A DNA stretch of 64,000 nt, taken from Nodosilinea nodulosa PCC 7104. GTDB taxonomy: Bacteria > Cyanobacteriota > Cyanobacteriia > Phormidesmidales > Phormidesmidaceae. Numbering within the stretch: position 1 is the stretch's first letter; every line of letters starts with the position of its first letter. Shown one piece after another: positions 1 to 64,000 of the stretch. The notes beneath the pieces were generated by a model. The model saw only the letters and a program-made list of their open reading frames with translations. It had not been told where the DNA came from and made no database searches. The stretch covers positions 637,181-701,180 of the forward strand of contig NZ_JH976538.1 of the NCBI RefSeq assembly GCF_000309385.1. The letters are read 5' to 3'. The position numbers were made by a program, and so were the translations under genes.

Positions 1-55
1 TCACCCCCTCACCCCCAGAACGCTAAACTCATGGAGAACAAGCGCTGGATAAACC

Positions 56-1456
56 ATGACCGTCGACTACGATGGGGTAATTTTGGGCGGCACGGTGCAG
101 GGGCGAACGGCGGCGGCCCTAGCGGCCCGCGAGGGGGCGCGGGTAGCCCTGGTGGAGCCGCCAGGGGAAACCGCCCAAGGCATTCGCCGCCAGATCGCCC
201 TTCCAGCGCTGGCCCAGGCCAATGTTGCCCAACCCTGGGGCGACCTCATGACCCAGATCGAAGCCTTGGAAGCCGTGGCCTACCCCAACCTGAACCTGGA
301 CTGGCTGGCCACCAGCGGCGTGGATGTGGTACTGGAACCCGGTCAGTTTAGCCCCCGCCCGCAGCTGGCGGTGACCACTGCGACGCGAAGGCTCAGATCG
401 CGCCGCTACCTCCTGGCCCCCGGCACTGCCGTCACGGTGCCCGACATTCCGGGGCTGGCGGAAACTCCTTTCCTCACCCTCGATACGCTGCTGGATTTAG
501 AGGCGCGGCCTGAGTCGGCGATTGTTTTGGGCCACAGCGGCACGGCGATCGCCCAGGCCCAGGCCCTGGCGCGCCTCGGTACCCGCACCGCGCTGGTCAG
601 CCGGAGCGATCGGCTGCTGCCCACCGAAGACGCCGATCTCTCGGCCTTTGTTGAGGTGCTGCTCGAATCCAGCGGGGTCGAGCTCAGGCTGGGCAGCCAG
701 ATCGTGTCCATTCGCGCCAAAGACGAGGCTGAGCTTTTGCTCACCAGCGGCGATCGCCTTGCCGCTCAGCAGTTGATCGTCGCCACCGCCAGCCAGCCTA
801 GATTATCTCCCCTCAACCTGGGCTGCATCGGCCTCAAACCCCGCCAGGTCCACGGCACCCCCACGGCCCTGCCGGTGGACGATCGCCTGGCCACCGCCCA
901 CCCCCAGGTCTTTGCCTGCGGCCCCGTGCTGGGCGGCTACTGGGCCGAGAGCGCCGATCGCCAGGATGTGGCGATCGCCCTGCACAACGCCCTCTACCTC
1001 CCCTGGCGCAAGCTGTCTTGCCTGAATCGCTCGGCTTTGCTGCACACCGCGCCAGAGTATGCCCGCCTGGGCCTCACCGCCACCCAGACCCGCCGCTGGT
1101 ACGGCAGCGAAGCCACTGTGCTACAGGTTCCCTTTGGCCAGGTGCTCAAGACCCACTACGGCGACGACATCACCGGCTTTTGCCGCTGGATGGTGCGGGC
1201 CGACGGGCAGCTTGTGGGGGCGCAGATCTGCGGCCCCGGCGCCAGCGAGCTGATGCAGACCGTGGCCCTGGCCCTGCACCAGGAGATTCCGCTCCAGCGG
1301 CTGGATCGCCTGCCAACGCTCTCCCCCAGCCTGGCGGCGATGGTGCCGCTGATGATCGATACCTGGCAGCAGCAGCGCTGGCGGCCCGGCACCTGGCGAC
1401 GCGACTGGGCCGAGAACTGGTTTAACTGGCGGCGCACTCGCAGGCGGCGATGGTAA
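56..1456 (+). CDS. FAD/NAD(P)-dependent oxidoreductase, mercuric/lipoamide reductase-like, lacking the redox cysteines
   Basis: This is a 466-residue protein of the class I pyridine nucleotide-disulfide oxidoreductase fold. An N-terminal dinucleotide-binding segment (residues 5-20, DGVILGGTVQGRTAA) is followed by a second nucleotide-binding segment near 155-185 (IVLGHSGTAIAQAQALARLG). A conserved FAD segment ending in FACGPVLGGY lies near 285, and a dimerisation domain occupies roughly 330-440. Family enzymes carry a Cys-x4-Cys redox pair shortly after the first glycine motif; here that stretch (GETAQGIRRQIALPALAQ) has no cysteine. Disulfide chemistry is therefore excluded, and a quinone or other small-molecule NAD(P)H oxidoreductase role is possible. 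The C-terminus is Arg/Trp-rich. ATG at 56 starts the family-typical glycine motif. The substrate is unknown. Confidence 0.85.
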   Translation: MTVDYDGVILGGTVQGRTAAALAAREGARVALVEPPGETAQGIRRQIALPALAQANVAQPWGDLMTQIEALEAVAYPNLNLDWLATSGVDVVLEPGQFSPRPQLAVTTATRRLRSRRYLLAPGTAVTVPDIPGLAETPFLTLDTLLDLEARPESAIVLGHSGTAIAQAQALARLGTRTALVSRSDRLLPTEDADLSAFVEVLLESSGVELRLGSQIVSIRAKDEAELLLTSGDRLAAQQLIVATASQPRLSPLNLGCIGLKPRQVHGTPTALPVDDRLATAHPQVFACGPVLGGYWAESADRQDVAIALHNALYLPWRKLSCLNRSALLHTAPEYARLGLTATQTRRWYGSEATVLQVPFGQVLKTHYGDDITGFCRWMVRADGQLVGAQICGPGASELMQTVALALHQEIPLQRLDRLPTLSPSLAAMVPLMIDTWQQQRWRPGTWRRDWAENWFNWRRTRRRRW

Positions 1457-1545
1457 TTGGTCGGCAATGGGTCAGCCGCGTCCATGGCGGAACTGCTAAG
1501 GTTTTGATCAGCTCTTTCCTAGCCTTTGCTGCCGAAGAGGTTGCT

Positions 1546-2013
1546 ATGACGGCCATTCTGTACAAATGGAGTCTGGAGCGTTATCACGCCGCGATCGATG
1601 CCGGGGTGTTTGACGATCAGGCCGTGGAGCTGCTGCGGGGAAATATTGTAGTTATGGCCCCAGAACGGGAACCCCACGCCTGTTACAGCAGCCTTGGAGC
1701 CGAGTATTTGCGGCAGCTGTTGGGCAGCCGCGCTGCCGTGCGCGAAACCAAGCCAGTTACCCTGCCCAACCATTCTGAACCCGTGCCCGATGTGGCGATC
1801 GTACAGTCCCCCCTAGAGCGCTACCTGGCCCACCATCCCTACCCAGCCGATATTTTTTGGCTATGTGCTAATCCATGTGCGGCGGCTCTTGAGTTAGAGC
1901 GGCTGGTGGTGAGCAGAATCGTCCAAAAGCGCCGGGAACTAGCGCAGGCTCTCGCAGGCAATGCCGTCGTGGTCGCCGTCAAGGCGATGGGGATCGCCGG
2001 GGAAGGCATCTAG
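1546..2013 (+). pseudogene. Uma2-family (PD-(D/E)XK-like) endonuclease gene, 3' decayed
   Basis: The first ~105 codons read as a normal Uma2 protein: YKWSLERYHAAIDAGVF, VELLRGNIVVMAPEREPHA, PVPDVAIV and PADIFWL. This family is a large cyanobacterial paralogue group with a restriction-endonuclease-like fold. Family members continue with an IE(Y/F)...SSL..DL..K...YA core and a C-terminal beta region. Here the reading frame changes after DIFWL into an unrelated stretch (CANPCAAALELERL) and stops at 2013. It runs into the 3' end of the convergent nuclease gene, which ends at 1939. The start is the ATG at 1546, not the upstream in-frame codon. It is most likely a non-functional remnant; a truncated but stable protein cannot be excluded. 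Confidence 0.65.
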
Positions 2014-3024
2014 GACGGCCTGGGCCTGTTGCCATGTGGCAAAGTCGCTACAGTCGCAGTCGCGTGAGACGCAGGCGGGCAGGCTTTCGGCGGCGGGGGA
2101 TGGGGTGGCGGGGGATGGAGTAGTTGGAGCGCCTGGGGTGGTGCCGCCCCGGCGAAAGTCCCAGGGCATGGTGGGGTTAGGCTTGCTCCAGAAGTTGCGG
2201 CGGGCATTGCGGGCGGCGGCTTCGGCCTGGCGGTAGTCGTCAGCGGTGGCGGCACAGCCGGAAATATACTGCTCGTAAACCACGGCGTAGCCCTCGCGCA
2301 CCAGCTGCAAGCCAACGGATTGGCCGCCGCTGTAAATTTCGGCCACGGTTCTACCGTAGCGATCGCGCTCAATCGCCCGCACCTCCACCGGCTGCCCGGT
2401 CGAGAGCAGCTGCCGCAGCCGCAGCGTGGCCTCCGGGCCAAAGGCCTGATTCGTCTCTGGGGCATCGACACAGGCCAGACGGATGGTGACGGGATCGCCC
2501 TGCCCCTGCACCCGCAGGGTATCGCCATCGCCCACAGACACGACCGTAGCGGTGGGCAGGGTCTTGGCGGCGGCAGCATCGGCGGCGTAGGCCCGGTTGG
2601 CTTCGTATTCCTGGCGTTTTTGCTGGGCAGTGGAAAAGATATTGCTGCTGCTGGGGATGGCGGCAAGGGAGGCGATCGCCCCGGCCCACTGCCCTTCCAC
2701 CTGTTGCCAATCGCTGGCGGTTTGGGCAGTTTGGGTGGCCACCGCCGCCGCCATGCCCTGGTCTAACGCCTGGCTGTAGCGCTGCTGCCACCGATCGCCC
2801 TGGCCAGAAACCTCAGCCCCAGCAGCCCCAGTCCCAGCAGCCTCAACCACTGAGGAGCCTGGCCCACTGGCCGGAGCGTCGGTAGCGGGATCGGAGTTTT
2901 GCCCGATCGCTTCCACCTCAGATAGGGCAGAGCAGCCCGACAGCACCATCACGAGCCCGAGGGCGGACATATTCTTAAGAATTGCAAGAATTGCAGCGTA
3001 TTGACGGTTCCAGTTCTGGGGCAT
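1939..3024 (-). CDS. Lipoprotein thermonuclease (SNase fold) with C-terminal excalibur calcium-binding domain
   Basis: This 361-residue exported nuclease begins with a basic, hydrophobic signal ending in a lipobox (VLSGC, about residue 31), so it should be lipid-anchored. A low-complexity Ala/Gln-rich linker follows. The staphylococcal-nuclease domain starts at about 180 ([13 protein letters not shown]). It contains the catalytic Arg/Glu/Arg signatures [11 protein letters not shown] and [11 protein letters not shown], and continues to the ARRNFWSKP region. The last ~45 residues form an excalibur domain with a DxDxDG loop ([13 protein letters not shown]) and four cysteines. The start at 3024 was chosen because the 44 upstream in-frame codons are not signal-like. 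The gene is convergent with the Uma2 remnant. Its role is likely extracellular or periplasmic nucleic-acid turnover. Confidence 0.88.
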
Positions 3025-3313
3025 AGGTGGGGCCAGTAGTGCGATCGCCAGTTTTATCCCATCAGAGCACCCCACGCCATCATAGCCGTCCGCCCCTGCC
3101 GCAGGTTGCAGGGGCGGAGGCTCAAGCTTCCCGCGCCTGGGATGCCGGTGGGGCAATCGATATCCTAGGCGTAGGCCGCCGGACGGCGATCCCCAGGTTA
3201 GCGCGGCCTAGTAGACTGCGGCGCAAGTGTGGCGACTATTGCCAATCGCTAGGGAGCAGGGGAGCTAGGGAGCAGGGGAGCTGGAATAGTCGGCATATTT
3301 CCGCCTTCGAGTA

Positions 3314-3802
3314 CTAGGGACAAAGCGATCGCGTTAGGAGTACGGCGGCCAGCAGGGCGGCGACGGTGCGCACGTGGTTCCACCAGGTCCAGACGTTCAG
3401 GTATTTGGCCCAGAGGGCTGCCCCGGCGGCACTGTCGGGCTTAACCACCGCCAGGGCATCGTTGAGGGGGACATTGCCCGCCATCGTCACGCCGATGGTG
3501 CCAATCAGGTACAGCAGACTGCCGACCAGCCAGTAGCGAGTCTCCGGCGACATCCCCCGCCGCAGCGCCAGCGCCATCAGCCCCAGGCAGGCTACCCCTG
3601 GCCCCAGGAAAACCGTCATAAACCAGGGATTGATCACCGTAATGTTGATGGCCTGCATGGTAGCGATCGCCGTCGCCGCTGGCTGTCGCGCCAGCGCCTG
3701 CATCACAAAGGTGGAAAAGGCCAGGAAGACGCCTGCGGTCAGGGCGCTGGCGATCGCAGCGAACATCACCAGGGGCACCCGCCAGGTATTGAGCGTGGCC
3801 AT
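3314..3802 (-). CDS. DUF1772 (anthrone oxygenase-like) membrane protein
   Basis: The 162-residue protein has four hydrophobic helices (about 10-30, 55-78, 85-105, 138-158). Family-typical elements are the FLAFSTFVMQAL segment after helix 1, a central NVPLN motif near 110, and a W-x-W-W-N-H-V-R-T motif near 138. These are hallmarks of DUF1772, a family that includes fungal anthrone oxygenases but whose bacterial function is unknown. The gene lies 25 bp downstream of the SDR-like gene on the same strand, so the two probably form an operon controlled by the divergent AraC regulator. Confidence 0.85.
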   Translation of the reverse strand: MATLNTWRVPLVMFAAIASALTAGVFLAFSTFVMQALARQPAATAIATMQAINITVINPWFMTVFLGPGVACLGLMALALRRGMSPETRYWLVGSLLYLIGTIGVTMAGNVPLNDALAVVKPDSAAGAALWAKYLNVWTWWNHVRTVAALLAAVLLTRSLCP

Positions 3803-3827
3803 AGAAACCTCCAGATATCAAAAAAAC

Positions 3828-4457
3828 TCAGTAGGAAAGGCCTGGGGTCTGGTGCAGATAGGCATCATTTCCCAGCTGTTTCACAATGAAGTCAGCCACA
3901 TCCGCCCGCGAGATTTTGAGCTGGGAGGTGGTATCGTTGCCCGCAAACCCGTGGCGATACTGCCCCGTTCGCGGCCCGTCGGTAAAGGCCCCCGGCCTCA
4001 CGATGGTCCAGTCGAGTGGGCTGCTCTTAACCGCGTCCTCCTGCCGCTGGTGGTCGGCAAACACCCGCCGCAGAACAAGGCCAAACATGATGTATTTCCA
4101 GTAGAAGTTCAGCGTTCCCCAGCTGTCGCCCGCCCCCAGCGTAGACTGGCAGATCAGTCGGCGCACCCCCGCCGCTTCCATCGCCCGAACGATGTTGCGC
4201 GTGCCCTGCGATCGCACGGTGCTCGTCAGGTTTTGCCCCGAACCTAGCACGCAGACCACCGCATCCTGTCCCTGGACAGCCTGCTGCACAGAAGGCAGGT
4301 CGAGCACATCCCCCTGCACGATCCGCAGATCGAGATGCTGAACCTCCAGCTTAGCCGGACTGCGAACAAAGGCCGTAACGCTGTGGCCCTGCTCCAATGC
4401 CTGGGCGACTACCTGGCGACCAATGCTGCCGGTCGCGCCAAAAATCAAGAGTTTCAT
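3828..4457 (-). CDS. NAD(P)-binding SDR/NmrA-like oxidoreductase
   Basis: This 209-residue single-domain Rossmann protein starts with the glycine motif GATGSIGRQV (residues 7-16). QGDVLD lies near 48, VVCVLGSG near 68 and the family's TIVRPGAFTDGP near 152. This is the pattern of atypical short-chain dehydrogenases acting as NAD(P)H-binding or reductase proteins. The tail (SRADVADFIVKQL) is also typical. It is the first gene of a two-gene unit with the DUF1772 membrane protein. It is divergent from an AraC-type activator across a 310-bp spacer containing dyads, suggesting inducible expression. The substrate is unknown. Confidence 0.88.
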   Translation of the reverse strand: MKLLIFGATGSIGRQVVAQALEQGHSVTAFVRSPAKLEVQHLDLRIVQGDVLDLPSVQQAVQGQDAVVCVLGSGQNLTSTVRSQGTRNIVRAMEAAGVRRLICQSTLGAGDSWGTLNFYWKYIMFGLVLRRVFADHQRQEDAVKSSPLDWTIVRPGAFTDGPRTGQYRHGFAGNDTTSQLKISRADVADFIVKQLGNDAYLHQTPGLSY

Positions 4458-4767
4458 CGGTTCTCCTCCCGAGCTATGACACTCTCAGCTTAGGGAGGGG
4501 GCGGAAACCCAGCTTTCGGCTTCTTGCTGAACTATCACAATCTTGCGGTCAGTTCGCCGACCGGAGGCTGGCGATCGCAAAAATTGGCGATCGCACTATA
4601 GTTGGAACCAGGTAGCCTGGAACTATAGCCTTCGTCACGTTAGTTAGGATTCTGAAGTTAGGACCCTGAAGTTAGGACCCTGAGAGACGTTGAGAACGTT
4701 CAAACGCTGGCTCTGAGCAATGCCCTAGCCTACCCGTCGGCTGCTATAGATACACTGGGTTCGTACT
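4458..4767. promoter_or_regulatory. Divergent intergenic region with dyad and tandem 14-bp repeats
   Basis: No gene is visible between the SDR operon and the AraC gene. It holds a hairpin-forming dyad at 4596-4628 (outer arms CTATAGTT/AACTATAG, inner CCAGG/CCTGG). Two exact tandem copies of GAAGTTAGGACCCT lie at 4654-4681, with a degenerate third copy just before. GAACGTTCAAACG at 4694-4706 also occurs inside the palindrome at 17328. Two HIP1-type GCGATCGC/GGCGATCGCA sites are present. Control by the adjacent AraC protein is inferred from position only. Confidence 0.5.
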
Positions 4768-5640
4768 GTGGAACAATTGGCGCTTCATCCCGCTCAGCCT
4801 GATCTTCTCCCCTGCGGCCCGGCCCCCACCCTGGGATGGGAGCATTTGCAGGTGGACCGCTTTCAGCCCGCCGCCGGGGAAGGGACCTGCCACTGCGAGC
4901 GCGAGCACGCGCTGTTTATTTCCCTAGCGCCCCGCCCGGTGCCCATGGTGCACCGCCAGGCCGGTAAAACCTATACCGGGCTATACGGCAAAGGGGATAT
5001 GGCGATTACCCCCGCCGACACGCCGCTGTTCGCCCGCTGGGAGGGCCACGACGACTTTTTGCAGATTCGGCTCACCGCTGAGTTTCTGCGGCAGGTAGCC
5101 CAGGAAACCCTGGATCGCGATGGCGATCGCACCGAACTGCTGCCCCAGTTTCGCCACCGCAACCCCGAGCTAGAGACCATTGGCCTGATGCTCTTTACCG
5201 AACTTCAGCGGGGCGGCGCGTCCAACCAGCTGTACCTCGACTCGCTGGCCAACGTGCTCGCGGTGAACCTGCTGCGGCACTACGGCGCCATCCATATCCA
5301 GGTGCCCACCTACGAGGGTGGCCTGCCGTCGTACCAGCTGCGGCAAGTTTTAGACTACATCGATGCCCATTTAGGCAGCGATATCAGCCTTGCAGACTTG
5401 GCCCAGCTGGTGGATATGAGTCCCTTTCATTTCAGTCGTCTCTTCAAGCAGTCGGTCGGTCGGTCGCCCCACCACTATCTGCTTCAGCAGCGGGTAGAGC
5501 AGGCCAAGCAATTGCTCAAGCACACCGACCGATTGATTTTAGATATTGCGCTAGACTGCGGATTCAGCAGCCACAGCCATTTGAGTAAGCTGTTTCGGAA
5601 GTTCACCGGCACAACGCCAAAGGCCTACCGAGCCAGCTAG
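4768..5640 (+). CDS. AraC/XylS-family transcriptional regulator
   Basis: The protein has 290 residues from a GTG start. The N-terminal ~190 residues form a divergent sensing domain (LFISLAPRPVPMVHRQAGKT; GDMAITPADTPLFARWEGHD). The C-terminal ~100 residues are a complete double helix-turn-helix: DISLADLAQLVDMSPFHFSR with FKQSVGRSPHHYL, then ILDIALDCGFSSHSHLSKLF with FRKFTGTTPKAYR. This is the standard AraC layout. It is divergently transcribed from the SDR-DUF1772 pair, which makes those genes its likely target. The inducer is unknown. The alternative start has no influence on the HTH assignment. Confidence 0.92.
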   Translation: MEQLALHPAQPDLLPCGPAPTLGWEHLQVDRFQPAAGEGTCHCEREHALFISLAPRPVPMVHRQAGKTYTGLYGKGDMAITPADTPLFARWEGHDDFLQIRLTAEFLRQVAQETLDRDGDRTELLPQFRHRNPELETIGLMLFTELQRGGASNQLYLDSLANVLAVNLLRHYGAIHIQVPTYEGGLPSYQLRQVLDYIDAHLGSDISLADLAQLVDMSPFHFSRLFKQSVGRSPHHYLLQQRVEQAKQLLKHTDRLILDIALDCGFSSHSHLSKLFRKFTGTTPKAYRAS

Positions 5641-5712
5641 GGCTTGACGGTTGTTTTTTGCTCCGCCGCGCACACCAAGCTAAAATCGCAAAGCCAAAAT
5701 CCGCAATTGATT

Positions 5713-6114
5713 TCACCCCATCAAAATCACGTTGTCAAGCACGTGGATGATGCCGTTGTCGGCCTCAATGTCGGCAGCCAGTACCGTGGCATTTTTCACC
5801 TCAAACCCTTCGGTACCGTCGATCGGAATCGGCGCGCCCTCCAGCGACTCCACCGTGCCGAGCTTGATCAGCTCGTCTTTGGTGTACTTGCCAGACACGA
5901 CGTGAAACTTGAGGATGCGGCCCAGCTGGGGCGGATTCTGCACCAGGGTTTGCACCGTGCCGGGGGGCAGCTTGGCAAAGGCGGCATCGTTGGGGGCAAA
6001 GACGGTGAACGGGCCAGGACTTTGCAGCGCTTCCACCAGTCCGGCGGCCTGGACGGCGGCGACCAGGGTGGAGAAACCTTCGTTGCTGACGGCGATATCG
6101 ACGATGGTAGGCAT
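5713..6114 (-). CDS. cupS: Fasciclin (FAS1) domain protein, CupS-like subunit of the NDH-1 CO2-uptake complex
   Basis: This 133-residue single FAS1 domain contains the H1 box ([15 protein letters not shown], ~50-64) and the H2 region ([26 protein letters not shown]). CupS of the NDH-1MS (NDH-1S) complex is a soluble fasciclin-domain protein encoded last in ndhF3-ndhD3-cupA-cupS operons. This gene occupies exactly that place behind cupA. It lacks a signal peptide when begun at ATG 6114. The upstream in-frame extension is merely translated GGATGGGT repeat (Pro/His/Thr-rich) and was rejected. The 200-bp spacer from cupA holds a tandem repeat and a perfect 16-bp foldback, which may affect co-transcription. 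Confidence 0.82.
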
Positions 6115-6195
6115 AGGGGTGGATGGGTAGTGGGGTGGATGGGTAATGGGGTGGATGGGTGTCGGGATGGACGGGTAATGGGATGGATGGGGTAG
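6115..6195. repeat. GGATGGGT-type short tandem repeat
   Basis: Degenerate 8- to 17-bp units built on GGTGGATGGGTAATGG are repeated from directly before the cupS start codon. Equivalent arrays lie before cupA (7624-7708) and before ndhD3 (10000-10070), and in C-rich orientation beyond ndhF3. They resemble the short tandemly repeated repetitive sequences known from filamentous cyanobacteria. Confidence 0.85.
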
Positions 6196-6218
6196 AGCGT
6201 AAAGAGCCAACAGGGGGT

Positions 6219-6299
6219 GAAATGCAAAATGATCAATTCAAAGTTCAAAAGGGAAATTCATTTATTTTGAACTTTGAATTTTCAACGCTGCATTCCCCA
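6219..6299. repeat. AT-rich foldback element
   Basis: AATTCAAAGTTCAAAA (6235-6250) and its exact reverse complement (6265-6280) form a 16-bp stem. They are framed by AAATGCAAAAT and GCTGCATTCCCC arms. A related element lies at 7709-7779 next to the same kind of tandem repeat. It resembles non-autonomous foldback repeats of cyanobacterial intergenic DNA. Confidence 0.8.
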
Positions 6300-6327
6300 C
6301 CCTTCTACTCATCCACCATCTACCCAT

Positions 6328-7623
6328 CTACCGATAGTCTGGCCCCTGCACGTCGCGCAGGCGGGCTTCGGGGCGCACGAAGCGGTCCATCTGGGCTTCG
6401 AAGAATTTGCGGTTGGCGGCCAGGTGGCGGGGGTTTTGGTCATCTAGCGGGTACAGCAGGGCGGTGCGCAGGGCCTGAATGACCGCCGAGGTGACGTTGT
6501 ACATCGATCGCTGGAAGGTGATCCCCAGCTGAATCAGCATGTCGTCTTCGCCCCGGCAGTGCTGCTGGTAATACTCCAACAGGTAGGGCGGCAAAAAGTG
6601 GAGCATGTCCTGCATCAGCAGCGTCGGGGGAATACCGGCGCTGCCCACGGGGAACACGTCGGCGTAGAGAATGCCGTAGTGGAAGTCGTTTTGATCTTCC
6701 GGCACCTGGCCCGCCTGGGCGTTGTAGGACTTGGTGCCCCGGAAGGGGGCGGTGCGGTAGAACACGGCTTCCACGTAGGGCAGGGCCGCTTCGTACAGCC
6801 AGGTAAAGCCGCAGGATTTGGGGATCAGCTCGAAGCATTCGTCACCAACGTAGACGTGGTGGTAGATGGGGCGGCCGGCAACCGCAAAGATGCCGTTGAC
6901 GATAAAGTTCATGGCGTCGGGCACGCCCGCAAAGCCGCCTTCGTCGTAGATGTCGCTCATCTCAAAGAAGACCGGGGCCATCACTTCCCAGAACAGGCCC
7001 AGGTTGGAGTAGTAGGAAAGCTCGCGGCACTTTTCGTAGAACATCTCGGGGAAGGCTTTGTGCAGCCCCAGCATCACCGGGTTGCCCTTGAAGTAGGCTT
7101 TGATGGCGCGATCGCACGCCGACTTATAGTCATCGGTGTACAGGTAGTCGTTGAACCGCCCGCCCATATCCTGGTGCCACAGCATCGCTTTCATGCAGGC
7201 TTCGGCAAACTCCATGTTGACGCGATCGTGCCAGAGGTGCAGCAACAGCTTGGGCAGCTTGCGCTTGGTTTCCCCTTTGGCCATAAACTCCAGCAGCTCG
7301 GGGTGGGCCTCCGCCTCGCCGCGCCAGATCCGCAGATCCGCCGTATCGCCCGCGTAATGGTTGGGCAAATCCAGATATTCCTGGGGCAAAAAGTACTTAA
7401 AGGCGGGCACCGGGTTGAGAAACACCCGCTCAGCAATGTAGAGCAGGTCGCGCCAGTAAAAATCCATCGGCACCGCGTAGGCTTTGTAGATGCCGATGAT
7501 CTGCATCAGGTTCTCCGGCGTATCGGGCAGCATCGAGCCGCCCGCCTCCAGGCGGTGCACCACGTCGGCGTGGGGGTGGGTGGAGGGGGGGATGAGGGGT
7601 TTGGTTTCGGTGAGAGTAGGCAT
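6328..7623 (-). CDS. cupA: CO2 hydration protein CupA/ChpY of the low-CO2-inducible NDH-1 complex
   Basis: The 431-residue protein matches the ChpX/ChpY (CupA/CupB) family. Recognisable stretches are MDFYWRDLLYIAERVFLNP, KLLLHLWHDRVNMEFAE, YYSNLGLFWEVMAPVFFEMS, VPDAMNFIVNGIFAVAGRPI and FHYGILYADVFPVGSAGIPPT. Cup proteins associate with NdhD3/NdhF3 at the thylakoid NDH-1 complex and convert CO2 to bicarbonate. The presence of a FAS1 gene directly downstream favours CupA over CupB. The start was set at ATG 7623: the 31 upstream in-frame residues are translated tandem repeat. A NUDIX gene on the other strand separates it from ndhD3, so it probably needs its own promoter. Confidence 0.9.
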   Translation of the reverse strand: MPTLTETKPLIPPSTHPHADVVHRLEAGGSMLPDTPENLMQIIGIYKAYAVPMDFYWRDLLYIAERVFLNPVPAFKYFLPQEYLDLPNHYAGDTADLRIWRGEAEAHPELLEFMAKGETKRKLPKLLLHLWHDRVNMEFAEACMKAMLWHQDMGGRFNDYLYTDDYKSACDRAIKAYFKGNPVMLGLHKAFPEMFYEKCRELSYYSNLGLFWEVMAPVFFEMSDIYDEGGFAGVPDAMNFIVNGIFAVAGRPIYHHVYVGDECFELIPKSCGFTWLYEAALPYVEAVFYRTAPFRGTKSYNAQAGQVPEDQNDFHYGILYADVFPVGSAGIPPTLLMQDMLHFLPPYLLEYYQQHCRGEDDMLIQLGITFQRSMYNVTSAVIQALRTALLYPLDDQNPRHLAANRKFFEAQMDRFVRPEARLRDVQGPDYR

Positions 7624-7708
7624 AGGGGTGGATGGGTGGATGGGTAAAAGGGTGGATGGGTGGAGGGGTAAAAGGGTGGATGGGTAAGGGGGTGGATGGG
7701 TCGGTGGG
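7624..7708. repeat. GGATGGGT-type short tandem repeat upstream of cupA
   Basis: About ten degenerate GGATGGGTR(R/A)(A)GGG units run from the cupA start codon outward. The first bases (GGCATAGGGGTGGATGGG, spanning the start codon) are identical to the sequence at the cupS start, showing a duplicated junction. Confidence 0.85.
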
Positions 7709-7779
7709 GAATGCAAAATTCAAAGTTCAAAATTCAAAGTGGGTTTTCTTTTTAATTTTGAATTGTTCATTTTGCATTC
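7709..7779. repeat. AT-rich foldback element upstream of cupA
   Basis: The terminal arms GAATGCAAAAT (7709-7719) and ATTTTGCATTC (7769-7779) are perfect 11-bp inverted repeats. The interior is made of AATTCAAA/TTTGAATT units. The element is related to that at 6219-6299 and occupies the same position relative to the GGATGGGT repeat. Confidence 0.8.
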
Positions 7780-7822
7780 TTAATTCTCTCTATGCTGAGA
7801 CAGGTGATTTAGGAAGCTGCCC

Positions 7823-8251
7823 ATGGCAAAGAAAGCGCGGATTCGGCCCATTTCGATTTGCCTGCTGCGGCGGGGGGAAGAGATTCTGGTCCATGAGAGC
7901 TACGACTCGGTAAAGGAGCGGGGCTTTGCGCGGCCTCTGGGGGGCGGCATTGACTTTGGCGAAACCAGCGCCGATGCGGCAGTGCGTGAAATCAAAGAGG
8001 AGCTGGGGTTTGACATCACTGGAGTCAAGCTGCTGGGCATTGTGGAAAACATCTTTGTCTGTGATGGCGAGCCAGGCCATGAGATTGTGTTTGTCTACGA
8101 CGGGCAGTTTGTCGATGAATCACTCTATGGGCGAGAAAGCCTGGCGGCGGTAGAGGGGAAGCGGCGGTTCGAGGCGGTATGGCGATCGCCTGCGGCCCTC
8201 CGCAATGGCCCCCACTACCTGGTACCCGAAGAACTCTGGGACTTGCTCTAA
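7823..8251 (+). CDS. NUDIX hydrolase
   Basis: This 142-residue NUDIX protein has a complete box at residues 41-63 (G-x5-E47-x7-R55-E56-x2-E59-E60-x-G62), so the metal-binding glutamates are intact. The family cleaves nucleoside diphosphates linked to other moieties. The substrate class cannot be told; PISICLLRRGEEILV and the YDGQFVDESLY region suggest the general ADP-ribose/NTP pyrophosphatase type. It lies between ndhD3 and cupA on the opposite strand and breaks an operon that is normally contiguous. It is flanked by foldback elements on both sides, consistent with secondary insertion. Confidence 0.92.
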   Translation: MAKKARIRPISICLLRRGEEILVHESYDSVKERGFARPLGGGIDFGETSADAAVREIKEELGFDITGVKLLGIVENIFVCDGEPGHEIVFVYDGQFVDESLYGRESLAAVEGKRRFEAVWRSPAALRNGPHYLVPEELWDLL

Positions 8252-8266
8252 CCTCCTTCTCTTGGG

Positions 8267-8411
8267 TCTCGTAGGGTGCATTAGGCCAAAGATTTGCTCT
8301 GCTATTGTCAACAAATTTGGCTTTGGCCGTAATGCACCATTCCGGGAATTTGGCGGGGTAGATAACTTGCCCCATGGGTGGTGCATCGCTGCGCGGATGC
8401 ACCCTACGAGA
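8267..8411. repeat. 145-bp MITE-like foldback with nested GGTGCAT inverted repeats
   Basis: The termini are perfect 15-bp inverted repeats, TCTCGTAGGGTGCAT (8267-8281) and ATGCACCCTACGAGA (8397-8411). Inside, TGCATTAGGCCAAAG pairs with CTTTGGCCGTAATGCA (one bulge), and GGTGCATC-N8-GATGCACC forms a third hairpin at 8380-8404. The left arm thus has two alternative partners. A smaller GGTGCAT element is found at 23564-23630. Confidence 0.85.
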
Positions 8412-8418
8412 TCGCCTG

Positions 8419-9999
8419 TCATCGCAGGGGTGACAGTGCGGCAACGGGCAATAGGACAGGATCCATAGGCAGACCTCCATCAGGCTCCGTAGCTGAGGGA
8501 ATTTCCTCAATTACCTCATCGGCTACCACCCCTATAGCTACCGGCGGAATAGCGGCGACCATGGTGCTGGCGGTGCGCTCGCCCCATTTCACCAGCCAGT
8601 TGGGCTGAATGCCGAGGAACAGAATCAGCCCGGCCAGCACGTAGGCGGGCAGTTTCTCAGAAAAGGTGACCTTGGGGAAGTAGGCGATCGCATTGTCCAG
8701 CCGCCCAAAGCAGGTGCGGTTGAGCAAAATCACGAAGTACACCGCCGTCAGGCCCGTGCCGATTACCCCCAGCAGGGTCTGCACCGGGTACACCGCGTAG
8801 CTGCCCTGGAACACCAGAAACTCGGTGACAAACCCGACCAGGCCGGGAATGCCCGCGCTGGCCATGCCCCCCAGCACCAGCAGGGCGCTGACCATGGGCA
8901 GACCCCGCACCGGGTTCATCAGGCCGTTGAGCACATCCAGCTCGCGGGTGCCGACCTTGGCCTCGATTACGCCCACCAGGTGAAACAGAATGGCCAAAAT
9001 CAGGCCGTGGGATACCATCTGGCTGAGGGCACCGGTCAGGGCCAAATCGGTCATCGCTGCGCCCCCCAGCAGCACGTAGCCCATGTGGCCAATCGAGCTG
9101 TAGGCCACCATGCGCTTGATGTCTTTCTGGGCGATCGCCGTAATCGCCCCGTACAGCACGCTAAACGCCGCCCACACCGCCAGGTAGGGCGACAGCTCCG
9201 CCCAGGCATCCGGAAACAGGCCCAGGCCAAAGCGAAACAGGCCGTAGGTGCCCAGTTTGGCCAGCACGCCGCCCAGCATCATCGCCACCGGGGTCGAAGC
9301 CGACACGTAGGTATCGGGCAGCCAGGTGTGAAACGGCACCAGCGGAATTTTGATGCCAAAGGCCACCAGCAGCAGCCCCAGCAGCACCACCTGCCACACC
9401 ATCGGCAGCTCGTGGCCCATCACCGAGTAGTAGGTGAAATCCTTCGCGCCGCTGAGCCATACGGTACCGAGGAACCCGGCCAGCATCAGCGCCCCCGACA
9501 GGGCCGTGTAGAGCAAGAACTTCGTCGCTGAGTAGGCCTTTTTCTCGCCGCCCCAGATCGCGATCAGCAGGTACAGCGGCACCAGCTCAATTTCGTAGAG
9601 CAGGAAGAACAGCAGCAGGTTCTGGGCCACAAAGGCCCCGGCTACCCCGCTGCTCACCAGCAGCAGCAGGCTGTAGAACAGGCGGGGTCGCTCAGTTTCA
9701 GGGGAACTGCTCCAGATTGCAATCCAGGTGATCAGGCTGTTGAGCGCCACCATCAGCAGCGAGAGGCCGTCCAGGCTGAGCTCGTAGTTGAGGCCCAGGG
9801 CGGGCAGCCAGGGCAAAAACTCGTGGAACTGAAAGCCGCCAAAGGAGAGGTCGAACTGGATAAACAGCCAGGCCGTCCACAGCAGCGGCAGACTGGCGAC
9901 CACCAGAGCACCGTTGCGGGCCTGCTTGCTAGTGAGACCGGGCCAGCAGCCGATCGCGATCGCACCGAGGAGAGGAATCAGTAGGAGTGGAGTGAGCAT
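8419..9999 (-). CDS. ndhD3: NADH dehydrogenase-like NDH-1 subunit NdhD3
   Basis: This 526-residue antiporter-like membrane subunit has about 14 helices. The NdhD/NuoM signatures include EIELVPLYLLIAIWGG with the functional Glu, the KIPLVPFHTWLPDTYVSAST segment, and DIKRMVAYSSIGHMGYVLLG. Its position between ndhF3 and cupA marks it as NdhD3 of the low-CO2-inducible NDH-1MS complex. It would couple ferredoxin-driven proton pumping to CO2 hydration in the thylakoid. A C-terminal tail of ~30 residues after the last helix is acidic and Pro-rich. ATG 9999 is directly preceded by a GGTGGATGGGT tandem repeat. D3 rather than D4 is inferred from the downstream CupS-like gene. Confidence 0.9.
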   Translation of the reverse strand: MLTPLLLIPLLGAIAIGCWPGLTSKQARNGALVVASLPLLWTAWLFIQFDLSFGGFQFHEFLPWLPALGLNYELSLDGLSLLMVALNSLITWIAIWSSSPETERPRLFYSLLLLVSSGVAGAFVAQNLLLFFLLYEIELVPLYLLIAIWGGEKKAYSATKFLLYTALSGALMLAGFLGTVWLSGAKDFTYYSVMGHELPMVWQVVLLGLLLVAFGIKIPLVPFHTWLPDTYVSASTPVAMMLGGVLAKLGTYGLFRFGLGLFPDAWAELSPYLAVWAAFSVLYGAITAIAQKDIKRMVAYSSIGHMGYVLLGGAAMTDLALTGALSQMVSHGLILAILFHLVGVIEAKVGTRELDVLNGLMNPVRGLPMVSALLVLGGMASAGIPGLVGFVTEFLVFQGSYAVYPVQTLLGVIGTGLTAVYFVILLNRTCFGRLDNAIAYFPKVTFSEKLPAYVLAGLILFLGIQPNWLVKWGERTASTMVAAIPPVAIGVVADEVIEEIPSATEPDGGLPMDPVLLPVAALSPLR

Positions 10000-10070
10000 G
10001 GTGAGTAATGGGGTGGATGGGTAGAGGGTGGATGGGTGGGAGGGATGGGGGAGATGGAAGGATGGGGAGG
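10000..10070. repeat. GGATGGGT-type short tandem repeat upstream of ndhD3
   Basis: Degenerate GGTGGATGGGT/GGAGGGATGGGG units fill the 5' half of the 159-bp ndhF3-ndhD3 spacer, from just before the ndhD3 start codon. The array belongs to the same family as those at cupS and cupA. Confidence 0.8.
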
Positions 10071-10158
10071 ACAGTAGCTTGGGTCAGGCATCTCCAGCAG
10101 TGGCCGCAATCGGACAACCCCATGGCGCGGCCCCCAGACCTCGATTTGGAAAATTCGC

Positions 10159-12012
10159 TTAAAACAGCGCCGTCAGGGCATGCCAGTTCATCAACACCCC
10201 CAGCAGAGCAACCCCCAGCGAAATCGTCAGCACGTAGAACTGAAGCTGACCGGTGTTGCCGTATTTGAGGGTTTCGCCGCTAAACAGCGAGGCAAGCCCC
10301 ACCGCGTTAACCAGACCATCGACCACGTAGCGATCGAGCCAGTCGGTCAGGCGCGACAGCATATCGACCCCCAGCACAAAGGTGTTGCGGTAGAGCTTGG
10401 GCGTATAGAAGTCGTAGGCCAGCAGGTTTTGCAGGGGTTTCTTCACCAGCCTGGCCGGATGCTCAACCACGCGATTGACGTAGAGCAGCGTGCCAACTGC
10501 CGCGCCCAGAATGCTCGACCAGGTCAGCAGCAGCGCCATATCCTGACTCACCTCGGCCCAGGCGGGCAGCAGGCCCAGCAGTCCCAGCACCAGCGGCAGG
10601 TGCAGGGTAAAGCCCGCCACAATCGCCGTCGGCAGCACAATCAGCCAAATCGGCTCTGGGGCGCGGATGGTCATCTGCTGGGTGTTGCCAGCAAAAATTA
10701 GACCCAGCATGCGGGCCAGGCTGAAGGCGGCGAGCCAGTTCACCAGCAGCACGATCGCCACCAGCAGCCCCCGCTGGCTATCCCACAGGCCAGAAACCAG
10801 CGACAGCATGGCCCAAAACCCGCCCAGGGGAGGCAGCGCCACCAGACCCGCCGCCCCGGCGATCATGGCCATGGCGGTGACGGGGCGGCGACCCCAGAGG
10901 CCCCCCATCTGGGTCAAATCTTGAGTGGTGATATTGATGATCACAGAGCCTGCCCCCATCACCAGGGCCGCCATGCCCAGGGCGTAGACCAGGGCCAGCA
11001 GCAGGGCGGCACCGGGCTGGTGGGCGCCGACGGCAATGAACATCAGCCCCATGTAGGCGCTGCTGAGGTACGAGAGCACCCGCTTAATGTCGATCTGAGC
11101 GGCGGAGATTAAGGTGGCGCCGAGGGCGGTGACGGTACCGACGGCGATCGCAAAGGCACTGGCCGTCGACGACAGGGCAAACACCGGCTCTAGCTCCACC
11201 AGCACCCATACCCCGGTTGTCACCACCACCGCGTTGCGCAAAATTGTGCTGGGCAGCGGGCCTTCCATCGCCTCATCCAGCCACAGGTGCAGCGGAAACT
11301 GGGCGCACTTGCTCATCGGTCCGGCAATCAGCCCGATCCCGAGCAGCGTCATCAGACCTGGATCCACATTTGCCGTCTGAGCCCAGGCCGCCAGCTCCCG
11401 AAAGTCCCAGGTGTGGGCCAGGGGATAGATGGCCAAAACCCCCATCAGCAGCACCAGGTCGCCGACCCGCTTGGTCAAAAAGGCATCCCGCGCCCCCGTT
11501 ACCACCAGAGATTGGTTGTACCAAAAGCCCACCAGCAGGTAGGTGCCCAGGGTCAAAATCTCCAGCAGCATGTAGGCAAACAGCAGCGAGTTGCACAGCA
11601 CCAGGGCGCACAACCCCGCCTCGAACAGGGCCATCATGGCGAAGAAACGCCCCCAGCCCCAGTCCATTTCTAAATAGCCCACGGCGTAGATCTGAGCCAG
11701 CAGGTTCAGCGTCGTAATCAGCACGCAGGCGCCCAGGGTAATCGCCGACGCCTCCAGGGGAATGTTCAGGTTTAGCCCGGCCACATCGAGCCAGGGGGCA
11801 AAGAAAAACTGGGGCGACGACTTGCCCCAAAACGCTAGAAACGCGAGGACGCTGTGGGTCAGAGCCAGGGCCGTCATCACAATATTGATGTAGCCCGTCG
11901 GGCGCGGCCCGGTGCGGTGAATCATCGCTGGCGACCAGGGAATCGTCAGCAGCGCTCCCAACAGCGGGTAAAGGGGAATCAGCCAGCTAGTTTGAGCCAG
12001 AATCGGGGTCAT
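10159..12012 (-). CDS. ndhF3: NADH dehydrogenase-like NDH-1 subunit NdhF3
   Basis: The protein has 617 residues with about 16 membrane helices and NdhF/NuoL-type features. These are LEILTLGTYLLVGFWYNQS, TKRVGDLVLLMGVLAIYP, GPMSKCAQFPLHLWLDEAMEGP (the conserved Lys and Trp-Leu-Pro/Asp region) and IDIKRVLSYLSSAYMGLMF. A long C-terminal amphipathic region follows. It is the first gene of the inducible CO2-uptake operon. The 547-bp upstream spacer carries two LysR-type dyads. It works with NdhD3, CupA and CupS in NDH-1MS at the thylakoid membrane. Assignment as F3 rather than F4 rests on the operon context. Confidence 0.9.
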   Translation of the reverse strand: MTPILAQTSWLIPLYPLLGALLTIPWSPAMIHRTGPRPTGYINIVMTALALTHSVLAFLAFWGKSSPQFFFAPWLDVAGLNLNIPLEASAITLGACVLITTLNLLAQIYAVGYLEMDWGWGRFFAMMALFEAGLCALVLCNSLLFAYMLLEILTLGTYLLVGFWYNQSLVVTGARDAFLTKRVGDLVLLMGVLAIYPLAHTWDFRELAAWAQTANVDPGLMTLLGIGLIAGPMSKCAQFPLHLWLDEAMEGPLPSTILRNAVVVTTGVWVLVELEPVFALSSTASAFAIAVGTVTALGATLISAAQIDIKRVLSYLSSAYMGLMFIAVGAHQPGAALLLALVYALGMAALVMGAGSVIINITTQDLTQMGGLWGRRPVTAMAMIAGAAGLVALPPLGGFWAMLSLVSGLWDSQRGLLVAIVLLVNWLAAFSLARMLGLIFAGNTQQMTIRAPEPIWLIVLPTAIVAGFTLHLPLVLGLLGLLPAWAEVSQDMALLLTWSSILGAAVGTLLYVNRVVEHPARLVKKPLQNLLAYDFYTPKLYRNTFVLGVDMLSRLTDWLDRYVVDGLVNAVGLASLFSGETLKYGNTGQLQFYVLTISLGVALLGVLMNWHALTALF

Positions 12013-12559
12013 AGTCGGAGAATCCTGGGCAAAAAGGACATCAAAGGGTTGCCAGACGGGGCGGAGGCAGGAACATTACCCCTTCCCCGAAGACGCAAAG
12101 TAGATTGACTTGAGTCAATCTATAATCTCATTAAATAGAGTCAGGCCTATTTGAAATAGAGTTTAGCCAATGCTTGGCCCAAAAGGAAGGGGTGGATTGA
12201 CTAAATGCTATTTGCTTTTCGTTCCTGATTGATAAAGTTCAATAATCAATCTCCCCCCCTCCCCTATCTCCTTATCTTCTCCCCTCCCAACTCCCCCACT
12301 CCCCATCCCCCCATCTCCCCATCCCTCCCACCCATCCACTCTCTACCCATCCACCCAACCCCCCTCTCCCCCATCTCCCCAACCCCCCTGAACAAGCTTA
12401 CTGCCGCACCCGCGTCTATCTTCTTTGTCTATTTCTTTTAAGAAAACTATCCTGACGGCGCGATCGCCCCGCGAAGAGTAAACCAGTAGCGGTAAAGCCC
12501 CCCTGACGCCCCCTCAGTTACCGCCACGCCCAGCGTTTGCAATCATCAGGGGAAATAAC
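12013..12559. promoter_or_regulatory. Promoter region of the ndhF3 operon with LysR-type dyads and a C-rich repeat tract
   Basis: No gene is seen here. Two dyads stand out. GATTGACT-TG-AGTCAATC lies at 12103-12120. GATTGAT-N11-ATCAATC lies at 12227-12251 and contains the LysR-type core ATTGA-N6-TCAAT. GCCAATGCTTGGC is a further short palindrome at 12166-12178. The low-CO2 repressor NdhR/CcmR is a LysR protein reported to bind TCAATG-N10-ATCAAT-like sites before ndhF3. Similarity to that site is seen; binding is inference. The segment 12252-12400 is a CCC(A/T)TCC-rich pyrimidine tract related to the GGATGGGT repeats. Confidence 0.6.
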
Positions 12560-14911
12560 GTGGCCGATAATCATTGGTTGACCAGGGCCGAACGCGCCCT
12601 CGTGGTGGGCTCTGGCGTCGGTGCCATCGCCTCCGTTGCCGCTCAGAACATTGCGCTAGCTTCAGCGCCGCTGACGGTGCTGGCCGCCGTCGGGCTGCTC
12701 AATCGCAACCGGGTCGAGCAGCAGCTCGAAGAAGCCCAGGAAAAACTCGCCCGCCAGCACCGCCAGGCCGGGCACCGCCTCACCAATCTCAGCAAACAGG
12801 TGACGGCAATGCCCTCCCCTGAGGCGCTGACCAACTTTCAGCGGGCGGTGATGGATCGCAACAACCACTCCTTTATTCGCTTCTCCAAAGAAATTAAGGG
12901 GCTCAAGGCCCATGTTGAGCAACGGCTAGAGGCGTTGCCCGTTCCCGATCTGAGCGGCATCAACCGGCAGATTGCCCAGCTGCAAGAGCAGTCGGCGGCG
13001 GCCCAGGTCAGCTTTGAAAACCTCACCACCTACATGCAGCGGCTGGCCACCACCCCTCGGGTAGAAGCCGCCGAAGGCAAGCTCTCCCAGGTTAAAACCG
13101 ACCTCATGCAAACCCGCGTGAGCCTCGAAAACCTGCGCTCGGAGACCCGCAGTCTGGTCAGCAACCTGCAAGATGCCTTTGGGCAAATCGATCGCCGCTG
13201 GCACGAATTTCCCCAGACCAGCAGCCCAGGCCAGTACCGGGACGAAATTGGGGCGGTGGTCAAGGCCATGGCGGCCCTGGTGCCCCAGTCAGAATTTAGC
13301 CAACTGGTAGAGCATGTCAAAGATCTCACCCGCCAGCAGGCCCGGCTAGAGCAGGCGTTGACCAAAATTCCGGTGGGCAGCGTGAGCGGGCTGCCCACTG
13401 CGGCCCCGGCGCCCAGCACCGCTGAGCTAGAGCGCCTAACCGCTAAGGTGCAGCAGCTCCAGCAGCAGATGAGCCGCCAGGAAACCGCTGGCCACACCCA
13501 GGAGCAGGTGCAGCAGGTGGTGTCGCAGTACCTGGGCCAGGTGAAGGCCCAGGTGGCGCAGCTCGAAGGGGTGACGCGATCGCTCTCGGAACGCCAGCTG
13601 CAGCTGACCAATCAGCTGGTCACCGCCCCCGCCGATACCGCTAGCCGCAAGGCGCTAATCCAGCTGGCGCGGCGGGTGCAGCAGACCGAGACCGACCTCA
13701 AAACCTCGCGCCAGGAGCCTTTAGCCAGGGCGGCGGCCCCATCGTCCCAGCCCAACTGGATTATTGATCTGCCCGTGGCGGCCGCAGGCGAACCCCAGGC
13801 CATGGCCAGCCGCCAGGCCCTGGAGACCGCCCTGGAGACCGCCACCCGCCGGGTGCTGCTGGTGTGGCCCTGGGCCAGCTACGTCACCATTGATGAACAG
13901 CTGCTGAAGCGATTCAGCCAGCTGCTGGAGCGGGGGGGGCAGCTGGAAATTGGCTGGTGCCACCGGGGCGACCAGCACGATGGCCGTCTGGCCTGGCGGA
14001 TTAGCCAGCGCTGGGGCACCGAGTCCAGCCAGCTTCAGCTGCTCAAGGCGGCCCTCAACCAGCTCTTGCCCCTGCGGGAAAACTATCCCGATCGCTTCAA
14101 GTTTAGAATTATGGGCACCGCCGAGAGCTACCTGGTCTGCGACAGCGGCAGTGGCGCCCCACCAGAGAACACCTACGCCATTGTCAGCCTCAAGGCGCTG
14201 CCCACCCAGAGCGCCGTCATCCCCGACCTGGAGGCCAAGCTGCGCACCGCCGAACCCGCCGTGGTGCAGGCCCTCATGCAGCGCTTCCACGACCCGGTGA
14301 TTCCCCCCGGCGATGCGGTCGCCTTCTTTAACCGGGGCACCACCCGCCACGACCTGCGCGATCAGCCCGGTGCCATCAACGACTACAGCCAGGTGATTCA
14401 GATGCAGCCTGACCACGCCATTGCCCTCAACAATCGGGGTGTGGCTCAGCTCGAGCTCAATCAGATCGATGCCGCCGAAGCCGACCTCAGCGAGGCCATT
14501 GACCAAAACGGCAAGCTGTTCGCCCCCTTCTGCAACCGGGGCTGGCTGCGGCTGGAGCAGCGCCGCTATGCCGCCGCGATCGCTGACTTTACCCAGGCCA
14601 TTGCCCTCAAACCCCACCTGCCCATGGCCTACGTGTACCGGGGCAGCGCCCTGCAAAAGCTGGGCGACTTAAAGGGCGCCGTGCGCGACTACAGCGACGC
14701 GATCGCCTGCGGTGACCCCATCGCCCTGCCCTACTGCTACCGCAGCGCCGCCTACCAGAGCCAGGGCGACCAGCAGCGGGCGATCGCAGACCTAGAGCGA
14801 GCCAGTGCGTATCTGGAGGCCCAGGGCGATCGCCAGGGACTGTCGTCGGTGCAGCGCACCCTGGGCCGACTGCAAACCATGGCCGGGCAGCAGGCGCTGT
14901 CCCCAAACTAA
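12560..14911 (+). CDS. Coiled-coil protein with C-terminal tetratricopeptide repeats
   Basis: The 783-residue protein starts at GTG. Residues ~10-45 are a hydrophobic hairpin-like anchor (ALVVGSGVGAIASVAAQ ... LTVLAAVGLL). About 50-390 are Gln/Glu/Leu-rich coiled coil. About 395-570 form a globular domain (TATRRVLLVWPWASYVTID; RFKFRIMGTAESYLVCDS) that recalls a PLD-like fold but lacks an HxKxxxxD motif. About 590-770 hold at least four TPR units (AVAFFNRGTTRHDLRDQPGA; ALNNRGVAQLELNQIDAA; FCNRGWLRLEQRRYAAA; YVYRGSALQKLGDLKGA). It is probably a membrane-associated scaffold. The function is not recognised. Confidence 0.85.
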   Translation: MADNHWLTRAERALVVGSGVGAIASVAAQNIALASAPLTVLAAVGLLNRNRVEQQLEEAQEKLARQHRQAGHRLTNLSKQVTAMPSPEALTNFQRAVMDRNNHSFIRFSKEIKGLKAHVEQRLEALPVPDLSGINRQIAQLQEQSAAAQVSFENLTTYMQRLATTPRVEAAEGKLSQVKTDLMQTRVSLENLRSETRSLVSNLQDAFGQIDRRWHEFPQTSSPGQYRDEIGAVVKAMAALVPQSEFSQLVEHVKDLTRQQARLEQALTKIPVGSVSGLPTAAPAPSTAELERLTAKVQQLQQQMSRQETAGHTQEQVQQVVSQYLGQVKAQVAQLEGVTRSLSERQLQLTNQLVTAPADTASRKALIQLARRVQQTETDLKTSRQEPLARAAAPSSQPNWIIDLPVAAAGEPQAMASRQALETALETATRRVLLVWPWASYVTIDEQLLKRFSQLLERGGQLEIGWCHRGDQHDGRLAWRISQRWGTESSQLQLLKAALNQLLPLRENYPDRFKFRIMGTAESYLVCDSGSGAPPENTYAIVSLKALPTQSAVIPDLEAKLRTAEPAVVQALMQRFHDPVIPPGDAVAFFNRGTTRHDLRDQPGAINDYSQVIQMQPDHAIALNNRGVAQLELNQIDAAEADLSEAIDQNGKLFAPFCNRGWLRLEQRRYAAAIADFTQAIALKPHLPMAYVYRGSALQKLGDLKGAVRDYSDAIACGDPIALPYCYRSAAYQSQGDQQRAIADLERASAYLEAQGDRQGLSSVQRTLGRLQTMAGQQALSPN

Positions 14912-14966
14912 GGACCTGCGTCGGCTGCACCCCACCGCAGGAATGTCCTCCGCAGGGAGCATAACG

Positions 14967-14983
14967 CCGGGGCAAGACCCCGG
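14967..14983. terminator. GC hairpin between convergent genes
   Basis: CCGGGG-CAAGA-CCCCGG lies between the end of the TPR gene and the end of the convergent membrane-protein gene. No T-run follows on either side, so it may be a bidirectional, weak or factor-assisted terminator. Confidence 0.45.
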
Positions 14984-15035
14984 TAACCTGCAAATATGCA
15001 CCCCAGCAAATTAACGCCAGCAAATCAACAATCGT

Positions 15036-15692
15036 TTACCCTGTCGCCACCGCCGCCGCATCCTCAACCAGGGCGGGCCGAAGCGCCAGATACAGGCCAG
15101 CGCCCACCAGCGGCAGGGCCAGCACCGCTGCCATCACCCAGCTCGCCCCCAGGCCTCGCCGGGCCATATCGTCCTTTAGCAGCACCGGAAACAGCAGCCA
15201 CAGGGCGCAAAAGTCGAGCGACATCACGTGGATGAAGCGGCTGGTCTGCCACTGCCGCCAGAAATCGGCCCAGTCGCCCTTGAGTAATGCAAAGGCGGCC
15301 AGGGCGATCGCCCCCACGGTCAGCAGCAATCCCAGCCAGCGGGATTCTACCAGGCGCAGCAGCAGCCCCTTGGCACCGCTAAAGCTGGAGCTGGGCTGGC
15401 GCAGCCCCAGGTAGGGCAGCAGTGCAAAGGCCCCGACGGCAAACGATCCCAGCACAAAAGGACTGGCCCACAGCTTTTGACCTCGGCCATCGACCAGGGC
15501 CAGGGCCGCGTAGATCATCGGCCAAAGCCCCATGGCGTTAAACAGCGCTATAACAGCGGGGTTGATGCCCTCCCACGCCCCCGTAGAGAGGCGCAGAATC
15601 AGATCTGTGGTATCGGGGCGAGCGGGGGGAGCAAGTATAAATGCATACAGAATAAACCCTATCCAAAGCCCCCAAAAAATCAGTCGATTCAT
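15036..15692 (-). CDS. Multi-pass membrane protein of unknown function
   Basis: The 218-residue protein has about six hydrophobic helices (1-22, 45-66, 76-96, 115-137, 150-170, 180-205). The motif SLDFCALWLLFPVLLKDDMARR near 155-176 and a cytoplasmic SSFSGAKGLLLRLVESRWLG loop are the most distinctive stretches. It looks like a conserved cyanobacterial/plastid integral membrane protein, but I cannot name a family with certainty. ATG 15692 gives a natural first helix. The gene is convergent with the TPR gene and separated by a long AT-rich spacer from the pentapeptide gene. Confidence 0.8.
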   Translation of the reverse strand: MNRLIFWGLWIGFILYAFILAPPARPDTTDLILRLSTGAWEGINPAVIALFNAMGLWPMIYAALALVDGRGQKLWASPFVLGSFAVGAFALLPYLGLRQPSSSFSGAKGLLLRLVESRWLGLLLTVGAIALAAFALLKGDWADFWRQWQTSRFIHVMSLDFCALWLLFPVLLKDDMARRGLGASWVMAAVLALPLVGAGLYLALRPALVEDAAAVATG

Positions 15693-16015
15693 GCCTGCTC
15701 AAGTGCTAAGTTTCTCACCAAATTATCAAACAAAAGCAACGAAGGCGATTAGGCTAAGAAAAAGCAAATAAGCTGTATCCAAGCCCTACAGACCCTAAAT
15801 GGGGCAATTGTTAAAAAATAATTAATCACATTTTGAACTGTAACCTTATGTTCCTGAGTCTTAGTTAAAGAAGCGTTAACCTCACTCATAAAATTCGATC
15901 TTCAAAGTTGTTTTTAATACCTCCCCACAGTTTGTATGCCCCGATTTGGGAATCTAACGTGTCCTTAATTGCCCCCCGTGAGTCGGCCATCTCTCCGGCT
16001 CACCACCGAAGCATT
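15693..16015. other. AT-rich intergenic spacer
   Basis: This 323-bp divergent spacer is markedly AT-rich around 15790-15860 (TTAAAAAATAATTAATCAC) compared with the surrounding GC-rich DNA. Promoters for both flanking genes must lie here, but no convincing -35/-10 pair or dyad could be assigned. Confidence 0.5.
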
Positions 16016-16945
16016 ATGCACATTCAGTACTTTCTGGAACTGTACGAAGCCGGATACCGCGACTTCACGGGCATTAGCCTGGCCGGTGCCGACTTTAGCC
16101 ATCACATTCTGGTCGATGTCGATCTCAGCCGCGCCAACCTCAAGGGGGCCGACCTCAGCCGCTCGTTTCTCACCCAGTCAAACCTCGACTATGCCGACCT
16201 CAACTGGGCCAATCTGAGCTTTGCCAAAATGAGCGAAACTCGCCTGGCCCAGGCCGATCTCACCAAAGCCAACCTGCGGGGGGCGTTTTTGGTGCGGGCC
16301 GACCTGCGCCGTGCCAAGCTCAGCGGCTGCGACCTGTGCCATGCTAACCTGCGCCAGGCCGATTTGCGGGGGGCGAATCTCTGCGGGGCCAACCTCAGCG
16401 GCGCTAACCTGCGGGGGGCCAACCTGGGCGGGGCCAACCTGTCGTGGGCGCACCTGACCGGGGCGCGCCTGAGCGGGGCCGACCTGGAGCGTACCTGCAT
16501 GGATGCGGTCAATTTAGAGGGGGCCTGGCTCAACGGACTCGACCTGCACGGCATGAACCTGGCCGGGGCCAATCTCAAAGAGGCCAAGCTCAACGGGGCC
16601 AACCTGAATGGGGCCAACCTCAGCTCGGCCAACTTGGCCCACACCACCATGCGCGGCGTCAGCCTGGTGGGGGCCAACCTCAGCGGCTCTGACCTCACCG
16701 GAGCCGTACTGTGGAACGGCATCTTAGACGGCGTAGACCTGTCGCGGGCTGACCTCACCCGCGCCCACCTGGGGGAGGCCTCGCTCAAGGCGGCGGTGGT
16801 GGTGGGTACTGAGTTCACCGAGTCGGTGCTGCCCGCCGAGGCCCGCGCCTATCTCTACGAAGCCGTCCAGGGCGAAACCCGCTGGACCCATCGCCCCGCC
16901 CGCGAAACCCTGAACCAGTCGCAGTTTGTCGATCGCATTCCCTAG
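16016..16945 (+). CDS. Pentapeptide-repeat protein
   Basis: The 309-residue protein consists almost wholly of A(D/N)LXX pentapeptides from about residue 22 to 265 (LAGADFSHHILVDVDLSRA, then many units such as LRGANLGGANLSWA), predicting a right-handed quadrilateral beta-helix. The N-terminus MHIQYFLELYEAGYRDFTG matches the short capping helix common in cyanobacterial members and fixes the start at 16016. Upstream in-frame TTG/GTG codons encode no such cap. The C-terminal ~45 residues (VLPAEARAYLYEAVQGETRW) are non-repetitive. Functions in this family are mostly unknown. No transmembrane segment is evident. CutA follows 14 bp downstream. Confidence 0.9.
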   Translation: MHIQYFLELYEAGYRDFTGISLAGADFSHHILVDVDLSRANLKGADLSRSFLTQSNLDYADLNWANLSFAKMSETRLAQADLTKANLRGAFLVRADLRRAKLSGCDLCHANLRQADLRGANLCGANLSGANLRGANLGGANLSWAHLTGARLSGADLERTCMDAVNLEGAWLNGLDLHGMNLAGANLKEAKLNGANLNGANLSSANLAHTTMRGVSLVGANLSGSDLTGAVLWNGILDGVDLSRADLTRAHLGEASLKAAVVVGTEFTESVLPAEARAYLYEAVQGETRWTHRPARETLNQSQFVDRIP

Positions 16946-16959
16946 CCGCATTCCCTAGC

Positions 16960-17292
16960 ATGACAGCGCCCGCAACCCCTGGCATTGTGCTGGTCACCGC
17001 TGGCTCCGAGGCCGAGGCCGATCGCCTGGCTCACTACCTGGTAGAAGCCCGCCTGGCCGCCTGTGTCAGCCTGTTCCCGATGCGATCGCTCTACCGCTGG
17101 CAGGGCGAGGTGCAGCGCGAGGCCGAGTGGCAGCTGATCATCAAAACTGACCTCAGCCAGTTTGAGGCGCTGAGTCAGGCGATTATCCAGCACCACAGCT
17201 ACGAGGTGCCCGAAATCATTGCGCTGCCTATTGCCGATGGGCTGCCTACCTACCTCAGCTGGCTTCAGGCTCAGGTATTAGGAGTCCTATAG
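16960..17292 (+). CDS. cutA: CutA1 divalent-ion tolerance protein
   Basis: This 110-residue CutA protein shows GIVLVTAGSEAEADRLAHYLVEARLAACVSLFP at 8-41 with the conserved Ala-Ala-Cys-Val region. RSLYRWQGEVQREAEWQLIIKT and HHSYEVPEIIALPI complete the ferredoxin-like trimer core. CutA1 forms very stable trimers and has been linked to copper or other divalent-metal tolerance, though its mechanism is debated. It starts 14 bp after the pentapeptide gene on the same strand and is probably co-transcribed. Confidence 0.93.
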   Translation: MTAPATPGIVLVTAGSEAEADRLAHYLVEARLAACVSLFPMRSLYRWQGEVQREAEWQLIIKTDLSQFEALSQAIIQHHSYEVPEIIALPIADGLPTYLSWLQAQVLGVL

Positions 17293-17304
17293 CTGTAGCC
17301 GGTC

Positions 17305-17374
17305 TGGTTAAGACATGTCTCCTATGAACGTTCAAACGTTTGAACGTCCACAGGGTTTCTGGATGTCCTAACCA
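17305..17374. repeat. 70-bp foldback with a perfect 20-bp central palindrome
   Basis: ACGTTCAAACGTTTGAACGT at 17328-17347 is a perfect palindrome. It is framed by TGGTTAAGACAT (17305-17316) and ATGTCCTAACCA (17363-17374), a 12-bp inverted repeat with one mismatch. The 13-mer GAACGTTCAAACG and the word GTTAGGAC also occur together at 4640-4706, marking a dispersed repeat family. Confidence 0.85.
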
Positions 17375-17407
17375 ACGTGACTATTGCTATGACAGTCAAA
17401 AAAGGGC

Positions 17408-17434
17408 AAAAAAAGGACTGGCCATTGGCCAGCC
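17408..17434 (-). terminator. Intrinsic terminator of the small membrane-protein gene
   Basis: Read on the minus strand, GGCTGGCCAATGGCCAGTCC is followed by seven T residues. The stem is CTGGCC/GGCCAG (17418-17432) with a three-base loop. It lies about 45 bp beyond the stop codon at 17480 and is a canonical rho-independent terminator. Confidence 0.85.
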
Positions 17435-17479
17435 CCGATTCAGCTACTCAAGGAGATGTTTAACCACGGTCAAGTCGAT

Positions 17480-17863
17480 TTAGCGACGGTAGGCCAGCGC
17501 CAACTCGCTCTCAATCTCGTCAGGCTCAGAGACCAAAACGGTTTCGGTTTCGATCGCCAGGTTCGGCTCAGCCCCCGCCTCTAGGGCGGCAGCCTGGGCC
17601 AACCACCGCTTACGCATCAGCACAGTGCCGCCGGTTAGCAGCGCTGCGATCGCGCCCAGCCCACCCAGCGCCACCCCAAGGGCATTGCTGTCTGGAGAGG
17701 AGGCCCACCAGCCACCGGGCGGATGGCCAGAGGCAGTTACCTGGGGCGCAGTGGAGGCAGAAAACGGACAGCCAATAGCTGCGTTTCCAGGTACAGCGGC
17801 CGCAGTCAGCAAACCAGCCGCTGCCACCAAAGCCACCAGGGCAGAACGTGGGACAAGTTTCAT
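17480..17863 (-). CDS. Small secreted/membrane protein with signal peptide and one C-terminal membrane helix
   Basis: The 127-residue protein has a basic N-terminus (MKLVPR) and a hydrophobic Ala/Val-rich signal ending in NAA near residue 29. A short extracytoplasmic Ser/Pro segment follows (PQVTASGHPPGGWWASSPDS), then one membrane helix (~70-92, ALGVALGGLGAIAALLTGGT) with a basic stop-transfer RKR. The cytoplasmic tail is acidic. The architecture resembles a small sortase-independent surface or thylakoid protein, but no family is recognised. The start at 17863 was chosen because upstream in-frame residues would destroy the signal peptide. The gene is the last of the block downstream of the zinc ATPase. 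Confidence 0.75.
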   Translation of the reverse strand: MKLVPRSALVALVAAAGLLTAAAVPGNAAIGCPFSASTAPQVTASGHPPGGWWASSPDSNALGVALGGLGAIAALLTGGTVLMRKRWLAQAAALEAGAEPNLAIETETVLVSEPDEIESELALAYRR

Positions 17864-17952
17864 AGCCAGATGAGAAGAAAACGTAAGGCTATTGTTGCGG
17901 CACTTGCTCAATCCCACAGCCGCAGGGGCTACAGAACGTGAGAAAAATCTAG

Positions 17953-19938
17953 CTATCTGAGAATGCGCCCCGCGTTCAAAATGGCCAGCAGGGCAACACC
18001 GACGTCGGCAAACACCGCTTCCCAAAGCGTGGCCACCCCGATCGCGCCCAGGGCAATAAACAGCGCCTTTACCGCCATGGCAAAGACAATGTTTTGCCAG
18101 ACAATGCGCCGGGTTTTTTGGCCGATGTGAATGGCTTCGGCCACCTTCGAGGGGGCGTCGGTCAGAATTACCACATCGGCGGTTTCGATCGCCGCATCGG
18201 ACCCCAGCCCGCCCATGGCAATGCCCACATCGGCCCTGGCAATCACCGGCGCGTCGTTAATGCCGTCGCCCACGAAGGCGACTTTGCCTCGGGTGCGGCG
18301 GGCACGGTGCAAAATTTCCTCCAGGGCCTCTACTTTGCCCTCGGGCAGCAGTTCAGCCCGATACTGGTCGAGGCCGAGCTGACGGGCGATGCGATCGGCC
18401 ACCGCCTGACTATCGCCCGTCAGCATCGCGGTTTCAATGCCCTGGGCCTGGAGGGCGCGAATGGCCTCAGCGGCATCGGCCTTCAGCTCGTCGGCGACGA
18501 TAATGCGGCCGCTGTACTCCCCATCGACGGCCAGGTGAGCCACGGTGCCGTCAACCACGCAGACATCGTGGGGAATGGCCTCGCGGTGCAGGAGGCGATC
18601 GTTGCCGGCCAGCACGGTGCGCCCGTTGACCCTGGCCCGAATGCCGTGACCAGAGATCTCTTCGTAATCTTGCACAGCGGCGGTATCGACGGCTTGGCCA
18701 TGGGCTTGACGAATGGACTGGGCGACGGGGTGGTTAGACTGCGATTCCACCTGGGCGGCCAGCTCTAGCAGCTGGGGCTGGCTCAGGCCGTTGTGGGCAA
18801 TCACCTCGCTGACCCGAAAGTTGCCCTGGGTGAGGGTGCCGGTTTTGTCAAAGACGACGGTTTTGACCTGGGCCAGGGTGTCGAGGTAGGTAGAACCCTT
18901 GACCAAAATGCCCCGCCTGGCCGCCCCCCCCACCCCGCCAAAGTAGCCCAGGGGAATGCTGATCACCAGGCCGCAGGGGCAGGAAATGACCAGCAGCACG
19001 AGGGCGCGGTAGGCCCACTCGGCCTGGGTGGCTCCGGCCAGCACCAGGGGCGGCAAAAGCGCCACCGCCAGGGACAGAAAGACCACTGCTGGCGTGTAGT
19101 AGCGGGCAAAGCGGGTGATAAATTTCTCGGTTTCGGCCTTTTTGCCGCTGGCGTTTTCCACCAGGTCCAAAATTTTGGCGATCGACGACTCACCGAAAAG
19201 CTTGCTCACCCGCACGGTTAGGGCGCCCGACTGGTTGATCATGCCCGCCAACACAGTTTCACCGGGGGCAACGGGGCGCGGCACCGATTCACCCGTCAGG
19301 GCTGAGGTATCGACTAGCGATTTGCCCGCCAAAATCTCCCCATCCAGGGGCACCTTTTCGCCGGGGCGCACCAGAATTTCAGCGCCGATGCTGACCGTGT
19401 CGGGCGCCACCGCTCGAATGTCGCCGTCAACGTACAGGTTGGCGGTGTCGGGCCGGATTTCTAGCAGGGCTTTGATAGAGCGCCGCGAGCGCCCCACCGA
19501 GTAGCCCTGAAACAGCTCCCCCACCTGGAAAAACAGCATCACCGCCACCGCTTCGGGAATCTGGTGAATGGCGATCGCCCCCAGGGTGGCCACGGTCATC
19601 AAAAAATTTTCGTCGAAGATGCGCCCCCGCAGAAGGTTGCGCCCTGCCGTGGTCAGCACAGTCCAGCCGCTGATCAGGTAGGCGGGGATCAGCACGGCAT
19701 ACTCGGCGATGGCGTAGGGCGTGTTGTGCAGCGCCCCGTTAAAGCCAAATCCGATTGCAAACAGCACTGCCGCGATCGCGATCGGGGTTAGCTCTTGCCG
19801 CAGGTCAAAGTCGCCGGAGCCATGGTCATGACCGTGGCCGCAGCAATCGTTATGGACCTCATGCCGGGCAGCTTTCTGGCTGGCAGCCGGAACTGACTGA
19901 TCGTGGGCGCAGTGGTCGTGGGAGTGGAGCTCTGCCAT
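17953..19938 (-). CDS. ziaA: Heavy-metal P1B-type ATPase (zinc/cadmium exporter type)
   Basis: This 661-residue P1B ATPase has a metal-rich N-terminus (HSHDHCAHD; CCGHGHDHG) in place of a GMTCxxC HMA domain. It carries the actuator motif TGES (215-218), the transmembrane CPC metal site (C320-P-C322) and the phosphorylation site DKTGT (D364). TGD and the C-terminal GDGINDAP hinge follow. CPC with a His-rich N-terminus and an adjacent SmtB-type repressor points to Zn/Cd/Pb export across the plasma membrane; CoaT-type Ni/Co pumps have SPC instead. The start at 19938 (ATG) places the SmtB-like operator at 19959-19984 directly upstream. The 102 upstream in-frame codons are rejected. Confidence 0.9.
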   Translation of the reverse strand: MAELHSHDHCAHDQSVPAASQKAARHEVHNDCCGHGHDHGSGDFDLRQELTPIAIAAVLFAIGFGFNGALHNTPYAIAEYAVLIPAYLISGWTVLTTAGRNLLRGRIFDENFLMTVATLGAIAIHQIPEAVAVMLFFQVGELFQGYSVGRSRRSIKALLEIRPDTANLYVDGDIRAVAPDTVSIGAEILVRPGEKVPLDGEILAGKSLVDTSALTGESVPRPVAPGETVLAGMINQSGALTVRVSKLFGESSIAKILDLVENASGKKAETEKFITRFARYYTPAVVFLSLAVALLPPLVLAGATQAEWAYRALVLLVISCPCGLVISIPLGYFGGVGGAARRGILVKGSTYLDTLAQVKTVVFDKTGTLTQGNFRVSEVIAHNGLSQPQLLELAAQVESQSNHPVAQSIRQAHGQAVDTAAVQDYEEISGHGIRARVNGRTVLAGNDRLLHREAIPHDVCVVDGTVAHLAVDGEYSGRIIVADELKADAAEAIRALQAQGIETAMLTGDSQAVADRIARQLGLDQYRAELLPEGKVEALEEILHRARRTRGKVAFVGDGINDAPVIARADVGIAMGGLGSDAAIETADVVILTDAPSKVAEAIHIGQKTRRIVWQNIVFAMAVKALFIALGAIGVATLWEAVFADVGVALLAILNAGRILR

Positions 19939-19958
19939 GGGGACACCTGCCGGATGCG

Positions 19959-19984
19959 TCTGAATATATGAAAGACTATTCAGA
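19959..19984. promoter_or_regulatory. ArsR/SmtB-type operator of the zinc exporter gene
   Basis: TCTGAATA-N10-TATTCAGA is a perfect 8-bp inverted repeat. Within it, TGAA-N6-TTCA matches the core of the 12-2-12 operators bound by SmtB/ZiaR/CzrA-type repressors. It lies 20 bp upstream of the ATPase start codon and 74 bp beyond the repressor gene stop. Confidence 0.8.
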
Positions 19985-20057
19985 TGATATACGATCCTAG
20001 AGACCCCATCCCTGGAAATGGGCCATGCTCTGGGCCGCTGCCAGGAAATTTGCTGGG

Positions 20058-20480
20058 CTAACCTTCCTCTAGATGTTCGGCCACTTCGCGGTAGAGGGCC
20101 ATAATGTGGCCATCGGCCAGGCCGTAGTAGACGTTGCGGCCCTGGCGACGGTACTTGACCAGCCGCTGCGATCGCAGCACCCGCAGCTGGTGCGACACCG
20201 CCGACTCGCCCATCTTCACCGCCGCCGCCAGATCGCAGACGCAAAGCTCCTGCTGGGCCAGGGCCGACAGCAGTTTCAGCCGGTGGGGATCGGAGAGGGC
20301 GCTAAAAAATTCCGCCATGCGCTGGGCCTGCTCGGTGCTCAGCACCTCGGGCTGCACCTGCCGCACGTTGTCCAAATGCACCAGCGACTCATCGCAGGCC
20401 GGAGCATCGGTCCCTGGCGTTGGCTGTGTGTTCGGCGGTTGCGTATTTATAGAGTGAGAATTGGCCACTACAGCACCCAT
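20058..20480 (-). CDS. ziaR: ArsR/SmtB-family zinc-responsive repressor
   Basis: The 140-residue protein is a winged-helix repressor with core [19 protein letters not shown], the alpha3 segment ELCVCDLA (C80, C82), recognition helix [12 protein letters not shown], and wing [15 protein letters not shown]. The C-terminal helix holds D123-x-H125 and H136-x2-E139, the alpha5 zinc site of SmtB/CzrA/ZiaR. Alpha3 cysteines plus alpha5 ligands fit the ZiaR type. Metal binding would release the operator upstream of the exporter gene, which follows on the same strand 119 bp downstream. In Synechocystis the two genes are divergent; here they are in tandem. A Fur-box-like sequence precedes the gene. Confidence 0.88.
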
Positions 20481-20497
20481 CGCAGTACTGTCTCCAT

Positions 20498-20516
20498 GAT
20501 ACTGAGAATCATTCCC
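20498..20516. promoter_or_regulatory. Fur/Zur-box-like sequence upstream of the ArsR gene
   Basis: GATACTGAGAATCATTCCC agrees with the 19-bp Fur consensus GATAATGATAATCATTATC at 15 of 19 positions. It sits 18 bp upstream of the repressor start codon, where a promoter is expected. Whether Fur or the related Zur would bind is not decidable from sequence. Confidence 0.5.
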
Positions 20517-20552
20517 CTATGAACCCCTGTTCAGATGGTGGGGGATTGGGCC

Positions 20553-21422
20553 TCATCTCTTCACGGCCTTGGCCAACTCTGCCTCCAGGGCCAGCAGCTT
20601 CTCAATGCGGGCCTCGGTCGAGGGGTGGGTGGCAAACAGTCCCGCCATTCCCTGGCGGGAAAAGGCGTTAATAATCAGCAGCGGCTCAAAGGCTGGATTT
20701 CCCTGAATTGGCGTCCGCTGGGCGCTGGCCTCCAGCTTTTGCAGGGCGCTGGCCAGGGCGCGGGGGTTCTTCGTCAGCCGCCCCGACCCGGCATCGGCCT
20801 CAAACTCGCGGGTGCGCGAAATCGTCATTTGAATCAGCGTTGCTGCCAGGGGGGCGACAAAAATCGCCAGCAGCAGCCCAATGGGGTTCGGCCCACGGTT
20901 GTCATCCCGATCGCTGGCCATGCCGTAGCTGGCCCACTGGGCCATATAGGCCAGCGACGAAATCGCGCCGCCCACCGTGGCCGCCACCGCCTGGGTGAGG
21001 GTGTCGCGGTTGAGAATGTGCGATAGCTCGTGGGCGATCACCCCCTCCAGCTCTGCGCTGGTCAGCATGGTCACAATGCCCTCGGTGACGGCCACTGCCG
21101 CGTGGCTGGGGTCGCGCCCGGTGGCAAAGGCGTTGGCCGCAGGGCCAGGAATCAGGTAAACCCCCGGCATTGGAATTTCCGCCGCCAGACTCAAGCGTTC
21201 GACCATGGCGTAAAGGGCCGGGGCCTGATCGCGGCTGACGGGCTGGGCATTGTAAGCCCGCAGGGCAATCTGGTCAGAGAAGTACCAGGAGCTGAGGTTG
21301 CTAACGGCTGCGATCGCCAGCCCAACCAAAATGCCCGTGGGACCGCCAATAATCCAATAGCCGAGGCCCACCAGCAGCCCCGACAGCAGCGACAAAAGCG
21401 CAAGGGTTTTGACCTGATTCAT
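20553..21422 (-). CDS. htpX: HtpX-like M48 membrane zinc metalloprotease
   Basis: This 289-residue HtpX family protease has two N-terminal membrane helices (~7-23, 28-45) and the zinc motif H131-E-L-S-H135. Further helices lie at ~145-160 and ~170-190, and the third-ligand region TREFEADAGSGRLT near 205. The family degrades misfolded membrane proteins at the cytoplasmic face. The start at 21422 is supported by an AGGAG ribosome site 9 bp upstream and by the family length; a 53-codon upstream extension is rejected. It precedes the zinc repressor on the same strand by 72 bp. Confidence 0.92.
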   Translation of the reverse strand: MNQVKTLALLSLLSGLLVGLGYWIIGGPTGILVGLAIAAVSNLSSWYFSDQIALRAYNAQPVSRDQAPALYAMVERLSLAAEIPMPGVYLIPGPAANAFATGRDPSHAAVAVTEGIVTMLTSAELEGVIAHELSHILNRDTLTQAVAATVGGAISSLAYMAQWASYGMASDRDDNRGPNPIGLLLAIFVAPLAATLIQMTISRTREFEADAGSGRLTKNPRALASALQKLEASAQRTPIQGNPAFEPLLIINAFSRQGMAGLFATHPSTEARIEKLLALEAELAKAVKR

Positions 21423-21858
21423 CACCGTTTCTCCTAAGCGAAGGGGTAAGCCAATCTGCCCCAGGGCCGCCAGCACCTGGCTCGCGATCGCGCCTGAACG
21501 GTGGATCGGCACCTCCAAGCGCAGGCCAGCCAGCGACCCGTTTGCCGTATCCATAACCAGGCGACCCATCCTACAAACCAATCATACGCAGGCCCCAAGG
21601 GCTGAATTTTCGGGCCGTAACGTTTCTCAATGCCGCTCTAAGGTCAGAGATTCCTGGCTTTTGCGCCCCACACCTAAAGAAAACCTTTGAGAGCATGGCC
21701 ATTTTGAAAAAGTTGTTTAGGCTGTTGACAGTTTTGATGTAAGTGACAGTTTTGATGCAATCGGCATCCCATTAATGTCCTACTTAATGCACTCACTCCA
21801 TAGTTTTCCATAGCAATCTGCTTCCGACTGTCGACCGAACCGTTACCGAGAAATTGAT
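21423..21858. other. Intergenic spacer between htpX and gnd
   Basis: The spacer has 436 bp without a supported gene, although part of it is open in the htpX frame. A direct repeat GACAGTTTTGATG occurs at about 21726 and 21745. Promoters of both divergent genes must lie here but were not resolved. Confidence 0.45.
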
Positions 21859-23283
21859 ATGGCACAGAGTTTTGGTGTAATTGGCCTCGCCGTAATGGGC
21901 GAGAACCTGGCGCTTAACGTTGAGAGCAAAGGCTTTCCGGTGTCGGTGTACAACCGCACTGCATCGGTGACCGAGCGCTTTATGGAAAAGCGGGCCCAGG
22001 GTAAGAACGTGGTGGCGGCCTACAGCCTCGAAGAGTTTGTGCAGTCGCTAGAGCGGCCCCGGCGCATTTTGGTCATGGTAAAGGCGGGCGCCCCGGTGGA
22101 TGCGGTGATCGGCCAGCTGCGCCCCCTGCTGGATGACGGCGACATGATCATTGACGGCGGCAACTCCCTCTACGAAGACACCGAGCGCCGCACCAAAGAT
22201 ATGGAATCTACGGGTCTGCGGTTTATCGGCATGGGCGTCAGCGGCGGTGAGGAAGGAGCGCTGCTCGGCCCCAGCCTGATGCCCGGCGGCACCCGCGCCG
22301 CCTACGATTCGATCGAGCCCATCGTCAAAAAGATTGCCGCCCAGGTGGATGACGGCCCCTGCGTTACCTACATTGGCCCTCGCGGGGCTGGCCACTACGT
22401 CAAAATGGTGCACAACGGCATCGAGTACGGCGACATGCAGCTGATTGCTGAAGCCTACGACCTGATGAAGAACGTGCTGGGCCTCGACCACAACCAGCTA
22501 TTTGAGGTATTTTCTGAGTGGAATCTCACCGAGGAGCTAGATTCCTTCCTGATTGAAATCACCGCCGATATCTTTACCAACATCGACCCCGACACCAACA
22601 AGCCCCTGGTCGAGCTGATCATGGATGCGGCGGGCCAGAAGGGCACCGGTCGCTGGACGGTGATGAGCGCCCTGGAGCTGGGAGTGGGTATTCCGACGAT
22701 TACGGCGGCGGTGAATGCGCGAATTATGTCGTCGATTAAGGAGGAGCGGGTGGCGGCTTCTAAGGAACTGAGCGGCCCGGTGGCCAGTTTTGACGGCGAC
22801 ACCAAGGTCATGGTGAACAAAATCCGCGATGCGCTGTACTGCTCGAAGATTTGCTCCTATGCCCAGGGTATGGCGCTGATTGGCACCGCCTCTAAGCACT
22901 ACGAGTACGATGTGAATTTGGGCGAAACGGCCCGGATTTGGAAGGGGGGCTGCATTATTCGGGCGCGCTTCTTGAATAAAATCAAGCACGCCTACGATGA
23001 GAATCCCAGTCTGCCGAATCTGCTGCTGGCCCCTGAGTTTAAGCAGACGATTCTCGATCGCCAGTCGGCCTGGCGGGAAGTGATCGCGATGGCGGCGACG
23101 TTTGGTATTCCGGTCCCGGCGTTTAGCGCGTCGCTCGATTACTTTGACAGCTATCGGCGCGATCGCCTGCCGCAAAACCTGACCCAGGCCCAGCGCGACT
23201 ATTTTGGTGCCCACACCTACGTGCGGGTTGATAAAGAAGGGACGTTCCACACCGAGTGGACGAAGGCTCCGGCGCGGGTGTAG
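21859..23283 (+). CDS. gnd: 6-phosphogluconate dehydrogenase, decarboxylating
   Basis: This 474-residue enzyme oxidises 6-phosphogluconate to ribulose 5-phosphate with NADP in the oxidative pentose phosphate pathway. The N-terminal Rossmann motif is FGVIGLAVMGENLALNVESKG. The substrate motifs DGGNSLYEDTERR, GMGVSGGEEGALLGPSLMPGG and HYVKMVHNGIEYGDMQLIAEAYD include the catalytic Lys and Glu. The C-terminal domain contains QKGTGRWT and ends in the dimer tail FHTEWT. The length is normal. It is monocistronic, followed by an intrinsic terminator. Confidence 0.97.
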   Translation: MAQSFGVIGLAVMGENLALNVESKGFPVSVYNRTASVTERFMEKRAQGKNVVAAYSLEEFVQSLERPRRILVMVKAGAPVDAVIGQLRPLLDDGDMIIDGGNSLYEDTERRTKDMESTGLRFIGMGVSGGEEGALLGPSLMPGGTRAAYDSIEPIVKKIAAQVDDGPCVTYIGPRGAGHYVKMVHNGIEYGDMQLIAEAYDLMKNVLGLDHNQLFEVFSEWNLTEELDSFLIEITADIFTNIDPDTNKPLVELIMDAAGQKGTGRWTVMSALELGVGIPTITAAVNARIMSSIKEERVAASKELSGPVASFDGDTKVMVNKIRDALYCSKICSYAQGMALIGTASKHYEYDVNLGETARIWKGGCIIRARFLNKIKHAYDENPSLPNLLLAPEFKQTILDRQSAWREVIAMAATFGIPVPAFSASLDYFDSYRRDRLPQNLTQAQRDYFGAHTYVRVDKEGTFHTEWTKAPARV

Positions 23284-23301
23284 GGTTTTCGCCGTCAGTA
23301 G

Positions 23302-23347
23302 CAGCCGCCGATCCGGTTTGGGTTGGCGGCTGTTTTTGCGTAGGGGC
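23302..23347 (+). terminator. Intrinsic terminator of gnd
   Basis: CAGCCGCC (23302-23309) pairs with GGCGGCTG (23335-23342) and is followed by TTTTT (23343-23347), 19 bp after the gnd stop codon. This is a canonical rho-independent terminator. Confidence 0.88.
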
Positions 23348-23402
23348 GATCGGGCGGGCGCGATGAAGCGTTTTTGGCTTCAGGTTACCGATCGCGGCGC
23401 AC

Positions 23403-23485
23403 AATCTGGTCTACAAGCCAGATTTGCTGCTGGGGGCATTTCGCAGCCCCCAGACCCCTTCGACAAGGACGTTCCGTCGTCCTTG
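23403..23485. repeat. Three consecutive perfect hairpins downstream of gnd
   Basis: AATCTGG-N8-CCAGATT (23403-23424), CTGGGGGC-N8-GCCCCCAG (23430-23453) and CAAGGACG-N6-CGTCCTTG (23464-23485) follow one another within 83 bp. They look like a modular palindromic repeat rather than a terminator, since none has a T-run. Confidence 0.75.
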
Positions 23486-23563
23486 ACCTCACGGAAAGGA
23501 TTGATCTGCCATCGGTTTAAACCTCTGTTCTGCCAATTGACCTTTCAGCACCTGTGGCTGACC

Positions 23564-23630
23564 TATGCACCCGAAGCCGGTAGGGTGCATAACGCTAAGG
23601 CGAGGCTCCGCCAACGCGAAGCAATGCACC
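23564..23630. repeat. GGTGCAT foldback element
   Basis: TATGCACCC (23564-23572) pairs with GGGTGCATA (23583-23591), and GGTGCAT (23584-23590) can instead pair with ATGCACC (23624-23630). A GGCGAGGCTCCGCC mini-hairpin lies between. The element is related to the larger one at 8267-8411. Between here and 23703 nothing else is seen. Confidence 0.75.
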
Positions 23631-23703
23631 AATAGAGCATCATATCCGCAAGACATTTCGCGGCCTCGGTATAGTGAAGGTATCCCCTCACACAAAAAGG
23701 TCT

Positions 23704-24687
23704 ATGGCTGGACTGCCTCCTGGTTTGCTAATTCGCACGGCCAAGTTGGTCTGGACTACCCTGTGGCAGACCATGATGGGGCAGATGGCTCCCAGCAGCA
23801 AGGGCGGCGACTACCAGCGGCCCGAAAGCGAGTTTCGTCAGCGGATTGAGCCGGAGGGTGCCTTTCCTCCGGCGGCCAATCGCTATCAGCTCATTGTGGG
23901 TATGGGCTGTCCGTGGGCGCACCGAACGCTGGTAACGCGATCGCTGAAGGGGCTGGAGGGGGCGATTTCGATCATCCCTGTGGTGCCCTCGCCGGACGAG
24001 GGCTGCTGGGTGTTTGAAACGCCGTTTCGCGACTGTCGCACGCTGCCGGAGCTGTACCGTCAGGCTCAGCCGGGGTATGGGGGGCGGGCTACGGTGCCGG
24101 TGCTGTGGGATGGCCAGAGTGCGGCGATCGTCAACAACGAAAGCGCCGACATCATCGTGATTTTGAATGAAGCCTTTGGTGAGTGGGGCACTCGGCCAGG
24201 GGTTGATCTCTACCCGGAAGCTCTCAAAGCAGACATCGACCAGTGGAACGATCGCACCTACCAGGCGGTGAACAACGGCGTCTATCGCTGCGGCTTTGCC
24301 CAAACCCAGGCGGCCTACGATCGCGCCGTCAGCGAGCTATTTGACGCGCTGGATGCGATCGACCAGGCGCTGGGCCAGCGCCCCTACCTCTGCGGCGACA
24401 TGGTAACGCTGGCGGATGTGCGGCTGTTTACCACGCTGTTTCGCTTTGATGTGGTCTACTACAGCCTATTTAAGTGCAACCGCCGCCGCATTCAGGACTA
24501 CGCCCACCTTGGCCCCTACCTGCGGCGCATGTATCAGCTGCCGGGGGTGGCAGAGACCTGCGACATTGATGCGGTTAAGCACGACTACTACGGCAACCTG
24601 TTTCCGCTAAATCCTGGCGGCATCATTCCTTCCGGGCCAGATCTGGCCTATTTGAAAGCTCCGGCTGAAGCGGTATCGAGTTTGTAG
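23704..24687 (+). CDS. Glutathionyl-hydroquinone reductase (Xi-class glutathione transferase)
   Basis: The 327-residue protein belongs to the ECM4/YqjG-type GST family. The catalytic-cysteine motif GMGCPWAHRT has the cysteine at residue 69. The family further shows TVPVLWD, NNESADIIVILN, YPEALKADIDQWNDRTYQAVNNGVYRCGFA and a C-terminal HDYYGNLFPLNPGGIIPSGP signature. These enzymes reduce glutathionyl-hydroquinones using glutathione. ATG 23704 was chosen over an in-frame ATG ten codons earlier because family proteins begin shortly before the basic N-terminal stretch; either is possible. It stands alone and has no obvious operon partner. Confidence 0.92.
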   Translation: MAGLPPGLLIRTAKLVWTTLWQTMMGQMAPSSKGGDYQRPESEFRQRIEPEGAFPPAANRYQLIVGMGCPWAHRTLVTRSLKGLEGAISIIPVVPSPDEGCWVFETPFRDCRTLPELYRQAQPGYGGRATVPVLWDGQSAAIVNNESADIIVILNEAFGEWGTRPGVDLYPEALKADIDQWNDRTYQAVNNGVYRCGFAQTQAAYDRAVSELFDALDAIDQALGQRPYLCGDMVTLADVRLFTTLFRFDVVYYSLFKCNRRRIQDYAHLGPYLRRMYQLPGVAETCDIDAVKHDYYGNLFPLNPGGIIPSGPDLAYLKAPAEAVSSL

Positions 24688-24723
24688 GCGATCGCGCTTC
24701 AGCTAGCAGACACAGCCCTGGGC

Positions 24724-25620
24724 CTACAGCAAGCCTAAATCCTCAAAACATCGCCGCGTCAACTCTACTCGATGGCGCGGATCGTTCTCATTGCGAATAT
24801 CAATGTTGGTGGCAAAGAAATAAACGTTCTCACCCTTTTCGAGATAGCCAACGTACCACCCAACTTGAGATAGCTCCGGTTGATCAAAGCCCACCCAGCC
24901 CGACTTTGCTCTAATGGTGTACGTTGGGGTTTGCTCCACAACCATAATATCTTTGACTATGGAGAAAGTTCGTTCGGAAAACGGCAGATCGTTTTGGTAA
25001 AACCGACGGAGAAACTGAATCTGCTCTGCGGGCGTAGTTCGAAGCTTTCCGTCTAACCAAAATGTATCGATGTCCTCTTCATCGCCAATAGTTTGGTTGC
25101 CGTATTCTGCCTGAGTAACCCCCTGCTGCATGCGCTCGTGCCCCACGCGGCGAGCTAAAACTTGGTAAAAAGGATAGGCGGAAAGCTTAAATGCCTCTCG
25201 CATATTCAAGTCTCGGTTCCAGGCGGGCACCTTCCTGGTCACACCATCCCAGGTGAGAATAGCAATTTCATCGGCAATGACGCCATTTTCTAGCGAAATC
25301 AGCGAGTTGAGAATTTTAAATGTTGATGCAGGCAAAAAGGCCGTTTGATTGCGCGTAGGGTTGTGTTGATAAGTTCGATCATTGGCGGAATCGTAGATTA
25401 AGATAGACCCTTCAACATCCAGGTCTTCAAAGTGCCGTCCAAAGTCAGTATCTTCAGCCGAATTGAGCTGGGCTACCTGCACAGAAGATGACTGGGGCAA
25501 TGGCGCAGGCATCGTGGCCGCCGCCTCTCCCGACTGTAACCAAACAGCCACAGCGCAGCCGATCGCTACGCAGCCTGCAACCAGTAGACGAGATAGTCGA
25601 TTCATAAAACTCTTTAGCAA
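24724..25620 (-). CDS. Class D (OXA-type) beta-lactamase
   Basis: This 298-residue secreted serine beta-lactamase has an N-terminal signal at residues 1-35. The active-site tetrad is S99-T-F-K102. The second motif is S147-A-Y (OXA enzymes usually S-x-V), then YGN (173-175), KSG (239-241) and WYVG (255-258). All class D motifs except the Val of motif two are intact, so an active penicillinase is likely. DBL-type proteins of this kind occur as chromosomal genes in cyanobacteria. No resistance integron or insertion sequence surrounds it. The first Met (25620) or the Met five codons on (25605) may be used. Confidence 0.92.
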   Translation of the reverse strand: MLKSFMNRLSRLLVAGCVAIGCAVAVWLQSGEAAATMPAPLPQSSSVQVAQLNSAEDTDFGRHFEDLDVEGSILIYDSANDRTYQHNPTRNQTAFLPASTFKILNSLISLENGVIADEIAILTWDGVTRKVPAWNRDLNMREAFKLSAYPFYQVLARRVGHERMQQGVTQAEYGNQTIGDEEDIDTFWLDGKLRTTPAEQIQFLRRFYQNDLPFSERTFSIVKDIMVVEQTPTYTIRAKSGWVGFDQPELSQVGWYVGYLEKGENVYFFATNIDIRNENDPRHRVELTRRCFEDLGLL

Positions 25621-25784
25621 AAAGACAACATATAGCTGCTGCGCGTGGCATGCAGAAAGTCTCAGAGCAGCACGTCGAAGAACTCCTGCATCCCTGGCAG
25701 ACTATTCGGAGCGCTAATTGATAGCGCTGGCCAATGCGCTTAGGGCATCAGTCACGACCAATGGCAAAAACTGTGCTGGCGTAG

Positions 25785-25811
25785 GTTGGGTTAGCTTTGG
25801 CGTAACCCAAC
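25785..25811. repeat. GTTGGGTTA hairpin repeat
   Basis: GTTGGGTTA (25785-25793) pairs perfectly with TAACCCAAC (25803-25811). Such GGTTGGGTTA...TAACCCAACC foldbacks are common in cyanobacterial intergenic DNA. A degenerate copy lies at 41421-41447. Confidence 0.75.
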
Positions 25812-25903
25812 AAAATTTTGTCAGTCAATCAGCTGGCGCGCAGGCATCACTCCAGAGGGCTAACGCAGAATGTCCCACCAAGTTGGTGGTGGCTATAGAC
25901 AAA

Positions 25904-26044
25904 CTACTGCGAGATGAACCCCGTCACCAGCAGGGGCAGCAAAATCAGCGCCGCCAAAATCACCATCAGGGTTGGCACATCGATTTTAAGGACGTTTTTC
26001 TCTGAGGCCGAGGGGTTGCGTTTAGTAGAATTGGGGTCAGTCAT
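25904..26044 (-). CDS. 46-residue single-helix membrane peptide, translationally coupled to the isoaspartyl peptidase gene
   Basis: The peptide starts at ATG 26044 with a polar N-terminus (MTDPNSTKRNPSASEKN). Its single membrane helix covers about residues 25-44 (LMVILAALILLPLLVTGF). Its start codon overlaps the stop of the upstream gene in an ATGA arrangement (26041-26044), which strongly suggests coupling. No family is recognised. A small tail-anchored regulator or an accessory subunit of a membrane complex are both possible. It is too short for usual ORF cut-offs. Confidence 0.75.
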   Translation of the reverse strand: MTDPNSTKRNPSASEKNVLKIDVPTLMVILAALILLPLLVTGFISQ

Positions 26045-27006
26045 AGTTGAACCACTCCGGTTAGCGTACCTGAGCTTAGCTCCAGGGTATCCCCCACCGC
26101 CTCTCCCGTATGGTAGGCCGCCAGCAGCACGTCGCTGGTTTTGCCCCAGGCAATTTCTCCCCGGTGGCTGAGGGCGATCGCGCCAAAATCTCGCCCGTTC
26201 GCCGTCGCTTCGGCAAAGGATTTCTCCAGGGCAGCGGCGATCGCCATGCCGTCGGTCACTCGCACCACAATGCGGGAGGCCAGACACTCGTCGATAATGT
26301 CTTCGCCAATGCCCGTGCAGCTCACTGCCGCAACGCCGTTGGCGTAGTTGCCCGCCACGGTGGCCGAGTCGCTCACCCGGCCCAGCCGCTCCAGCCCCTT
26401 GCCCCCGGTGGAGGTGCCCACCGCCAGCCGCCCCTCCTGATCTAGCACCACGACCCCGATGGTGCCGCGCCGCGCCTCAGAATCACCAGAACCGGCAGAA
26501 TCAATCGGTTCCGCCACCACTCCGGCCATGCTGCGCTGAAAGTTATGGGCTCGCTCCTGCATCCACTCCTTCAGGCGCAGGTCAGTCACCGGGTCAAAGG
26601 GCTCAATGCGCATCTCCCGCGCCAGTTCCGCCGCCCCCAGGTCAGAGAGCACGCGATCGGGGGCGGGTTGCAGGTAAGCCGCCAAGTCAATGGGGTGCCG
26701 CACCCGCGACACGTTGATAATGCCGCTAAACCGCTGGGTGCTGCCGTCCATCAGCCCCGCGCTCATCCGCACCTGGCCGTCCGATTGCAGCACCGACCCG
26801 TAGCCCGCGTTAAAGCGGGGGGTATCTTCGAGCAGCTGGCAGCCAAACACCACGCAGTCGCGGGCGCTGGCCCCGGCCTCGGCTTTACTGTAGATCTGCT
26901 CCACAATGGCGTGGAGATCGTGGCGCAGGGCGTTGAGAACGTCTGGATGGGCCAAAGCACCACCGGCTCCCCCGTGGATAATGACCTTTGGTAACGCCTG
27001 CGTCAT
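26041..27006 (-). CDS. Isoaspartyl peptidase / L-asparaginase (Ntn-hydrolase type 2)
   Basis: This 321-residue precursor is autocleaved before T182 in the motif RRGTIGVV to give alpha and beta subunits. Family features are the N-terminal IIHGGAGG (9-16), PRFNAGYGSVLQSDG (63-77) and, in the beta subunit, GVSTGGKG-like (VGTSTGGKG), DSATVAGNYA and CTGIGEDII. The enzyme hydrolyses isoaspartyl dipeptides and asparagine and, in cyanobacteria, can act on cyanophycin-derived beta-Asp-Arg. The stop codon overlaps the start of a 46-residue membrane peptide. Confidence 0.94.
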   Translation of the reverse strand: MTQALPKVIIHGGAGGALAHPDVLNALRHDLHAIVEQIYSKAEAGASARDCVVFGCQLLEDTPRFNAGYGSVLQSDGQVRMSAGLMDGSTQRFSGIINVSRVRHPIDLAAYLQPAPDRVLSDLGAAELAREMRIEPFDPVTDLRLKEWMQERAHNFQRSMAGVVAEPIDSAGSGDSEARRGTIGVVVLDQEGRLAVGTSTGGKGLERLGRVSDSATVAGNYANGVAAVSCTGIGEDIIDECLASRIVVRVTDGMAIAAALEKSFAEATANGRDFGAIALSHRGEIAWGKTSDVLLAAYHTGEAVGDTLELSSGTLTGVVQL

Positions 27007-27082
27007 GGTGGTTGTCCTTAAGAATGCTTTTTTATCTTAAGGGGTACATTGCTGGGGAACTGTAGCGTGGGCGATCGCGCCG

Positions 27083-27539
27083 CTAGCTCAATTCCCCCGG
27101 CTCGCCGGGGTAGAACGTCTCATCTAGAACCTCATTGAGGGTATAAACGCAGCGGGGGGGGAAACGTTCGGTCAGGTAAATCGGTTGCAGCGATCGCTAA
27201 ATCTCTGCCATTGGCGTAGGCATCCGCCAAAATCTCCTCTAAAGCAGATTTCAGACTGGGGCTTTCCTTCAGCAGACGCAGAGCCTCTCGCCGCTGAATT
27301 CGAGCGGTAGCGAGCCAGCTGCGGCTGCGGCACTGGGGCTGGTGCTGCCATTTCAGCAGATGCCCCAGCAGCATGCTCAATCGACTGCGGAGTTCCTGAC
27401 GCTGCTGCCGACCCAAGGACTCAATCTCCTCACTCAGGTTGGGCAGATCAAGTTTGTTCCAGTGGCGATGGCCCAAAAGTTCGGCCTGCTCCACCGTCCA
27501 GGCATAAAAATCACTGTCGTAGAGGCTGGGGGTAGCCAT
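27083..27539 (-). pseudogene. DUF29 family gene with a homopolymer frameshift
   Basis: The protein begins as a typical DUF29 member: MATPSLYDSDFYAWTVEQAELL, DLPNLSEEIESLGRQQRQEL, MLLGHLLKWQHQP and RDLAIAATDLPDRTFPP. It then goes out of frame in a run of eight G (27154-27161, C8 on the coding strand) and stops at 27132. Removing one base restores RCVYTLNEVLDETFYPGEPG to a stop at 27083, which is the normal DUF29 C-terminus. So it is a recent one-base frameshift, a slippage-controlled variant or a sequencing error. Function of DUF29 is unknown. Confidence 0.85.
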
Positions 27540-27572
27540 GGATCAGCCTAACGAGAATGGCTTAATTTTAGG

Positions 27573-27713
27573 CTAGCGGCGGCGACGGCAGCGATCGCTG
27601 CAATACTTCACCTCATCCCAACAGTCGGCCCACTTTTTGCGCCAGGTAAACGGTCGCTGGCACACCGGGCACACCTTGGTGGGCAGGTCGGCCTTAGCCC
27701 GCTGCTTGGGCAC
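27573..27713 (-). CDS. DUF2256 small zinc-finger-like protein
   Basis: The 46-residue protein contains [20 protein letters not shown] followed by [10 protein letters not shown]. Paired cysteines (Cx2C ... Cx3C) and the FTWRKKW core define DUF2256. The basic C-terminus is RCRRRR. It starts at a GTG two bases after the stop of gun4, so translation is probably coupled. The family is widespread in bacteria and its function is unknown. Confidence 0.85.
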
Positions 27714-27715
27714 CG

Positions 27716-28420
27716 CTACGCCTCCTCGCTCCACGCCGGGTGAGTCAGCAACGCGGCCATCATCCGCACGCCCCGCAGCTGATTCGACAGAGGCAGATGG
27801 CCATCGGGGGCGCTCAAGTCCCAAATAAAGCCGCCGGGGTAGCGGGTCCAAATGTTGTCGTCTTTCCAGGCAATGCGGGGCCAGAGCTTGTCCCAGTTTT
27901 GGCCCAGGCTGAGCCAGAGGCGACGCTGCACCGAGAAGCCAAATTTGCCCTCGGAGTAAGCCAGCCACAGGCGATCGAGGGTTTGCAGATCGACCGCAGG
28001 AAACTGCTCTACCTCGGTGAAGTAAACCCACTTGCGCTTCACCGCCGTTGGTCCGGCCAGCTCACACAGCTTCGCCAGGGTCAGGCGATCGGCCTCCTCA
28101 AAGTCTTGCTGTACCAGCAGCGCTTGCAGCGGCCCGTAGTCAATGCCCTGGGCCGAGGGCATCTCCAGCCGCCCCTGGGGCCAGTGCTGGGTGAGCAGAT
28201 CGCGCAGCTCATCCCGCTCGGTCGCGTAGAGCACCTGAAAAAGTTTGCCGTCTAGAATTGTGGGCAGCTCGTCTTTGCGATCGATCAGGGTCGTCGTCAA
28301 CACCTCAACACCCTGCGGTCCCAAAGCCAGCAGCTCGTGAACCGCCGAGAGCTGCTTTTTCAGCGAGTCGCCCTGCAACCGGCTGCGCAAATCTACCAAT
28401 GTGTCGCTATCCGAAACCAT
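27716..28420 (-). CDS. gun4: GUN4-type tetrapyrrole-binding protein, Mg-chelatase regulator
   Basis: The 234-residue protein has an N-terminal helical bundle (~1-85, [34 protein letters not shown]). The GUN4 core (~88-225) contains [61 protein letters not shown] and [23 protein letters not shown]4 binds protoporphyrin IX and Mg-protoporphyrin and stimulates Mg-chelatase in chlorophyll synthesis. The Met at 28420 was preferred to one five codons upstream. A DUF2256 gene follows two bases downstream. Confidence 0.95.
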
Positions 28421-28489
28421 AGATACCGCTAACAAGCGCCATGAGAGTGCCCGCTCTTTATGATAGGGCGTGTTGGGCGACCGGGTGAA

Positions 28490-28680
28490 GTGGGAGATGG
28501 GGGGATGGGGGAGATGAGGAGATGAGGAGATGAGGGGATGAGGGGATGAGGGGATGAGGGAGAGAATTGTGAATGTGGGTGTTGAATGCTTGGTTCCTAA
28601 AGCTCAAATCCTGTCTTCCTCACCTTCCCCACCTCCCTCACCTTCCCCATCTCCCCCACCTTCCCCATCTCGCCAGCCCA
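28490..28680. repeat. GGGGATGA / CCTTCCCC low-complexity repeat arms
   Basis: On the plus strand, 28490-28562 is a purine tract of GATGAGGA/GGGGATGA units. Segment 28617-28676 is the pyrimidine counterpart (CACCTTCCCCATCTCCC units). The two can pair as long foldback arms around a ~50-bp loop. The composition matches the GGATGGGT family near the ndh genes. The stretch between gun4 and the response regulator carries no gene. Confidence 0.75.
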
Positions 28681-29322
28681 TCACCCCCGCTCCTCCCCCT
28701 CCGGTATCTGATAGCCGTGCTCAAAGGCAAAGCGCACAATCTGCGAACGGTTCTCCAGGCTGAGTTTGGTCAGTATGTTGCTGAGGTGGGTTTGCACCGT
28801 GCGCGGGCTGAGAAAGAGGTGCTCGCCAATTTGCTTGTTGGTAAAGCCCTGCACCACCTCCCAAAAGACGCGCTCTTCGGCGGGGGTAAGCGGCAGGGGC
28901 GCGGGCCGGGCGGTGGACTGTTTAACCATGCGCTCAAAGGCGCTGTGGAGTCGCTGCGATCGCGCGATCGCCCCCCTGACCTTGGCAATTAGCTCCTGGG
29001 CCGAGAAGGGCTTGACCAAATAGTCGTCGGCCCCTAGCAGGTGGCCCTGCACCCGATTCGTCAGCTCCCCTAAATTCGTCAGAAAGATAAACGGCACCAT
29101 CTCTCCTTCCGGTCTGGAGCGCAGCAGGTGGCAAAACTCAAACCCGCTCATGCCGGGCATCATCACATCTGACACCACTACATCGGCGGTTTTAGTCATC
29201 AGCATCTCCAGCGCCTCTTCGCCAGAGGTGGCGTTCACCACGTCAAAGCCCTGGTCCTGCAACCGCCGGGTCAGGGCCAGCTGCATAATGGCATCATCAT
29301 CAACGACTAAAACAGTGCTCAT
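28681..29322 (-). CDS. NarL/FixJ-family response regulator
   Basis: The protein has 213 residues. The receiver domain (1-118) holds acidic pocket D8-D10, phospho-acceptor D52 in VVSDVMMPG, and K104 in LVKPFS. A linker of ~25 residues leads to a LuxR-type HTH (~145-208, LTPAEERVFWEVVQGFTNKQ; LFLSPRTVQTHLSNILTKL). It should activate or repress transcription when phosphorylated. No histidine kinase gene is adjacent, so the partner is unknown. Confidence 0.93.
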   Translation of the reverse strand: MSTVLVVDDDAIMQLALTRRLQDQGFDVVNATSGEEALEMLMTKTADVVVSDVMMPGMSGFEFCHLLRSRPEGEMVPFIFLTNLGELTNRVQGHLLGADDYLVKPFSAQELIAKVRGAIARSQRLHSAFERMVKQSTARPAPLPLTPAEERVFWEVVQGFTNKQIGEHLFLSPRTVQTHLSNILTKLSLENRSQIVRFAFEHGYQIPEGEERG

Positions 29323-29591
29323 GGATCAAGGCTCTAGAGGGTACGCAGACCAACGGGGTGGGGGCAACGGGGGCTAGCACATCACTTAGCCGCCGCAGTG
29401 AGCTGGTGCGGCAGGGGCATTGGGGACCAAAAAGGTCCTGGGAGGCTGCCGCGCCACCGCCGCAGTCTGTCCAACGATTCGCCCCGAAGCGGGGATTTTC
29501 GGCCCAGATTCAAATCGTTGTTAAACGAGCAAAAATGTGGGTTAAAGCGCATTAGACTATGGGGTGTTTTATCGTTTGCGGGCAATTTGCG

Positions 29592-31019
29592 ATGTATGAA
29601 CGGATCACTCCCCCGGCAGTAGGCGAGCGCATCACCTTTAAAGATGGCGAACCTGTCGTGCCAGACACGCCTATCATTCCCTACATCCGCGGCGATGGAA
29701 CGGGGGTAGACATCTGGCCTGCATCCCAGCGGGTGTTTGACGCAGCGGTGGCCAAGGCCTACGGCGGCAAGCGCGAGATTGTCTGGTTCAAGGTTTATGC
29801 AGGCGACGAAGCCTGCGAGCAGTACGGCACCTACCAGTACCTGCCCGACGACACGCTCAAAGCCATTGAAGAGTATGGGGTGGCCATCAAAGGCCCCCTC
29901 ACCACCCCAGTCGGCGGCGGCATTCGCTCGTTAAACGTAGCTCTCAGGCAAATTAACGACCTCTACGCCTGCGTGCGCCCCTGCAAGTACTATGCGGGCA
30001 CCCCCTCGCCCCACCGCAGCCCCGAAAAGCTCGACGTTATTATCTATCGCGAAAATACCGAAGATATCTATCTGGGCATTGAGTGGAAGCAGGGCGATCC
30101 GGTCTGCGATCAGCTAATCAAAATTCTCAACACCGAACTGATCCCCGCCACCCCAGAGCACGGCAAAAAGCAGATTCCCCTCGACTCGGGCATTGGCATC
30201 AAGCCGATCAGCAAAACCGGCAGCCAGCGCCTGGTGCGCCGGGCCATGAAGCACGCCCTGCGCCTGCCCAAGCCCAAGCAGCAGGTCACCCTGGTGCACA
30301 AGGGCAACATTATGAAGTACACCGAAGGGGCCTTCCGCGACTGGGGCTACGAGCTGGCCACCTCTGAGTTTCGCGCCGAGTGCGTTACCGAGCGTGAGTC
30401 GTGGGTGCTGGGCAACAAAGAAAAGAATCCGGACCTGTCCACCGAAGACAATGCCCGCCAGATCGAGCCGGGCTATGACGCCCTGACCCCCGAAAAAAAA
30501 GCCGCCATCTGCGCCGAGGTAGAGGCGATTCTGGCCGACATCTGGGAGACCCACGGCAGCGGCCAGTGGAAGGACAAAATCATGGTGAACGATCGCATCG
30601 CCGACAGCATCTTCCAGCAGATTCAGACCCGCCCCGACGAGTACTCCATTCTCGCCACTATGAACCTGAATGGCGACTACCTGTCGGATGCGGCGGCGGC
30701 GATCGTCGGCGGCCTGGGCATGGGGCCAGGGGCCAACATCGGCGACACCTGCGCGGTGTTTGAGGCCACCCACGGCACCGCCCCCAAGCACGCCGGGCTA
30801 GACCGCATCAACCCCGGCTCGGTGATTCTCTCCGGCGTCATGATGCTGGAGTACATGGGCTGGCAGGAAGCGGCGGACTTAATTAAAAAGGGCATGGCGG
30901 CGGCGATCGCCTCCCGCGAGGTCACCTACGACCTGGCCCGGATGATGGAGCCACCCGTCAACCCGCCGCTGAAGTGCTCGGAGTTCGCCGAGGCGATCGT
31001 CAAGCACTTCGACGATTAG
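29592..31019 (+). CDS. icd: Isocitrate dehydrogenase (NADP)
   Basis: This 475-residue enzyme converts isocitrate to 2-oxoglutarate and so supplies the nitrogen-assimilation skeleton in cyanobacteria. Motifs seen are [36 protein letters not shown] (isocitrate phosphate-binding Ser), [33 protein letters not shown] (substrate Tyr/Arg), [19 protein letters not shown] and [13 protein letters not shown]. The cyanobacterial enzymes share the ~50-residue insertion near 260-320 ([20 protein letters not shown]). Start ATG 29592 matches the family N-terminus MYERITPP. Confidence 0.97.
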
Positions 31020-31032
31020 AGAAAGGAGGTAC

Positions 31033-31076
31033 GGTTAGCGGTGCGCGGTTGAAGGCAACGCCGTACACCGCTAACC
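31033..31076. terminator. Bidirectional terminator-like hairpin between icd and a convergent gene
   Basis: GGTTAGCGGTG (31033-31043) and CACCGCTAACC (31066-31076) form a perfect 11-bp stem with a 22-base loop. It stands in the 64-bp spacer between two convergent stop codons. There is no T-run. Confidence 0.65.
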
Positions 31077-31083
31077 TTGAACC

Positions 31084-32022
31084 TTAAACCTTCTTCATCA
31101 CCACCGCCAGCCCTGCCCCCAGGGCCTCGGCCAGGGTGCCCACCAGGCGGTACATCGCCACGGCGCTGAGCACAACGCCGGGGGACAGGGTGCCTTGCAG
31201 CAGGGTGACGGCGATCGCCTCAAACACCCCCAGCCCCCCCGGCGCACCGGGAATCACCAGTCCCGCCAGCCAGGCCAGACTGAACAGGCTCACTACCGGC
31301 AGCCAGAGCTTTATCGGCAGGGGGCTAACGGCGCTGACCACCAGCGCAAACCCGATGCCCCGCAGCAGCACAAACCCCAGTTCTCCCAGCAGCGGTTTGA
31401 GGGGATAGTGGTGAAGCGTTACCGGGGGCAGGGGTTCAGCGGCCTCTGCCCCGGCCTTGGCCTGCCCCAGCCAGTTCATCAGCGGGTTGAGCCGTCGTGG
31501 GTTCATCATTTCCAGCACCACAGCCAGCATCACCCACTGCCAGGGCCAGTAGCGAGTTGGGCTGGCCAACCCCAGCAGCAGCGCTGCCGCCGCCATCAGC
31601 AGGGGTTCTAGTGTCACCCCCACAATCGCCGGTCCCCTGGCCACGCCGATTTCTCCCAGGGCGCGCACTCGCCCGTAGAAGTGCCACACATTGCCGGGCA
31701 GGTATTTCAGCAGATTGGTTTTGAGGTAAACCGGTGTACTCCAGGTGCCCTTCACCGGCTGCTGGAGGGCCTGCAAAATCCAGCTCCAGACCCAGCCCGA
31801 CCAGGCGTGGGCCAGCAGCGTTGTCAGCAGGGCAAGCCCCAGCAGAGCTAGACCGCTGGGGCGGAGGCGGAGGGCCGTAACCTCGCGACCGTGGCTGACC
31901 AGGATGTGGGCCAGAAAGGCGATCGCGGCGGCCACAATGCCCCAGCGCAGGTAGCGTTTCAGCAAATCTCCACCCTGGCTTTCATTGTGATACCCTAGTA
32001 AAGTTGTCAAAAAACCACACAT
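31084..32022 (-). CDS. UPF0104/lysylphosphatidylglycerol-synthase-like membrane protein
   Basis: The 312-residue protein has about eight membrane helices. Family features are TPVYLKTNLLKYLPGNVWHFYGRV near 95-118, the central hydrophobic repeats, and LVIPGAPGGLGVFEAIAVTLL near 254-275. These are typical of the flippase-like UPF0104 domain also found in MprF-type lipid-modifying proteins, without the synthase domain. A lipid-transport role is plausible but unproven. The annotated ATG lies inside the palindrome of the rpsB leader; an alternative TTG about 19 codons downstream would give a start at LLKRYLRW. Confidence 0.82.
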   Translation of the reverse strand: MCGFLTTLLGYHNESQGGDLLKRYLRWGIVAAAIAFLAHILVSHGREVTALRLRPSGLALLGLALLTTLLAHAWSGWVWSWILQALQQPVKGTWSTPVYLKTNLLKYLPGNVWHFYGRVRALGEIGVARGPAIVGVTLEPLLMAAAALLLGLASPTRYWPWQWVMLAVVLEMMNPRRLNPLMNWLGQAKAGAEAAEPLPPVTLHHYPLKPLLGELGFVLLRGIGFALVVSAVSPLPIKLWLPVVSLFSLAWLAGLVIPGAPGGLGVFEAIAVTLLQGTLSPGVVLSAVAMYRLVGTLAEALGAGLAVVMKKV

Positions 32023-32095
32023 TCGAATTTTCGGGTCTCCCCCAAATTTAGTTTTTTGGGGAGCACGTTCGAATGGAGGATTAACCCGAAAGGAG
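32021..32095 (+). promoter_or_regulatory. rpsB leader with mutually exclusive stems around the ribosome-binding site
   Basis: Stem A pairs ATTCGAA (32021-32027) with TTCGAAT (32068-32074) and encloses stem B, CTCCCC (32037-32042) with GGGGAG (32058-32063). Stem C pairs TTTCGGGT (32029-32036) with ACCCGAAA (32084-32091), directly abutting the Shine-Dalgarno AGGAG (32091-32095). Stems A and C cross, so they are alternatives or form a pseudoknot. This is what an S2-sensing autoregulatory leader could look like. Pairing is seen; regulation is inferred. Confidence 0.6.
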
Positions 32096-32105
32096 TCAAA
32101 ACCAA

Positions 32106-32885
32106 ATGCCCGTTATTACTCTACCCGAGCTACTAGAGTCTGGGGTTCACTTCGGCCACCAAACCCGCCGCTGGAATCCCAAGATGGATCAGTACATCTT
32201 CACGTCTCGCAACGGCGTCCACATCATTGACCTGGTGCAGACCGCCCAGCTGATGGAAGAAGCCTACAAATTCGTCCGCACGGCGGCAGAACAGGGCCAA
32301 AAGTTCCTGTTCATTGGCACCAAGCGTCAGGCGGCTGGCATTGTGGCCCAGGAGTCTAGCCGCTGCGGCTCCCACTACGTCAACCAGCGCTGGCTGGGCG
32401 GCATGCTCACCAACTGGGAAACGATCAAGTCCCGCGCCAACCGCCTCAAAGAGCTGGAGCGCATGGAAGAAATGGGTGCCATTGACCTGCGCCCCAAAAA
32501 AGAAGCCGCCGTGCTGCGCCGCGAACTGGAGAAGCTGCAAAAGTACCTGGGCGGCATTAAAACCATGCGCAAGGTGCCCGATGTCGCCATCATTGTCGAC
32601 ATCAAGCGGGAGTACAACGCCGTGTCGGAGTGCCACAAGCTGGGTATTCCAATCATTTCTCTGCTGGATACCAACTGTGACCCCGACCTGGTGGATGTGC
32701 CCATCCCCGGCAACGACGACGCCATTCGCTCCATCAAGCTGATCCTCGGCAAGCTGGCCGATGCTATCTACGAAGGCTCCCACGGCGGTCAGTCGGTCGG
32801 CGATGACGACGACTACGACTACGACGGCGCCGAAGACGACGAGTACGGCTACGATGCTCCCGCTGCCGACAGTGACGAGGCTTAG
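32106..32885 (+). CDS. rpsB: 30S ribosomal protein S2
   Basis: The 259-residue S2 protein shows all family landmarks: [51 protein letters not shown], the coiled insertion ([26 protein letters not shown]) and [20 protein letters not shown]. It binds S1 and 16S rRNA on the small subunit. The last ~30 residues after [12 protein letters not shown] are an Asp/Tyr/Glu-rich tail ([18 protein letters not shown]), longer and more acidic than the core requires. It forms an operon with tsf. Confidence 0.97.
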
Positions 32886-32946
32886 CCGAACAACTGAGCA
32901 GCTGATTGAGCCGCCGCAGGGCCTCTAGGATCTTGCAACCATAGGT

Positions 32947-32978
32947 TTCCTCCCCCGCCATCAGCCCAGGGGGAGGAA
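32947..32978 (+). promoter_or_regulatory. Hairpin in the rpsB-tsf spacer
   Basis: TTCCTCCCCC (32947-32956) and GGGGGAGGAA (32969-32978) form a perfect 10-bp stem with a 12-base loop. It lies in the 205-bp spacer between rpsB and tsf. It lacks a T-run and may attenuate, process or stabilise the transcript. Confidence 0.6.
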
Positions 32979-33090
32979 GCATACTCCATAGGCATCCCCG
33001 AAAGATGCCCCCAGGGGTTTAAGCTGAATAAGGCTTTCCCCCTTTGTTTGGATTGAGTTCGACGACAGCGCGTTAGGACGTGAAATCACC

Positions 33091-33816
33091 ATGGCAGATA
33101 TTTCTGCAAAGCTCGTTAAAGACCTGCGCGACAAGACTGGCGCAGGCATGATGGATTGTAAAAAAGCCCTGAAAGAAAATGAGGGCGACATTGAGAAATC
33201 TATTGAGTGGCTGCGCCAGAAAGGCATTGCCTCGGCCTCAAAGAAAGAGGGCCGGGTGGCTGCCGAAGGCCTGGTTGACAGCTACATCCATACCGGTGGC
33301 CGAGTGGGCGTGCTGGTGGAAATGAACTGCGAAACCGACTTTGTTGCCCGCCGCGACGAATTTAAGTCCCTGGTGCGCGATGTGGCCATGCAAATTGCCG
33401 CCTGCCCCAACGTTGAGTATGTGCGCGTCAGCGACATTCCCGCTGATGTCGCCGAGAAAGAAAAATCCATCGAAATGGGCCGCGATGACATCGCCAACAA
33501 GCCCGCCGCCATGCAGGAGAAGATCGTCGAAGGACGCATTCAAAAGCGCCTGAAGGAGCTGTCTCTGATGGATCAGCCCTTCATTAAAGACCAGAATATC
33601 TCCGTAGAAGAGCTGATCAAGCAGGCTATTTCTAAGCTGGGCGAGAACATTCAGGTGCGACGCTTTTCTCGGTTTGTGCTGGGTGAGGGCATTGAAAAAG
33701 AAGAGACTAACTTCGCCGACGAAGTGGCAGCCCAGGCGGGGATGAAGAAGGAAGCCGCCCCAGAGCCTGCGCCACCTGCTCCAGAAGCCTCCGCGAAAAA
33801 GAAGAAGAAAAAGTAG
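33091..33816 (+). CDS. tsf: Translation elongation factor Ts
   Basis: The 241-residue protein has the EF-Ts signature [18 protein letters not shown] (13-30) and the core [22 protein letters not shown] short C-terminal domain ([38 protein letters not shown]) is followed by a Pro/Ala linker and a run of six lysines. EF-Ts recycles EF-Tu-GDP. It is the second gene of rpsB-tsf, and a strong terminator follows. Confidence 0.97.
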
Positions 33817-33840
33817 ATCTAGTCCTTCAGGGCTAGGGGG

Positions 33841-33870
33841 CGGGGGTGCTGTTGTTGCGCCCCCGTTTTT
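33841..33870 (+). terminator. Intrinsic terminator of the rpsB-tsf operon
   Basis: CGGGGGTGC (33841-33849) pairs with GCGCCCCCG (33857-33865), one G-U pair, seven-base loop. TTTTT follows at 33866-33870, 25 bp after the tsf stop codon. Confidence 0.9.
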
Positions 33871-33950
33871 ATATCAACCGAGGTCAAGGCCAGAGTCGGG
33901 GGTTTGCCAGGGGAAACCTGTCGCTCCCGAGCGGGACCTGGAATAATTCC

Positions 33951-33956
33951 TATAAT
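33951..33956 (+). promoter_or_regulatory. Consensus -10 box before the gene at 33981
   Basis: TATAAT stands 25 bp upstream of the ATG at 33981 and downstream of the tsf terminator. No good -35 hexamer is visible at the proper distance. Confidence 0.5.
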
Positions 33957-33980
33957 CAGGTATGGCATGGGCAGAGGAGC

Positions 33981-35195
33981 ATGGTAAGGCCGGTCGAAAG
34001 CATTCGCAAGGATCTCAACACGCTGGAGGGTGCCACCGCTACCCTGGCCGCCGAGTTTAGCCAAATTTATGCCACCTACCTGACGGTGCTAGGGCACGCG
34101 ATGCGGCGGCAGGTGATTATGGCGACCTATCACCTCTGCACCCAGGTCTACCCCGAGGCCTTTTTGACGCTGACGGTTAGCGATCGCGCCCGACTCCAGC
34201 AGAGCATGCAAAATCTGGGGCGCAAAGCCCAGGGCTGGCTTCAGCAGCTGATGGAGCCCGATCTGTCGCCGCCGGAGATTGACCTGACCCAGCGCCTCGC
34301 CCCCGATGACCTGAGCCGCCTGGAGGCCGCCCTGTCCACGCTGGCCGATTCCTCCGAGGGGGGTGAGGTTCGCATCGAGATCTCGACGAAGGGTGACGAG
34401 GCTGCGGCAGGCCTGCTGTCCGGCGAGGAAAGCGGAGCCGACCCGCTGGCTGCCGAGGGCCAGAACGAGGAGGCGATCGCCCCAGAGACCAACCCAGAGG
34501 CCAATCCAGAGACCGACCCAGACACCTCGGCCCCTGCCTCTGACGCCGAGGCCGCGCCAGAGGCAGGCATTGACCCCAAGAAACTGGTGCAGTCTGTGAT
34601 CATGGCTGCCATGGCCAACGATGTTGACGAAACCTTTAGCGATCGCCCCTTTACCGGCGATCCGCTGACGCCGACGCTGGTCGCCAAGCACCACCTGATT
34701 TTGGAGCAAATGATTCGCGCCGTGCTGGAGCGGGCGTCCAAAAAAGCCAATACCCTGCTCAGAACGGCCCAGGTTATTCCCGACCTGCCGGAGTCGTTGC
34801 TGGAGGTGGCTTCGGATGCGGATGGGTTTGCGCCCAAGGGGCGCTCTGTGCCCAACGTGCTAAATGTACTGGTGGCGGTGGCGGGCGACGTCGCCTCAGC
34901 GTTTGACCGCCCAGAGCCAGAGGAGGATGACCCCGACGGGGAAACCTCCGGCGACGAGGAGGACGACGACGAGTCCATTGAGGGCACCATGACCCACCTG
35001 GCGGCCATTCACCTGCGCCTGGCCGACATTGAGTTTAGCGATGTCCAGGCGGCCCTCTGGCGCAGCAAGCTGCGTACGGCGGTGGGCAGGCTGCGCAAAC
35101 TGGGCAAGCAGTACCAGCAGGCCGAGCGAGAATTGGCGATCGCCCAGGCCGAGCAAGCCTGGCGATCGGTCTGGTACGACGACTCATCCCGGTAG
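33981..35195 (+). CDS. Conserved cyanobacterial hypothetical protein with acidic low-complexity segments
   Basis: The 404-residue soluble protein has an N-terminal helical domain (~1-100, VESIRKDLNTLEGATATLAAEFSQIYATYL; HAMRRQVIMATYHLCTQVYPE). A Glu/Pro/Ala-rich segment spans ~140-205, and a central domain (~210-310) holds GDPLTPTLVAKHHLILEQMIRAVLERASKKANTLLR. An Asp/Glu-rich stretch of about 25 residues lies near 315-340. A C-terminal helical region (~345-400) covers AIHLRLADIEFSDVQAALW and VGRLRKLGKQYQQAEREL. ATG 33981 has a GAGGAGC ribosome site. The stop lies 19 bp before recG, so it is probably co-transcribed. No family function is recognised. Confidence 0.82.
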   Translation: MVRPVESIRKDLNTLEGATATLAAEFSQIYATYLTVLGHAMRRQVIMATYHLCTQVYPEAFLTLTVSDRARLQQSMQNLGRKAQGWLQQLMEPDLSPPEIDLTQRLAPDDLSRLEAALSTLADSSEGGEVRIEISTKGDEAAAGLLSGEESGADPLAAEGQNEEAIAPETNPEANPETDPDTSAPASDAEAAPEAGIDPKKLVQSVIMAAMANDVDETFSDRPFTGDPLTPTLVAKHHLILEQMIRAVLERASKKANTLLRTAQVIPDLPESLLEVASDADGFAPKGRSVPNVLNVLVAVAGDVASAFDRPEPEEDDPDGETSGDEEDDDESIEGTMTHLAAIHLRLADIEFSDVQAALWRSKLRTAVGRLRKLGKQYQQAERELAIAQAEQAWRSVWYDDSSR

Positions 35196-35214
35196 GATTC
35201 TGGGGAATGGACCC

Positions 35215-37752
35215 ATGGCGGACGTACAATCCTCCCTACCCGACTGGGTAAGGCTCCAGCGGGCGCTCTCGGTTGAGGCTGAAACCGGCTTCAACGACCT
35301 GGTGGGCAAGCAGCAGAGCTTTAGCGAGTTTTTGCGCGGCAGCCTGCGGCTGCCGCCCCCGGTGCTGCCCCCAGACCAGCAGCAGTCCTGGCAAAGTCTG
35401 GCCCAAAAATACGACGGCTACGGCGATCTGAGCTTTGCCCAGCGGCAGCACCTGGTGGCCGAAACCCGCCGCTTTTTGCACGGCACCCAGCGCCTGCTAG
35501 AAAAATTTGCCGAAACCAAGGCTCTGCGGGCCAGAGAAAGTGCCGCCCCAGAAGCAGGGGAATCCGCGCTTCCGAAGGCTTCCCGAAAGCCCAAAGCCAC
35601 GCCCAAGACAACCCAGCTAGCCGAGGCCTCGGGCACCGGCAGCCTTCGGTTTGGTCTCGATCAGCCGGTCACCTATCTCAAGGGGATTGGCCCCAAAAAC
35701 AGCGATCGCCTCGCCAAGCTGGGCCTGTTCACTGTGCAGGATGTGCTCTTTTACTACCCCCGCGACCATATCAACTACGCCCAGCAGGTCAAAATTCGCG
35801 ATCTGGAACCGGGCGAAACCGTCACCGTCGTCGGCACCGTCAAGCGCGTCAACTGCTTCACCAGCCCCCGCAACAAAAAGCTCACCATCTTTGAACTCCA
35901 GCTCTCCGACGGTAGCGCCACCCTCAAGCTCAACCGCTTTTACCCCGGCAGCCGCTACGCCACCCCCAGCTGGCAGCAGCAGCAAAAGCGCCAGTATCCC
36001 CAGGGGGCGGTGGTTGCCGCCTCTGGCCTGGTCAAGGACGGCAAGTTTGGCGTCACCCTGGACGACCCGCACCTGGAGGTGTTGGACAGCCTGAGCGATC
36101 GCATCGAATCTCTCACCATTGGCCGCATGGTGCCGGTGTATTCCCTCACCGAAGGCGTGGCGGCAGATTTGGTGCGCAAGGCCGTGGCGGCGTCGCTCCC
36201 GGCGATTCCCGAATTGCAGGATCCGCTGCCGGTCGATGTGCGCCAGCGCCATGGGCTGCTGGGGGTGGGACAGGCGATCGCCCAAATTCACTTTCCCGAC
36301 GACGAAGAAAACCTGGCCAAAGCCCGCCGTCGCCTGGTCTTCGACGAATTTTTCTACCTCCAGCTCGGGCTGCTGCGCCGCCGTCAGCAGCAGCAGGCCC
36401 AGCAAACCGCCATCACCCTGGCTCCCACCGGAGCGTTAATCGATCAGTTCTACCAGGTGATTCCCTTCCAGCTGACCAACGCCCAGCAGCGGGTGGTCAA
36501 CGACATTCTCGCCGACTTGCAGCAGCCCGTACCCATGAACCGCCTGGTACAGGGGGATGTGGGATCGGGTAAAACCGTCGTTGCCGTCGTCGCCACCCTG
36601 GCTGCCATTCAGGCCGGATACCAGGCCGCGCTGATGGCCCCAACCGAGGTTCTCGCTGAGCAGCACTACCGCAAGCTGGTGGAATGGTTTAACCAGCTGC
36701 ACCTCCCCGTAGAGCTGCTCACCGGCTCCACCCGCGCCGCCAAGCGCCGCAAAATGCTGGGGGAGCTGGCAACCGGAGAACTCCCCATCTTGGTCGGCAC
36801 CCACGCCCTGATCGAAGACCCCGTGCAGTTTCGCGACCTGGGCCTGGTGGTGATCGACGAGCAGCACCGCTTTGGCGTGCAGCAGCGGGCCAGGCTCACC
36901 CAAAAGGGCGCCAACCCCCACGTGCTCACCCTGACCGCCACGCCCATTCCCCGCACCCTGACGCTGACCATGCACGGCGACCTGGATGTCAGCCAGATCG
37001 ACGAGTTGCCCCCAGGGCGCAAGGCGATTCAAACCACCCTGCTCACCAGCAAAGAGCGGCCCCACGCCTACGACCTGATCAAGCGCGAAATTGCCCAGGG
37101 ACGCCAGGTGTACGTGGTGCTGCCCCTGGTGGAAGAGTCCGAGAAGCTCGATCTCAAATCTGCCGTCGAGGAGCACCAGCGGCTGGCGGAGGTGATTTTT
37201 CCCGAATTCACCGTGGGCCTGCTCCACGGGCGCATGTCCTCCGCCGAAAAAGATGCCGCCATTACCGCCTTCCGCAACCAGGAGTCGCAGGTTCTGGTCT
37301 CTACGACGGTGGTGGAGGTGGGGGTAGACGTACCCAACGCCTCAGTCATGCTGATTGAGCACGCCGAACGGTTTGGTTTGTCTCAACTGCACCAGCTGCG
37401 GGGCCGGGTGGGTCGGGGGGCGGCGCAATCCTTCTGCCTTTTGCTCAGCAGCAGCCGCAGCGAACAGGCTATCCAGCGGCTAAAAGTGCTGGAGCAGTCG
37501 CAGGACGGCTTCTTTATCGCCGAGATGGACCTGCGCTTTCGCGGCCCAGGGGAGGTGCTGGGCACCCGCCAGTCGGGGCTGCCCGACTTTGCCCTGGCCA
37601 GTCTAATCGAAGACCAGGACGTCCTCATGCTGGCCCGCGAGGCGGCAGAGGCCATGCTGAAAGAAGACCCCACCCTGGCCCGCTGGCCCAAACTGGCCCA
37701 GGAGCTTCAGCGGCGCTACGAAAAGCTGATGGGTGGCACCATGATGACCTAA
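35215..37752 (+). CDS. recG: ATP-dependent DNA helicase RecG
   Basis: This 845-residue branch-migration helicase remodels stalled forks and Holliday junctions. A cyanobacterial N-terminal extension (~1-145) precedes the wedge domain (QPVTYLKGIGPKNSDRLAKLGL; DVLFYYPRDHINY). The helicase core contains Walker A GDVGSGKT near 446, DEQH near 547, TATPIPRTL, and motif VI region QLHQLRGRVGRG. The C-terminal hook includes RFRGPGEVLGTRQSGLPDF. ATG 35215 is preceded by a GGGGAATGG ribosome site. The long in-frame upstream extension overlaps the previous gene and is rejected. Confidence 0.96.
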   Translation: MADVQSSLPDWVRLQRALSVEAETGFNDLVGKQQSFSEFLRGSLRLPPPVLPPDQQQSWQSLAQKYDGYGDLSFAQRQHLVAETRRFLHGTQRLLEKFAETKALRARESAAPEAGESALPKASRKPKATPKTTQLAEASGTGSLRFGLDQPVTYLKGIGPKNSDRLAKLGLFTVQDVLFYYPRDHINYAQQVKIRDLEPGETVTVVGTVKRVNCFTSPRNKKLTIFELQLSDGSATLKLNRFYPGSRYATPSWQQQQKRQYPQGAVVAASGLVKDGKFGVTLDDPHLEVLDSLSDRIESLTIGRMVPVYSLTEGVAADLVRKAVAASLPAIPELQDPLPVDVRQRHGLLGVGQAIAQIHFPDDEENLAKARRRLVFDEFFYLQLGLLRRRQQQQAQQTAITLAPTGALIDQFYQVIPFQLTNAQQRVVNDILADLQQPVPMNRLVQGDVGSGKTVVAVVATLAAIQAGYQAALMAPTEVLAEQHYRKLVEWFNQLHLPVELLTGSTRAAKRRKMLGELATGELPILVGTHALIEDPVQFRDLGLVVIDEQHRFGVQQRARLTQKGANPHVLTLTATPIPRTLTLTMHGDLDVSQIDELPPGRKAIQTTLLTSKERPHAYDLIKREIAQGRQVYVVLPLVEESEKLDLKSAVEEHQRLAEVIFPEFTVGLLHGRMSSAEKDAAITAFRNQESQVLVSTTVVEVGVDVPNASVMLIEHAERFGLSQLHQLRGRVGRGAAQSFCLLLSSSRSEQAIQRLKVLEQSQDGFFIAEMDLRFRGPGEVLGTRQSGLPDFALASLIEDQDVLMLAREAAEAMLKEDPTLARWPKLAQELQRRYEKLMGGTMMT

Positions 37753-37795
37753 CTGGCCTTAGCCCATTGGCCACAGCTACCGTTGGGATTGCCCC

Positions 37796-39409
37796 TCAGT
37801 GCGCTTCGCCGATGCGATCGGGCAGCACCCCCTCTAGCAGGGGCGTCAGGTTATCTTTCAGCTGCCCGCCCCGAATGAACTCGGCGTAGGTGTCGGCCTC
37901 GATCGCCAGCAGTTCTTCCCGCATCTGCTCGGAGGCGTACTCGCGAATGGTGTCGTTTTTTTGCTCCAGCCGGGTAATTTTTTCCTTTACTTCCTCTAGC
38001 TGACCCTGCACCAGGGCCATCTGGTAGCCGACAAACTCGGGGTCAAACTCCTCGTTGGCTTTCATGTCCTCCAGGCGCTGCATGACGCGGGTAAGGGCGA
38101 CGCGGTGGGCAGTCATCTGGCTGTACTCCAGGCGCAGGGGCTGATCGCCCAGCAGGCCGAGATATTCCAGCAGCGGTTTGGTGGTGAGGCCCTGCACCAG
38201 CAGGGTGAACAGCATGACGCCAAACACAATCGAGATGATCTCCTGGCGATCGCCCAGCACGGCAGGCACGCTCAGGGCCAGGGCCACCGATACCGACCCG
38301 CGCAGGCCGCCCCACCACAGCACCGTCTGCCCTTTGATGGGCAGATCCATTTCGGGTCCGGTGATGGCGTTGCTGAGCGCCCCCAGGCCGTAGACGCTGA
38401 TGGCGCGGGCCACCAGCATGATGACGATCGCGATCGCAATTTTGTCCAGCTCGTTGATCAGCTCCGAAAAATTGGCCTGATCGCCAATCAGCAGAAACAC
38501 AATCGAGTTGATAAAGAACGAGACAAACTCCCAAAACTCCGACACCACCAGCCGGGTGCGGGGGTTCATGCCAATCCGCGAGCCGAAGTTGCCCAGAATC
38601 AGGCCCGTGGTCACCACGGCGATGACGCCGGACCCGCCCAGTTCCTCCGCCACCAGGTAGGTGCCGTAGGCCGACACCAGCGTCAGCGACTGCTCCACCA
38701 GGGGAATGTCAAACCGCTGGGTGAGAAACGAGAGGCCAAAGCCAATCAGCCCGCCGATGCTGATGCCCACCCCGGCAAACACCAGAAATCGCGCCACCGT
38801 CACCGAGACGTCGAACTGCTCCAGGCCCAGGGCAATGCCCAGCAGCAGGTTAAAGGCCACCACCGCCACGCCGTCGTTGAACAGGCTTTCGCCCTCCATC
38901 ACGGTGGTGAGTTTTTTATCGACCCCCAGCTCGCGGAACAGGGCCACCACCGAGACCGGGTCGGTGGCCGACAGACTGGCCCCCACCAGCAGGGCCGTGG
39001 CCAGGGAGGCTCCGGCAAAGGCCTGCAAGCCCCACACCAGGCTGCCGACGCAGATTACCACCCCCGCGATCGCGTACAGCACCACGGGCACCGAGTACTG
39101 CTTCAGGCTCTTCCAGTTGAGGTTCCAGGCGGCCTCAAACAGCAGCGGCGGCAAAAAGATAAACAAAATCAGCTGGGGCGATAGGTTAATCAGCCGCACA
39201 TCGAGCACCGCCAGGCCCAGGCCCACCAGCAGCAGCAGCAGGGTGTAGGGGATGTTGCGCAGGGCGCTAAACACCCGCGACAGGGTGGCTACCCCCAGCG
39301 ACACCGACAGCACCAGGCAAAACTGGCGCAGGTGAGCCTCAATCGAGGGGTCTTCTAGCAGCGAGGAGGAATTGTCTAAAAGGGGGTCGACAGCGAGGAA
39401 GAAATCCAT
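37796..39409 (-). CDS. CPA1-family Na+/H+ antiporter
   Basis: This 537-residue transporter has about 12 membrane helices over the first ~410 residues. Key CPA1 elements are FIFLPPLLFEAAWNLNW, the ion-binding region GASLSATDPVSVVALFRELG (Asp in SATDP), MEGESLFNDGVAVVAFNLLL (Asp in FND), and WWGGLRGSVSVALALS (the conserved Arg). A ~120-residue cytoplasmic C-terminal tail forms a coiled coil (LVQGQLEEVKEKITRLEQKN). It likely exports Na+ in exchange for H+ for salt or pH homeostasis. The gene is convergent with recG. Confidence 0.93.
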   Translation of the reverse strand: MDFFLAVDPLLDNSSSLLEDPSIEAHLRQFCLVLSVSLGVATLSRVFSALRNIPYTLLLLLVGLGLAVLDVRLINLSPQLILFIFLPPLLFEAAWNLNWKSLKQYSVPVVLYAIAGVVICVGSLVWGLQAFAGASLATALLVGASLSATDPVSVVALFRELGVDKKLTTVMEGESLFNDGVAVVAFNLLLGIALGLEQFDVSVTVARFLVFAGVGISIGGLIGFGLSFLTQRFDIPLVEQSLTLVSAYGTYLVAEELGGSGVIAVVTTGLILGNFGSRIGMNPRTRLVVSEFWEFVSFFINSIVFLLIGDQANFSELINELDKIAIAIVIMLVARAISVYGLGALSNAITGPEMDLPIKGQTVLWWGGLRGSVSVALALSVPAVLGDRQEIISIVFGVMLFTLLVQGLTTKPLLEYLGLLGDQPLRLEYSQMTAHRVALTRVMQRLEDMKANEEFDPEFVGYQMALVQGQLEEVKEKITRLEQKNDTIREYASEQMREELLAIEADTYAEFIRGGQLKDNLTPLLEGVLPDRIGEAH

Positions 39410-39498
39410 AGAATGCGGGCCTAAGGTCGAGTACGCGACGGATTGAGACAGCTTCAGGTGGATAATACCAAACCCGACGAGATATCATTCCCCCAGCC

Positions 39499-41241
39499 CT
39501 ACAGCTTTGCTCGCAGACTGTCCGCCTGGGACAGCAGCGCCTCAGCAAAGGAGAGCGACTGCTGGTGCGACTCGCCCCCGGCCAGCTGGGCCAGCTCTTC
39601 GCGGCGATCGCTGGGCGACAGCGGCAGCACCCGCACCACCGTCCGCTCGGTCTCGCCCTCGGTCGCCTGTGCCCCTTTTGCCGCCACCCCAGCAGCTTCC
39701 ACCACCTGCTTGCCCACCCGAAAGTGGGCATCGGCCAGGGCCGCCACCATGGGCTGGTGGGTAACGCACAGCACCTGGTGCTGGCGACCGAGCTGGTAGA
39801 GCTTCTCGGCGATCGCCTGGGCCACCCGCCCCGACACCCCCACATCGATCTCGTCAAACACCAGCGTGCCCACCGGGTCCACCTGGGAAAAGCAGGCCTT
39901 CAGCGCCAGCAGAAACCGGCTCATTTCGCCCCCCGAAGCAGTCTCAGCCAGGGGTTGCAGGGGTTCCCCAGGGTTGGGGCTAAACAAAAACCGAATGCCG
40001 TCGGCCCCGGTGGTAGTAGGCGCAATGGGTTTTAGCTCTACCTCAAACTGCACCCGATCCATGGCCAGGGGTTTGAGTTCGTTGACCAGGCGGGTCTCGA
40101 GCTGCTGGGCCACGCCCTGGCGCAGCTGGGTGAGCTTGGCGCAGGCCTCTCCTAGGATGTCCTGGGTCTTCTCGACTTCGGCTTCTAGGGCCTCGATGGA
40201 TTGGCCTTCGCCAGAGAGTTCAGCCAGCGATCGCACCACCTCGTCGCGGTAGGCCACCAGCTCCGGCAGGGAGCGGCTAAAGCGGCGGCACAGGGCCTTG
40301 AGCTGGCGCATCCGCTCTTCCACCTCTTCCAGCCGCTCGGGGTCGGCCTCCACGCTGGCCCCGTAGGCATTGATGGCGCGCCCGGCCTCTTCCACCTGGG
40401 TGAGGGCTTCGCTGACCATCGCCAAAATCGAGGTGATGGCCGGGTCGTAGCGCTCCATATCGATCAAAATGCCCTCGGCTTTGCCCAGCAGGTCGGCGCA
40501 GGCGCTCTCCCCGGCATCGCTCTCGTAGAGAATTTGGTAGGCCGCGTAGCTGTTTTGCTGGAGGTCGACGCTGTGGTTGAGGCGATCGTGCTCCTGGGCC
40601 AGGTTGTCGAGTTCCTGAGGGTCGTCAAGCTGAGCCTGCTCTAGATCCTGGCGGTGCATTTGCAGCAGCTCCAGCTGATCGCGGCGCTGCTGGTCGGCCC
40701 GGCGACGGGTCTCCAGGCGTTTTTTGGCCTGGGCAGCGGCCTCGTAGGCCTTCGCCACCCGCTGGCGCTGGGCCACCAGGGGGGCACCGCCAAAGCCGTC
40801 GAGCCACTCCCGCTGGCGATCGCCCGAGCCGAGCAGCACCGTCTGTCCCTGGGCGGTAATTTCCACCAGCTTTTGGCGCAGGCCCTCTAGCTGGGGCCGG
40901 GTGGCGGGGCTGCCGTTGAGAAACGACCGACTGCGCAGGGTTTTGCCCAGGGTTAGCTCCCGGCGCAGCACCAGGGCACCGTCCGCCGGGGGAAAGTCCT
41001 GCTCCGCCAGCCAGGTTTGAATGTCTTTTGGTACGTCAAAGGTGGCTTCTACCAGGGCCTTGGCGCTGCCCGATCGCACTAGTCTTTGATTCGCCTTGCC
41101 CCCCAGCGCCGCATCGATGGCGTCGAGAATGATCGATTTACCGGCCCCGGTTTCACCCGTGAGCACGTTTAGCCCAGCCTCCAGCCGCAGATCGAGGTGA
41201 TCGATCAGGGCAAAGTTCTCGATGTGCAGGGCGGTCAGCAT
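39499..41241 (-). CDS. recN: DNA repair protein RecN
   Basis: This 580-residue SMC-like ATPase starts MLTALHIENFALIDHLDLRL with Walker A GETGAGKS at residues 29-36. Two coiled-coil arms (~150-210 and ~270-360) flank a hinge. The ABC signature is LAETASGGEMSRFLLALKAC near 455, and the Walker B is VGTLVFDEIDVGVSGR, with D-loop/H-loop VLCVTHQPMVAALADAH. RecN supports double-strand-break repair. The length is normal. Confidence 0.96.
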   Translation of the reverse strand: MLTALHIENFALIDHLDLRLEAGLNVLTGETGAGKSIILDAIDAALGGKANQRLVRSGSAKALVEATFDVPKDIQTWLAEQDFPPADGALVLRRELTLGKTLRSRSFLNGSPATRPQLEGLRQKLVEITAQGQTVLLGSGDRQREWLDGFGGAPLVAQRQRVAKAYEAAAQAKKRLETRRRADQQRRDQLELLQMHRQDLEQAQLDDPQELDNLAQEHDRLNHSVDLQQNSYAAYQILYESDAGESACADLLGKAEGILIDMERYDPAITSILAMVSEALTQVEEAGRAINAYGASVEADPERLEEVEERMRQLKALCRRFSRSLPELVAYRDEVVRSLAELSGEGQSIEALEAEVEKTQDILGEACAKLTQLRQGVAQQLETRLVNELKPLAMDRVQFEVELKPIAPTTTGADGIRFLFSPNPGEPLQPLAETASGGEMSRFLLALKACFSQVDPVGTLVFDEIDVGVSGRVAQAIAEKLYQLGRQHQVLCVTHQPMVAALADAHFRVGKQVVEAAGVAAKGAQATEGETERTVVRVLPLSPSDRREELAQLAGGESHQQSLSFAEALLSQADSLRAKL

Positions 41242-41757
41242 AGGGGCGATGTTCCAGTACCCACGTATTTTAATGGGAAGTCCTGTGGATACGCCGCTGA
41301 AAAGGGGCAGAACTTAGAGGTTACTGCTTTGCCTGTAGCCATTCTAGTGATGCCGACCCCACCGTAGAGCACCCGAGCCACCCCCTGCCTGAGCATAGAG
41401 TTCATACACAATAGACGCAGGTTGGGTGACCTTCCGTTTCGCCCAACACACTGAAACTAAGCTTTAAGCCTTTAATTTGTCGCGATGGAGTAGGGGTGCG
41501 ATCGCATGTATCGACGGTAAAAACGTAGATGGCTTCTGGGATTTGGGGCAGCGATCGCGCATGGATGAACACAGAAATTTGTGCGCTTAGGGCAGGTTAT
41601 TTAGCAAGAAAACTATTAGGGGAACTGAGTTTCGCTGGCGCCATAGCGAGGTAAGAGTTAACGATTCGGTTCAGCGGCAGCAGTATTCTCGAACTCGGAA
41701 CTGGAGCTATCGGATGTCCGCTGCAACCGACTGGTTATGCCGCCACATGGGTCAAAT
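41242..41757. other. 516-bp gene-free spacer
   Basis: No coding region is supported. It contains a GTTGGG-type hairpin repeat at 41421-41447 (GTTGGGTGA/TCGCCCAAC) and HIP1-related GCGATCGC sites near 41498 and 41550. Nothing else structured was recognised. Confidence 0.5.
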
Positions 41758-42153
41758 CTAACACCTACTAAACAATGCCTTCATTTCGTTTGCTATTTTT
41801 TCAAGTTGTCCAGCTTCGACCTCTACATTGAACTTTGCAGACCATAACTCAGGAGCATCACGTCCTACCAACTCGACCTTGAGCGCAATATGCCCTAATC
41901 TGTCTGAAGTGCAAGAGAGACTAAAGTCACCCTCAATAGCATCCCAGGTTTTCGCCCCTTCCCAGCCTGTCCAGTTTTCTGCCATCTCCATAAACAAGCT
42001 GACTAACTGCTCACAGTCTCCGGTGTAAACCCAAACTCGATGTGATGCACTTAGAGACGCGCTTGAAAATGTGACTGTAAAGTATTCATTCCCAACTTCT
42101 GAAAATTCCAGCTTTGCCCCTGTATTTGCAGACTTGATTGTTACTTTGGACAT
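41758..42153 (-). CDS. Hypothetical protein, DUF6228-like
   Basis: The 131-residue protein is predicted mostly beta: EFSEVGNEYFTVTFSSASLS, ASHRVWVYTGDCEQLVSLF, WEGAKTWDAIEGDFSLSCTS, LGHIALKVELVG. It then ends with a helix (EAGQLEKIANEMKALFS). The pattern resembles DUF6228, a small family in polymorphic-toxin and accessory neighbourhoods, but I am not sure of this match. Surrounding DNA is repeat-rich and lower in GC than the preceding genes, which suggests acquisition. No neighbour links to a function. Confidence 0.72.
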   Translation of the reverse strand: MSKVTIKSANTGAKLEFSEVGNEYFTVTFSSASLSASHRVWVYTGDCEQLVSLFMEMAENWTGWEGAKTWDAIEGDFSLSCTSDRLGHIALKVELVGRDAPELWSAKFNVEVEAGQLEKIANEMKALFSRC

Positions 42154-42698
42154 TGCATGCTCAATACGAAAACGAACGACGATCGCCCCACCAATAATTG
42201 AATATACCGCTTTGCCAACAATCTCAAGGTTACTAAAGTCTGAGTGCTAACAGATAACCTTGTGGTTGCTGTCCTTGCCGGGGACTTGCGGCATAACAAG
42301 TTATTGGACTGATCTAATCTGCCTATATCCCTACTATGGGGTAGATATGCAGATAATCCGATGCATAATCACCTCTTGAAGGCAGATAGGCGGCGAATAA
42401 TCTGCATAATAGCCTTCGCAAGGGTAGATAGGCAGAACTAATCTGCCTAAATATCTGCTAGAGCATCGTTCCATCCTATACGGTTGACGGAGAGCGTCTG
42501 TATCAGTACTCTTTTACGTTAAGCCGTTCAGCAGAGCGGTGTTCACACAGAACTCGAAAATCTTGGCGCTGCCTGAAGGTGCGGGAACACCAACAGACAG
42601 CTAACCCCGCAAGTCTCTCGGGCAGATTGCGAGGCTATGGTCATCGTACCCTAGCCCCCCCAGTTTGCACTTTAACTGCGGGTGGCTGGGGTTTTCGC
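42154..42698. repeat. Intergenic region with three ATCTGC foldbacks
   Basis: There is no gene here. Three related hairpins are spaced about 60 bp apart: AATCTGC...GCAGAT (42316-42354), GCAGAT...ATCTGC (42382-42405) and TAGGCAGA-ACTAA-TCTGCCTA (42429-42449, perfect 8-bp stem). All contain GGTAGAT/AGATAGG-like words. They form a small local repeat family. The remainder up to 42698 is unstructured as far as seen. Confidence 0.7.
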
Positions 42699-42735
42699 GT
42701 TCTGTCTTCCTAACCCACAAAAAGGAAAACAGAAC
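42699..42735 (+). promoter_or_regulatory. Hairpin masking the ribosome-binding site of the gene at 42738
   Basis: GTTCTGT-C-TTCCT (42699-42711) pairs with AGGAA-A-ACAGAAC (42723-42735), 12 pairs around one internal mismatch with an 11-base loop. The 3' arm contains the only Shine-Dalgarno-like sequence (AAAGGAAA), and the stem ends two bases before the ATG. Translation should be blocked unless the hairpin opens. Confidence 0.7.
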
Positions 42736-42737
42736 CG

Positions 42738-43112
42738 ATGTTTGACTATCTCGAACCCGACACCAGCGATGATCAAGGGAACCCAGGGACCGGGTCCCTG
42801 CCGCTCTCATCAGAGATTGGCGGCCAAGGCCAAGGCACCCGGTCCCTGCCCCGCTCCCTCAACCCCGAGAAGGTGCGCCACATGCTCTACGGCAGCTTGG
42901 CGGGCATCGACCGCACCATCAAAATCCTCCACGCCCTCGGCTACACCGACCCCAACGACTGGAGCGACCCCATCCCCGTGCCACCGAGCGCTGGGATGGG
43001 TGACACAGCCCGGTCGCTTCGTCTCCGCTCAGCGACTGGAGCCGAGATGCCAGCATCGGGCGGAGTCGAGATGTGGATGGCCATTGCTACCAAAACCGTG
43101 CTGATTGAGTAG
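42738..43112 (+). CDS. Conserved cyanobacterial small protein of unknown function
   Basis: The 124-residue protein has a variable, Gly/Ser/Gln-rich N-terminus after MFDYLEP. A conserved-looking core follows: NPEKVRHMLYGSLAGIDRTIK and ILHALGYTDPNDWSDPIPVP (~43-82). It ends with MAIATKTVLIE. Short proteins with an R-H-(M/L)-L-Y-G-S ... L-H-x-L-G-Y-x-x-P-x-D-W core are frequent in cyanobacteria, but no function is known. The 85-110 insert (SAGMGDTARSLRLRSATGAE) looks like expanded low-complexity sequence. An RBS-masking hairpin precedes it and a hairpin follows it. Confidence 0.72.
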   Translation: MFDYLEPDTSDDQGNPGTGSLPLSSEIGGQGQGTRSLPRSLNPEKVRHMLYGSLAGIDRTIKILHALGYTDPNDWSDPIPVPPSAGMGDTARSLRLRSATGAEMPASGGVEMWMAIATKTVLIE

Positions 43113-43124
43113 CGCACCCCACCC

Positions 43125-43157
43125 GCCCCCGATGGCAAAGCGTATGCCGTCGGGGGC
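43125..43157 (+). terminator. Terminator-like hairpin after the gene at 42738
   Basis: GCCCCCGATGGCA (43125-43137) and TGCCGTCGGGGGC (43145-43157) form a 13-bp stem with one G-U pair, 12 bp after the stop codon. There is no T-run. Confidence 0.6.
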
Positions 43158-43167
43158 GCGATCGCCC

Positions 43168-43560
43168 CTATCCAGCCCACTGTTCCCAACTCGGCCTGTT
43201 GAACAGCCCATTTAACAATCCGAGGCTGCGATCAAGCATGTTGACCCCGCGATCAAACATATTGACCTCGCGATCAAACATATTGACCCCGCGATCGAAC
43301 ATATTGACCCCGCGATCAAACATATTGACCCCGCAATCAAGCATGCTGATCCCGCGATCAAACATATCGACCCCGCAATCAAGCATGCTGATCCCGCGAT
43401 CAAACATATCGACCCCGCAATCAAGCATATTGACCCTGCGATCAATCATATCGCCCCCGCTGTGAAGCATATCGACCCCGCAATATGCTTTACTGGCACA
43501 GCGATATAGCAAAGTGGCACAGCTGTGCAAAGTGCAAAACTCACCCATCGCTGCCAGCAT
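43168..43560 (-). CDS. Possible heptapeptide-repeat protein encoded by the 21-bp repeat
   Basis: A 130-residue frame begins 26 bp downstream of the DUF389 stop on the same strand. After a short unique N-terminus (MLAAMGEFCTLHSCATLLYR) it consists of heptads of the form MFDRGVN / MLDCGVD / MFDRGIS, about a dozen units, then a short unique tail. The 21-bp unit is open in both strands, so an open frame alone is weak evidence. Variation favours conservative changes on the minus strand (M-(F/L)-D-(R/C)-G-V-(N/D)). Coding status is uncertain. Confidence 0.3.
   Translation of the reverse strand: MLAAMGEFCTLHSCATLLYRCASKAYCGVDMLHSGGDMIDRRVNMLDCGVDMFDRGISMLDCGVDMFDRGISMLDCGVNMFDRGVNMFDRGVNMFDREVNMFDRGVNMLDRSLGLLNGLFNRPSWEQWAG
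43228..43479. repeat. Twelve tandem 21-bp repeats
   Basis: Twelve units of GC(G/A)ATCAAACATATTGACCC type run without gaps from 43228 to 43479. Units 6-7 and 8-9 are an exact 42-bp duplication, showing higher-order amplification. Unit length is a multiple of three, and the frame is open on both strands. There are no spacers, so this is not CRISPR. Confidence 0.93.
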
Positions 43561-43585
43561 TGATTGACCCAGCCAGCAGCGTTTC

Positions 43586-44680
43586 TCAAGGGCTAGCGGG
43601 CACCAAAAACTCCTCCACCGGAATCACCCGCAGATGGAGTTCGACCGATCGCTTGAGCTTGTCCGCTAAAAACGCCTGCGATGCTCTGACATCCCCCGCC
43701 GAAATCGAGTTGGCCGGTGCCACAACATCCAAAATAACCACCAGCACCCCGTCTTTTTGCTGGAGGTCGAGCGCCCGCAGCTCGGCCTTATTCGACAGGG
43801 GCATCTCGTTGCGCACCAGATAGCCCACCCGTTCGCGCGAGTTGGCCTGAACCAGCAGCTTGTTGAGCGAAAGCCCCAGGGGAATGCCAATGACCACCAT
43901 CATTAGTGTAGACAACACAATGCCGCCCTGGGCCCGCTCCAGGGTGCCATAGCGCTGCCACAAAAAGACCAAAATGCCGCTGAAGATAATGCCGATCAGG
44001 TTGGTGACAAACAGCAGGCTGGCCCCCCCAAACACCGCCGAGTTGAGCAGCGCCAGGCCAATACCAATGGTGCTCAGCGGCGGTACCAGCGCCACGGCGA
44101 TCGCCACCCCCGGAAAGGCGTCGGCAATATATTTGCGCGATTTTGCATAGGCTCCCGCCGCCCCCGCCGCCATCGCCACCATCAAATCCAGCAGAGTTGG
44201 CTCGGTGCGCAGCAAAATTTCTTCGGTCAACACCTGTAGCCCAATCAGCTTGGCAATCACCATGGAGCTGGCAATGGTGGCGACCGTACCCCACAGCACC
44301 GTCAGGCCCGCCCGCTTCATCAGGCGGCGGTTAGAAATGGCGATCGCGTAGGCAATGCCAATAATTGGCCCCATCAGCGGAGCAATAATCATCGCCCCGA
44401 TCACCGTGGCGGTGCTGCCCGCCAGCAGCCCCAGGGTCGAAATCACCCCCGACAGCGTCAGCATCACAAAAAAGCTCAGCGACGGCACCGATTCCCGCCA
44501 CAGCAGCCGATTCAGGCTGGCCACCGTGGCCGGTTTGCTCTTCAGCCACTGCCAGTCGCCGCTGTTGCTCAGCCACAGTTTGCGCTTCTGGCGGCGGAGG
44601 CGAGCCAGCATTTTGAGATATTGGTACCGCTGCGTCATCGCCTGCCACCACGCTGTAGAGGTAGCCCCATTCTCCAGCAC
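43586..44680 (-). CDS. DUF389 family membrane protein
   Basis: This 364-residue protein has a hydrophobic core of six to seven helices. It shows the family pattern: SLSFFVMLTLSGVISTLGLLAGSTATVIGAMIIAPLMGPI (~67-107) and RKYIADAFPGVAIAVALVPPLSTIGIGLAL (~182-211). The cytoplasmic C-terminal domain runs from ~290 (LDLQQKDGVLVVILDVVAPA). DUF389 proteins occur in bacteria and archaea, and their function is unknown. Start Met 44680 gives a basic cytoplasmic N-terminus (RYQYLKMLARLRRQKRK). A 21-bp repeat follows the stop. Confidence 0.92.
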   Translation of the reverse strand: MLENGATSTAWWQAMTQRYQYLKMLARLRRQKRKLWLSNSGDWQWLKSKPATVASLNRLLWRESVPSLSFFVMLTLSGVISTLGLLAGSTATVIGAMIIAPLMGPIIGIAYAIAISNRRLMKRAGLTVLWGTVATIASSMVIAKLIGLQVLTEEILLRTEPTLLDLMVAMAAGAAGAYAKSRKYIADAFPGVAIAVALVPPLSTIGIGLALLNSAVFGGASLLFVTNLIGIIFSGILVFLWQRYGTLERAQGGIVLSTLMMVVIGIPLGLSLNKLLVQANSRERVGYLVRNEMPLSNKAELRALDLQQKDGVLVVILDVVAPANSISAGDVRASQAFLADKLKRSVELHLRVIPVEEFLVPASP

Positions 44681-44815
44681 CGGAGAACCCTTTGCGCCAA
44701 ATTGAAACCGTCGTTAAAGTCGGCCCCAGTCCGCCATCGTCCCTTGGGATGCCGCCCAAAATGCCCCCAGGGGCGCTATCTGAGACGCTCCCAGAGACAC
44801 CGCGCTGTTTTGGGG

Positions 44816-45880
44816 TTACAGCCCCGAAAAGCGAACCCCGTAGGAAATCTCCTCGATCGGCACGTTTTCGCTGTCCCAGTCGTCGTAGCGCAGCTGCAAG
44901 CGCTTTTCTCCGGCATAACCCACCAGCTTGCCGCTGTAGCGCTTGGCCTCGGTGCCCAGGCTTTGAATTCGCACGGTGCCGTTAAATACCGTGGCGCGGG
45001 CCAGATAGATCACCAGATCGTCGCGCGAGGGGCGGTTTACCGTGGTGCTGGCGGTGAGGTGGCCCAGGCCGCGCTCATCCATCTCCTGGCCCAGGGCCAT
45101 GGCCGTATTGCGAATGCCGCGAATCGCCACGATCGCAGAGGCCACCGCCATGGTGATATCGACCCCCTCGTCGGTCAAAATCTGCTGGCTCGACAAAAAC
45201 TGAAAGTTGCGCTCGCCCAGGTCGCTGCGAATGCGGCGGTGGATCAGGTTCTCGGGCTGGAAGTGGCTCAGCGCGCCGACGATCGCGCCGCAGGCGGCCC
45301 GAGGTTCCCGCCAGGGCGACTCGCGGGTCTTGCCGTAGACCTGCTTGCCGTCTTCTTGAATGCGGCCCACGTGGGTTTTGAGGTCGATCGCCACCAGCGA
45401 AATCGACTGGGGGTTGCCCTCGTAGACCCGCCGCTTCAGCTTTTCATCCAGCTCGTGGGCCACGGTGACGTGGGCCAGCGTCGCGCCATTGTCGGTGCCG
45501 CCCCCGGCGGGGAAAAACGCCTCCAGCTTCAGTTCGCCAATTTCGGACAGGGTGGCGAACCGCGAGGCCACCACATCCCGGTAGCGCTTGGTCGCCTCGC
45601 CCTGGTGAATGCGATCGCCGCAGTTGGTGTAGGCCAGCGTCGTCACCGCGCTAGGCAGGCTCATGTCGGCCCCGCAGGCGCCAATATCGGTGGGGCTGGC
45701 CCCGGCAAACTGAAGCTCGTCGCGCAGCAGCTGGAGGCCTTTGATCAGGGCGTAGCGATCGCTGACAATCTCATTGAGATAGTTGTGGTAGGCATTGCGC
45801 TCCATGCCAAAGCTGGCCGAGAGCTGCCAAAACCGCTCAATTCGCGCCTGGCTGGGGGCTGCGTCAAAGGGCAGAGCCAT
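44816..45880 (-). CDS. Conserved hypothetical soluble protein
   Basis: The 354-residue protein has no signal or membrane segment. Distinctive stretches are FGMERNAYHNYLNEIVSDRYALIKGL (~20-45), GACGADMSLPSAVTTLAYTN (~65-85), FFPAGGGTDNGATLAHVTVAHELDEKL (~118-145), RAACGAIVGALSHFQPENLIHRRIRSDLG and a C-terminal beta region (LVIYLARATVFNGTVRIQSLG). I do not recognise a named family. The start at 45880 was chosen because the upstream 33 codons are unlike a protein N-terminus. It lies between DUF389 and PmbA, all on the minus strand with >100-bp gaps. Confidence 0.8.
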   Translation of the reverse strand: MALPFDAAPSQARIERFWQLSASFGMERNAYHNYLNEIVSDRYALIKGLQLLRDELQFAGASPTDIGACGADMSLPSAVTTLAYTNCGDRIHQGEATKRYRDVVASRFATLSEIGELKLEAFFPAGGGTDNGATLAHVTVAHELDEKLKRRVYEGNPQSISLVAIDLKTHVGRIQEDGKQVYGKTRESPWREPRAACGAIVGALSHFQPENLIHRRIRSDLGERNFQFLSSQQILTDEGVDITMAVASAIVAIRGIRNTAMALGQEMDERGLGHLTASTTVNRPSRDDLVIYLARATVFNGTVRIQSLGTEAKRYSGKLVGYAGEKRLQLRYDDWDSENVPIEEISYGVRFSGL

Positions 45881-46099
45881 AGCATAAAGACCCTTTTCTA
45901 AGGAAATGGCACCTCTAGAATCATGCCATGGCAGCAGCTTAGCCCAAAAGCTACCCGCAAAAACCCGGCCCTTAGGCAAACCGGCTCAAATTTTCACTGG
46001 CCAGAGGTTCATAGGCCCCAAACTTCCGCCTCAGAGTGCCAGCTACCGGGCTGCGGGTGCCCAGCGATCGCCAGAGATCTCATCCGCAGGCCCAAGCAA

Positions 46100-47404
46100 T
46101 CATCCGCTGGTAATCGACAGTCCATCCAGCAGCACCGAAGGCGTATAGCAAGAGCCATTCCAGTCGCCATCGCTGCCCAGCTCTACGCGGTCTTTGAGCG
46201 CAGTGTAGATATTGCCCGCCACCATGGTGTCTTTGACGCGGCCCACCAGCTGGCCCCGGTGAATGCGATAGCCCAAATCAATATTCACCGAAAAATCGCC
46301 CGATATGCCCGCCCCGCCGCCCAAAATTTGGTCCACCAGCACGCCGTTTTCAACGCTCGCAATCAGCTCATCCAGCGATTTTGCTCCCGGCTGCACCAGG
46401 GTGTTGTAAAGGCTGGGAGTTGGGTAGCTGCCCAGGCCGGGGCGAAAGCCGTTGCCGGTGGACTCGGCCCCCAGGCTGCGGCCCACGGTGCGATCGCAGT
46501 AAAACAAATTCACCACGCCATTTTCGATAAATACCAGCCGCTGGGTGGGGGTGCCCTCATCGTCAAAAGGGCAACTAAACGGGCCGGCCTCGGGGTCTTG
46601 CCGCAGGGTAATGCGCGATGAGGTCATCTGCTCCCCCAGGGCGTTGCTCCAGGGCGACGATCGCTCCAGCACTCGCTTGCCGCTGAGGGCCGATTGCAGC
46701 GTATCCCACACCATATCGGCGGCCTTGGCGGTAAAAATCACCGGCATGCGCCCGGAGTTTATGGTCGCGGCCCGCTCCGCCCAGGCCAGTCGCTGCAGCA
46801 CCTGATCGCTCAGGGCTTCGCCATCGAGGCTGTCGCGCTGGGTCTGGCCGTCGCTCACGCTCAAAAAATCGTCGCCCCGCACCCAGTCTGCCGACAGGTA
46901 GCTACTCAGGGTGGCGTCGCTGTAGCGGCAGTCAAGCCCTTTGGTGTTGAGAATGCGGGTAGTTTCCACATCGCACTCAAGGTCCACGCCGCAAATCACC
47001 TCGGGATAGGCGCTGCGAATGCGATCGATCATCCCCTCGCCCCACTCGATCAGCTGCTCCACCGGCACCTCCTGGCCCATGTCGGGGTAGCGGTGGCGGC
47101 CACCCTCTACCAACTCAATGGTCTCAGGATCGTTGAGGTCGCTAATGGCCAGAGCCTTATCGATAATCGCCTCTGGATCAACGTTGCCGTAGGCTACCGC
47201 CAGCCCCGGCCTGCCATTGACCCACAGGCGCAGGGCCGTACCCAGAGCCGCCGAGCTTTCCAGCTGCTTCAGGCGGTTAGCCTCAAAAAATACGGGCCGC
47301 GATCGCGATCGCGATTGCAGCACCTCCGCTGCTTCGGCTCCGCGCTTTAGGGCCAGGTCAATCAGTTTCTCGGCCAGCAAATCGTCGGAAAGACCAGGCA
47401 GCAT
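46100..47404 (-). CDS. pmbA: PmbA/TldE-type subunit of the TldD/E peptidase system
   Basis: The 434-residue protein has a PmbA/TldD fold: DLALKRGAEAAEVLQSRSRS near the start, ALRLWVNGRPGLAVAYGN, and the C-terminal FSCPFDDEGTPTQRLVFIENGVVNLFYCDR and GGAGISGDFSVNIDLGYRIHRGQ. TldD carries the HExxxH metal site. No HE motif is present here, so this is the non-catalytic TldE/PmbA partner. The pair trims unfolded peptides and matures some RiPPs. The TldD gene is not adjacent. Start Met 47404 was preferred to upstream in-frame codons. Confidence 0.88.
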   Translation of the reverse strand: MLPGLSDDLLAEKLIDLALKRGAEAAEVLQSRSRSRPVFFEANRLKQLESSAALGTALRLWVNGRPGLAVAYGNVDPEAIIDKALAISDLNDPETIELVEGGRHRYPDMGQEVPVEQLIEWGEGMIDRIRSAYPEVICGVDLECDVETTRILNTKGLDCRYSDATLSSYLSADWVRGDDFLSVSDGQTQRDSLDGEALSDQVLQRLAWAERAATINSGRMPVIFTAKAADMVWDTLQSALSGKRVLERSSPWSNALGEQMTSSRITLRQDPEAGPFSCPFDDEGTPTQRLVFIENGVVNLFYCDRTVGRSLGAESTGNGFRPGLGSYPTPSLYNTLVQPGAKSLDELIASVENGVLVDQILGGGAGISGDFSVNIDLGYRIHRGQLVGRVKDTMVAGNIYTALKDRVELGSDGDWNGSCYTPSVLLDGLSITSG

Positions 47405-47583
47405 AGCAGTCCGTTGGCAGGGGCGTAACACAGTTCCCTTCATCTTCCTGGATTGCGGGTTCCCTGCAAAGGGCGCGGGGATAGATAACAGGCCAGGGAC
47501 AATGGCACCATCGACAGTTTTTAGGGTTTTTTGCCTTGGGGTCACCCTCCCCCCCATTCAGCGGTAGAATAGCAAAGCCCCTT

Positions 47584-47670
47584 GGAGAGGTGGCAGAGTG
47601 GTTGAATGCGGCAGTCTCGAAAACTGTTTGGGGGTCACACCTCACGAGGGTTCGAATCCCTCCCTCTCCG
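47584..47670 (+). tRNA. tRNA-Ser (anticodon CGA)
   Basis: The 87-nt sequence folds with acceptor GGAGAGG/CCTCTCC and discriminator G. The anticodon stem GCAGT/ACTGT encloses loop CTCGAAA, giving anticodon CGA. There is a long class II variable arm (GGGGGTCACACCTC) and a T-arm GAGGG-TTCGAAT-CCCTC. CCA is not encoded. It reads UCG serine codons. The gene remains intact although a tyrosine recombinase gene begins about 110 bp downstream, so it is probably the attachment site of the following island. Confidence 0.95.
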
Positions 47671-47714
47671 TACCCGGCAAGGCTTTCGGCGGTTTAGGCA
47701 CGATCAGTTAGATC

Positions 47715-47782
47715 GACCTAGACCTAGCCTAACTGGGGTGATTCGTGAGAAATTTAGGTCTGCAAAAAAGACCTAGACCTAG
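47715..47782. other. Direct repeats and hairpin beside the tRNA and recombinase gene (possible integrase arm sites)
   Basis: GACCTAGACCTAG occurs exactly at 47715-47727 and 47770-47782. TAGGTCT-N7-AGACCTA (47755-47775) forms a 7-bp hairpin overlapping the second copy. The repeats lie between the tRNA 3' end and the recombinase ATG. They fit the spacing of integrase arm-type sites or an autoregulatory operator; this is inference. Confidence 0.5.
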
Positions 47783-47786
47783 TGCC

Positions 47787-48857
47787 ATGATTACCACCGA
47801 GCAGCTTGAGAGGGCCAATAAAGGGCTAAGTCATTGCCGGATAGTTTTGAAACCCGGCTATCAAACACTCTGCCTAAAGGCTACTCTTCCGCCCAAGCCA
47901 GGGCAGGAGGGTAAGCGACGGCAGCAGATTATCTCCATCAAGTGCAAGGCCACTGGTCCAGGTCTGAAGGTGGCTAAAGCTCATGCCCAGCGGCTCGATA
48001 GTGAGCTGGCCTTGAATAGATTTGCCTGGGAGAACTGGGGCTATCGGCAAAAGCAAGCCGCTCAGAGCAGGCCCCTCGACGGGTTCATTGCGATCAAGCG
48101 GAGTCAGATTCAACCATCCAGCCTCAGTCTCTACCTGCCCATCGTGGGCCAGATAGAACAGCTTGGCGGTGAGCTGACCACTGAGCAGCTGGTGGCCCTG
48201 GTGCGCGATCGCAGTGAAGACCACTCGAAGAATCGCAAGACCTGGTGCCAGGTCTGCGCTCAAGTGGCTGAGTATCTGGGCCTCGACCCCAAGCCTATCA
48301 GGGCCATAGCCGGAAGATACCAGGCTAAACCCGTAAACCCATCTGACCTTCCCACAGACGATCAGATCATCGAAATCTGGGAAGGCATGGGGGAGCACTG
48401 GCAATGGTTCTACGGCATGATGGCCACCTATGGGTTGAGGCCCCATGAGTGTTTCCATGTCGATACCGAAGTACGCCAGGGTACATTGATCGCAAACGTG
48501 CGGAAGGAAACTAAGACCGGAGCCAGAATCGTACTGCCGTTGCCGGGGGAATGGTGCGATCGCTTCAACCTGGCCAGTAAGCGTTTGCCCGATATCATCA
48601 CAGAGGGGCGAGATAACCGCAGGCTCAGTGAACGGATCAGCCTACGGTTTCGGGACAAACAGGTGCCCCACACACCCAAGGCATTAAGACACGCCTATAG
48701 CTGTCGTGGGGCACGGTACGGTATTCAACCGGACGTTATGGCCCGAATGATGGGGCATTCAATTTCGGTTCACTGCAAGACCTATCAGGCAGCGATCAGC
48801 TTGACTCAGTACCAGGCTGTGTTTGCTCAGGCTGAGTCCCTGATAAATCGCTCTTAG
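47787..48857 (+). CDS. Tyrosine recombinase/integrase of the tRNA-Ser island
   Basis: The 356-residue protein has an N-terminal arm/core-binding region (~1-185) and a C-terminal catalytic domain. The catalytic residues visible are R218 (GLRPHE), the KETKTG beta-hairpin lysine near 243, R301 (KALRHAYS), H324 (MMGHS) and nucleophile Y333 (KTYQ). The usual first His of the HxxR motif is replaced. It lies directly behind tRNA-Ser and points away from it. Met 47787 is preferred; a GTG at 47745 is in frame but would run through the GACCTAGACCTAG repeats. The 3' end overlaps the convergent gene ending at 48796 by 62 bp. Confidence 0.92.
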   Translation: MITTEQLERANKGLSHCRIVLKPGYQTLCLKATLPPKPGQEGKRRQQIISIKCKATGPGLKVAKAHAQRLDSELALNRFAWENWGYRQKQAAQSRPLDGFIAIKRSQIQPSSLSLYLPIVGQIEQLGGELTTEQLVALVRDRSEDHSKNRKTWCQVCAQVAEYLGLDPKPIRAIAGRYQAKPVNPSDLPTDDQIIEIWEGMGEHWQWFYGMMATYGLRPHECFHVDTEVRQGTLIANVRKETKTGARIVLPLPGEWCDRFNLASKRLPDIITEGRDNRRLSERISLRFRDKQVPHTPKALRHAYSCRGARYGIQPDVMARMMGHSISVHCKTYQAAISLTQYQAVFAQAESLINRS

Positions 48858-49197
48858 TCTCTGTCCCTTGCTGCAACCACGTATCGAGCAAAGAGGCCAG
48901 AAGCATGGCGTTTAATGTGGCCTCAAAATCGGCCAAAGGCATTACCAAAACTTTGTCTTTTTCGATGAGATTTGACACAGCAATTTTCAGCACAACCATG
49001 TTGTATTCGTCATGGGTGCCAATCCATAAACCAGTTGAATCATCTGGGGGAGTAAACTTTACGCCTTCAGATTCTAGATTCTGTTTGATTTCAGGAAATG
49101 TTTCGGGGTGAATGACAGCAAACTCACTTCCAAAAAGTGGCTGAATAGAACCAGAAGCTTCCTTTAGCTGGTTGAACATATCTTTGCCAGTAATCAT
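48796..49197 (-). CDS. Island hypothetical protein
   Basis: The 133-residue protein starts at Met 49197 (MITGKDMFNQLKEASGSIQP). It has a mixed alpha/beta core (FGSEFAVIHPETFPEIKQNL; STGLWIGTHDEYNMVVLKIAVS) and a hydrophilic Gln/Thr-rich tail. Its 3' 62 bp overlap the end of the convergent integrase gene. It is the last gene of the long minus-strand block. The function is unknown. A longer in-frame upstream extension overlaps the next gene and is unlikely. Confidence 0.7.
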   Translation of the reverse strand: MITGKDMFNQLKEASGSIQPLFGSEFAVIHPETFPEIKQNLESEGVKFTPPDDSTGLWIGTHDEYNMVVLKIAVSNLIEKDKVLVMPLADFEATLNAMLLASLLDTWLQQGTETKSDLSGTQPEQTQPGTESS

Positions 49198-49216
49198 GAT
49201 TAATTTGGGTAAAGAA

Positions 49217-49414
49217 CTAAAGTCTGTAGGTTGGATTTTTGGCTGCCGCCTCACAGCTCGGAGAGTCGTTGCAGTAGCGAACGTTTTGAGTAACGCTGCC
49301 TTTGGGTAAATCGTAGTCGTGGCTGGTGTCAGAAGACACCACGCTAATGAAAGAATCGGGCCGCATTCGACGGCAAATGTGACATCTCCATTCAAGATTG
49401 GCAGGGTCAAACAT
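49217..49414 (-). CDS. Small zinc-finger-like protein
   Basis: The 65-residue protein contains WRCHICRRMRPDSFISV and, 20 residues on, VRYCNDSPSCEAAA. That is a Cx2C...Cx6C cysteine pattern that can bind zinc. The arrangement (C-H-I-C-x2-M-R-P-D) is of a kind seen in small phage and plasmid proteins. It lies 19 bp upstream of the following gene on the same strand. No function can be assigned. Confidence 0.75.
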   Translation of the reverse strand: MFDPANLEWRCHICRRMRPDSFISVVSSDTSHDYDLPKGSVTQNVRYCNDSPSCEAAAKNPTYRL

Positions 49415-49426
49415 AAATTAAATCCA

Positions 49427-49576
49427 TCAAGATCTGAAGAGATATTCTAAATACTCCAGCAAACTTTTCAAAGGGTTGCGATTCATAATGATTGCTTCTA
49501 CGATCACTCCAGTACAAAGGATTAAGAAGCATAGAGCAGCTAACCCTAATGCAAACTGCCAAGGGATAAATATCAT
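49427..49576 (-). CDS. 49-residue single-pass membrane peptide
   Basis: From ATG 49576 the frame encodes MIFIPWQFALGLAALCFLIL and continues CTGVIVEAII, a membrane helix over residues ~7-30. A basic/amphipathic tail (MNRNPLKSLLEYLEYLFRS) follows. The start codon overlaps the end of the upstream gene (stop at 49573) by four bases in the ATGA style. The product is unknown; small membrane peptides in mobile islands can be holin- or toxin-like, but nothing proves this. Confidence 0.65.
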   Translation of the reverse strand: MIFIPWQFALGLAALCFLILCTGVIVEAIIMNRNPLKSLLEYLEYLFRS

Positions 49577-49701
49577 TCTTCCTCCTGAGAAGTAAGTTCG
49601 TTGAGCCAGTCTTGAATCATTGTTTCGACATATTCAACTTCACGACGTTGTAAGCGCAGAAGCATTTCGGTTAGAAATTCAATGTCTTTTTCTTTATCCA
49701 T
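49573..49701 (-). CDS. 42-residue acidic helical protein
   Basis: MDKEKDIEFLTEMLLRLQRR followed by EVEYVETMIQDWLNELTSQEEE is a highly charged continuous helix, potentially a coiled coil. ATG 49701 overlaps the upstream gene (stop at 49694) by eight bases and the next start by four. Coding status is supported by the overlapping chain of genes. No family is recognised. Confidence 0.65.
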   Translation of the reverse strand: MDKEKDIEFLTEMLLRLQRREVEYVETMIQDWLNELTSQEEE

Positions 49702-50152
49702 CTTCGTCGCCTTCAATGTAAAAAAACTGGCTGCCAGGTGGTAGATCGTAGCGCTCAGCCGTATCGGCTGATTCTTCAATGTCGCTCAACTCTTCAATGT
49801 GAATGCCACACACTGAGAGCATTCGCTGCCAGTCGCCATAAAATTCGTTGTAGGCCATCATGGCCAGCAAAGCGTGATCAGAAATGTTTATGTCAATGCT
49901 CATGCCTCCTTCGAGTTTGAGCGTTTCCCCGTAGTGGCGACGGCACCAGTTGGCATGAATGATGTCAACAGCACTGGCCTCTTTACCAGATAGGTAGATA
50001 TCTACTTGGGCCGGAGTCAATCCGTAGGTGGCACAGTAGAGCCACTTCCCAAAAGCATGAAAGTCAACCCGGATAGGTCGGGGAACTAGCGATTGACAGT
50101 CTTCACAATCGGCCTTGAGACGAAGGGCAAATTCTCTAATCAGCTTCTTCAT
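49694..50152 (-). CDS. Island hypothetical protein
   Basis: The 152-residue protein (start Met 50152, MKKLIREFALRLKADCEDCQ) has an N-terminal CEDC pair. FHAFGKWLYCATYGLTPAQVDIYLSG and HANWCRRHYGETLKLEGG follow, with an acidic C-terminus (IEELSDIEESADTAE ... YIEGDEDG). The upstream gene overlaps by 17 bp. The function is not recognised. Confidence 0.72.
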   Translation of the reverse strand: MKKLIREFALRLKADCEDCQSLVPRPIRVDFHAFGKWLYCATYGLTPAQVDIYLSGKEASAVDIIHANWCRRHYGETLKLEGGMSIDINISDHALLAMMAYNEFYGDWQRMLSVCGIHIEELSDIEESADTAERYDLPPGSQFFYIEGDEDG

Positions 50153-50435
50153 TTCGAGGAATAGCGTAAGTATTAGGGTGAACTCTAGACTCAAGAGTAA
50201 CGACTTCAAACGTTTCGGTTTGCAGTTCAAAGAGTGGTGGATCTAAAAGGGAAACAGCCACTTCAACTACTTCATAACGCCCTGAAGTCCCAAGCTGTTG
50301 ATTTACTATTTGACAAGCTCTGACTGCTTCTGATTCTTGAAAGAAAATATAAGAGGCATCAGAGTTGCCATAGGCTTTGACTATATCAAAACCGCTTTTG
50401 CGCTTGAGCAAAACCATCCAGCATTGTTGTGTCAT
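50136..50435 (-). CDS. Island hypothetical protein
   Basis: The 99-residue protein has MVLLKRKSGFDIVKAYGNSD and AVRACQIVNQQLGTSGRYEVVEVAVSLL. This resembles a compact alpha/beta ferredoxin-like domain with alternating strands and one helix. It overlaps its upstream neighbour by four bases (ATGA) and its downstream neighbour by 17. The function is unknown. Confidence 0.72.
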   Translation of the reverse strand: MTQQCWMVLLKRKSGFDIVKAYGNSDASYIFFQESEAVRACQIVNQQLGTSGRYEVVEVAVSLLDPPLFELQTETFEVVTLESRVHPNTYAIPRNEEAD

Positions 50436-51019
50436 AGCTCTTTACCACTTTCATCAAAATAGTCGTAATAGCCTTCATCATCTGGAGTATAAAGTAGCAT
50501 TTCAGGATCAGAAGATATAGAAGGAGATGCAGGGAGAAAAGAATAATTCAAATCTTCTTTCAAATCCTCTAGAGAAAGCATGGGCAAAAGACCATTCATC
50601 CAGGGAATCATGATAATTGTCATTCCATGAATATGGCGACGACCGTTAATTGCTAGTGGAGCGCTAATGTCAAACGTCATTGGATCGTTAAAAGCTTCTC
50701 GATAAAGCTTGTACTGTTCATCTCGACCAACTAACAAGAATTTGGGCAGCTTGCCAGATTGCTCATAAACAGCAATTGCTGTCTCATAGGCCATTTCTAT
50801 TAACTCAGAGTCAGGGCCAACTTGAACCTCTGTATAGTTAACATTGACCCGTCTTTCCTTGTAGTCAGTTGCCCCAGCTTTTTTTAGAAGCCAGGTTAGA
50901 AATCGTTTTACCCTGGGTCGTTTAATTGAGGAAAGATCGTAGGAATCACGAATAGCCTCAAATAAAACAGACTGAGATCTGTCAAGAACGGCAACTTTAT
51001 AAGACTTGGGAGAGAACAT
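50432..51019 (-). CDS. Island hypothetical protein
   Basis: The 195-residue protein starts at ATG 51019 behind an AAGGTG ribosome site. It shows SIKRPRVKRFLTWLLKKAGATD, ELIEMAYETAIAVYEQSGKLPKFLLVGRDEQYKLYREAF and HIHGMTIIMIPWMNGLLPMLS, then an acidic Tyr/Asp-rich tail (DDEGYYDYFDES). The RDEQYK/hydrophobic-strand pattern recalls phage structural or DNA-processing proteins but no family can be named. It lies five bases after the upstream stop. Confidence 0.75.
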   Translation of the reverse strand: MFSPKSYKVAVLDRSQSVLFEAIRDSYDLSSIKRPRVKRFLTWLLKKAGATDYKERRVNVNYTEVQVGPDSELIEMAYETAIAVYEQSGKLPKFLLVGRDEQYKLYREAFNDPMTFDISAPLAINGRRHIHGMTIIMIPWMNGLLPMLSLEDLKEDLNYSFLPASPSISSDPEMLLYTPDDEGYYDYFDESGKEL

Positions 51020-51023
51020 GGAA

Positions 51024-51752
51024 TCACCTTGTAAATTGAAATTGAGTAGACATCTCGGGAAGCTTGGCAATTTCGTCCAAGACTTCAAAGAAGACAAAGA
51101 TTAGATCGTCTGAATCAAATGATCGACCACTAATCAGCAGCTTCATTTGAATCTCTTCGAGAATACTATTTGCTGCCTTGCGCTCAAGGGTGTCGCCCTT
51201 GTAACCTCTGGCGATCGTGATGAACTGGTGGGCCACACCATCCCAATGCTGGGCAATGTGAGCCTGAACCAATGCCCTAATCTCCCTATCGGTCCAGGGC
51301 TTGGCCTTGGCCTTGCCGTTGCCCTTGGGAGCCAGCTTGGCGGCTAGTGTGGCACTATGCCTGTCGGAGTACAGTACCACCGGCATAAACACCTGGGGCT
51401 TGTGCCGTGTCACAAAATCATCGGTCAGATCACTAACCGTTATGATGCTGTCGATCGATTGAGCTACCTTGAGACAGGTCAGACGGGCACGGTCTGCAAG
51501 CCCCGGCTGCGCGTCAACTCTGGCCACTATGAGCGATGCACCACCGGGCAGGTAGACCCAGGTTCCAGGGGCGACAAATGCTCTGCCGTCGAGGAATCGA
51601 GCGCACCAGCCCCCGCCCCATTGGTCCTGCAATTCACGAATGCGGGCCGATGTGCGCTGGGCTAGGGCCTGCCGTTCTGCATGAGCTTGGAAGACCTGCC
51701 GGTGTAGCTCTTGCGGCGTTTTAGGAATCGAAGAAAAAATGTCGAGCTGCAT
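51024..51752 (-). CDS. Island hypothetical protein
   Basis: The 242-residue protein begins MQLDIFSSIPKTPQELHRQV with an N-terminal helix. A beta-rich middle (GWCARFLDGRAFVAPGTWVY; FMPVVLYSDRHSATLAAKL) precedes a Lys-rich loop (KGNGKAKAKPW) and a helical C-terminus (LERKAANSILEEIQMKLLIS). It could bind nucleic acid through the basic loop, but that is a guess. It is more GC-rich than its neighbours. Confidence 0.75.
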   Translation of the reverse strand: MQLDIFSSIPKTPQELHRQVFQAHAERQALAQRTSARIRELQDQWGGGWCARFLDGRAFVAPGTWVYLPGGASLIVARVDAQPGLADRARLTCLKVAQSIDSIITVSDLTDDFVTRHKPQVFMPVVLYSDRHSATLAAKLAPKGNGKAKAKPWTDREIRALVQAHIAQHWDGVAHQFITIARGYKGDTLERKAANSILEEIQMKLLISGRSFDSDDLIFVFFEVLDEIAKLPEMSTQFQFTR

Positions 51753-51754
51753 GG

Positions 51755-51958
51755 TCAGACAATGAAGTTGCTAAGTCCTGTCTTGGTCTGTCGTCCATTC
51801 CTGACTTCTTCTAGGCGACGGACAGACATCAGAGAACTGATGATGAAAACAAGGCCAAGATCAGCAGGATTAAAATAGCCTCGAAATACCAAAGCAATTC
51901 CGAGGTAAACAAACATCCGAAATAACCAGTAGAGAAGAATATAGGTAAAGTTAGACAT
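51755..51958 (-). CDS. Small two-helix membrane protein
   Basis: The 67-residue protein (Met 51958, MSNFTYILLYWLFRMFVYLG) has two hydrophobic segments, ~4-24 and ~35-50 (LGLVFIISSLMSV). A basic C-terminal region (RRLEEVRNGRQTKTG) follows. It fits the two-helix shape of holin-like or T4SS-like accessory peptides, but no family is recognised. The stop is two bases before the next start. Confidence 0.68.
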   Translation of the reverse strand: MSNFTYILLYWLFRMFVYLGIALVFRGYFNPADLGLVFIISSLMSVRRLEEVRNGRQTKTGLSNFIV

Positions 51959-51986
51959 GGAATTGGTCCAGTAAGTAAATGGTTGA

Positions 51987-52217
51987 TTAGCACTCTTCAA
52001 GTGCTGACTTGTTGGGATCGATAATCTTGAACGATGATATGTTTTCTACAACAATTGTGACCCGTTCATCAGGCTCACAATCTGACGTTTCATAAGCAAT
52101 CATCGTTAGAAGGCGATCAAGAATGTGATGCTCAACGTACAGATGTGGGTTCTGCTCTGAGACATAAAACGTGTCACCGTTGTTCATTCGGATAGCGGCA
52201 ACTCTAAGTGGATTCAT
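51987..52217 (-). CDS. Island hypothetical protein
   Basis: The 76-residue protein shows VAAIRMNNGDTFYVSEQNPH and LDRLLTMIAYETSDCEPDER, then VTIVVENISSFKIIDPN. This is a beta-rich small fold with a central helix. It stands three bases after the upstream stop and 28 bp before the next start. The function is unknown. Confidence 0.7.
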   Translation of the reverse strand: MNPLRVAAIRMNNGDTFYVSEQNPHLYVEHHILDRLLTMIAYETSDCEPDERVTIVVENISSFKIIDPNKSALEEC

Positions 52218-52220
52218 GGT

Positions 52221-52586
52221 TCACTCCAAAATAAAATCTTTGATATCAGACCAAAGTTGATAGAAAACATAGAGTGCTTCATCGGGTTCGATGTAGCCAG
52301 CTGCATAGGAATCTTCAAGCCAATACTGAGCGATCGCAAACATCAGTGAAAGCTCATAAGGTGGCAAGCCTTCTATCCACCGAGGATCGGAAGGATCTAC
52401 GTTATAAGCCTCGATCTCTGCTTTACTGCCACGAGCACGAAAATAAACATAGATTCCCGACTCATGGCCTAGCTCCATTTGAAAAGGGCAGCGCCCACCA
52501 ATCATCAAGATGTTGTCAAAACCAAATAAAGCTAGAGTTTTATTAACTACGTTTAGCCAATCATAATTTTCAGCTTCAGGATTCAT
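52221..52586 (-). CDS. Island hypothetical protein
   Basis: The 121-residue acidic protein starts at Met 52586 (MNPEAENYDWLNVVNKTLAL). It has ELGHESGIYVYFRARGSKAEI in the middle and a helical C-terminus (YELSLMFAIAQYWLEDSYAAGYIEPDEALY). It overlaps its upstream neighbour by 11 bp. Nothing identifies its role. Confidence 0.72.
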   Translation of the reverse strand: MNPEAENYDWLNVVNKTLALFGFDNILMIGGRCPFQMELGHESGIYVYFRARGSKAEIEAYNVDPSDPRWIEGLPPYELSLMFAIAQYWLEDSYAAGYIEPDEALYVFYQLWSDIKDFILE

Positions 52587-52929
52587 AAAGTGTCCTTGGT
52601 AACGTATCTTCAAAGCATTCGTGCTGTTCACCAATCAGTGTGACTTGATTGATGTTAGTGATATCCCTGGCTCTTTTACGCAAGGCAATGTTATTGCCTG
52701 GGCCAAGCTGATTCATGAACCAGCCCAGGCAATAAGCATCTTCGAGTTCATGGCAGATCATGACTCGGAGTTGATTGCTATCTAGACCGTATAAGTCATC
52801 AGCTTTAGCAATAGTCGATTCAAGCCCTTTATGCTTTTCCAAGTCATAGCCTGGAATATCGAAAGGATCGGCATCGACTCGCCAAGGGCATCCTCTACAT
52901 TGCCTAGTTCGCTTCAACTCTTCAGGCAT
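52576..52929 (-). CDS. DUF6283 family protein
   Basis: The 117-residue protein contains RQCRGCPWRVDADPFDIPGYD, then MICHELEDAYCLGWFMNQLG, placing four cysteines and a His as in DUF6283. This is a small family frequent in actinobacterial and cyanobacterial phages, plasmids and islands. Zinc binding is likely, but the function is unknown. Its start overlaps the previous stop by one base (TAATG). Confidence 0.8.
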   Translation of the reverse strand: MPEELKRTRQCRGCPWRVDADPFDIPGYDLEKHKGLESTIAKADDLYGLDSNQLRVMICHELEDAYCLGWFMNQLGPGNNIALRKRARDITNINQVTLIGEQHECFEDTLPRTLYES

Positions 52930-53255
52930 TAATAGCGCTCCTCTGGTGGAATTTTGAGAAATTCACCGTACTTAGAGATGTTAATCTTCCAAGCATTTTG
53001 AGTGGAGTCAGCGGCCATATCATTGCGATAATGGATGCCGTATACCAAGAGAGACTTTTGACCGGCTAGACGTTTAGCCTCAGCCGCTTCAATCTCCTCC
53101 ATGATTAGGCGGCGAGACTTTCCAAAGAAAGCAACAGCCTCATTTGGTGTGACCCATTTGCCCACAGGCAGGCCAAAGGCTTGAACCAGTGCTTCAAGAA
53201 ACTCAACCCGTTCAGTTAATTGCTGAACCAATAAAGTATCTGTGACCATTACCAC
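52929..53255 (-). CDS. Putative DNA-binding protein with helix-turn-helix-like segment
   Basis: The 108-residue protein has an N-terminal coiled-coil helix (LLVQQLTERVEFLEALVQAF). It then carries WVTPNEAVAFFGKSRRLIME, which reads like the excisionase/MerR-type 'tpxEAAxxLGvSrxxI' helix-turn-helix. The C-terminal part has a conserved YGIHYRN and WKINISKYGEFL. It may be a small regulator or excisionase-like factor of the island; that is inference. Overlap with the upstream gene is seven bases. Confidence 0.72.
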   Translation of the reverse strand: MVMVTDTLLVQQLTERVEFLEALVQAFGLPVGKWVTPNEAVAFFGKSRRLIMEEIEAAEAKRLAGQKSLLVYGIHYRNDMAADSTQNAWKINISKYGEFLKIPPEERY

Positions 53256-53602
53256 GTTATGCCAATTTCTTCTAAAGTTTCGGACTCACCCGTACAGCAC
53301 GGGCCACAAAGATTTGTTCCGCCCATTCCTCCTTGAATAAATAGTTCTGTTTTGCAGGACTGACAAAACTCTTTGCATTCACCGTTTGGATTATTTATCC
53401 AGTCTTGACACCAGATATAGCCTTCTCTGGTTGGATGTTTTTCTGGATAAGAACCAAGGAAACTGTCGGGGGACTCTGCCTGGAGCTGATGTTCCAAGCA
53501 TTTTTTTACTCCGTCTTGCCAGAGTGCATGAGCTACTGAATGAGTGCTGGTCGGATAAGGATTTGCAGCGGACATCGCTTGCAAAATAATTGAATCAGAC
53601 AT
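53249..53602 (-). CDS. Zinc-ribbon-like island protein
   Basis: The 117-residue protein ends in a cysteine cluster: ECKEFCQSCKTELF and LCGPCCTGESE, with an additional IWCQDW. CxxC pairs 18 residues apart suggest a zinc ribbon. The N-terminal half (HSVAHALWQDGVKKCLEHQL) is helical. It overlaps both neighbours by 7-8 bases. The function is unknown. Confidence 0.72.
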   Translation of the reverse strand: MSDSIILQAMSAANPYPTSTHSVAHALWQDGVKKCLEHQLQAESPDSFLGSYPEKHPTREGYIWCQDWINNPNGECKEFCQSCKTELFIQGGMGGTNLCGPCCTGESETLEEIGITW

Positions 53603-53855
53603 CTTCTTCTCTAAGATGTAAAAGCGTTTTTACTTCGGATAACGGCATCAAGTGGCCCAGGTGAGCCACCATGACGGCACAAAGATTTACCTTCAATGAG
53701 TCAAAGTCAAGTCCATCAGCTGGGTAGGCTGACAGAACACAGTCGATCGCTTCATCAACGATCGTTTCGATTACTTGACTGGCAGGGCTGTTGACAATGC
53801 AAACTGCTGGGGAGGCGATTTCAGTCTCGGTGGTTTCGACAAGATTCATAGTCAT
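53595..53855 (-). CDS. Island hypothetical protein, first gene of a transcription unit
   Basis: The 86-residue, mainly helical acidic protein shows SQVIETIVDEAIDCVLSAYP and VNLCAVMVAHLGHLMPLSEVK. It begins the overlapping series that runs down to 48796. Upstream stand a GC hairpin (53865-53884) and a 34-bp dyad with -10-like sequence (53957-53990). The function is unknown. Confidence 0.7.
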   Translation of the reverse strand: MTMNLVETTETEIASPAVCIVNSPASQVIETIVDEAIDCVLSAYPADGLDFDSLKVNLCAVMVAHLGHLMPLSEVKTLLHLREEDV

Positions 53856-53864
53856 GGTGGTATA

Positions 53865-53884
53865 GCCCCTGGGTTTCCAGGGGC
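53865..53884 (-). promoter_or_regulatory. Leader hairpin before the gene at 53855
   Basis: GCCCCTGG-GTTT-CCAGGGGC is a perfect 8-bp stem, nine bases upstream of the start codon and overlapping the usual ribosome-binding zone. The sequence between start codon and hairpin (CATGGTGGTATAGCCCC) closely resembles that at 57941-57957. Confidence 0.6.
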
Positions 53885-53956
53885 GGCTAAGATAAAAGTT
53901 AGATAGGAACAGTCTGGATAAGCTAGCTTGCGCTAACTGTTCTACGATATCAGACT

Positions 53957-53990
53957 GATTCTATAATTACAACTTAGTAATTCTAGAATC
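53957..53990 (-). promoter_or_regulatory. Promoter/operator-like dyad upstream of the gene at 53855
   Basis: GATTCTATAATTAC (53957-53970) and GTAATTCTAGAATC (53977-53990) are inverted repeats with 13 of 14 bases matched and a six-base centre. Minus-strand TATAGAAT within the left arm is a plausible -10. AATTACAACT-N3-TAATTCTAGAA recurs as AATTACAACT-N6-TAATTCTATAA at 57662-57688, suggesting a shared regulator. Confidence 0.6.
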
Positions 53991-53997
53991 GTAACAA

Positions 53998-55197
53998 TCA
54001 GTCCAGGCGCTTAACTCGGATTAAGGTGGTCTGCTTGCCCCAGCGAGTATCGTCAGCGTGAGCCTTGACCGTGGCGCGAATACGGCAAGGGCCTTCGATG
54101 AACTGCTGCATCTTGCCCTTGTTGAACCAGACCCATTTATTGCCGGTCCCGGCCTGGACTCCCTTGATAATCTCGTAGGGTCCATACATGCCATTGGGTT
54201 CAACGCTGATGTGGGTTATCACTACGTCAATATCAATCTTCTCATTGGGCACCCCAATGAAATTTGACTCCTGATTGTCCCCTGCCCGTTCGTTGGCGAT
54301 CGCCTTGTACTCACGGGCCAGCATTCCAACAGCTACAGCCATTTGGCGGGGCTGAGGCGTAATCAGGCGATTGACGGCAAAGAGATGCTTTCGATACTCC
54401 CATTCATCGGCGTGGGCCAGGTCGCCTCTGATGCGCTCAGAGACATCTAACCAGCGTTGCAGAATGATTTCAGCAAACCCCTCTTCCTCGGGGGTCGGCT
54501 GGATCTTGTCTTCGTCGGCCAGCCTGTGATTAAACAGCTGGTCATTGATCAGGATGTAGGTAGGAGTTTCCAGCTCTGAGCACTGACGGGCCGCACGGAA
54601 GCCGAACCGACGGACAAAGGCCATGGTGAGTGCTGCAACCTTGAGGAAGTCAGCGGCCAACCAGGTTGCTCCTGGGGCCTCTCCCCAGTCGCCTTCCTCA
54701 TCAGGCTCTTTGAGCCATTGGAGGATCTGCATGTTGAGTAGAGCTTCTGCTGGGTCATGGCCTAGGAAGTCTTTGAGGCAACTAGACCCAACCATTTTGG
54801 AACGGTCTTTGTTGTCGAGCAGAACAAAGTATTGCTTGCGGTTGCGGGCTGTATAGCAGTGCTCACACTTGAAGTATTGCTGTTCCCGGAGATACCCAAG
54901 GCGATCGCTCAGTGGGCCGGAAAGCAGGTTTCCGGCCTCAGTGCGCTCGATGAGTGCAGCAAAGCGCCAACCATCGGGAGCCTTGATCGGCTCATAGGTC
55001 AGCTCGGCGGTGCCCATCTCAACGGTGGCAATGTGAGAGCCATTGGCGTTGTAGAGCTTTTCAAAGAAGGTTTCCTTGAGCCAGATAATCTGGGGCGGTT
55101 GCAGCTTGTAGCGCTTAGCTTTCTTGGCAAAAAAGTCAAGCTTCTCTTCAATCGCTGCTTTCTTCCAAAGAGGATAGTGAATCGTGGTGGTTTCCAT
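53998..55197 (-). CDS. Island protein with treble-clef-like Cys cluster
   Basis: The 399-residue protein (Met 55197, METTTIHYPLWKKAAIEEKL) has a mixed N-terminal domain. At ~105-145 lies YFKCEHCYTARNRKQYFVLL, then SKMVGSSCLKDFLGHDPAEA. A CxxC-x3-R-x-R ... V-G-x2-C-L-x-D-F-x-G-H pattern of this type occurs in many phage and plasmid proteins. The C-terminal ~80 residues form a beta-rich domain with KWVWFNKGKMQQFIEGPCRI and RWGKQTTLIRVK, possibly OB-like. The function is unproven; nucleic-acid binding is likely. Its 5' end overlaps the next gene by 50 bp. Confidence 0.8.
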   Translation of the reverse strand: METTTIHYPLWKKAAIEEKLDFFAKKAKRYKLQPPQIIWLKETFFEKLYNANGSHIATVEMGTAELTYEPIKAPDGWRFAALIERTEAGNLLSGPLSDRLGYLREQQYFKCEHCYTARNRKQYFVLLDNKDRSKMVGSSCLKDFLGHDPAEALLNMQILQWLKEPDEEGDWGEAPGATWLAADFLKVAALTMAFVRRFGFRAARQCSELETPTYILINDQLFNHRLADEDKIQPTPEEEGFAEIILQRWLDVSERIRGDLAHADEWEYRKHLFAVNRLITPQPRQMAVAVGMLAREYKAIANERAGDNQESNFIGVPNEKIDIDVVITHISVEPNGMYGPYEIIKGVQAGTGNKWVWFNKGKMQQFIEGPCRIRATVKAHADDTRWGKQTTLIRVKRLD

Positions 55198-55411
55198 AAG
55201 GCGCGAGACTAAATGGATAGACAAAGTAAACGGGTCGGATATGTTGAGCGTTCAACATCTCACAGGTTCTATCGGCTAGATCCTTTGAAAGATAAATCTC
55301 CTTTCGCAACCAGCCGCTTTCTGCATCAACTGGATAGAATCGGTCCTGTTTCTTGAGTCGAAAGTCAGGGCCGATCATGTAGATTAAATCAAAGTTAGTA
55401 GAGCTAGTCAT
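55148..55411 (-). CDS. Island hypothetical protein
   Basis: The 87-residue protein shows NFDLIYMIGPDFRLKKQDRF, KEIYLSKDLADRTCEMLNAQ and IRPVYFVYPFSLAPYGNHHD. Its last 50 bp overlap the start of the following large gene, an unusually long overlap for this block. It overlaps its upstream neighbour by eight bases. The function is unknown. Confidence 0.68.
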   Translation of the reverse strand: MTSSTNFDLIYMIGPDFRLKKQDRFYPVDAESGWLRKEIYLSKDLADRTCEMLNAQHIRPVYFVYPFSLAPYGNHHDSLSSLEESSD

Positions 55412-55793
55412 CCTTCAATTCCTTCAGCAACGAAGGTGAGTAGAAGGACAGAATATCAGTGCCAAAGATTCTGTTTTCCCGACAAACTCTTAGACATTCA
55501 GGGCATGATTTACCATAGCCTGATTGATAGTTTCCCCACTGAAAAGAGCAAGGTCTTTTGCTAACTGGCGTATAGTAGGCAGGCTGACCGCAAAGGGAAA
55601 CTGCACTGGCCCTTGTAGAGCGAGCAGCGGAATTGACTAACGGATTATCAATCTTAGTCACAACATGATTGATAGCTTTAGCCCAGTCCCAGTGGTATTC
55701 ATCTTTTGCCTCTGTCACTCGGGCAAGCCAAACATACAAATAGGTTTTTTCTTTCTTGCGCCGAGACGTTGGGACCATTCCATAATCAACCAT
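55404..55793 (-). CDS. Cys-rich island hypothetical protein
   Basis: The 129-residue protein has a basic start (SRRKKEKTYLYVWLARVTEA) and a C-terminal cluster: SVSLCGQPAYYTP-like (VSLCGQPAYYTPVSKRPC), then KSCPECLRVCRENR. The combination of 'aLCGxxay' with CxxC resembles small zinc-binding mobile-element proteins that sense or modify nucleic acids, but no family is certain. It overlaps both neighbours by eight bases. Confidence 0.7.
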   Translation of the reverse strand: MVDYGMVPTSRRKKEKTYLYVWLARVTEAKDEYHWDWAKAINHVVTKIDNPLVNSAARSTRASAVSLCGQPAYYTPVSKRPCSFQWGNYQSGYGKSCPECLRVCRENRIFGTDILSFYSPSLLKELKDD

Positions 55794-55971
55794 CTAATGT
55801 TTCTCCAAAGTAAAGGTATTTCTTCATGTAAAGACCCGATGGCCATCCTGGCGAATGGCGATCGGGATACATGCGGTCGGCAATATGAGTAGCGTGAACA
55901 AGACTCTCTGTAGTGGTAAAAAGAGTCCAACCATTTGAAAGGCTAACAACGTAGTTCAATTGATCACTCAT
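55786..55971 (-). CDS. Island hypothetical protein
   Basis: The 61-residue protein (Met 55971, MSDQLNYVVSLSNGWTLFTT) contains VHATHIADRMYPDRHSPGWP and ends GLYMKKYLYFGETLDG. It lies 13 bp after the upstream stop and overlaps the next start by eight bases. A longer start seven codons upstream is possible. The function is unknown. Confidence 0.65.
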   Translation of the reverse strand: MSDQLNYVVSLSNGWTLFTTTESLVHATHIADRMYPDRHSPGWPSGLYMKKYLYFGETLDG

Positions 55972-55984
55972 CGACAACAGCCAG

Positions 55985-56410
55985 TTAATCACCTACAGGA
56001 ATCATTGCAGCTCTAATGCCGATGGCCTTAAGGTTGGTAGCCACCGCTTCACCCTGGGCCAATTCTCGACCTGTGTTATTGTCCATGCCAATATAGATTG
56101 CGTGCTTCACGCTTGATGCTTTGACCATGTAGCGCTTACCAGCAATCTGACTTGCTAGCTCAATCTTTGGCATAAGATGGACTAGCATTTGCCGCTTGTA
56201 AATGCGCTGAATCTCTTCGTCTTCCAAGTAATCTGGATGGGAGTAGAAGATCTTGACGTAAACAAATCCACATCCTGTAGGTGGAAAGTTTTCAGTTGTG
56301 TTTAATCCTTCCTGAATAGCTCTAGCAATTTCATCAATACCAGGAAGATCGGGAATGATAAGTTCTTGCTTCTGGATAATGGCCATTTGATTAGTAGTAG
56401 TAAACGTCAT
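55985..56410 (-). CDS. Island hypothetical protein
   Basis: The 141-residue alpha/beta protein (Met 56410) shows LPGIDEIARAIQEGLNTTEN, YVKIFYSHPDYLEDEEIQRI and YKRQMLVHLMPKIELASQIAG. It ends with GRELAQGEAVATNLKAIGIRAAMIPVG. The fold may be a small ACT/ferredoxin-like domain; nothing more is visible. It overlaps its upstream neighbour by 20 bases. Confidence 0.7.
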   Translation of the reverse strand: MTFTTTNQMAIIQKQELIIPDLPGIDEIARAIQEGLNTTENFPPTGCGFVYVKIFYSHPDYLEDEEIQRIYKRQMLVHLMPKIELASQIAGKRYMVKASSVKHAIYIGMDNNTGRELAQGEAVATNLKAIGIRAAMIPVGD

Positions 56411-56729
56411 AAGGAATCGGTCTGTTGTCGGGAAAAGGAATAAATATGCGGTAAGCGTAAAAATGTTCTCGGTTGAAATGCTCTCTGATCGTGTAAGTGG
56501 TAGGACCAATGAATAAAGGATTCATGGGATCAGTAGCCTTATCTTGCCCGCTCACTTTAACGCAAAGATTGTGAAGCCTTTGATAATTGAGGGAAGTATT
56601 AGGTAGAGCAAAAGACTTCGCAACTCTACCTGAGCCATGTCTTGCTCTGGTAATTTTTATGTTAATTACCTGCGCAAAAACATTGGCCTCAACCTCAACA
56701 AACCCGTGGGATCTAAGATCAAGTTTCAT
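56391..56729 (-). CDS. Island hypothetical protein
   Basis: The 112-residue protein shows VEANVFAQVINIKITRARHG, RLHNLCVKVSGQDKATDPMN and FYAYRIFIPFPDNRPIPYDV. It is basic in the middle and beta-rich. It overlaps the upstream gene by 11 bases and the downstream gene by 20. The function is unknown. Confidence 0.68.
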   Translation of the reverse strand: MKLDLRSHGFVEVEANVFAQVINIKITRARHGSGRVAKSFALPNTSLNYQRLHNLCVKVSGQDKATDPMNPLFIGPTTYTIREHFNREHFYAYRIFIPFPDNRPIPYDVYYY

Positions 56730-56913
56730 CTTTATATACCTTGCAAACCTCTACTTCATTAGCATCATTAACACTGACTGTATCGGCAAGTTGCAAACAT
56801 TCTAGAATTGGATATTTCTGAGAAACGTAGAGAATGGTTGCTTGAACTTGCTTTTCCCGTTCGATAGGATCGGTTGGCAAGGTTGCTTCGATAAAATCAA
56901 AAACGATCTTCAT
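56719..56913 (-). CDS. Island hypothetical protein
   Basis: The 64-residue acidic protein, MKIVFDFIEATLPTDPIERE then KQVQATILYVSQKYPILECL, is probably a single helix-strand domain. It overlaps the upstream gene by 17 bases and the downstream gene by 11. No family is recognised. Confidence 0.65.
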   Translation of the reverse strand: MKIVFDFIEATLPTDPIEREKQVQATILYVSQKYPILECLQLADTVSVNDANEVEVCKVYKDET

Positions 56914-57265
56914 AGAGCCTTAGTTCCTCTTGTGCTTGCTTGATGTCGTGTTCACGGAGAATAGATTTTTCTTGCCTGTGCATTTGCTGAATCTCTCCAG
57001 CGGCTCGGGCCTGATGATAGACTCGATTGCAAATAAGGCTAGAAAGAATAGGCCAAACGCGATCGTCTTTGGCCTTGTTGAATGCTTCCCACTGAAGGGC
57101 CTGAGCCTTTGCTACAACCTGAGTAGTATTCTCCTTAAAAAATGCTGAAATCTCAGCAGGAGATTGAGGGCTGATCTGACTTTCACGAAGCAATTGAATC
57201 ATTGCTTCTTCGAGGAAAGCTAGGGCATCCGGTGAGATGCTGCTAGGCTGCTTTATTTCCTGCAT
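56897..57265 (-). CDS. Island hypothetical helical protein
   Basis: The 122-residue protein is almost entirely helical: ALAFLEEAMIQLLRESQIS, NTTQVVAKAQALQWEAFNKA, ILSSLICNRVYHQARAAGEI and a charged C-terminal coiled coil (HRQEKSILREHDIKQAQEEL). It lies five bases after the upstream stop. A DNA-binding or structural role cannot be judged. Confidence 0.68.
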   Translation of the reverse strand: MQEIKQPSSISPDALAFLEEAMIQLLRESQISPQSPAEISAFFKENTTQVVAKAQALQWEAFNKAKDDRVWPILSSLICNRVYHQARAAGEIQQMHRQEKSILREHDIKQAQEELRLYEDRF

Positions 57266-57270
57266 AGGCT

Positions 57271-57648
57271 TTATCCTATTTTTTCTTCGGCAAAAATAGT
57301 GTTGGCCCAGTCTTGAAATTCGTCTATAGAGATGTCATTGAGAACATCTTTGTAATACTGAAATTCCTGCTGGCTCATCTCGGTTTGCCGCATGGCAATA
57401 TAAATCTTGAACATAATTGCAGAAGCCGCAGCTTTCTTGACTTGCTCTATAGACGTATCAATGACATTAGATACTTCTTTGTTGGCAGCAATAGAAAGTT
57501 CACCGCAATTTTGAATAACAAAATTCCTAATGCTTTCATCGGGCATTATCTCTGGCGTGTACCCAGTTTTGGTTAACATGTCATAGATTCCGTCTTTCAA
57601 AATGTCGTTAAAAGGAATATCAAAAGCCATCACAATTTTGTCGCTCAC
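57271..57648 (-). CDS. Island hypothetical helical protein, first gene of a transcription unit
   Basis: The 125-residue protein shows DIPFNDILKDGIYDMLTKTG, SIRNFVIQNCGELSIAANKE and MFKIYIAMRQTEMSQQEFQY. It is mostly helical and acidic. Its ATG is preceded by TAGGAG and by the promoter-like AATTACAACT...TAATTCTATAA sequence at 57662-57688. The function is unknown. Confidence 0.7.
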   Translation of the reverse strand: MSDKIVMAFDIPFNDILKDGIYDMLTKTGYTPEIMPDESIRNFVIQNCGELSIAANKEVSNVIDTSIEQVKKAAASAIMFKIYIAMRQTEMSQQEFQYYKDVLNDISIDEFQDWANTIFAEEKIG

Positions 57649-57661
57649 AATAATTCTCCTA

Positions 57662-57688
57662 AATTACAACTGTGTTCTAATTCTATAA
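57662..57688 (-). promoter_or_regulatory. Promoter/operator-like sequence before the gene at 57648
   Basis: AATTACAACT (57662-57671) and TAATTCTATAA (57678-57688) repeat the halves of the dyad at 53965-53988 with a spacing of six instead of three. On the minus strand TTATAGAATTA provides a -10-like TATAGAAT. The TAGGAG ribosome site follows immediately downstream. Confidence 0.55.
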
Positions 57689-57712
57689 CGCTAGAAGAAA
57701 AGGGTAAACCCT

Positions 57713-57943
57713 TTAGTCAAGGTCACGTTCGACAACGCCAAGATATTCGATCTTAGCTACGTTGCAAGAGCGATAAGCTACTGTATGGTTTGTCAGTTTA
57801 CAGACAAAGAAAAAAGCATCAGAGCCAAGGTATGAAAGAAGCTCTTTACCATCCATGGGTTTATTTTCTTGTGCTCTTATGAAATGCTCGTTTGTGTCGT
57901 TATTGATAGTAGTGACAACAATGTGATCGTATTTCTGAATCAT
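57713..57943 (-). CDS. Island hypothetical protein
   Basis: The 76-residue protein MIQKYDHIVVTTINNDTNEH continues FIRAQENKPMDGKELLSYLG and YRSCNVAKIEYLGVVERDLD. It looks like a small beta-helix-beta domain. It is flanked by spacers on both sides, unlike its neighbours, and has a GC hairpin 10 bp before the start. The function is unknown. Confidence 0.68.
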   Translation of the reverse strand: MIQKYDHIVVTTINNDTNEHFIRAQENKPMDGKELLSYLGSDAFFFVCKLTNHTVAYRSCNVAKIEYLGVVERDLD

Positions 57944-57953
57944 GATGGTGCAA

Positions 57954-57969
57954 GCCCCCCTGTGGGGGC
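57954..57969 (-). promoter_or_regulatory. Leader hairpin before the gene at 57943
   Basis: GCCCCC-CTGT-GGGGGC forms a 6-bp GC stem starting 10 bases upstream of the start codon. The flank CATGATGGTGCAAGCCCC parallels CATGGTGGTATAGCCCC at 53853. AAAGTTA-containing sequence follows in both. Confidence 0.55.
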
Positions 57970-58033
57970 ACGATACTACAGTGAAAGTTAATCTAGGCTG
58001 CGCTTACGCCATACCTGGAAAACTCCAGATACC

Positions 58034-58648
58034 TCAGTTGTCATGAGAGCGGCTTTTGGGTGGCTCAGTAAGGGCACGTTCTACAGGCCAGCCAGACCGA
58101 TAGATCCGATTGTGAATCGTCCTCTCGTTTATTTTTGTGATACTGGCCCACTCTGCAATACATTTTGTTTGGCCTTGGTAGGTAATCATTCGGTTGCGTC
58201 GGGTATTCCTGCCCTGTTCAATGGGTGTAGCCCATCTACAGTTTCCTTTGGAATAGCCAAGATCGTTATTCTTCCTATCTAAGGTGTGCTTGTCAGTTGG
58301 AGGATCACCCATGTCCTGGTAGAATCCCTCAAAGGTTTTCCACTTATTACAGACGGTAATGCCTCGACCTCCATAGTTTGAGTATTTTTTGGCTTTAGGA
58401 TTGGTGCATCGCTGGATCATGGTGTACCAGATGCAGTAAACCCTGGTGTAACACTTTCCATGTGTAGTGTGAGCGCAATCACTACATTGGCTGGTTTCCC
58501 CAGAAAGAAGGCGCGACTCTCGAACTGGTTTTATAATTTCACATTTGCACTTACAAAGTCGATACCAATGCTTGCCTTTCTTAAATCTAGGGCCAACAAC
58601 TTCCCAGCGTCCAAATTCGTCGCCAAGATTAATTTCAGTTTGTGCCAT
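58034..58648 (-). CDS. HNH/AP2-like homing-type endonuclease
   Basis: The 204-residue protein has an N-terminal zinc ribbon (WYRLCKCKCE ... SQCSDCAH, ~30-58). The core motif YCIWYTMIQRCTNPKAKKYS-NYGGRGITVC is followed by WKTFEGFYQDMGDPPTDKHT and LDRKNNDLGYSKGNCRWATP with IEQGRNTRRN. This order is typical of phage-borne HNH-like or AP2-type homing endonucleases with a DNA-binding C-terminus (IAEWASITKINERTIHNRIY). It likely cleaves or binds DNA of competing elements or promotes its own spread. It sits between the methyltransferase and small genes, 12 bp after the methyltransferase stop. Confidence 0.88.
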   Translation of the reverse strand: MAQTEINLGDEFGRWEVVGPRFKKGKHWYRLCKCKCEIIKPVRESRLLSGETSQCSDCAHTTHGKCYTRVYCIWYTMIQRCTNPKAKKYSNYGGRGITVCNKWKTFEGFYQDMGDPPTDKHTLDRKNNDLGYSKGNCRWATPIEQGRNTRRNRMITYQGQTKCIAEWASITKINERTIHNRIYRSGWPVERALTEPPKSRSHDN

Positions 58649-58660
58649 AAAGTCTTCCTC

Positions 58661-60805
58661 CTAGGCGTTAACTGATTTTTGGAATACTTGGAAAATGCCA
58701 CTAACAGAGGTTCCCTCGGCCCAACCGTGCTCTACCTCCTCATGGGTGCAAAGCTCCATGTCCATCGTGAGCAGGCTTACTCCCTTGAGAGAGAAGATCG
58801 CCAGCTGCCCACCGGGGACCAGAAATTGAACTGACTTCTCAGCGTGAACTTGGGCCTGGTTGTTGTTCTTCCCGAATGGCGGGTTGCTCACGATCAGGTC
58901 ATAGGTGCCCAGGTCGTCGGGGGTGAGGTAGAGAAAGTTAGCCTTCATTACCTCAAAGCCCTTGAGCCGTAGAATCTCGGCCTGGGTGTCGGCAACCTCA
59001 ACGCACATCAGGTAAGCTGGATCGCCATCCTGAATCACCTCGGCCAGCCGCCCGGTTCCGGCCTGGGGTTCGAGCACACGCTTACCCTCGAAGCTCAAGC
59101 CCTCAAGGTATTCTTGGGCAATGTGCTCTTTGGTTGGGTAAAAGTCGGTCCACTTGCGATTAGCGCCGACCAGGCTCAGCTCTAACCGGGTGGCCGGGTC
59201 AAGCTCGGGCTTGGCGGCAAGTACCTCCAGAAACTCACGGCAGGCCTGCTTGAGTTCGTAGACGGTGCCAATCTCCATGCGCTCAAGGCGCTTGATCGGC
59301 AGCATGGCATCATGGATCGACTCCCAGGCCCACCGGGCAGAATGGTTGCGCCGCTTCCACTCGGGGCAGGCCGCAAACTTCTCCAGGGCATCCCAGTCCT
59401 TACCCTTGTTCTGGAAGATCAGATAGGGAGACTTGGTGTAGTTGTACTGCTTGTGCAGCCGTTCGTAGGCGCGATGGAAACCGGCCTGTCTGGTCAGGTT
59501 GTTGTAGAGGTTGTTCAGCCAGTCCCGGCTGATAGACGGGTAGGGAAACTGGACGTACTCTACATCAGCCTCGCAAAAAGGCTGGGCCACTGCGTCGGCA
59601 TGGGACCGACTCTCGGCCTGTGCCCGCCGCCACCGGGCATCACGGAACAGGGCAAAGAGTTGGTGAACCTCAGAGCCAAACCGTACCCGGTCAAGCCACT
59701 GTAGGCCACCCTGGGCTAGTCGGTCGCAGATGGCCTCCAGCGTGTCGGCAATCTGGATCTGATAGTGGCGATCGCTCAGGCACGATTCATAGATGCGGGC
59801 GCGGCGGGCCGTGTTAACCAGGTGGTCCTGGTCGATCCAGTCCTGGGCACCAGAACGGATCGACTCGGCCAGGGCTTGTAGGTGGTGGATGGCATTGAGC
59901 TGGCGTTTCTCGGCAAACTGCTCGGCAGTCTCCTCCCCGTTGCCTTGGTCAATCTCAATGAACTCCTTGGCCTTGGCCTCGTCGTAAAAGACAAAGCCTT
60001 TGCTCCACCGGGAGTAATACCCGTCGTGAGCCTTGGCACGGGCCTTGAGCTGCTTGAAAGCATCTGGCTCAACCCGATCGTCCAATCGAGCAACCCAAAT
60101 ATCTCGCAGCTCTTTGGTGTGCCACTCCTTATCGATCGTCCACTGTTTGCCTTCTAAGGCATCAGTGCCAATCTCCAGGCGCGAGGCACGTTCACTGATC
60201 CGCTGGGATCGGGTGCGCTCAGCTACCAGTCTCTCAAGAGTTTCTTGCTGGTCAGCAGACAAGCCTTTGACCCGACGAAGCTCTAAGTAGTCGTCAATGG
60301 TCTGAGGGTCGTTGAGACGGGCAGTATAGGCCTTCAGCTCGGCTATGTGGTCAGCCTTGCGTTGCTCATAGGCAGCGGCTAGGCCGGTCAGGTGGTCCTG
60401 GGTCCACCTATAGGCCTGTCTCTGCTCAGCCACAATTTCATGACGGGGGCCAACCCCTGAAAATGTGATGAACTGATTAGAACCATCAGATGGAATAAAC
60501 TTTATGGCCAGGTTGCCAAGGGCAGTTTTGACAAAGTAGACTTTCTTTTCCCCAGACCTAGGGAAAAGGTGAAAGGTTTTGCAAATCTTCTTGACGGTCC
60601 AGGCGCGACCCATAAGCTCAGCTTTAAGGGTTTCATAGTTCTCGTAGAACCATTCCCACCATTCAGGAATTTCAGATAGCTCTACATTCCCACGACGAAG
60701 CTGAGTGACAAATTCGATCAGAGAAGACAGATCTTTTTGCTCAATAGTAGAATCCAATTTAAGTTGCTGCATGGTATTATCAATAGAGATAAAGCGTGTT
60801 GGCAT
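58661..60805 (-). CDS. Island DNA methyltransferase (N6-adenine type, NPPF) with large N-terminal region
   Basis: The 714-residue protein carries a class I SAM methyltransferase domain in its last ~140 residues. Motif I is VLEPQAGTGRLAEV (from ~577), and the catalytic motif IV is LIVSNPPFGKNNNQ (NPPF at ~641). NPP(F/Y) marks amino-methyltransferases acting on DNA adenine. The preceding ~450 residues include long charged helices (AYEQRKADHIAELKAYTARL) and a region with WTIDKEWHTKELRDIWVARLDDRV. No restriction motif (PD-D/EXK or DEAD) is seen. Start Met 60805 lies beyond the GC hairpin at 60821; Met 60772 is an alternative. It follows the sliding-clamp gene. Confidence 0.85.
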   Translation of the reverse strand: MPTRFISIDNTMQQLKLDSTIEQKDLSSLIEFVTQLRRGNVELSEIPEWWEWFYENYETLKAELMGRAWTVKKICKTFHLFPRSGEKKVYFVKTALGNLAIKFIPSDGSNQFITFSGVGPRHEIVAEQRQAYRWTQDHLTGLAAAYEQRKADHIAELKAYTARLNDPQTIDDYLELRRVKGLSADQQETLERLVAERTRSQRISERASRLEIGTDALEGKQWTIDKEWHTKELRDIWVARLDDRVEPDAFKQLKARAKAHDGYYSRWSKGFVFYDEAKAKEFIEIDQGNGEETAEQFAEKRQLNAIHHLQALAESIRSGAQDWIDQDHLVNTARRARIYESCLSDRHYQIQIADTLEAICDRLAQGGLQWLDRVRFGSEVHQLFALFRDARWRRAQAESRSHADAVAQPFCEADVEYVQFPYPSISRDWLNNLYNNLTRQAGFHRAYERLHKQYNYTKSPYLIFQNKGKDWDALEKFAACPEWKRRNHSARWAWESIHDAMLPIKRLERMEIGTVYELKQACREFLEVLAAKPELDPATRLELSLVGANRKWTDFYPTKEHIAQEYLEGLSFEGKRVLEPQAGTGRLAEVIQDGDPAYLMCVEVADTQAEILRLKGFEVMKANFLYLTPDDLGTYDLIVSNPPFGKNNNQAQVHAEKSVQFLVPGGQLAIFSLKGVSLLTMDMELCTHEEVEHGWAEGTSVSGIFQVFQKSVNA

Positions 60806-60820
60806 GTATGTGTCAAACGG

Positions 60821-60854
60821 GGCTGGCAACGTAACGATTGCCAGCCTTTTTTTT
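60821..60854 (+). terminator. Intrinsic terminator oriented for the plus strand
   Basis: GGCTGGCAA-N8-TTGCCAGCC (60821-60846) is a perfect 9-bp stem followed by eight T (60847-60854) on the plus strand. All genes here are on the minus strand, so it would stop antisense transcription running toward the clamp gene. On the minus strand the hairpin is preceded, not followed, by the tract. Confidence 0.75.
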
Positions 60855-60857
60855 GGT

Positions 60858-62030
60858 CTATTCACGAATCTGTATCGGCATGACCAGATAGAGAAAGTTC
60901 TGTTCAGTCAAAAACTGAAAGATGACAGGAGATGTCGCCACATTGAGCTTGATAGTCACCTTTGGCGAGTTTGAAACTTTGAGCGGTTCAATGAGATAGT
61001 TCACATTGAAGCCCATTTTCTCTATGCCAATGTGGGAGCATGGCAGCCCGGTATCGGTAGATGCGCTGGCTACTTCAGCAGCTTCAGCTTTGATGATCAA
61101 AGTTTCGCCGGAGAAGTTGAACTCAACCACATCGTTTTTATGTGCGGCAATGAGCTTGGCATACTCAAGAGCTTCCAAAAGTTTTTGTCGATCAAACTCA
61201 AGTTCATAGGCAAACTTCTTTGGAACAAGTTGGGGATAGTTAGGGTACTGCCCTTCTAGCACCCGAGACGTTAGCGTAGTTTTTAGATCTGGAAGTTTGA
61301 ATGTGACGTAGGAAGAGTGCTCGGCCCATTCAATCTGGGTTGTCTCAGAACCTTGAGCAACCTGCTTGAAAGTGGTCAGGAACTTATACGGAATAGTCAT
61401 CGGCCAGGTTAAATGTTCCCTGACTTCCTCATCAAAAGTGACTACAGAAAGACGATGCCCATCGGTTGCAGCCATCTCCTTGTTTAGATGAACTCCAGTC
61501 AAGACTTGTTTGGATTCATCCCTGCTAGAAAACGGATTGACCCGATCAAGAATCGCAATAAAATCCTTGGTCGGCAAGGCGATAAATTGATCGGATTCAA
61601 TAGCTGGAATATAGGGATAATCCTCGGGGTCCAGGCCTCGGGTAGAGCCTTGCTGATTTGTACCCTTAATTGTTACCTCATGGTTTTCAACTTTGAGGGT
61701 CACAACTGAGTCCTTGAGCTGATTAAGGATATCAATCGCCAGAACAGGAATGGTAAATTTGCAAGGAGCCGTGGAGCTAATGACAGTGGTTTCGATCGCA
61801 ATTGACGATATTTCGTTGCTTGCAAAAATGGAGCAACATGTATCCTCAATCGTTATGACAATTTCGTGCATTACCGGGCGGGAAGACTTCTTATCAATGA
61901 AGTGCTTGGCCCTGGTAAGAACGTCGAGAAAGTCAGCGCGAACAATTTCAATGTAGATCCCTGGATCAAGATCCAGGGATTCTGATGGAGACTCTAGAAC
62001 AGCGGTCGTGGCTTTTTTAGGCATTACCAA
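60858..62030 (-). CDS. DNA polymerase III beta subunit (sliding clamp) homologue of the island
   Basis: The 390-residue protein matches the three-domain DnaN fold. It starts with a ~25-residue extension (MVMPKKATTAVLESPSESLD) before the usual FLDVLTRAKHFIDKKSSRPV. It contains PEDYPYIPAIESDQFIALPT, the conserved AATDGHRLSVVTFDE near 190 and the hallmark C-terminus FLYLVMPIQIRE. Clamps tether DNA polymerases and other replication and repair factors. A second clamp gene in an integrated element suggests autonomous or host-diverting replication. It overlaps the upstream gene by 14 bases and precedes the methyltransferase. Confidence 0.92.
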   Translation of the reverse strand: MVMPKKATTAVLESPSESLDLDPGIYIEIVRADFLDVLTRAKHFIDKKSSRPVMHEIVITIEDTCCSIFASNEISSIAIETTVISSTAPCKFTIPVLAIDILNQLKDSVVTLKVENHEVTIKGTNQQGSTRGLDPEDYPYIPAIESDQFIALPTKDFIAILDRVNPFSSRDESKQVLTGVHLNKEMAATDGHRLSVVTFDEEVREHLTWPMTIPYKFLTTFKQVAQGSETTQIEWAEHSSYVTFKLPDLKTTLTSRVLEGQYPNYPQLVPKKFAYELEFDRQKLLEALEYAKLIAAHKNDVVEFNFSGETLIIKAEAAEVASASTDTGLPCSHIGIEKMGFNVNYLIEPLKVSNSPKVTIKLNVATSPVIFQFLTEQNFLYLVMPIQIRE

Positions 62031-62388
62031 ATAATCCTTTAGCTGATTGCAAAAATTCGATAATCGCTTTTGCTTGGGCAGGTTTAATAGAAAGTGTTTC
62101 AGAGAAAGCCTTGATTCTCTCCTTGCGTAGATCCTTTTCTACAACAGGAGTAAGTTGTAGGGTTAGCTCACTCCTGATTTGATCCTTCTTATTTTTGATG
62201 TATATTTCATGAAGCTTTTCAAGCTCAGGCAAGGATTCGGATTCCAGAAGTATATCCGTCAGGAGTAAAGGCTTTTGGTCGCAAAGTGTCAAGAATGCGT
62301 TGCGAAATGATTGTTGCTGAGAAAGTTCTTTGAGCTGGTCTAAAACTTCCCATTCACTTAAGGCAAAGCGATCGAGTTGAGTAGTCAT
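62017..62388 (-). CDS. Island hypothetical helical protein
   Basis: The 123-residue protein is helical throughout: RFALSEWEVLDQLKELSQQQ, PLLLTDILLESESLPELEKL and EKDLRKERIKAFSETLSIKP. The ending AQAKAIIEFLQSAKGLFG has the shape of a clamp-binding (QLxLF-like) tail but no match can be claimed. It overlaps the clamp gene by 14 bases and its upstream neighbour by four (ATGA). Confidence 0.7.
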   Translation of the reverse strand: MTTQLDRFALSEWEVLDQLKELSQQQSFRNAFLTLCDQKPLLLTDILLESESLPELEKLHEIYIKNKKDQIRSELTLQLTPVVEKDLRKERIKAFSETLSIKPAQAKAIIEFLQSAKGLFGNA

Positions 62389-62564
62389 GGCGCTAAAGTT
62401 CGAGTCACAAGAAACGCATTGATACGATGATCTTTAGGAAAGGCTGGAAGAAAACCTTGCTTTTGATTCCATTCTTTAATGGCATCAAGATGCTCGTCAA
62501 CGGCCTCTCTATCATTGCGGGCCATTGCTTCTAGCAAGTCATGAATGGTAACAAGTGGGTCCAT
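62385..62564 (-). CDS. 59-residue island protein
   Basis: ATG 62564 begins MDPLVTIHDLLEAMARNDRE, continuing AVDEHLDAIKEWNQKQGFLP and ending NAFLVTRTLAP. The helical N-terminal half and 'HLDAIKEWNQKQGFLP' sequence are well-formed, and the stop overlaps the next start by ATGA. It is just below common length cut-offs and easily missed. The function is unknown. Confidence 0.7.
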   Translation of the reverse strand: MDPLVTIHDLLEAMARNDREAVDEHLDAIKEWNQKQGFLPAFPKDHRINAFLVTRTLAP

Positions 62565-62566
62565 AG

Positions 62567-62788
62567 TTAAACTTGAAGTAATTGAATTTGGCTGAGTCGA
62601 TCATTGAGCTTTGCAGAAATGCGAGGGGCCATGTGCAGAAGATCGGGGGGCACAGGCTCACCCGAGCAGTGCAGCTCAATGGCCCGAGTAAGGGCCGCAG
62701 AGTAAGCCAACTGAAGTTGGTACATTTCGTAGTAACGCCTTGCTTCAGGATTGGCAGATAGATCGTTCAATTGGCTCAAGGCATCCAT
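62567..62788 (-). CDS. Island hypothetical helical protein
   Basis: The 73-residue protein reads MDALSQLNDLSANPEARRYY, EMYQLQLAYSAALTRAIELH and ends RISAKLNDRLSQIQLLQV. It is helical and mostly neutral. It stands two bases before the next gene and 54 bp after the upstream stop, with a hairpin in that gap. The function is unknown. Confidence 0.7.
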   Translation of the reverse strand: MDALSQLNDLSANPEARRYYEMYQLQLAYSAALTRAIELHCSGEPVPPDLLHMAPRISAKLNDRLSQIQLLQV

Positions 62789-62818
62789 AGATAAACTCCG
62801 TGGTAGAAGATGACAAAC

Positions 62819-62835
62819 CTGCCCCGGAGGGGCAG
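62819..62835 (-). promoter_or_regulatory. GC hairpin between island genes
   Basis: CTGCCCC-GGA-GGGGCAG is a perfect 7-bp stem in the 54-bp gap between genes ending at 62843 and starting at 62788. On the minus strand it is followed by GTTTGTC, a weak T-rich tail, so it may be a terminator or processing site. Confidence 0.5.
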
Positions 62836-62842
62836 GGATGAA

Positions 62843-63460
62843 CTAATCAATTAATGCAAGCTGGCCGGGGGCTGTGGGGATGATCGACGGATTTTGCCGT
62901 TCGGGCAGGGGCGGCAACCAAGCAAGACAGACCGGCCCCTTGGGAGTCATTCGCCAGTAGTTCATGCTTTGTTCAAGGTATTCACCACCGGAGAGATGGT
63001 GCATAAGAATTGGGCAAGAATCCCCGGTTTCGTGAAAGCTATCTCTGGCGCATTTAGCGCACCAATGCCCCTGGAAAATTTCGCCTTCAGTACCATTGGA
63101 AGGGCAATAGTCTTCGTCTTTGGAGGGGATATAGGCAAGATAGTTGATAGCTCTGGTCCTGGCTGCCGCCTCTTGTTCTTCGGTCGGCTTGATTCTGATC
63201 TGCCTACCAATGACAGTATTAATAATTATCTGATCGGCCTCTCCAATGTACTCACCTTTGAGGTAGACAGAATTACCGATCTTTTCATAGGGCAATCCAT
63301 AATCTCGCTGGTTTAATTCTCGGCATTTCTCAGAGGCGCGATCGCCATAGTTGATGCCTTTGAGTCGAACAGGGCCAATCCGCCTAGGGTTTCCCCGTTT
63401 CGTTTGCTGCTTCAAATCACGAATATGCCAAATGTTATTGACGGTGTAAGTTTCCCACAT
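62843..63460 (-). CDS. Island hypothetical protein with Cys cluster
   Basis: The 205-residue protein has an N-terminal basic region (IRDLKQQTKRGNPRRIGPV). The cysteine-rich motif GEIFQGHWCAKCARDSFHET is followed by GDSCPILMHHLSGGEYLEQS and a WRMTPKGPVCLAW stretch. The 'HWCxxCxxD...DxCPI' pattern is recurrent in small zinc-binding proteins of phages and mobile islands. The function is unknown. It starts three bases after the upstream stop. Confidence 0.75.
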   Translation of the reverse strand: MWETYTVNNIWHIRDLKQQTKRGNPRRIGPVRLKGINYGDRASEKCRELNQRDYGLPYEKIGNSVYLKGEYIGEADQIIINTVIGRQIRIKPTEEQEAAARTRAINYLAYIPSKDEDYCPSNGTEGEIFQGHWCAKCARDSFHETGDSCPILMHHLSGGEYLEQSMNYWRMTPKGPVCLAWLPPLPERQNPSIIPTAPGQLALID

Positions 63461-63463
63461 GGC

Positions 63464-63739
63464 TTAAATAGAAGAAGGATTTTCGGTTGTAAAAACGCAA
63501 GTTGCATTGATCTTGTGAATTAAGTCGGCAGCTTTTTCTAGATATTGCTGTCGATCTTGAGCATCCTTAGATGCGTAGGCAGCCATAGTTAGAGCGCTTA
63601 AATATCCAAACGCTGCTGTGTAGTCAGGTTGAATAACAGAAAAGCTGGATGAATCAGGTACGACCTGGCCAGTAATGGCGGCATTCTTTCTAACTGACTG
63701 AGCACCTTGGTAATAGGAATAGCGATCGGCTTCATTCAT
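63464..63739 (-). CDS. Island hypothetical protein
   Basis: The 91-residue protein starts at Met 63739 (MNEADRYSYYQGAQSVRKNA). It contains SVIQPDYTAAFGYLSALTMA and ends KAADLIHKINATCVFTTENP. The helical 'YTAAFGYLSALTMAAYAS' segment is hydrophobic but short for a membrane helix. Its start overlaps the stop of the incomplete upstream gene (ATGAATGA). Confidence 0.7.
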   Translation of the reverse strand: MNEADRYSYYQGAQSVRKNAAITGQVVPDSSSFSVIQPDYTAAFGYLSALTMAAYASKDAQDRQQYLEKAADLIHKINATCVFTTENPSSI

Positions 63740-64000
63740 GGTTATCACCGGGGGTAGAGTTGTCGGGGTGGTTAAGTCGATAAGACTCTTCAGCCTCATC
63801 GACAATTTGATTGAGCAGCTGTTGGCTCAGCTCGGGCATGATGTCCTGCATCTGAACGGCATAGGCATTGAGGGCCAGCCGACTTTGGTGGCCATGCTCT
63901 GCATGTGCGTCATAGCGAAGAACAAAATATCTGGCCCGTGGGTCCAGGGGAGTTCCATCAGCTTTGCTCAGCAGGTATTTGCCGTAGAGTCCAACAAGGC
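63732..64000 (-). CDS. Island hypothetical protein, 5' part beyond the window
   Basis: The last 89 codons are present: LVGLYGKYLLSKADGTPLDP, RARYFVLRYDAHAEHGHQSR and LALNAYAVQMQDIMPELSQQ, then an acidic tail to the stop at 63732. 'sKADGTPLDPrARYFVLRyD' is a motif of a small protein type common in cyanobacterial mobile DNA, of unknown function. Its overlap with the next start (ATGAATGA) confirms the frame. The start codon lies past position 64000. Confidence 0.75.
   Translation of the reverse strand, partial: LVGLYGKYLLSKADGTPLDPRARYFVLRYDAHAEHGHQSRLALNAYAVQMQDIMPELSQQLLNQIVDEAEESYRLNHPDNSTPGDNHE

Follow-up and report, generated by a model that had tools for sequence, protein, structure and literature searches.

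Beta sliding clamps encoded by phages and plasmids are already known, and the one described here adds one more. Burkholderia phage KL1 has a published clamp that lies beside a phage polymerase (PMC3483164), and phage-encoded clamps of the bacterial type (PHROG 947) also occur in Synechococcus phage S-H1, Nodularia phages and Rhizobium phage 16-3. Clamps of the cyanobacterial type are carried by mobile elements such as Gloeothece pP742402 and Trichormus plasmid C. Some clamp-carrying cyanobacterial megaplasmids have dnaX near the clamp, and in one case holA too. Clamp matches in our searches came from at least 92 IMG/VR contigs, from 282 plasmid records and from 69 phage-collection records, a few of them apparently host contigs, such as a Salmonella record that includes dnaA. 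To find a second clamp carried by a mobile element, which the first-pass annotation regarded as unusual, is therefore not rare.

We analyzed a window of 64,000 nucleotides from Nodosilinea nodulosa PCC 7104, whose 6.89-Mb genome consists of two contigs. The window lies on contig C2 (792,599 bp). The first-pass annotation had made its reading depend on another dnaN being present in the genome. The host dnaN was found on the other contig, C1, so the clamp in the window is the second one of this genome. Two other genomes of the genus (L069 and L071) also have a second clamp, in open frames of 611 and 564 codons; these two, which are related, nest with the dnaN of the genus.

Just past a tRNA-Ser(CGA) gene predicted by ARAGORN (47583..47671, plus strand), the GC fraction falls from about 0.60 to 0.41-0.54. 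This tRNA gene is the integration site and contains the left copy of a 60-bp att repeat (47612..47671, plus strand). The right copy lies at 131816-131875 in extended window coordinates (C2:768996-769055), and the two match exactly over 26 + 33 bp with one mismatch. The distance between the repeats corresponds to an element of 84.2 kb that runs on past the window to C2:769055. A phage integrase of the tyrosine-recombinase type (47745..48857, plus strand; PHROG 1, E = 3e-10) is accompanied in the element by a large terminase, portal, major capsid protein, exonuclease, SSB and thymidylate kinase. Judging from the att repeat and the integrase, terminase, portal and capsid genes, the integrated island reported earlier is a temperate phage. 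Among its other products is a 347-aa protein (L007:10454-11497, minus strand) in which a Dam-type methyltransferase region is joined to a DUF1643 domain.

The structural genes of the prophage resemble those of Synechococcus phage S-EIV1, with identities of 56% for the major capsid protein, 37-46% for the terminase and 35% for the portal, and the genomes are similar in size. Outside these genes the two phages differ. A family A polymerase is annotated in S-EIV1, but no clamp or integrase, and tblastn gave no match for either of these two genes, which the prophage has. No primase match between the prophage and S-EIV1 was found either. We therefore propose kinship to the S-EIV1 lineage for the structural module only, since no PolA or primase shared by both was detected. 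At least 598 stretches in IMG/VR matched this lineage, and a related capsid gene was found in only two other cyanobacterial genomes among 386. PolA was present in S-EIV1 and in 4 of 10 large contigs of the lineage. No clamp was found in 16 contigs of the lineage, an absence that carries little weight since these records are fragments.

The clamp gene encodes 388 aa (60858..62024, minus strand). The mechanical ORF (60858-62030, minus strand) opens at a TTG at 62030, but the likely start is the ATG at 62024, which we preferred because it has a ribosome-binding-like AAAGGA upstream and overlaps the stop of the preceding gene. That 123-aa upstream gene (62017..62388, minus strand) shares 8 bp with the clamp gene at its start, as seen in the ORF list and junction sequence, and had no confident family match in Pfam or PHROG. 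On the other side, a 734-aa N6-adenine methyltransferase-like gene (58661..60865, minus strand; PHROG 15406, E = 2.8e-92), for which a later start is possible, overlaps the clamp stop, again by 8 bp. The clamp gene thus overlaps both of its neighbors in an operon-like arrangement. The methyltransferase-like protein is related to parts of Salisaeta, Vibrio and Pseudomonas phage proteins.

All three beta-clamp Pfam domains scored over cut-off and were consecutive in the prophage protein (PF00712, PF02767 and PF02768; E = 2.7e-12, 6.4e-16 and 6.6e-18), which also matched PHROG 947, "DNA polymerase processivity factor" (E = 1.3e-50). An AlphaFold2 model of the monomer, built from a 60-sequence alignment, had a mean pLDDT of 91, and Foldseek matched it to PDB structures of bacterial beta clamps (E about 1e-32, TM about 0.85). 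The protein is a complete three-domain bacterial beta clamp of the DnaN type. With its gene inside the prophage, this agrees with the earlier description of a complete, element-encoded clamp.

Ahead of the first clamp strand stand 22 residues, MPKKATTAVLESPSESLDLDPG (61959..62024, minus strand), that are predicted to be disordered (pLDDT about 50 over residues 1-20). Of 154 other clamps examined, 144 have an ATG close to where the domain begins (-12 to +6 residues). Among the ten that do not are fragments, genes with GTG starts and a few proteins of greater length. The extension is genuine, and nearly all relatives are without one. The first-pass annotation had put the extra N-terminal residues at about 25, close to the number found. 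If flexible, as the model predicts, this tail could bind another phage protein.

The prophage clamp shares with the Nodosilinea-type chromosomal DnaN the three-domain fold and the C-terminal YLVMP motif. It differs in its location in a prophage, in its N-terminal extension and in its diverged dimer interface, and the two are 35-38% identical. Its top similarity was to the genus's own dnaN, at 38%, and our searches revealed no relative closer than about 39%. A search of 386 genomes of the phylum at E <= 1e-52 returned only this genome's own two clamps, and a single-protein scan of IMG/VR yielded no confirmed close relatives. The phage clamps compared were at most 31% identical to it, and those of S-H1 and the Nodularia phage compared lack the extension. 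The Gloeothece and Trichormus plasmid clamps were about 30% identical, some with changed dimer cores. Megaplasmid clamps differ further in being carried by conjugative plasmids and, in several cases, in having C-terminal tails. Almost no gene neighborhood was held in common with S-H1 or the IMG/VR clamp contigs. In two trees the prophage clamp sat on a very long branch within the clade of cyanobacterial clamps. Grouping it with its own genus was not rejected (p-AU 0.61), and the tree holding both together scored slightly better. An origin within the cyanobacteria therefore appears fairly safe, and capture from its own genus is possible.

Matches to PolIII-alpha and PolA in the genome were located on C1 only, and PolB had no match anywhere in the genome. 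Within the prophage we detected no DNA polymerase of family A, B or C, a search that an unrecognised family would escape, and we identified no clamp-loader gene. A 944-aa prophage protein had a weak primase match. Another, a 496-aa protein that is weakly PAPS reductase-like (L007:16603-18093, minus strand), has QQLQLFI at its C-terminus, a textbook motif for clamp binding. Across the phage proteome, clamp-binding motifs were no more frequent than by chance (8 against 8.5 expected).

We compared the partner-binding pocket and the dimer core using the residue lists of a review (PMC11139829). Residues were mapped by sequence alignment and numbered as in the Salmonella clamp, in which all 31 listed positions have the residue published for E. 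coli. The pocket of the prophage clamp is identical to that of the host clamp at 17 of 18 residues, compared with 35% identity overall, and the S-H1 clamp has the same pocket as the prophage clamp. Mobile-element clamps that are about as similar overall retain between 10 and 18 of the 18 host residues, and pocket conservation is common to most cyanobacterial-type clamps. As the pocket is kept in these clamps as well, it shows retained function rather than a special fit to this host. The first-pass annotation had raised the idea that the clamp recruits host polymerase. This is well supported by sequence, given a pocket nearly identical to the host's and a prophage with no detectable polymerase of the three families.

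The dimer interface has a different character. An edge strand of domain I is diverged (clamp residues 122-130, E. coli 102-110; 61635..61661, minus strand, computed from residue numbers). Neither its Gly at E. coli position 106 nor its Thr at 108 recurs in any other clamp of an alignment of 104, which has no gaps in this region. The hydrophobic dimer core at positions 78, 106, 272 and 273 reads I, G, L and I, so that three of the four are kept and the aromatic one is lost. A non-hydrophobic residue in this core was present in 15 of 45 mobile-element clamps and in 0 of 56 chromosomal ones (Fisher p = 1e-6, or 7e-5 with the genus thinned; kinship among the sequences means that both p-values make the evidence look stronger than it is). 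Eleven of these 15 keep at least 15 of the 18 host pocket residues. In the other four (from Nodularia, AmM-1, Salinibacter and Arthrobacter phages) the pocket also departs from that of this host, matching it at 10-12 of 18. These patterns could mean that the diverged dimer surface prevents mixing with the host clamp while the pocket still takes the host polymerase, a private ring with a shared dock. We put this forward tentatively and regard it as rather doubtful. Loss of the aromatic residue at position 106 could instead mean a weak dimer. Resistance to host control, also raised in the first-pass annotation, is no more than conceivable in view of the diverged interface.

Taking these results together, we consider it likely that the gene encodes the beta clamp of a temperate cyanophage integrated in tRNA-Ser and akin to the S-EIV1 lineage, a replication factor working with host Pol III. 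Use of host Pol III is proposed because the pocket is of the host type and no phage polymerase was detected. Following induction of the prophage, the clamp would be loaded by the host clamp loader, as we assume here, and would then hold host Pol III on phage DNA, along with other proteins that bind the pocket. It may thereby supplement or replace the host clamp. With less confidence, we suggest that the divergence of its dimer surface would lead it to pair with itself, giving homodimers and no rings mixed with the host's clamp.

Three other explanations were weighed against this one. The clamp might act as a takeover factor or hub that disturbs host replication, by competing for the host loader or polymerase or by carrying phage enzymes such as the methyltransferase on DNA. 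Its host-like pocket and diverged ring surface would suit this role, as would the overlap of its gene with the methyltransferase-like gene and the canonical motif QLQLF at the end of one phage protein. However, the phage proteome as a whole is not enriched in such motifs, and phages commonly carry clamps together with replication genes, so we think this role unlikely. About equally improbable is that the prophage is defective and the gene, now without function, a passenger or a decaying copy. The very long branch and unusual dimer strand speak for this, and no orthologue turned up on which selection could be gauged, but the frame is intact, the full-length fold is confident and the pocket is nearly that of the host despite 65% divergence elsewhere. 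The terminase, portal and capsid genes are intact as well.

A much less probable explanation is that the gene is a duplicated chromosomal dnaN, a host paralogue rather than a phage gene. The top similarity to the genus's own dnaN (38%) and the unrejected clade with the genus point in this direction. Against it, the gene sits between the att repeats of a prophage that has an integrase and capsid genes, and neither it nor the phage portal is present in the other genus genomes searched. These observations largely refute the host-paralogue explanation.

This temperate cyanophage with an S-EIV1-type structural module appears to use the host polymerase and to bring its own clamp, in contrast to S-EIV1 and several uncultured relatives, which bring a polymerase. 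If private rings prove general, the clamps of mobile elements would make up a second pool in the cell, orthogonal to that of the host. Should the dimer surface of this clamp be truly orthogonal, cyanobacteria would have in it a natural second clamp, with which the use of Pol III by phages could be studied free of mixing with the host ring.
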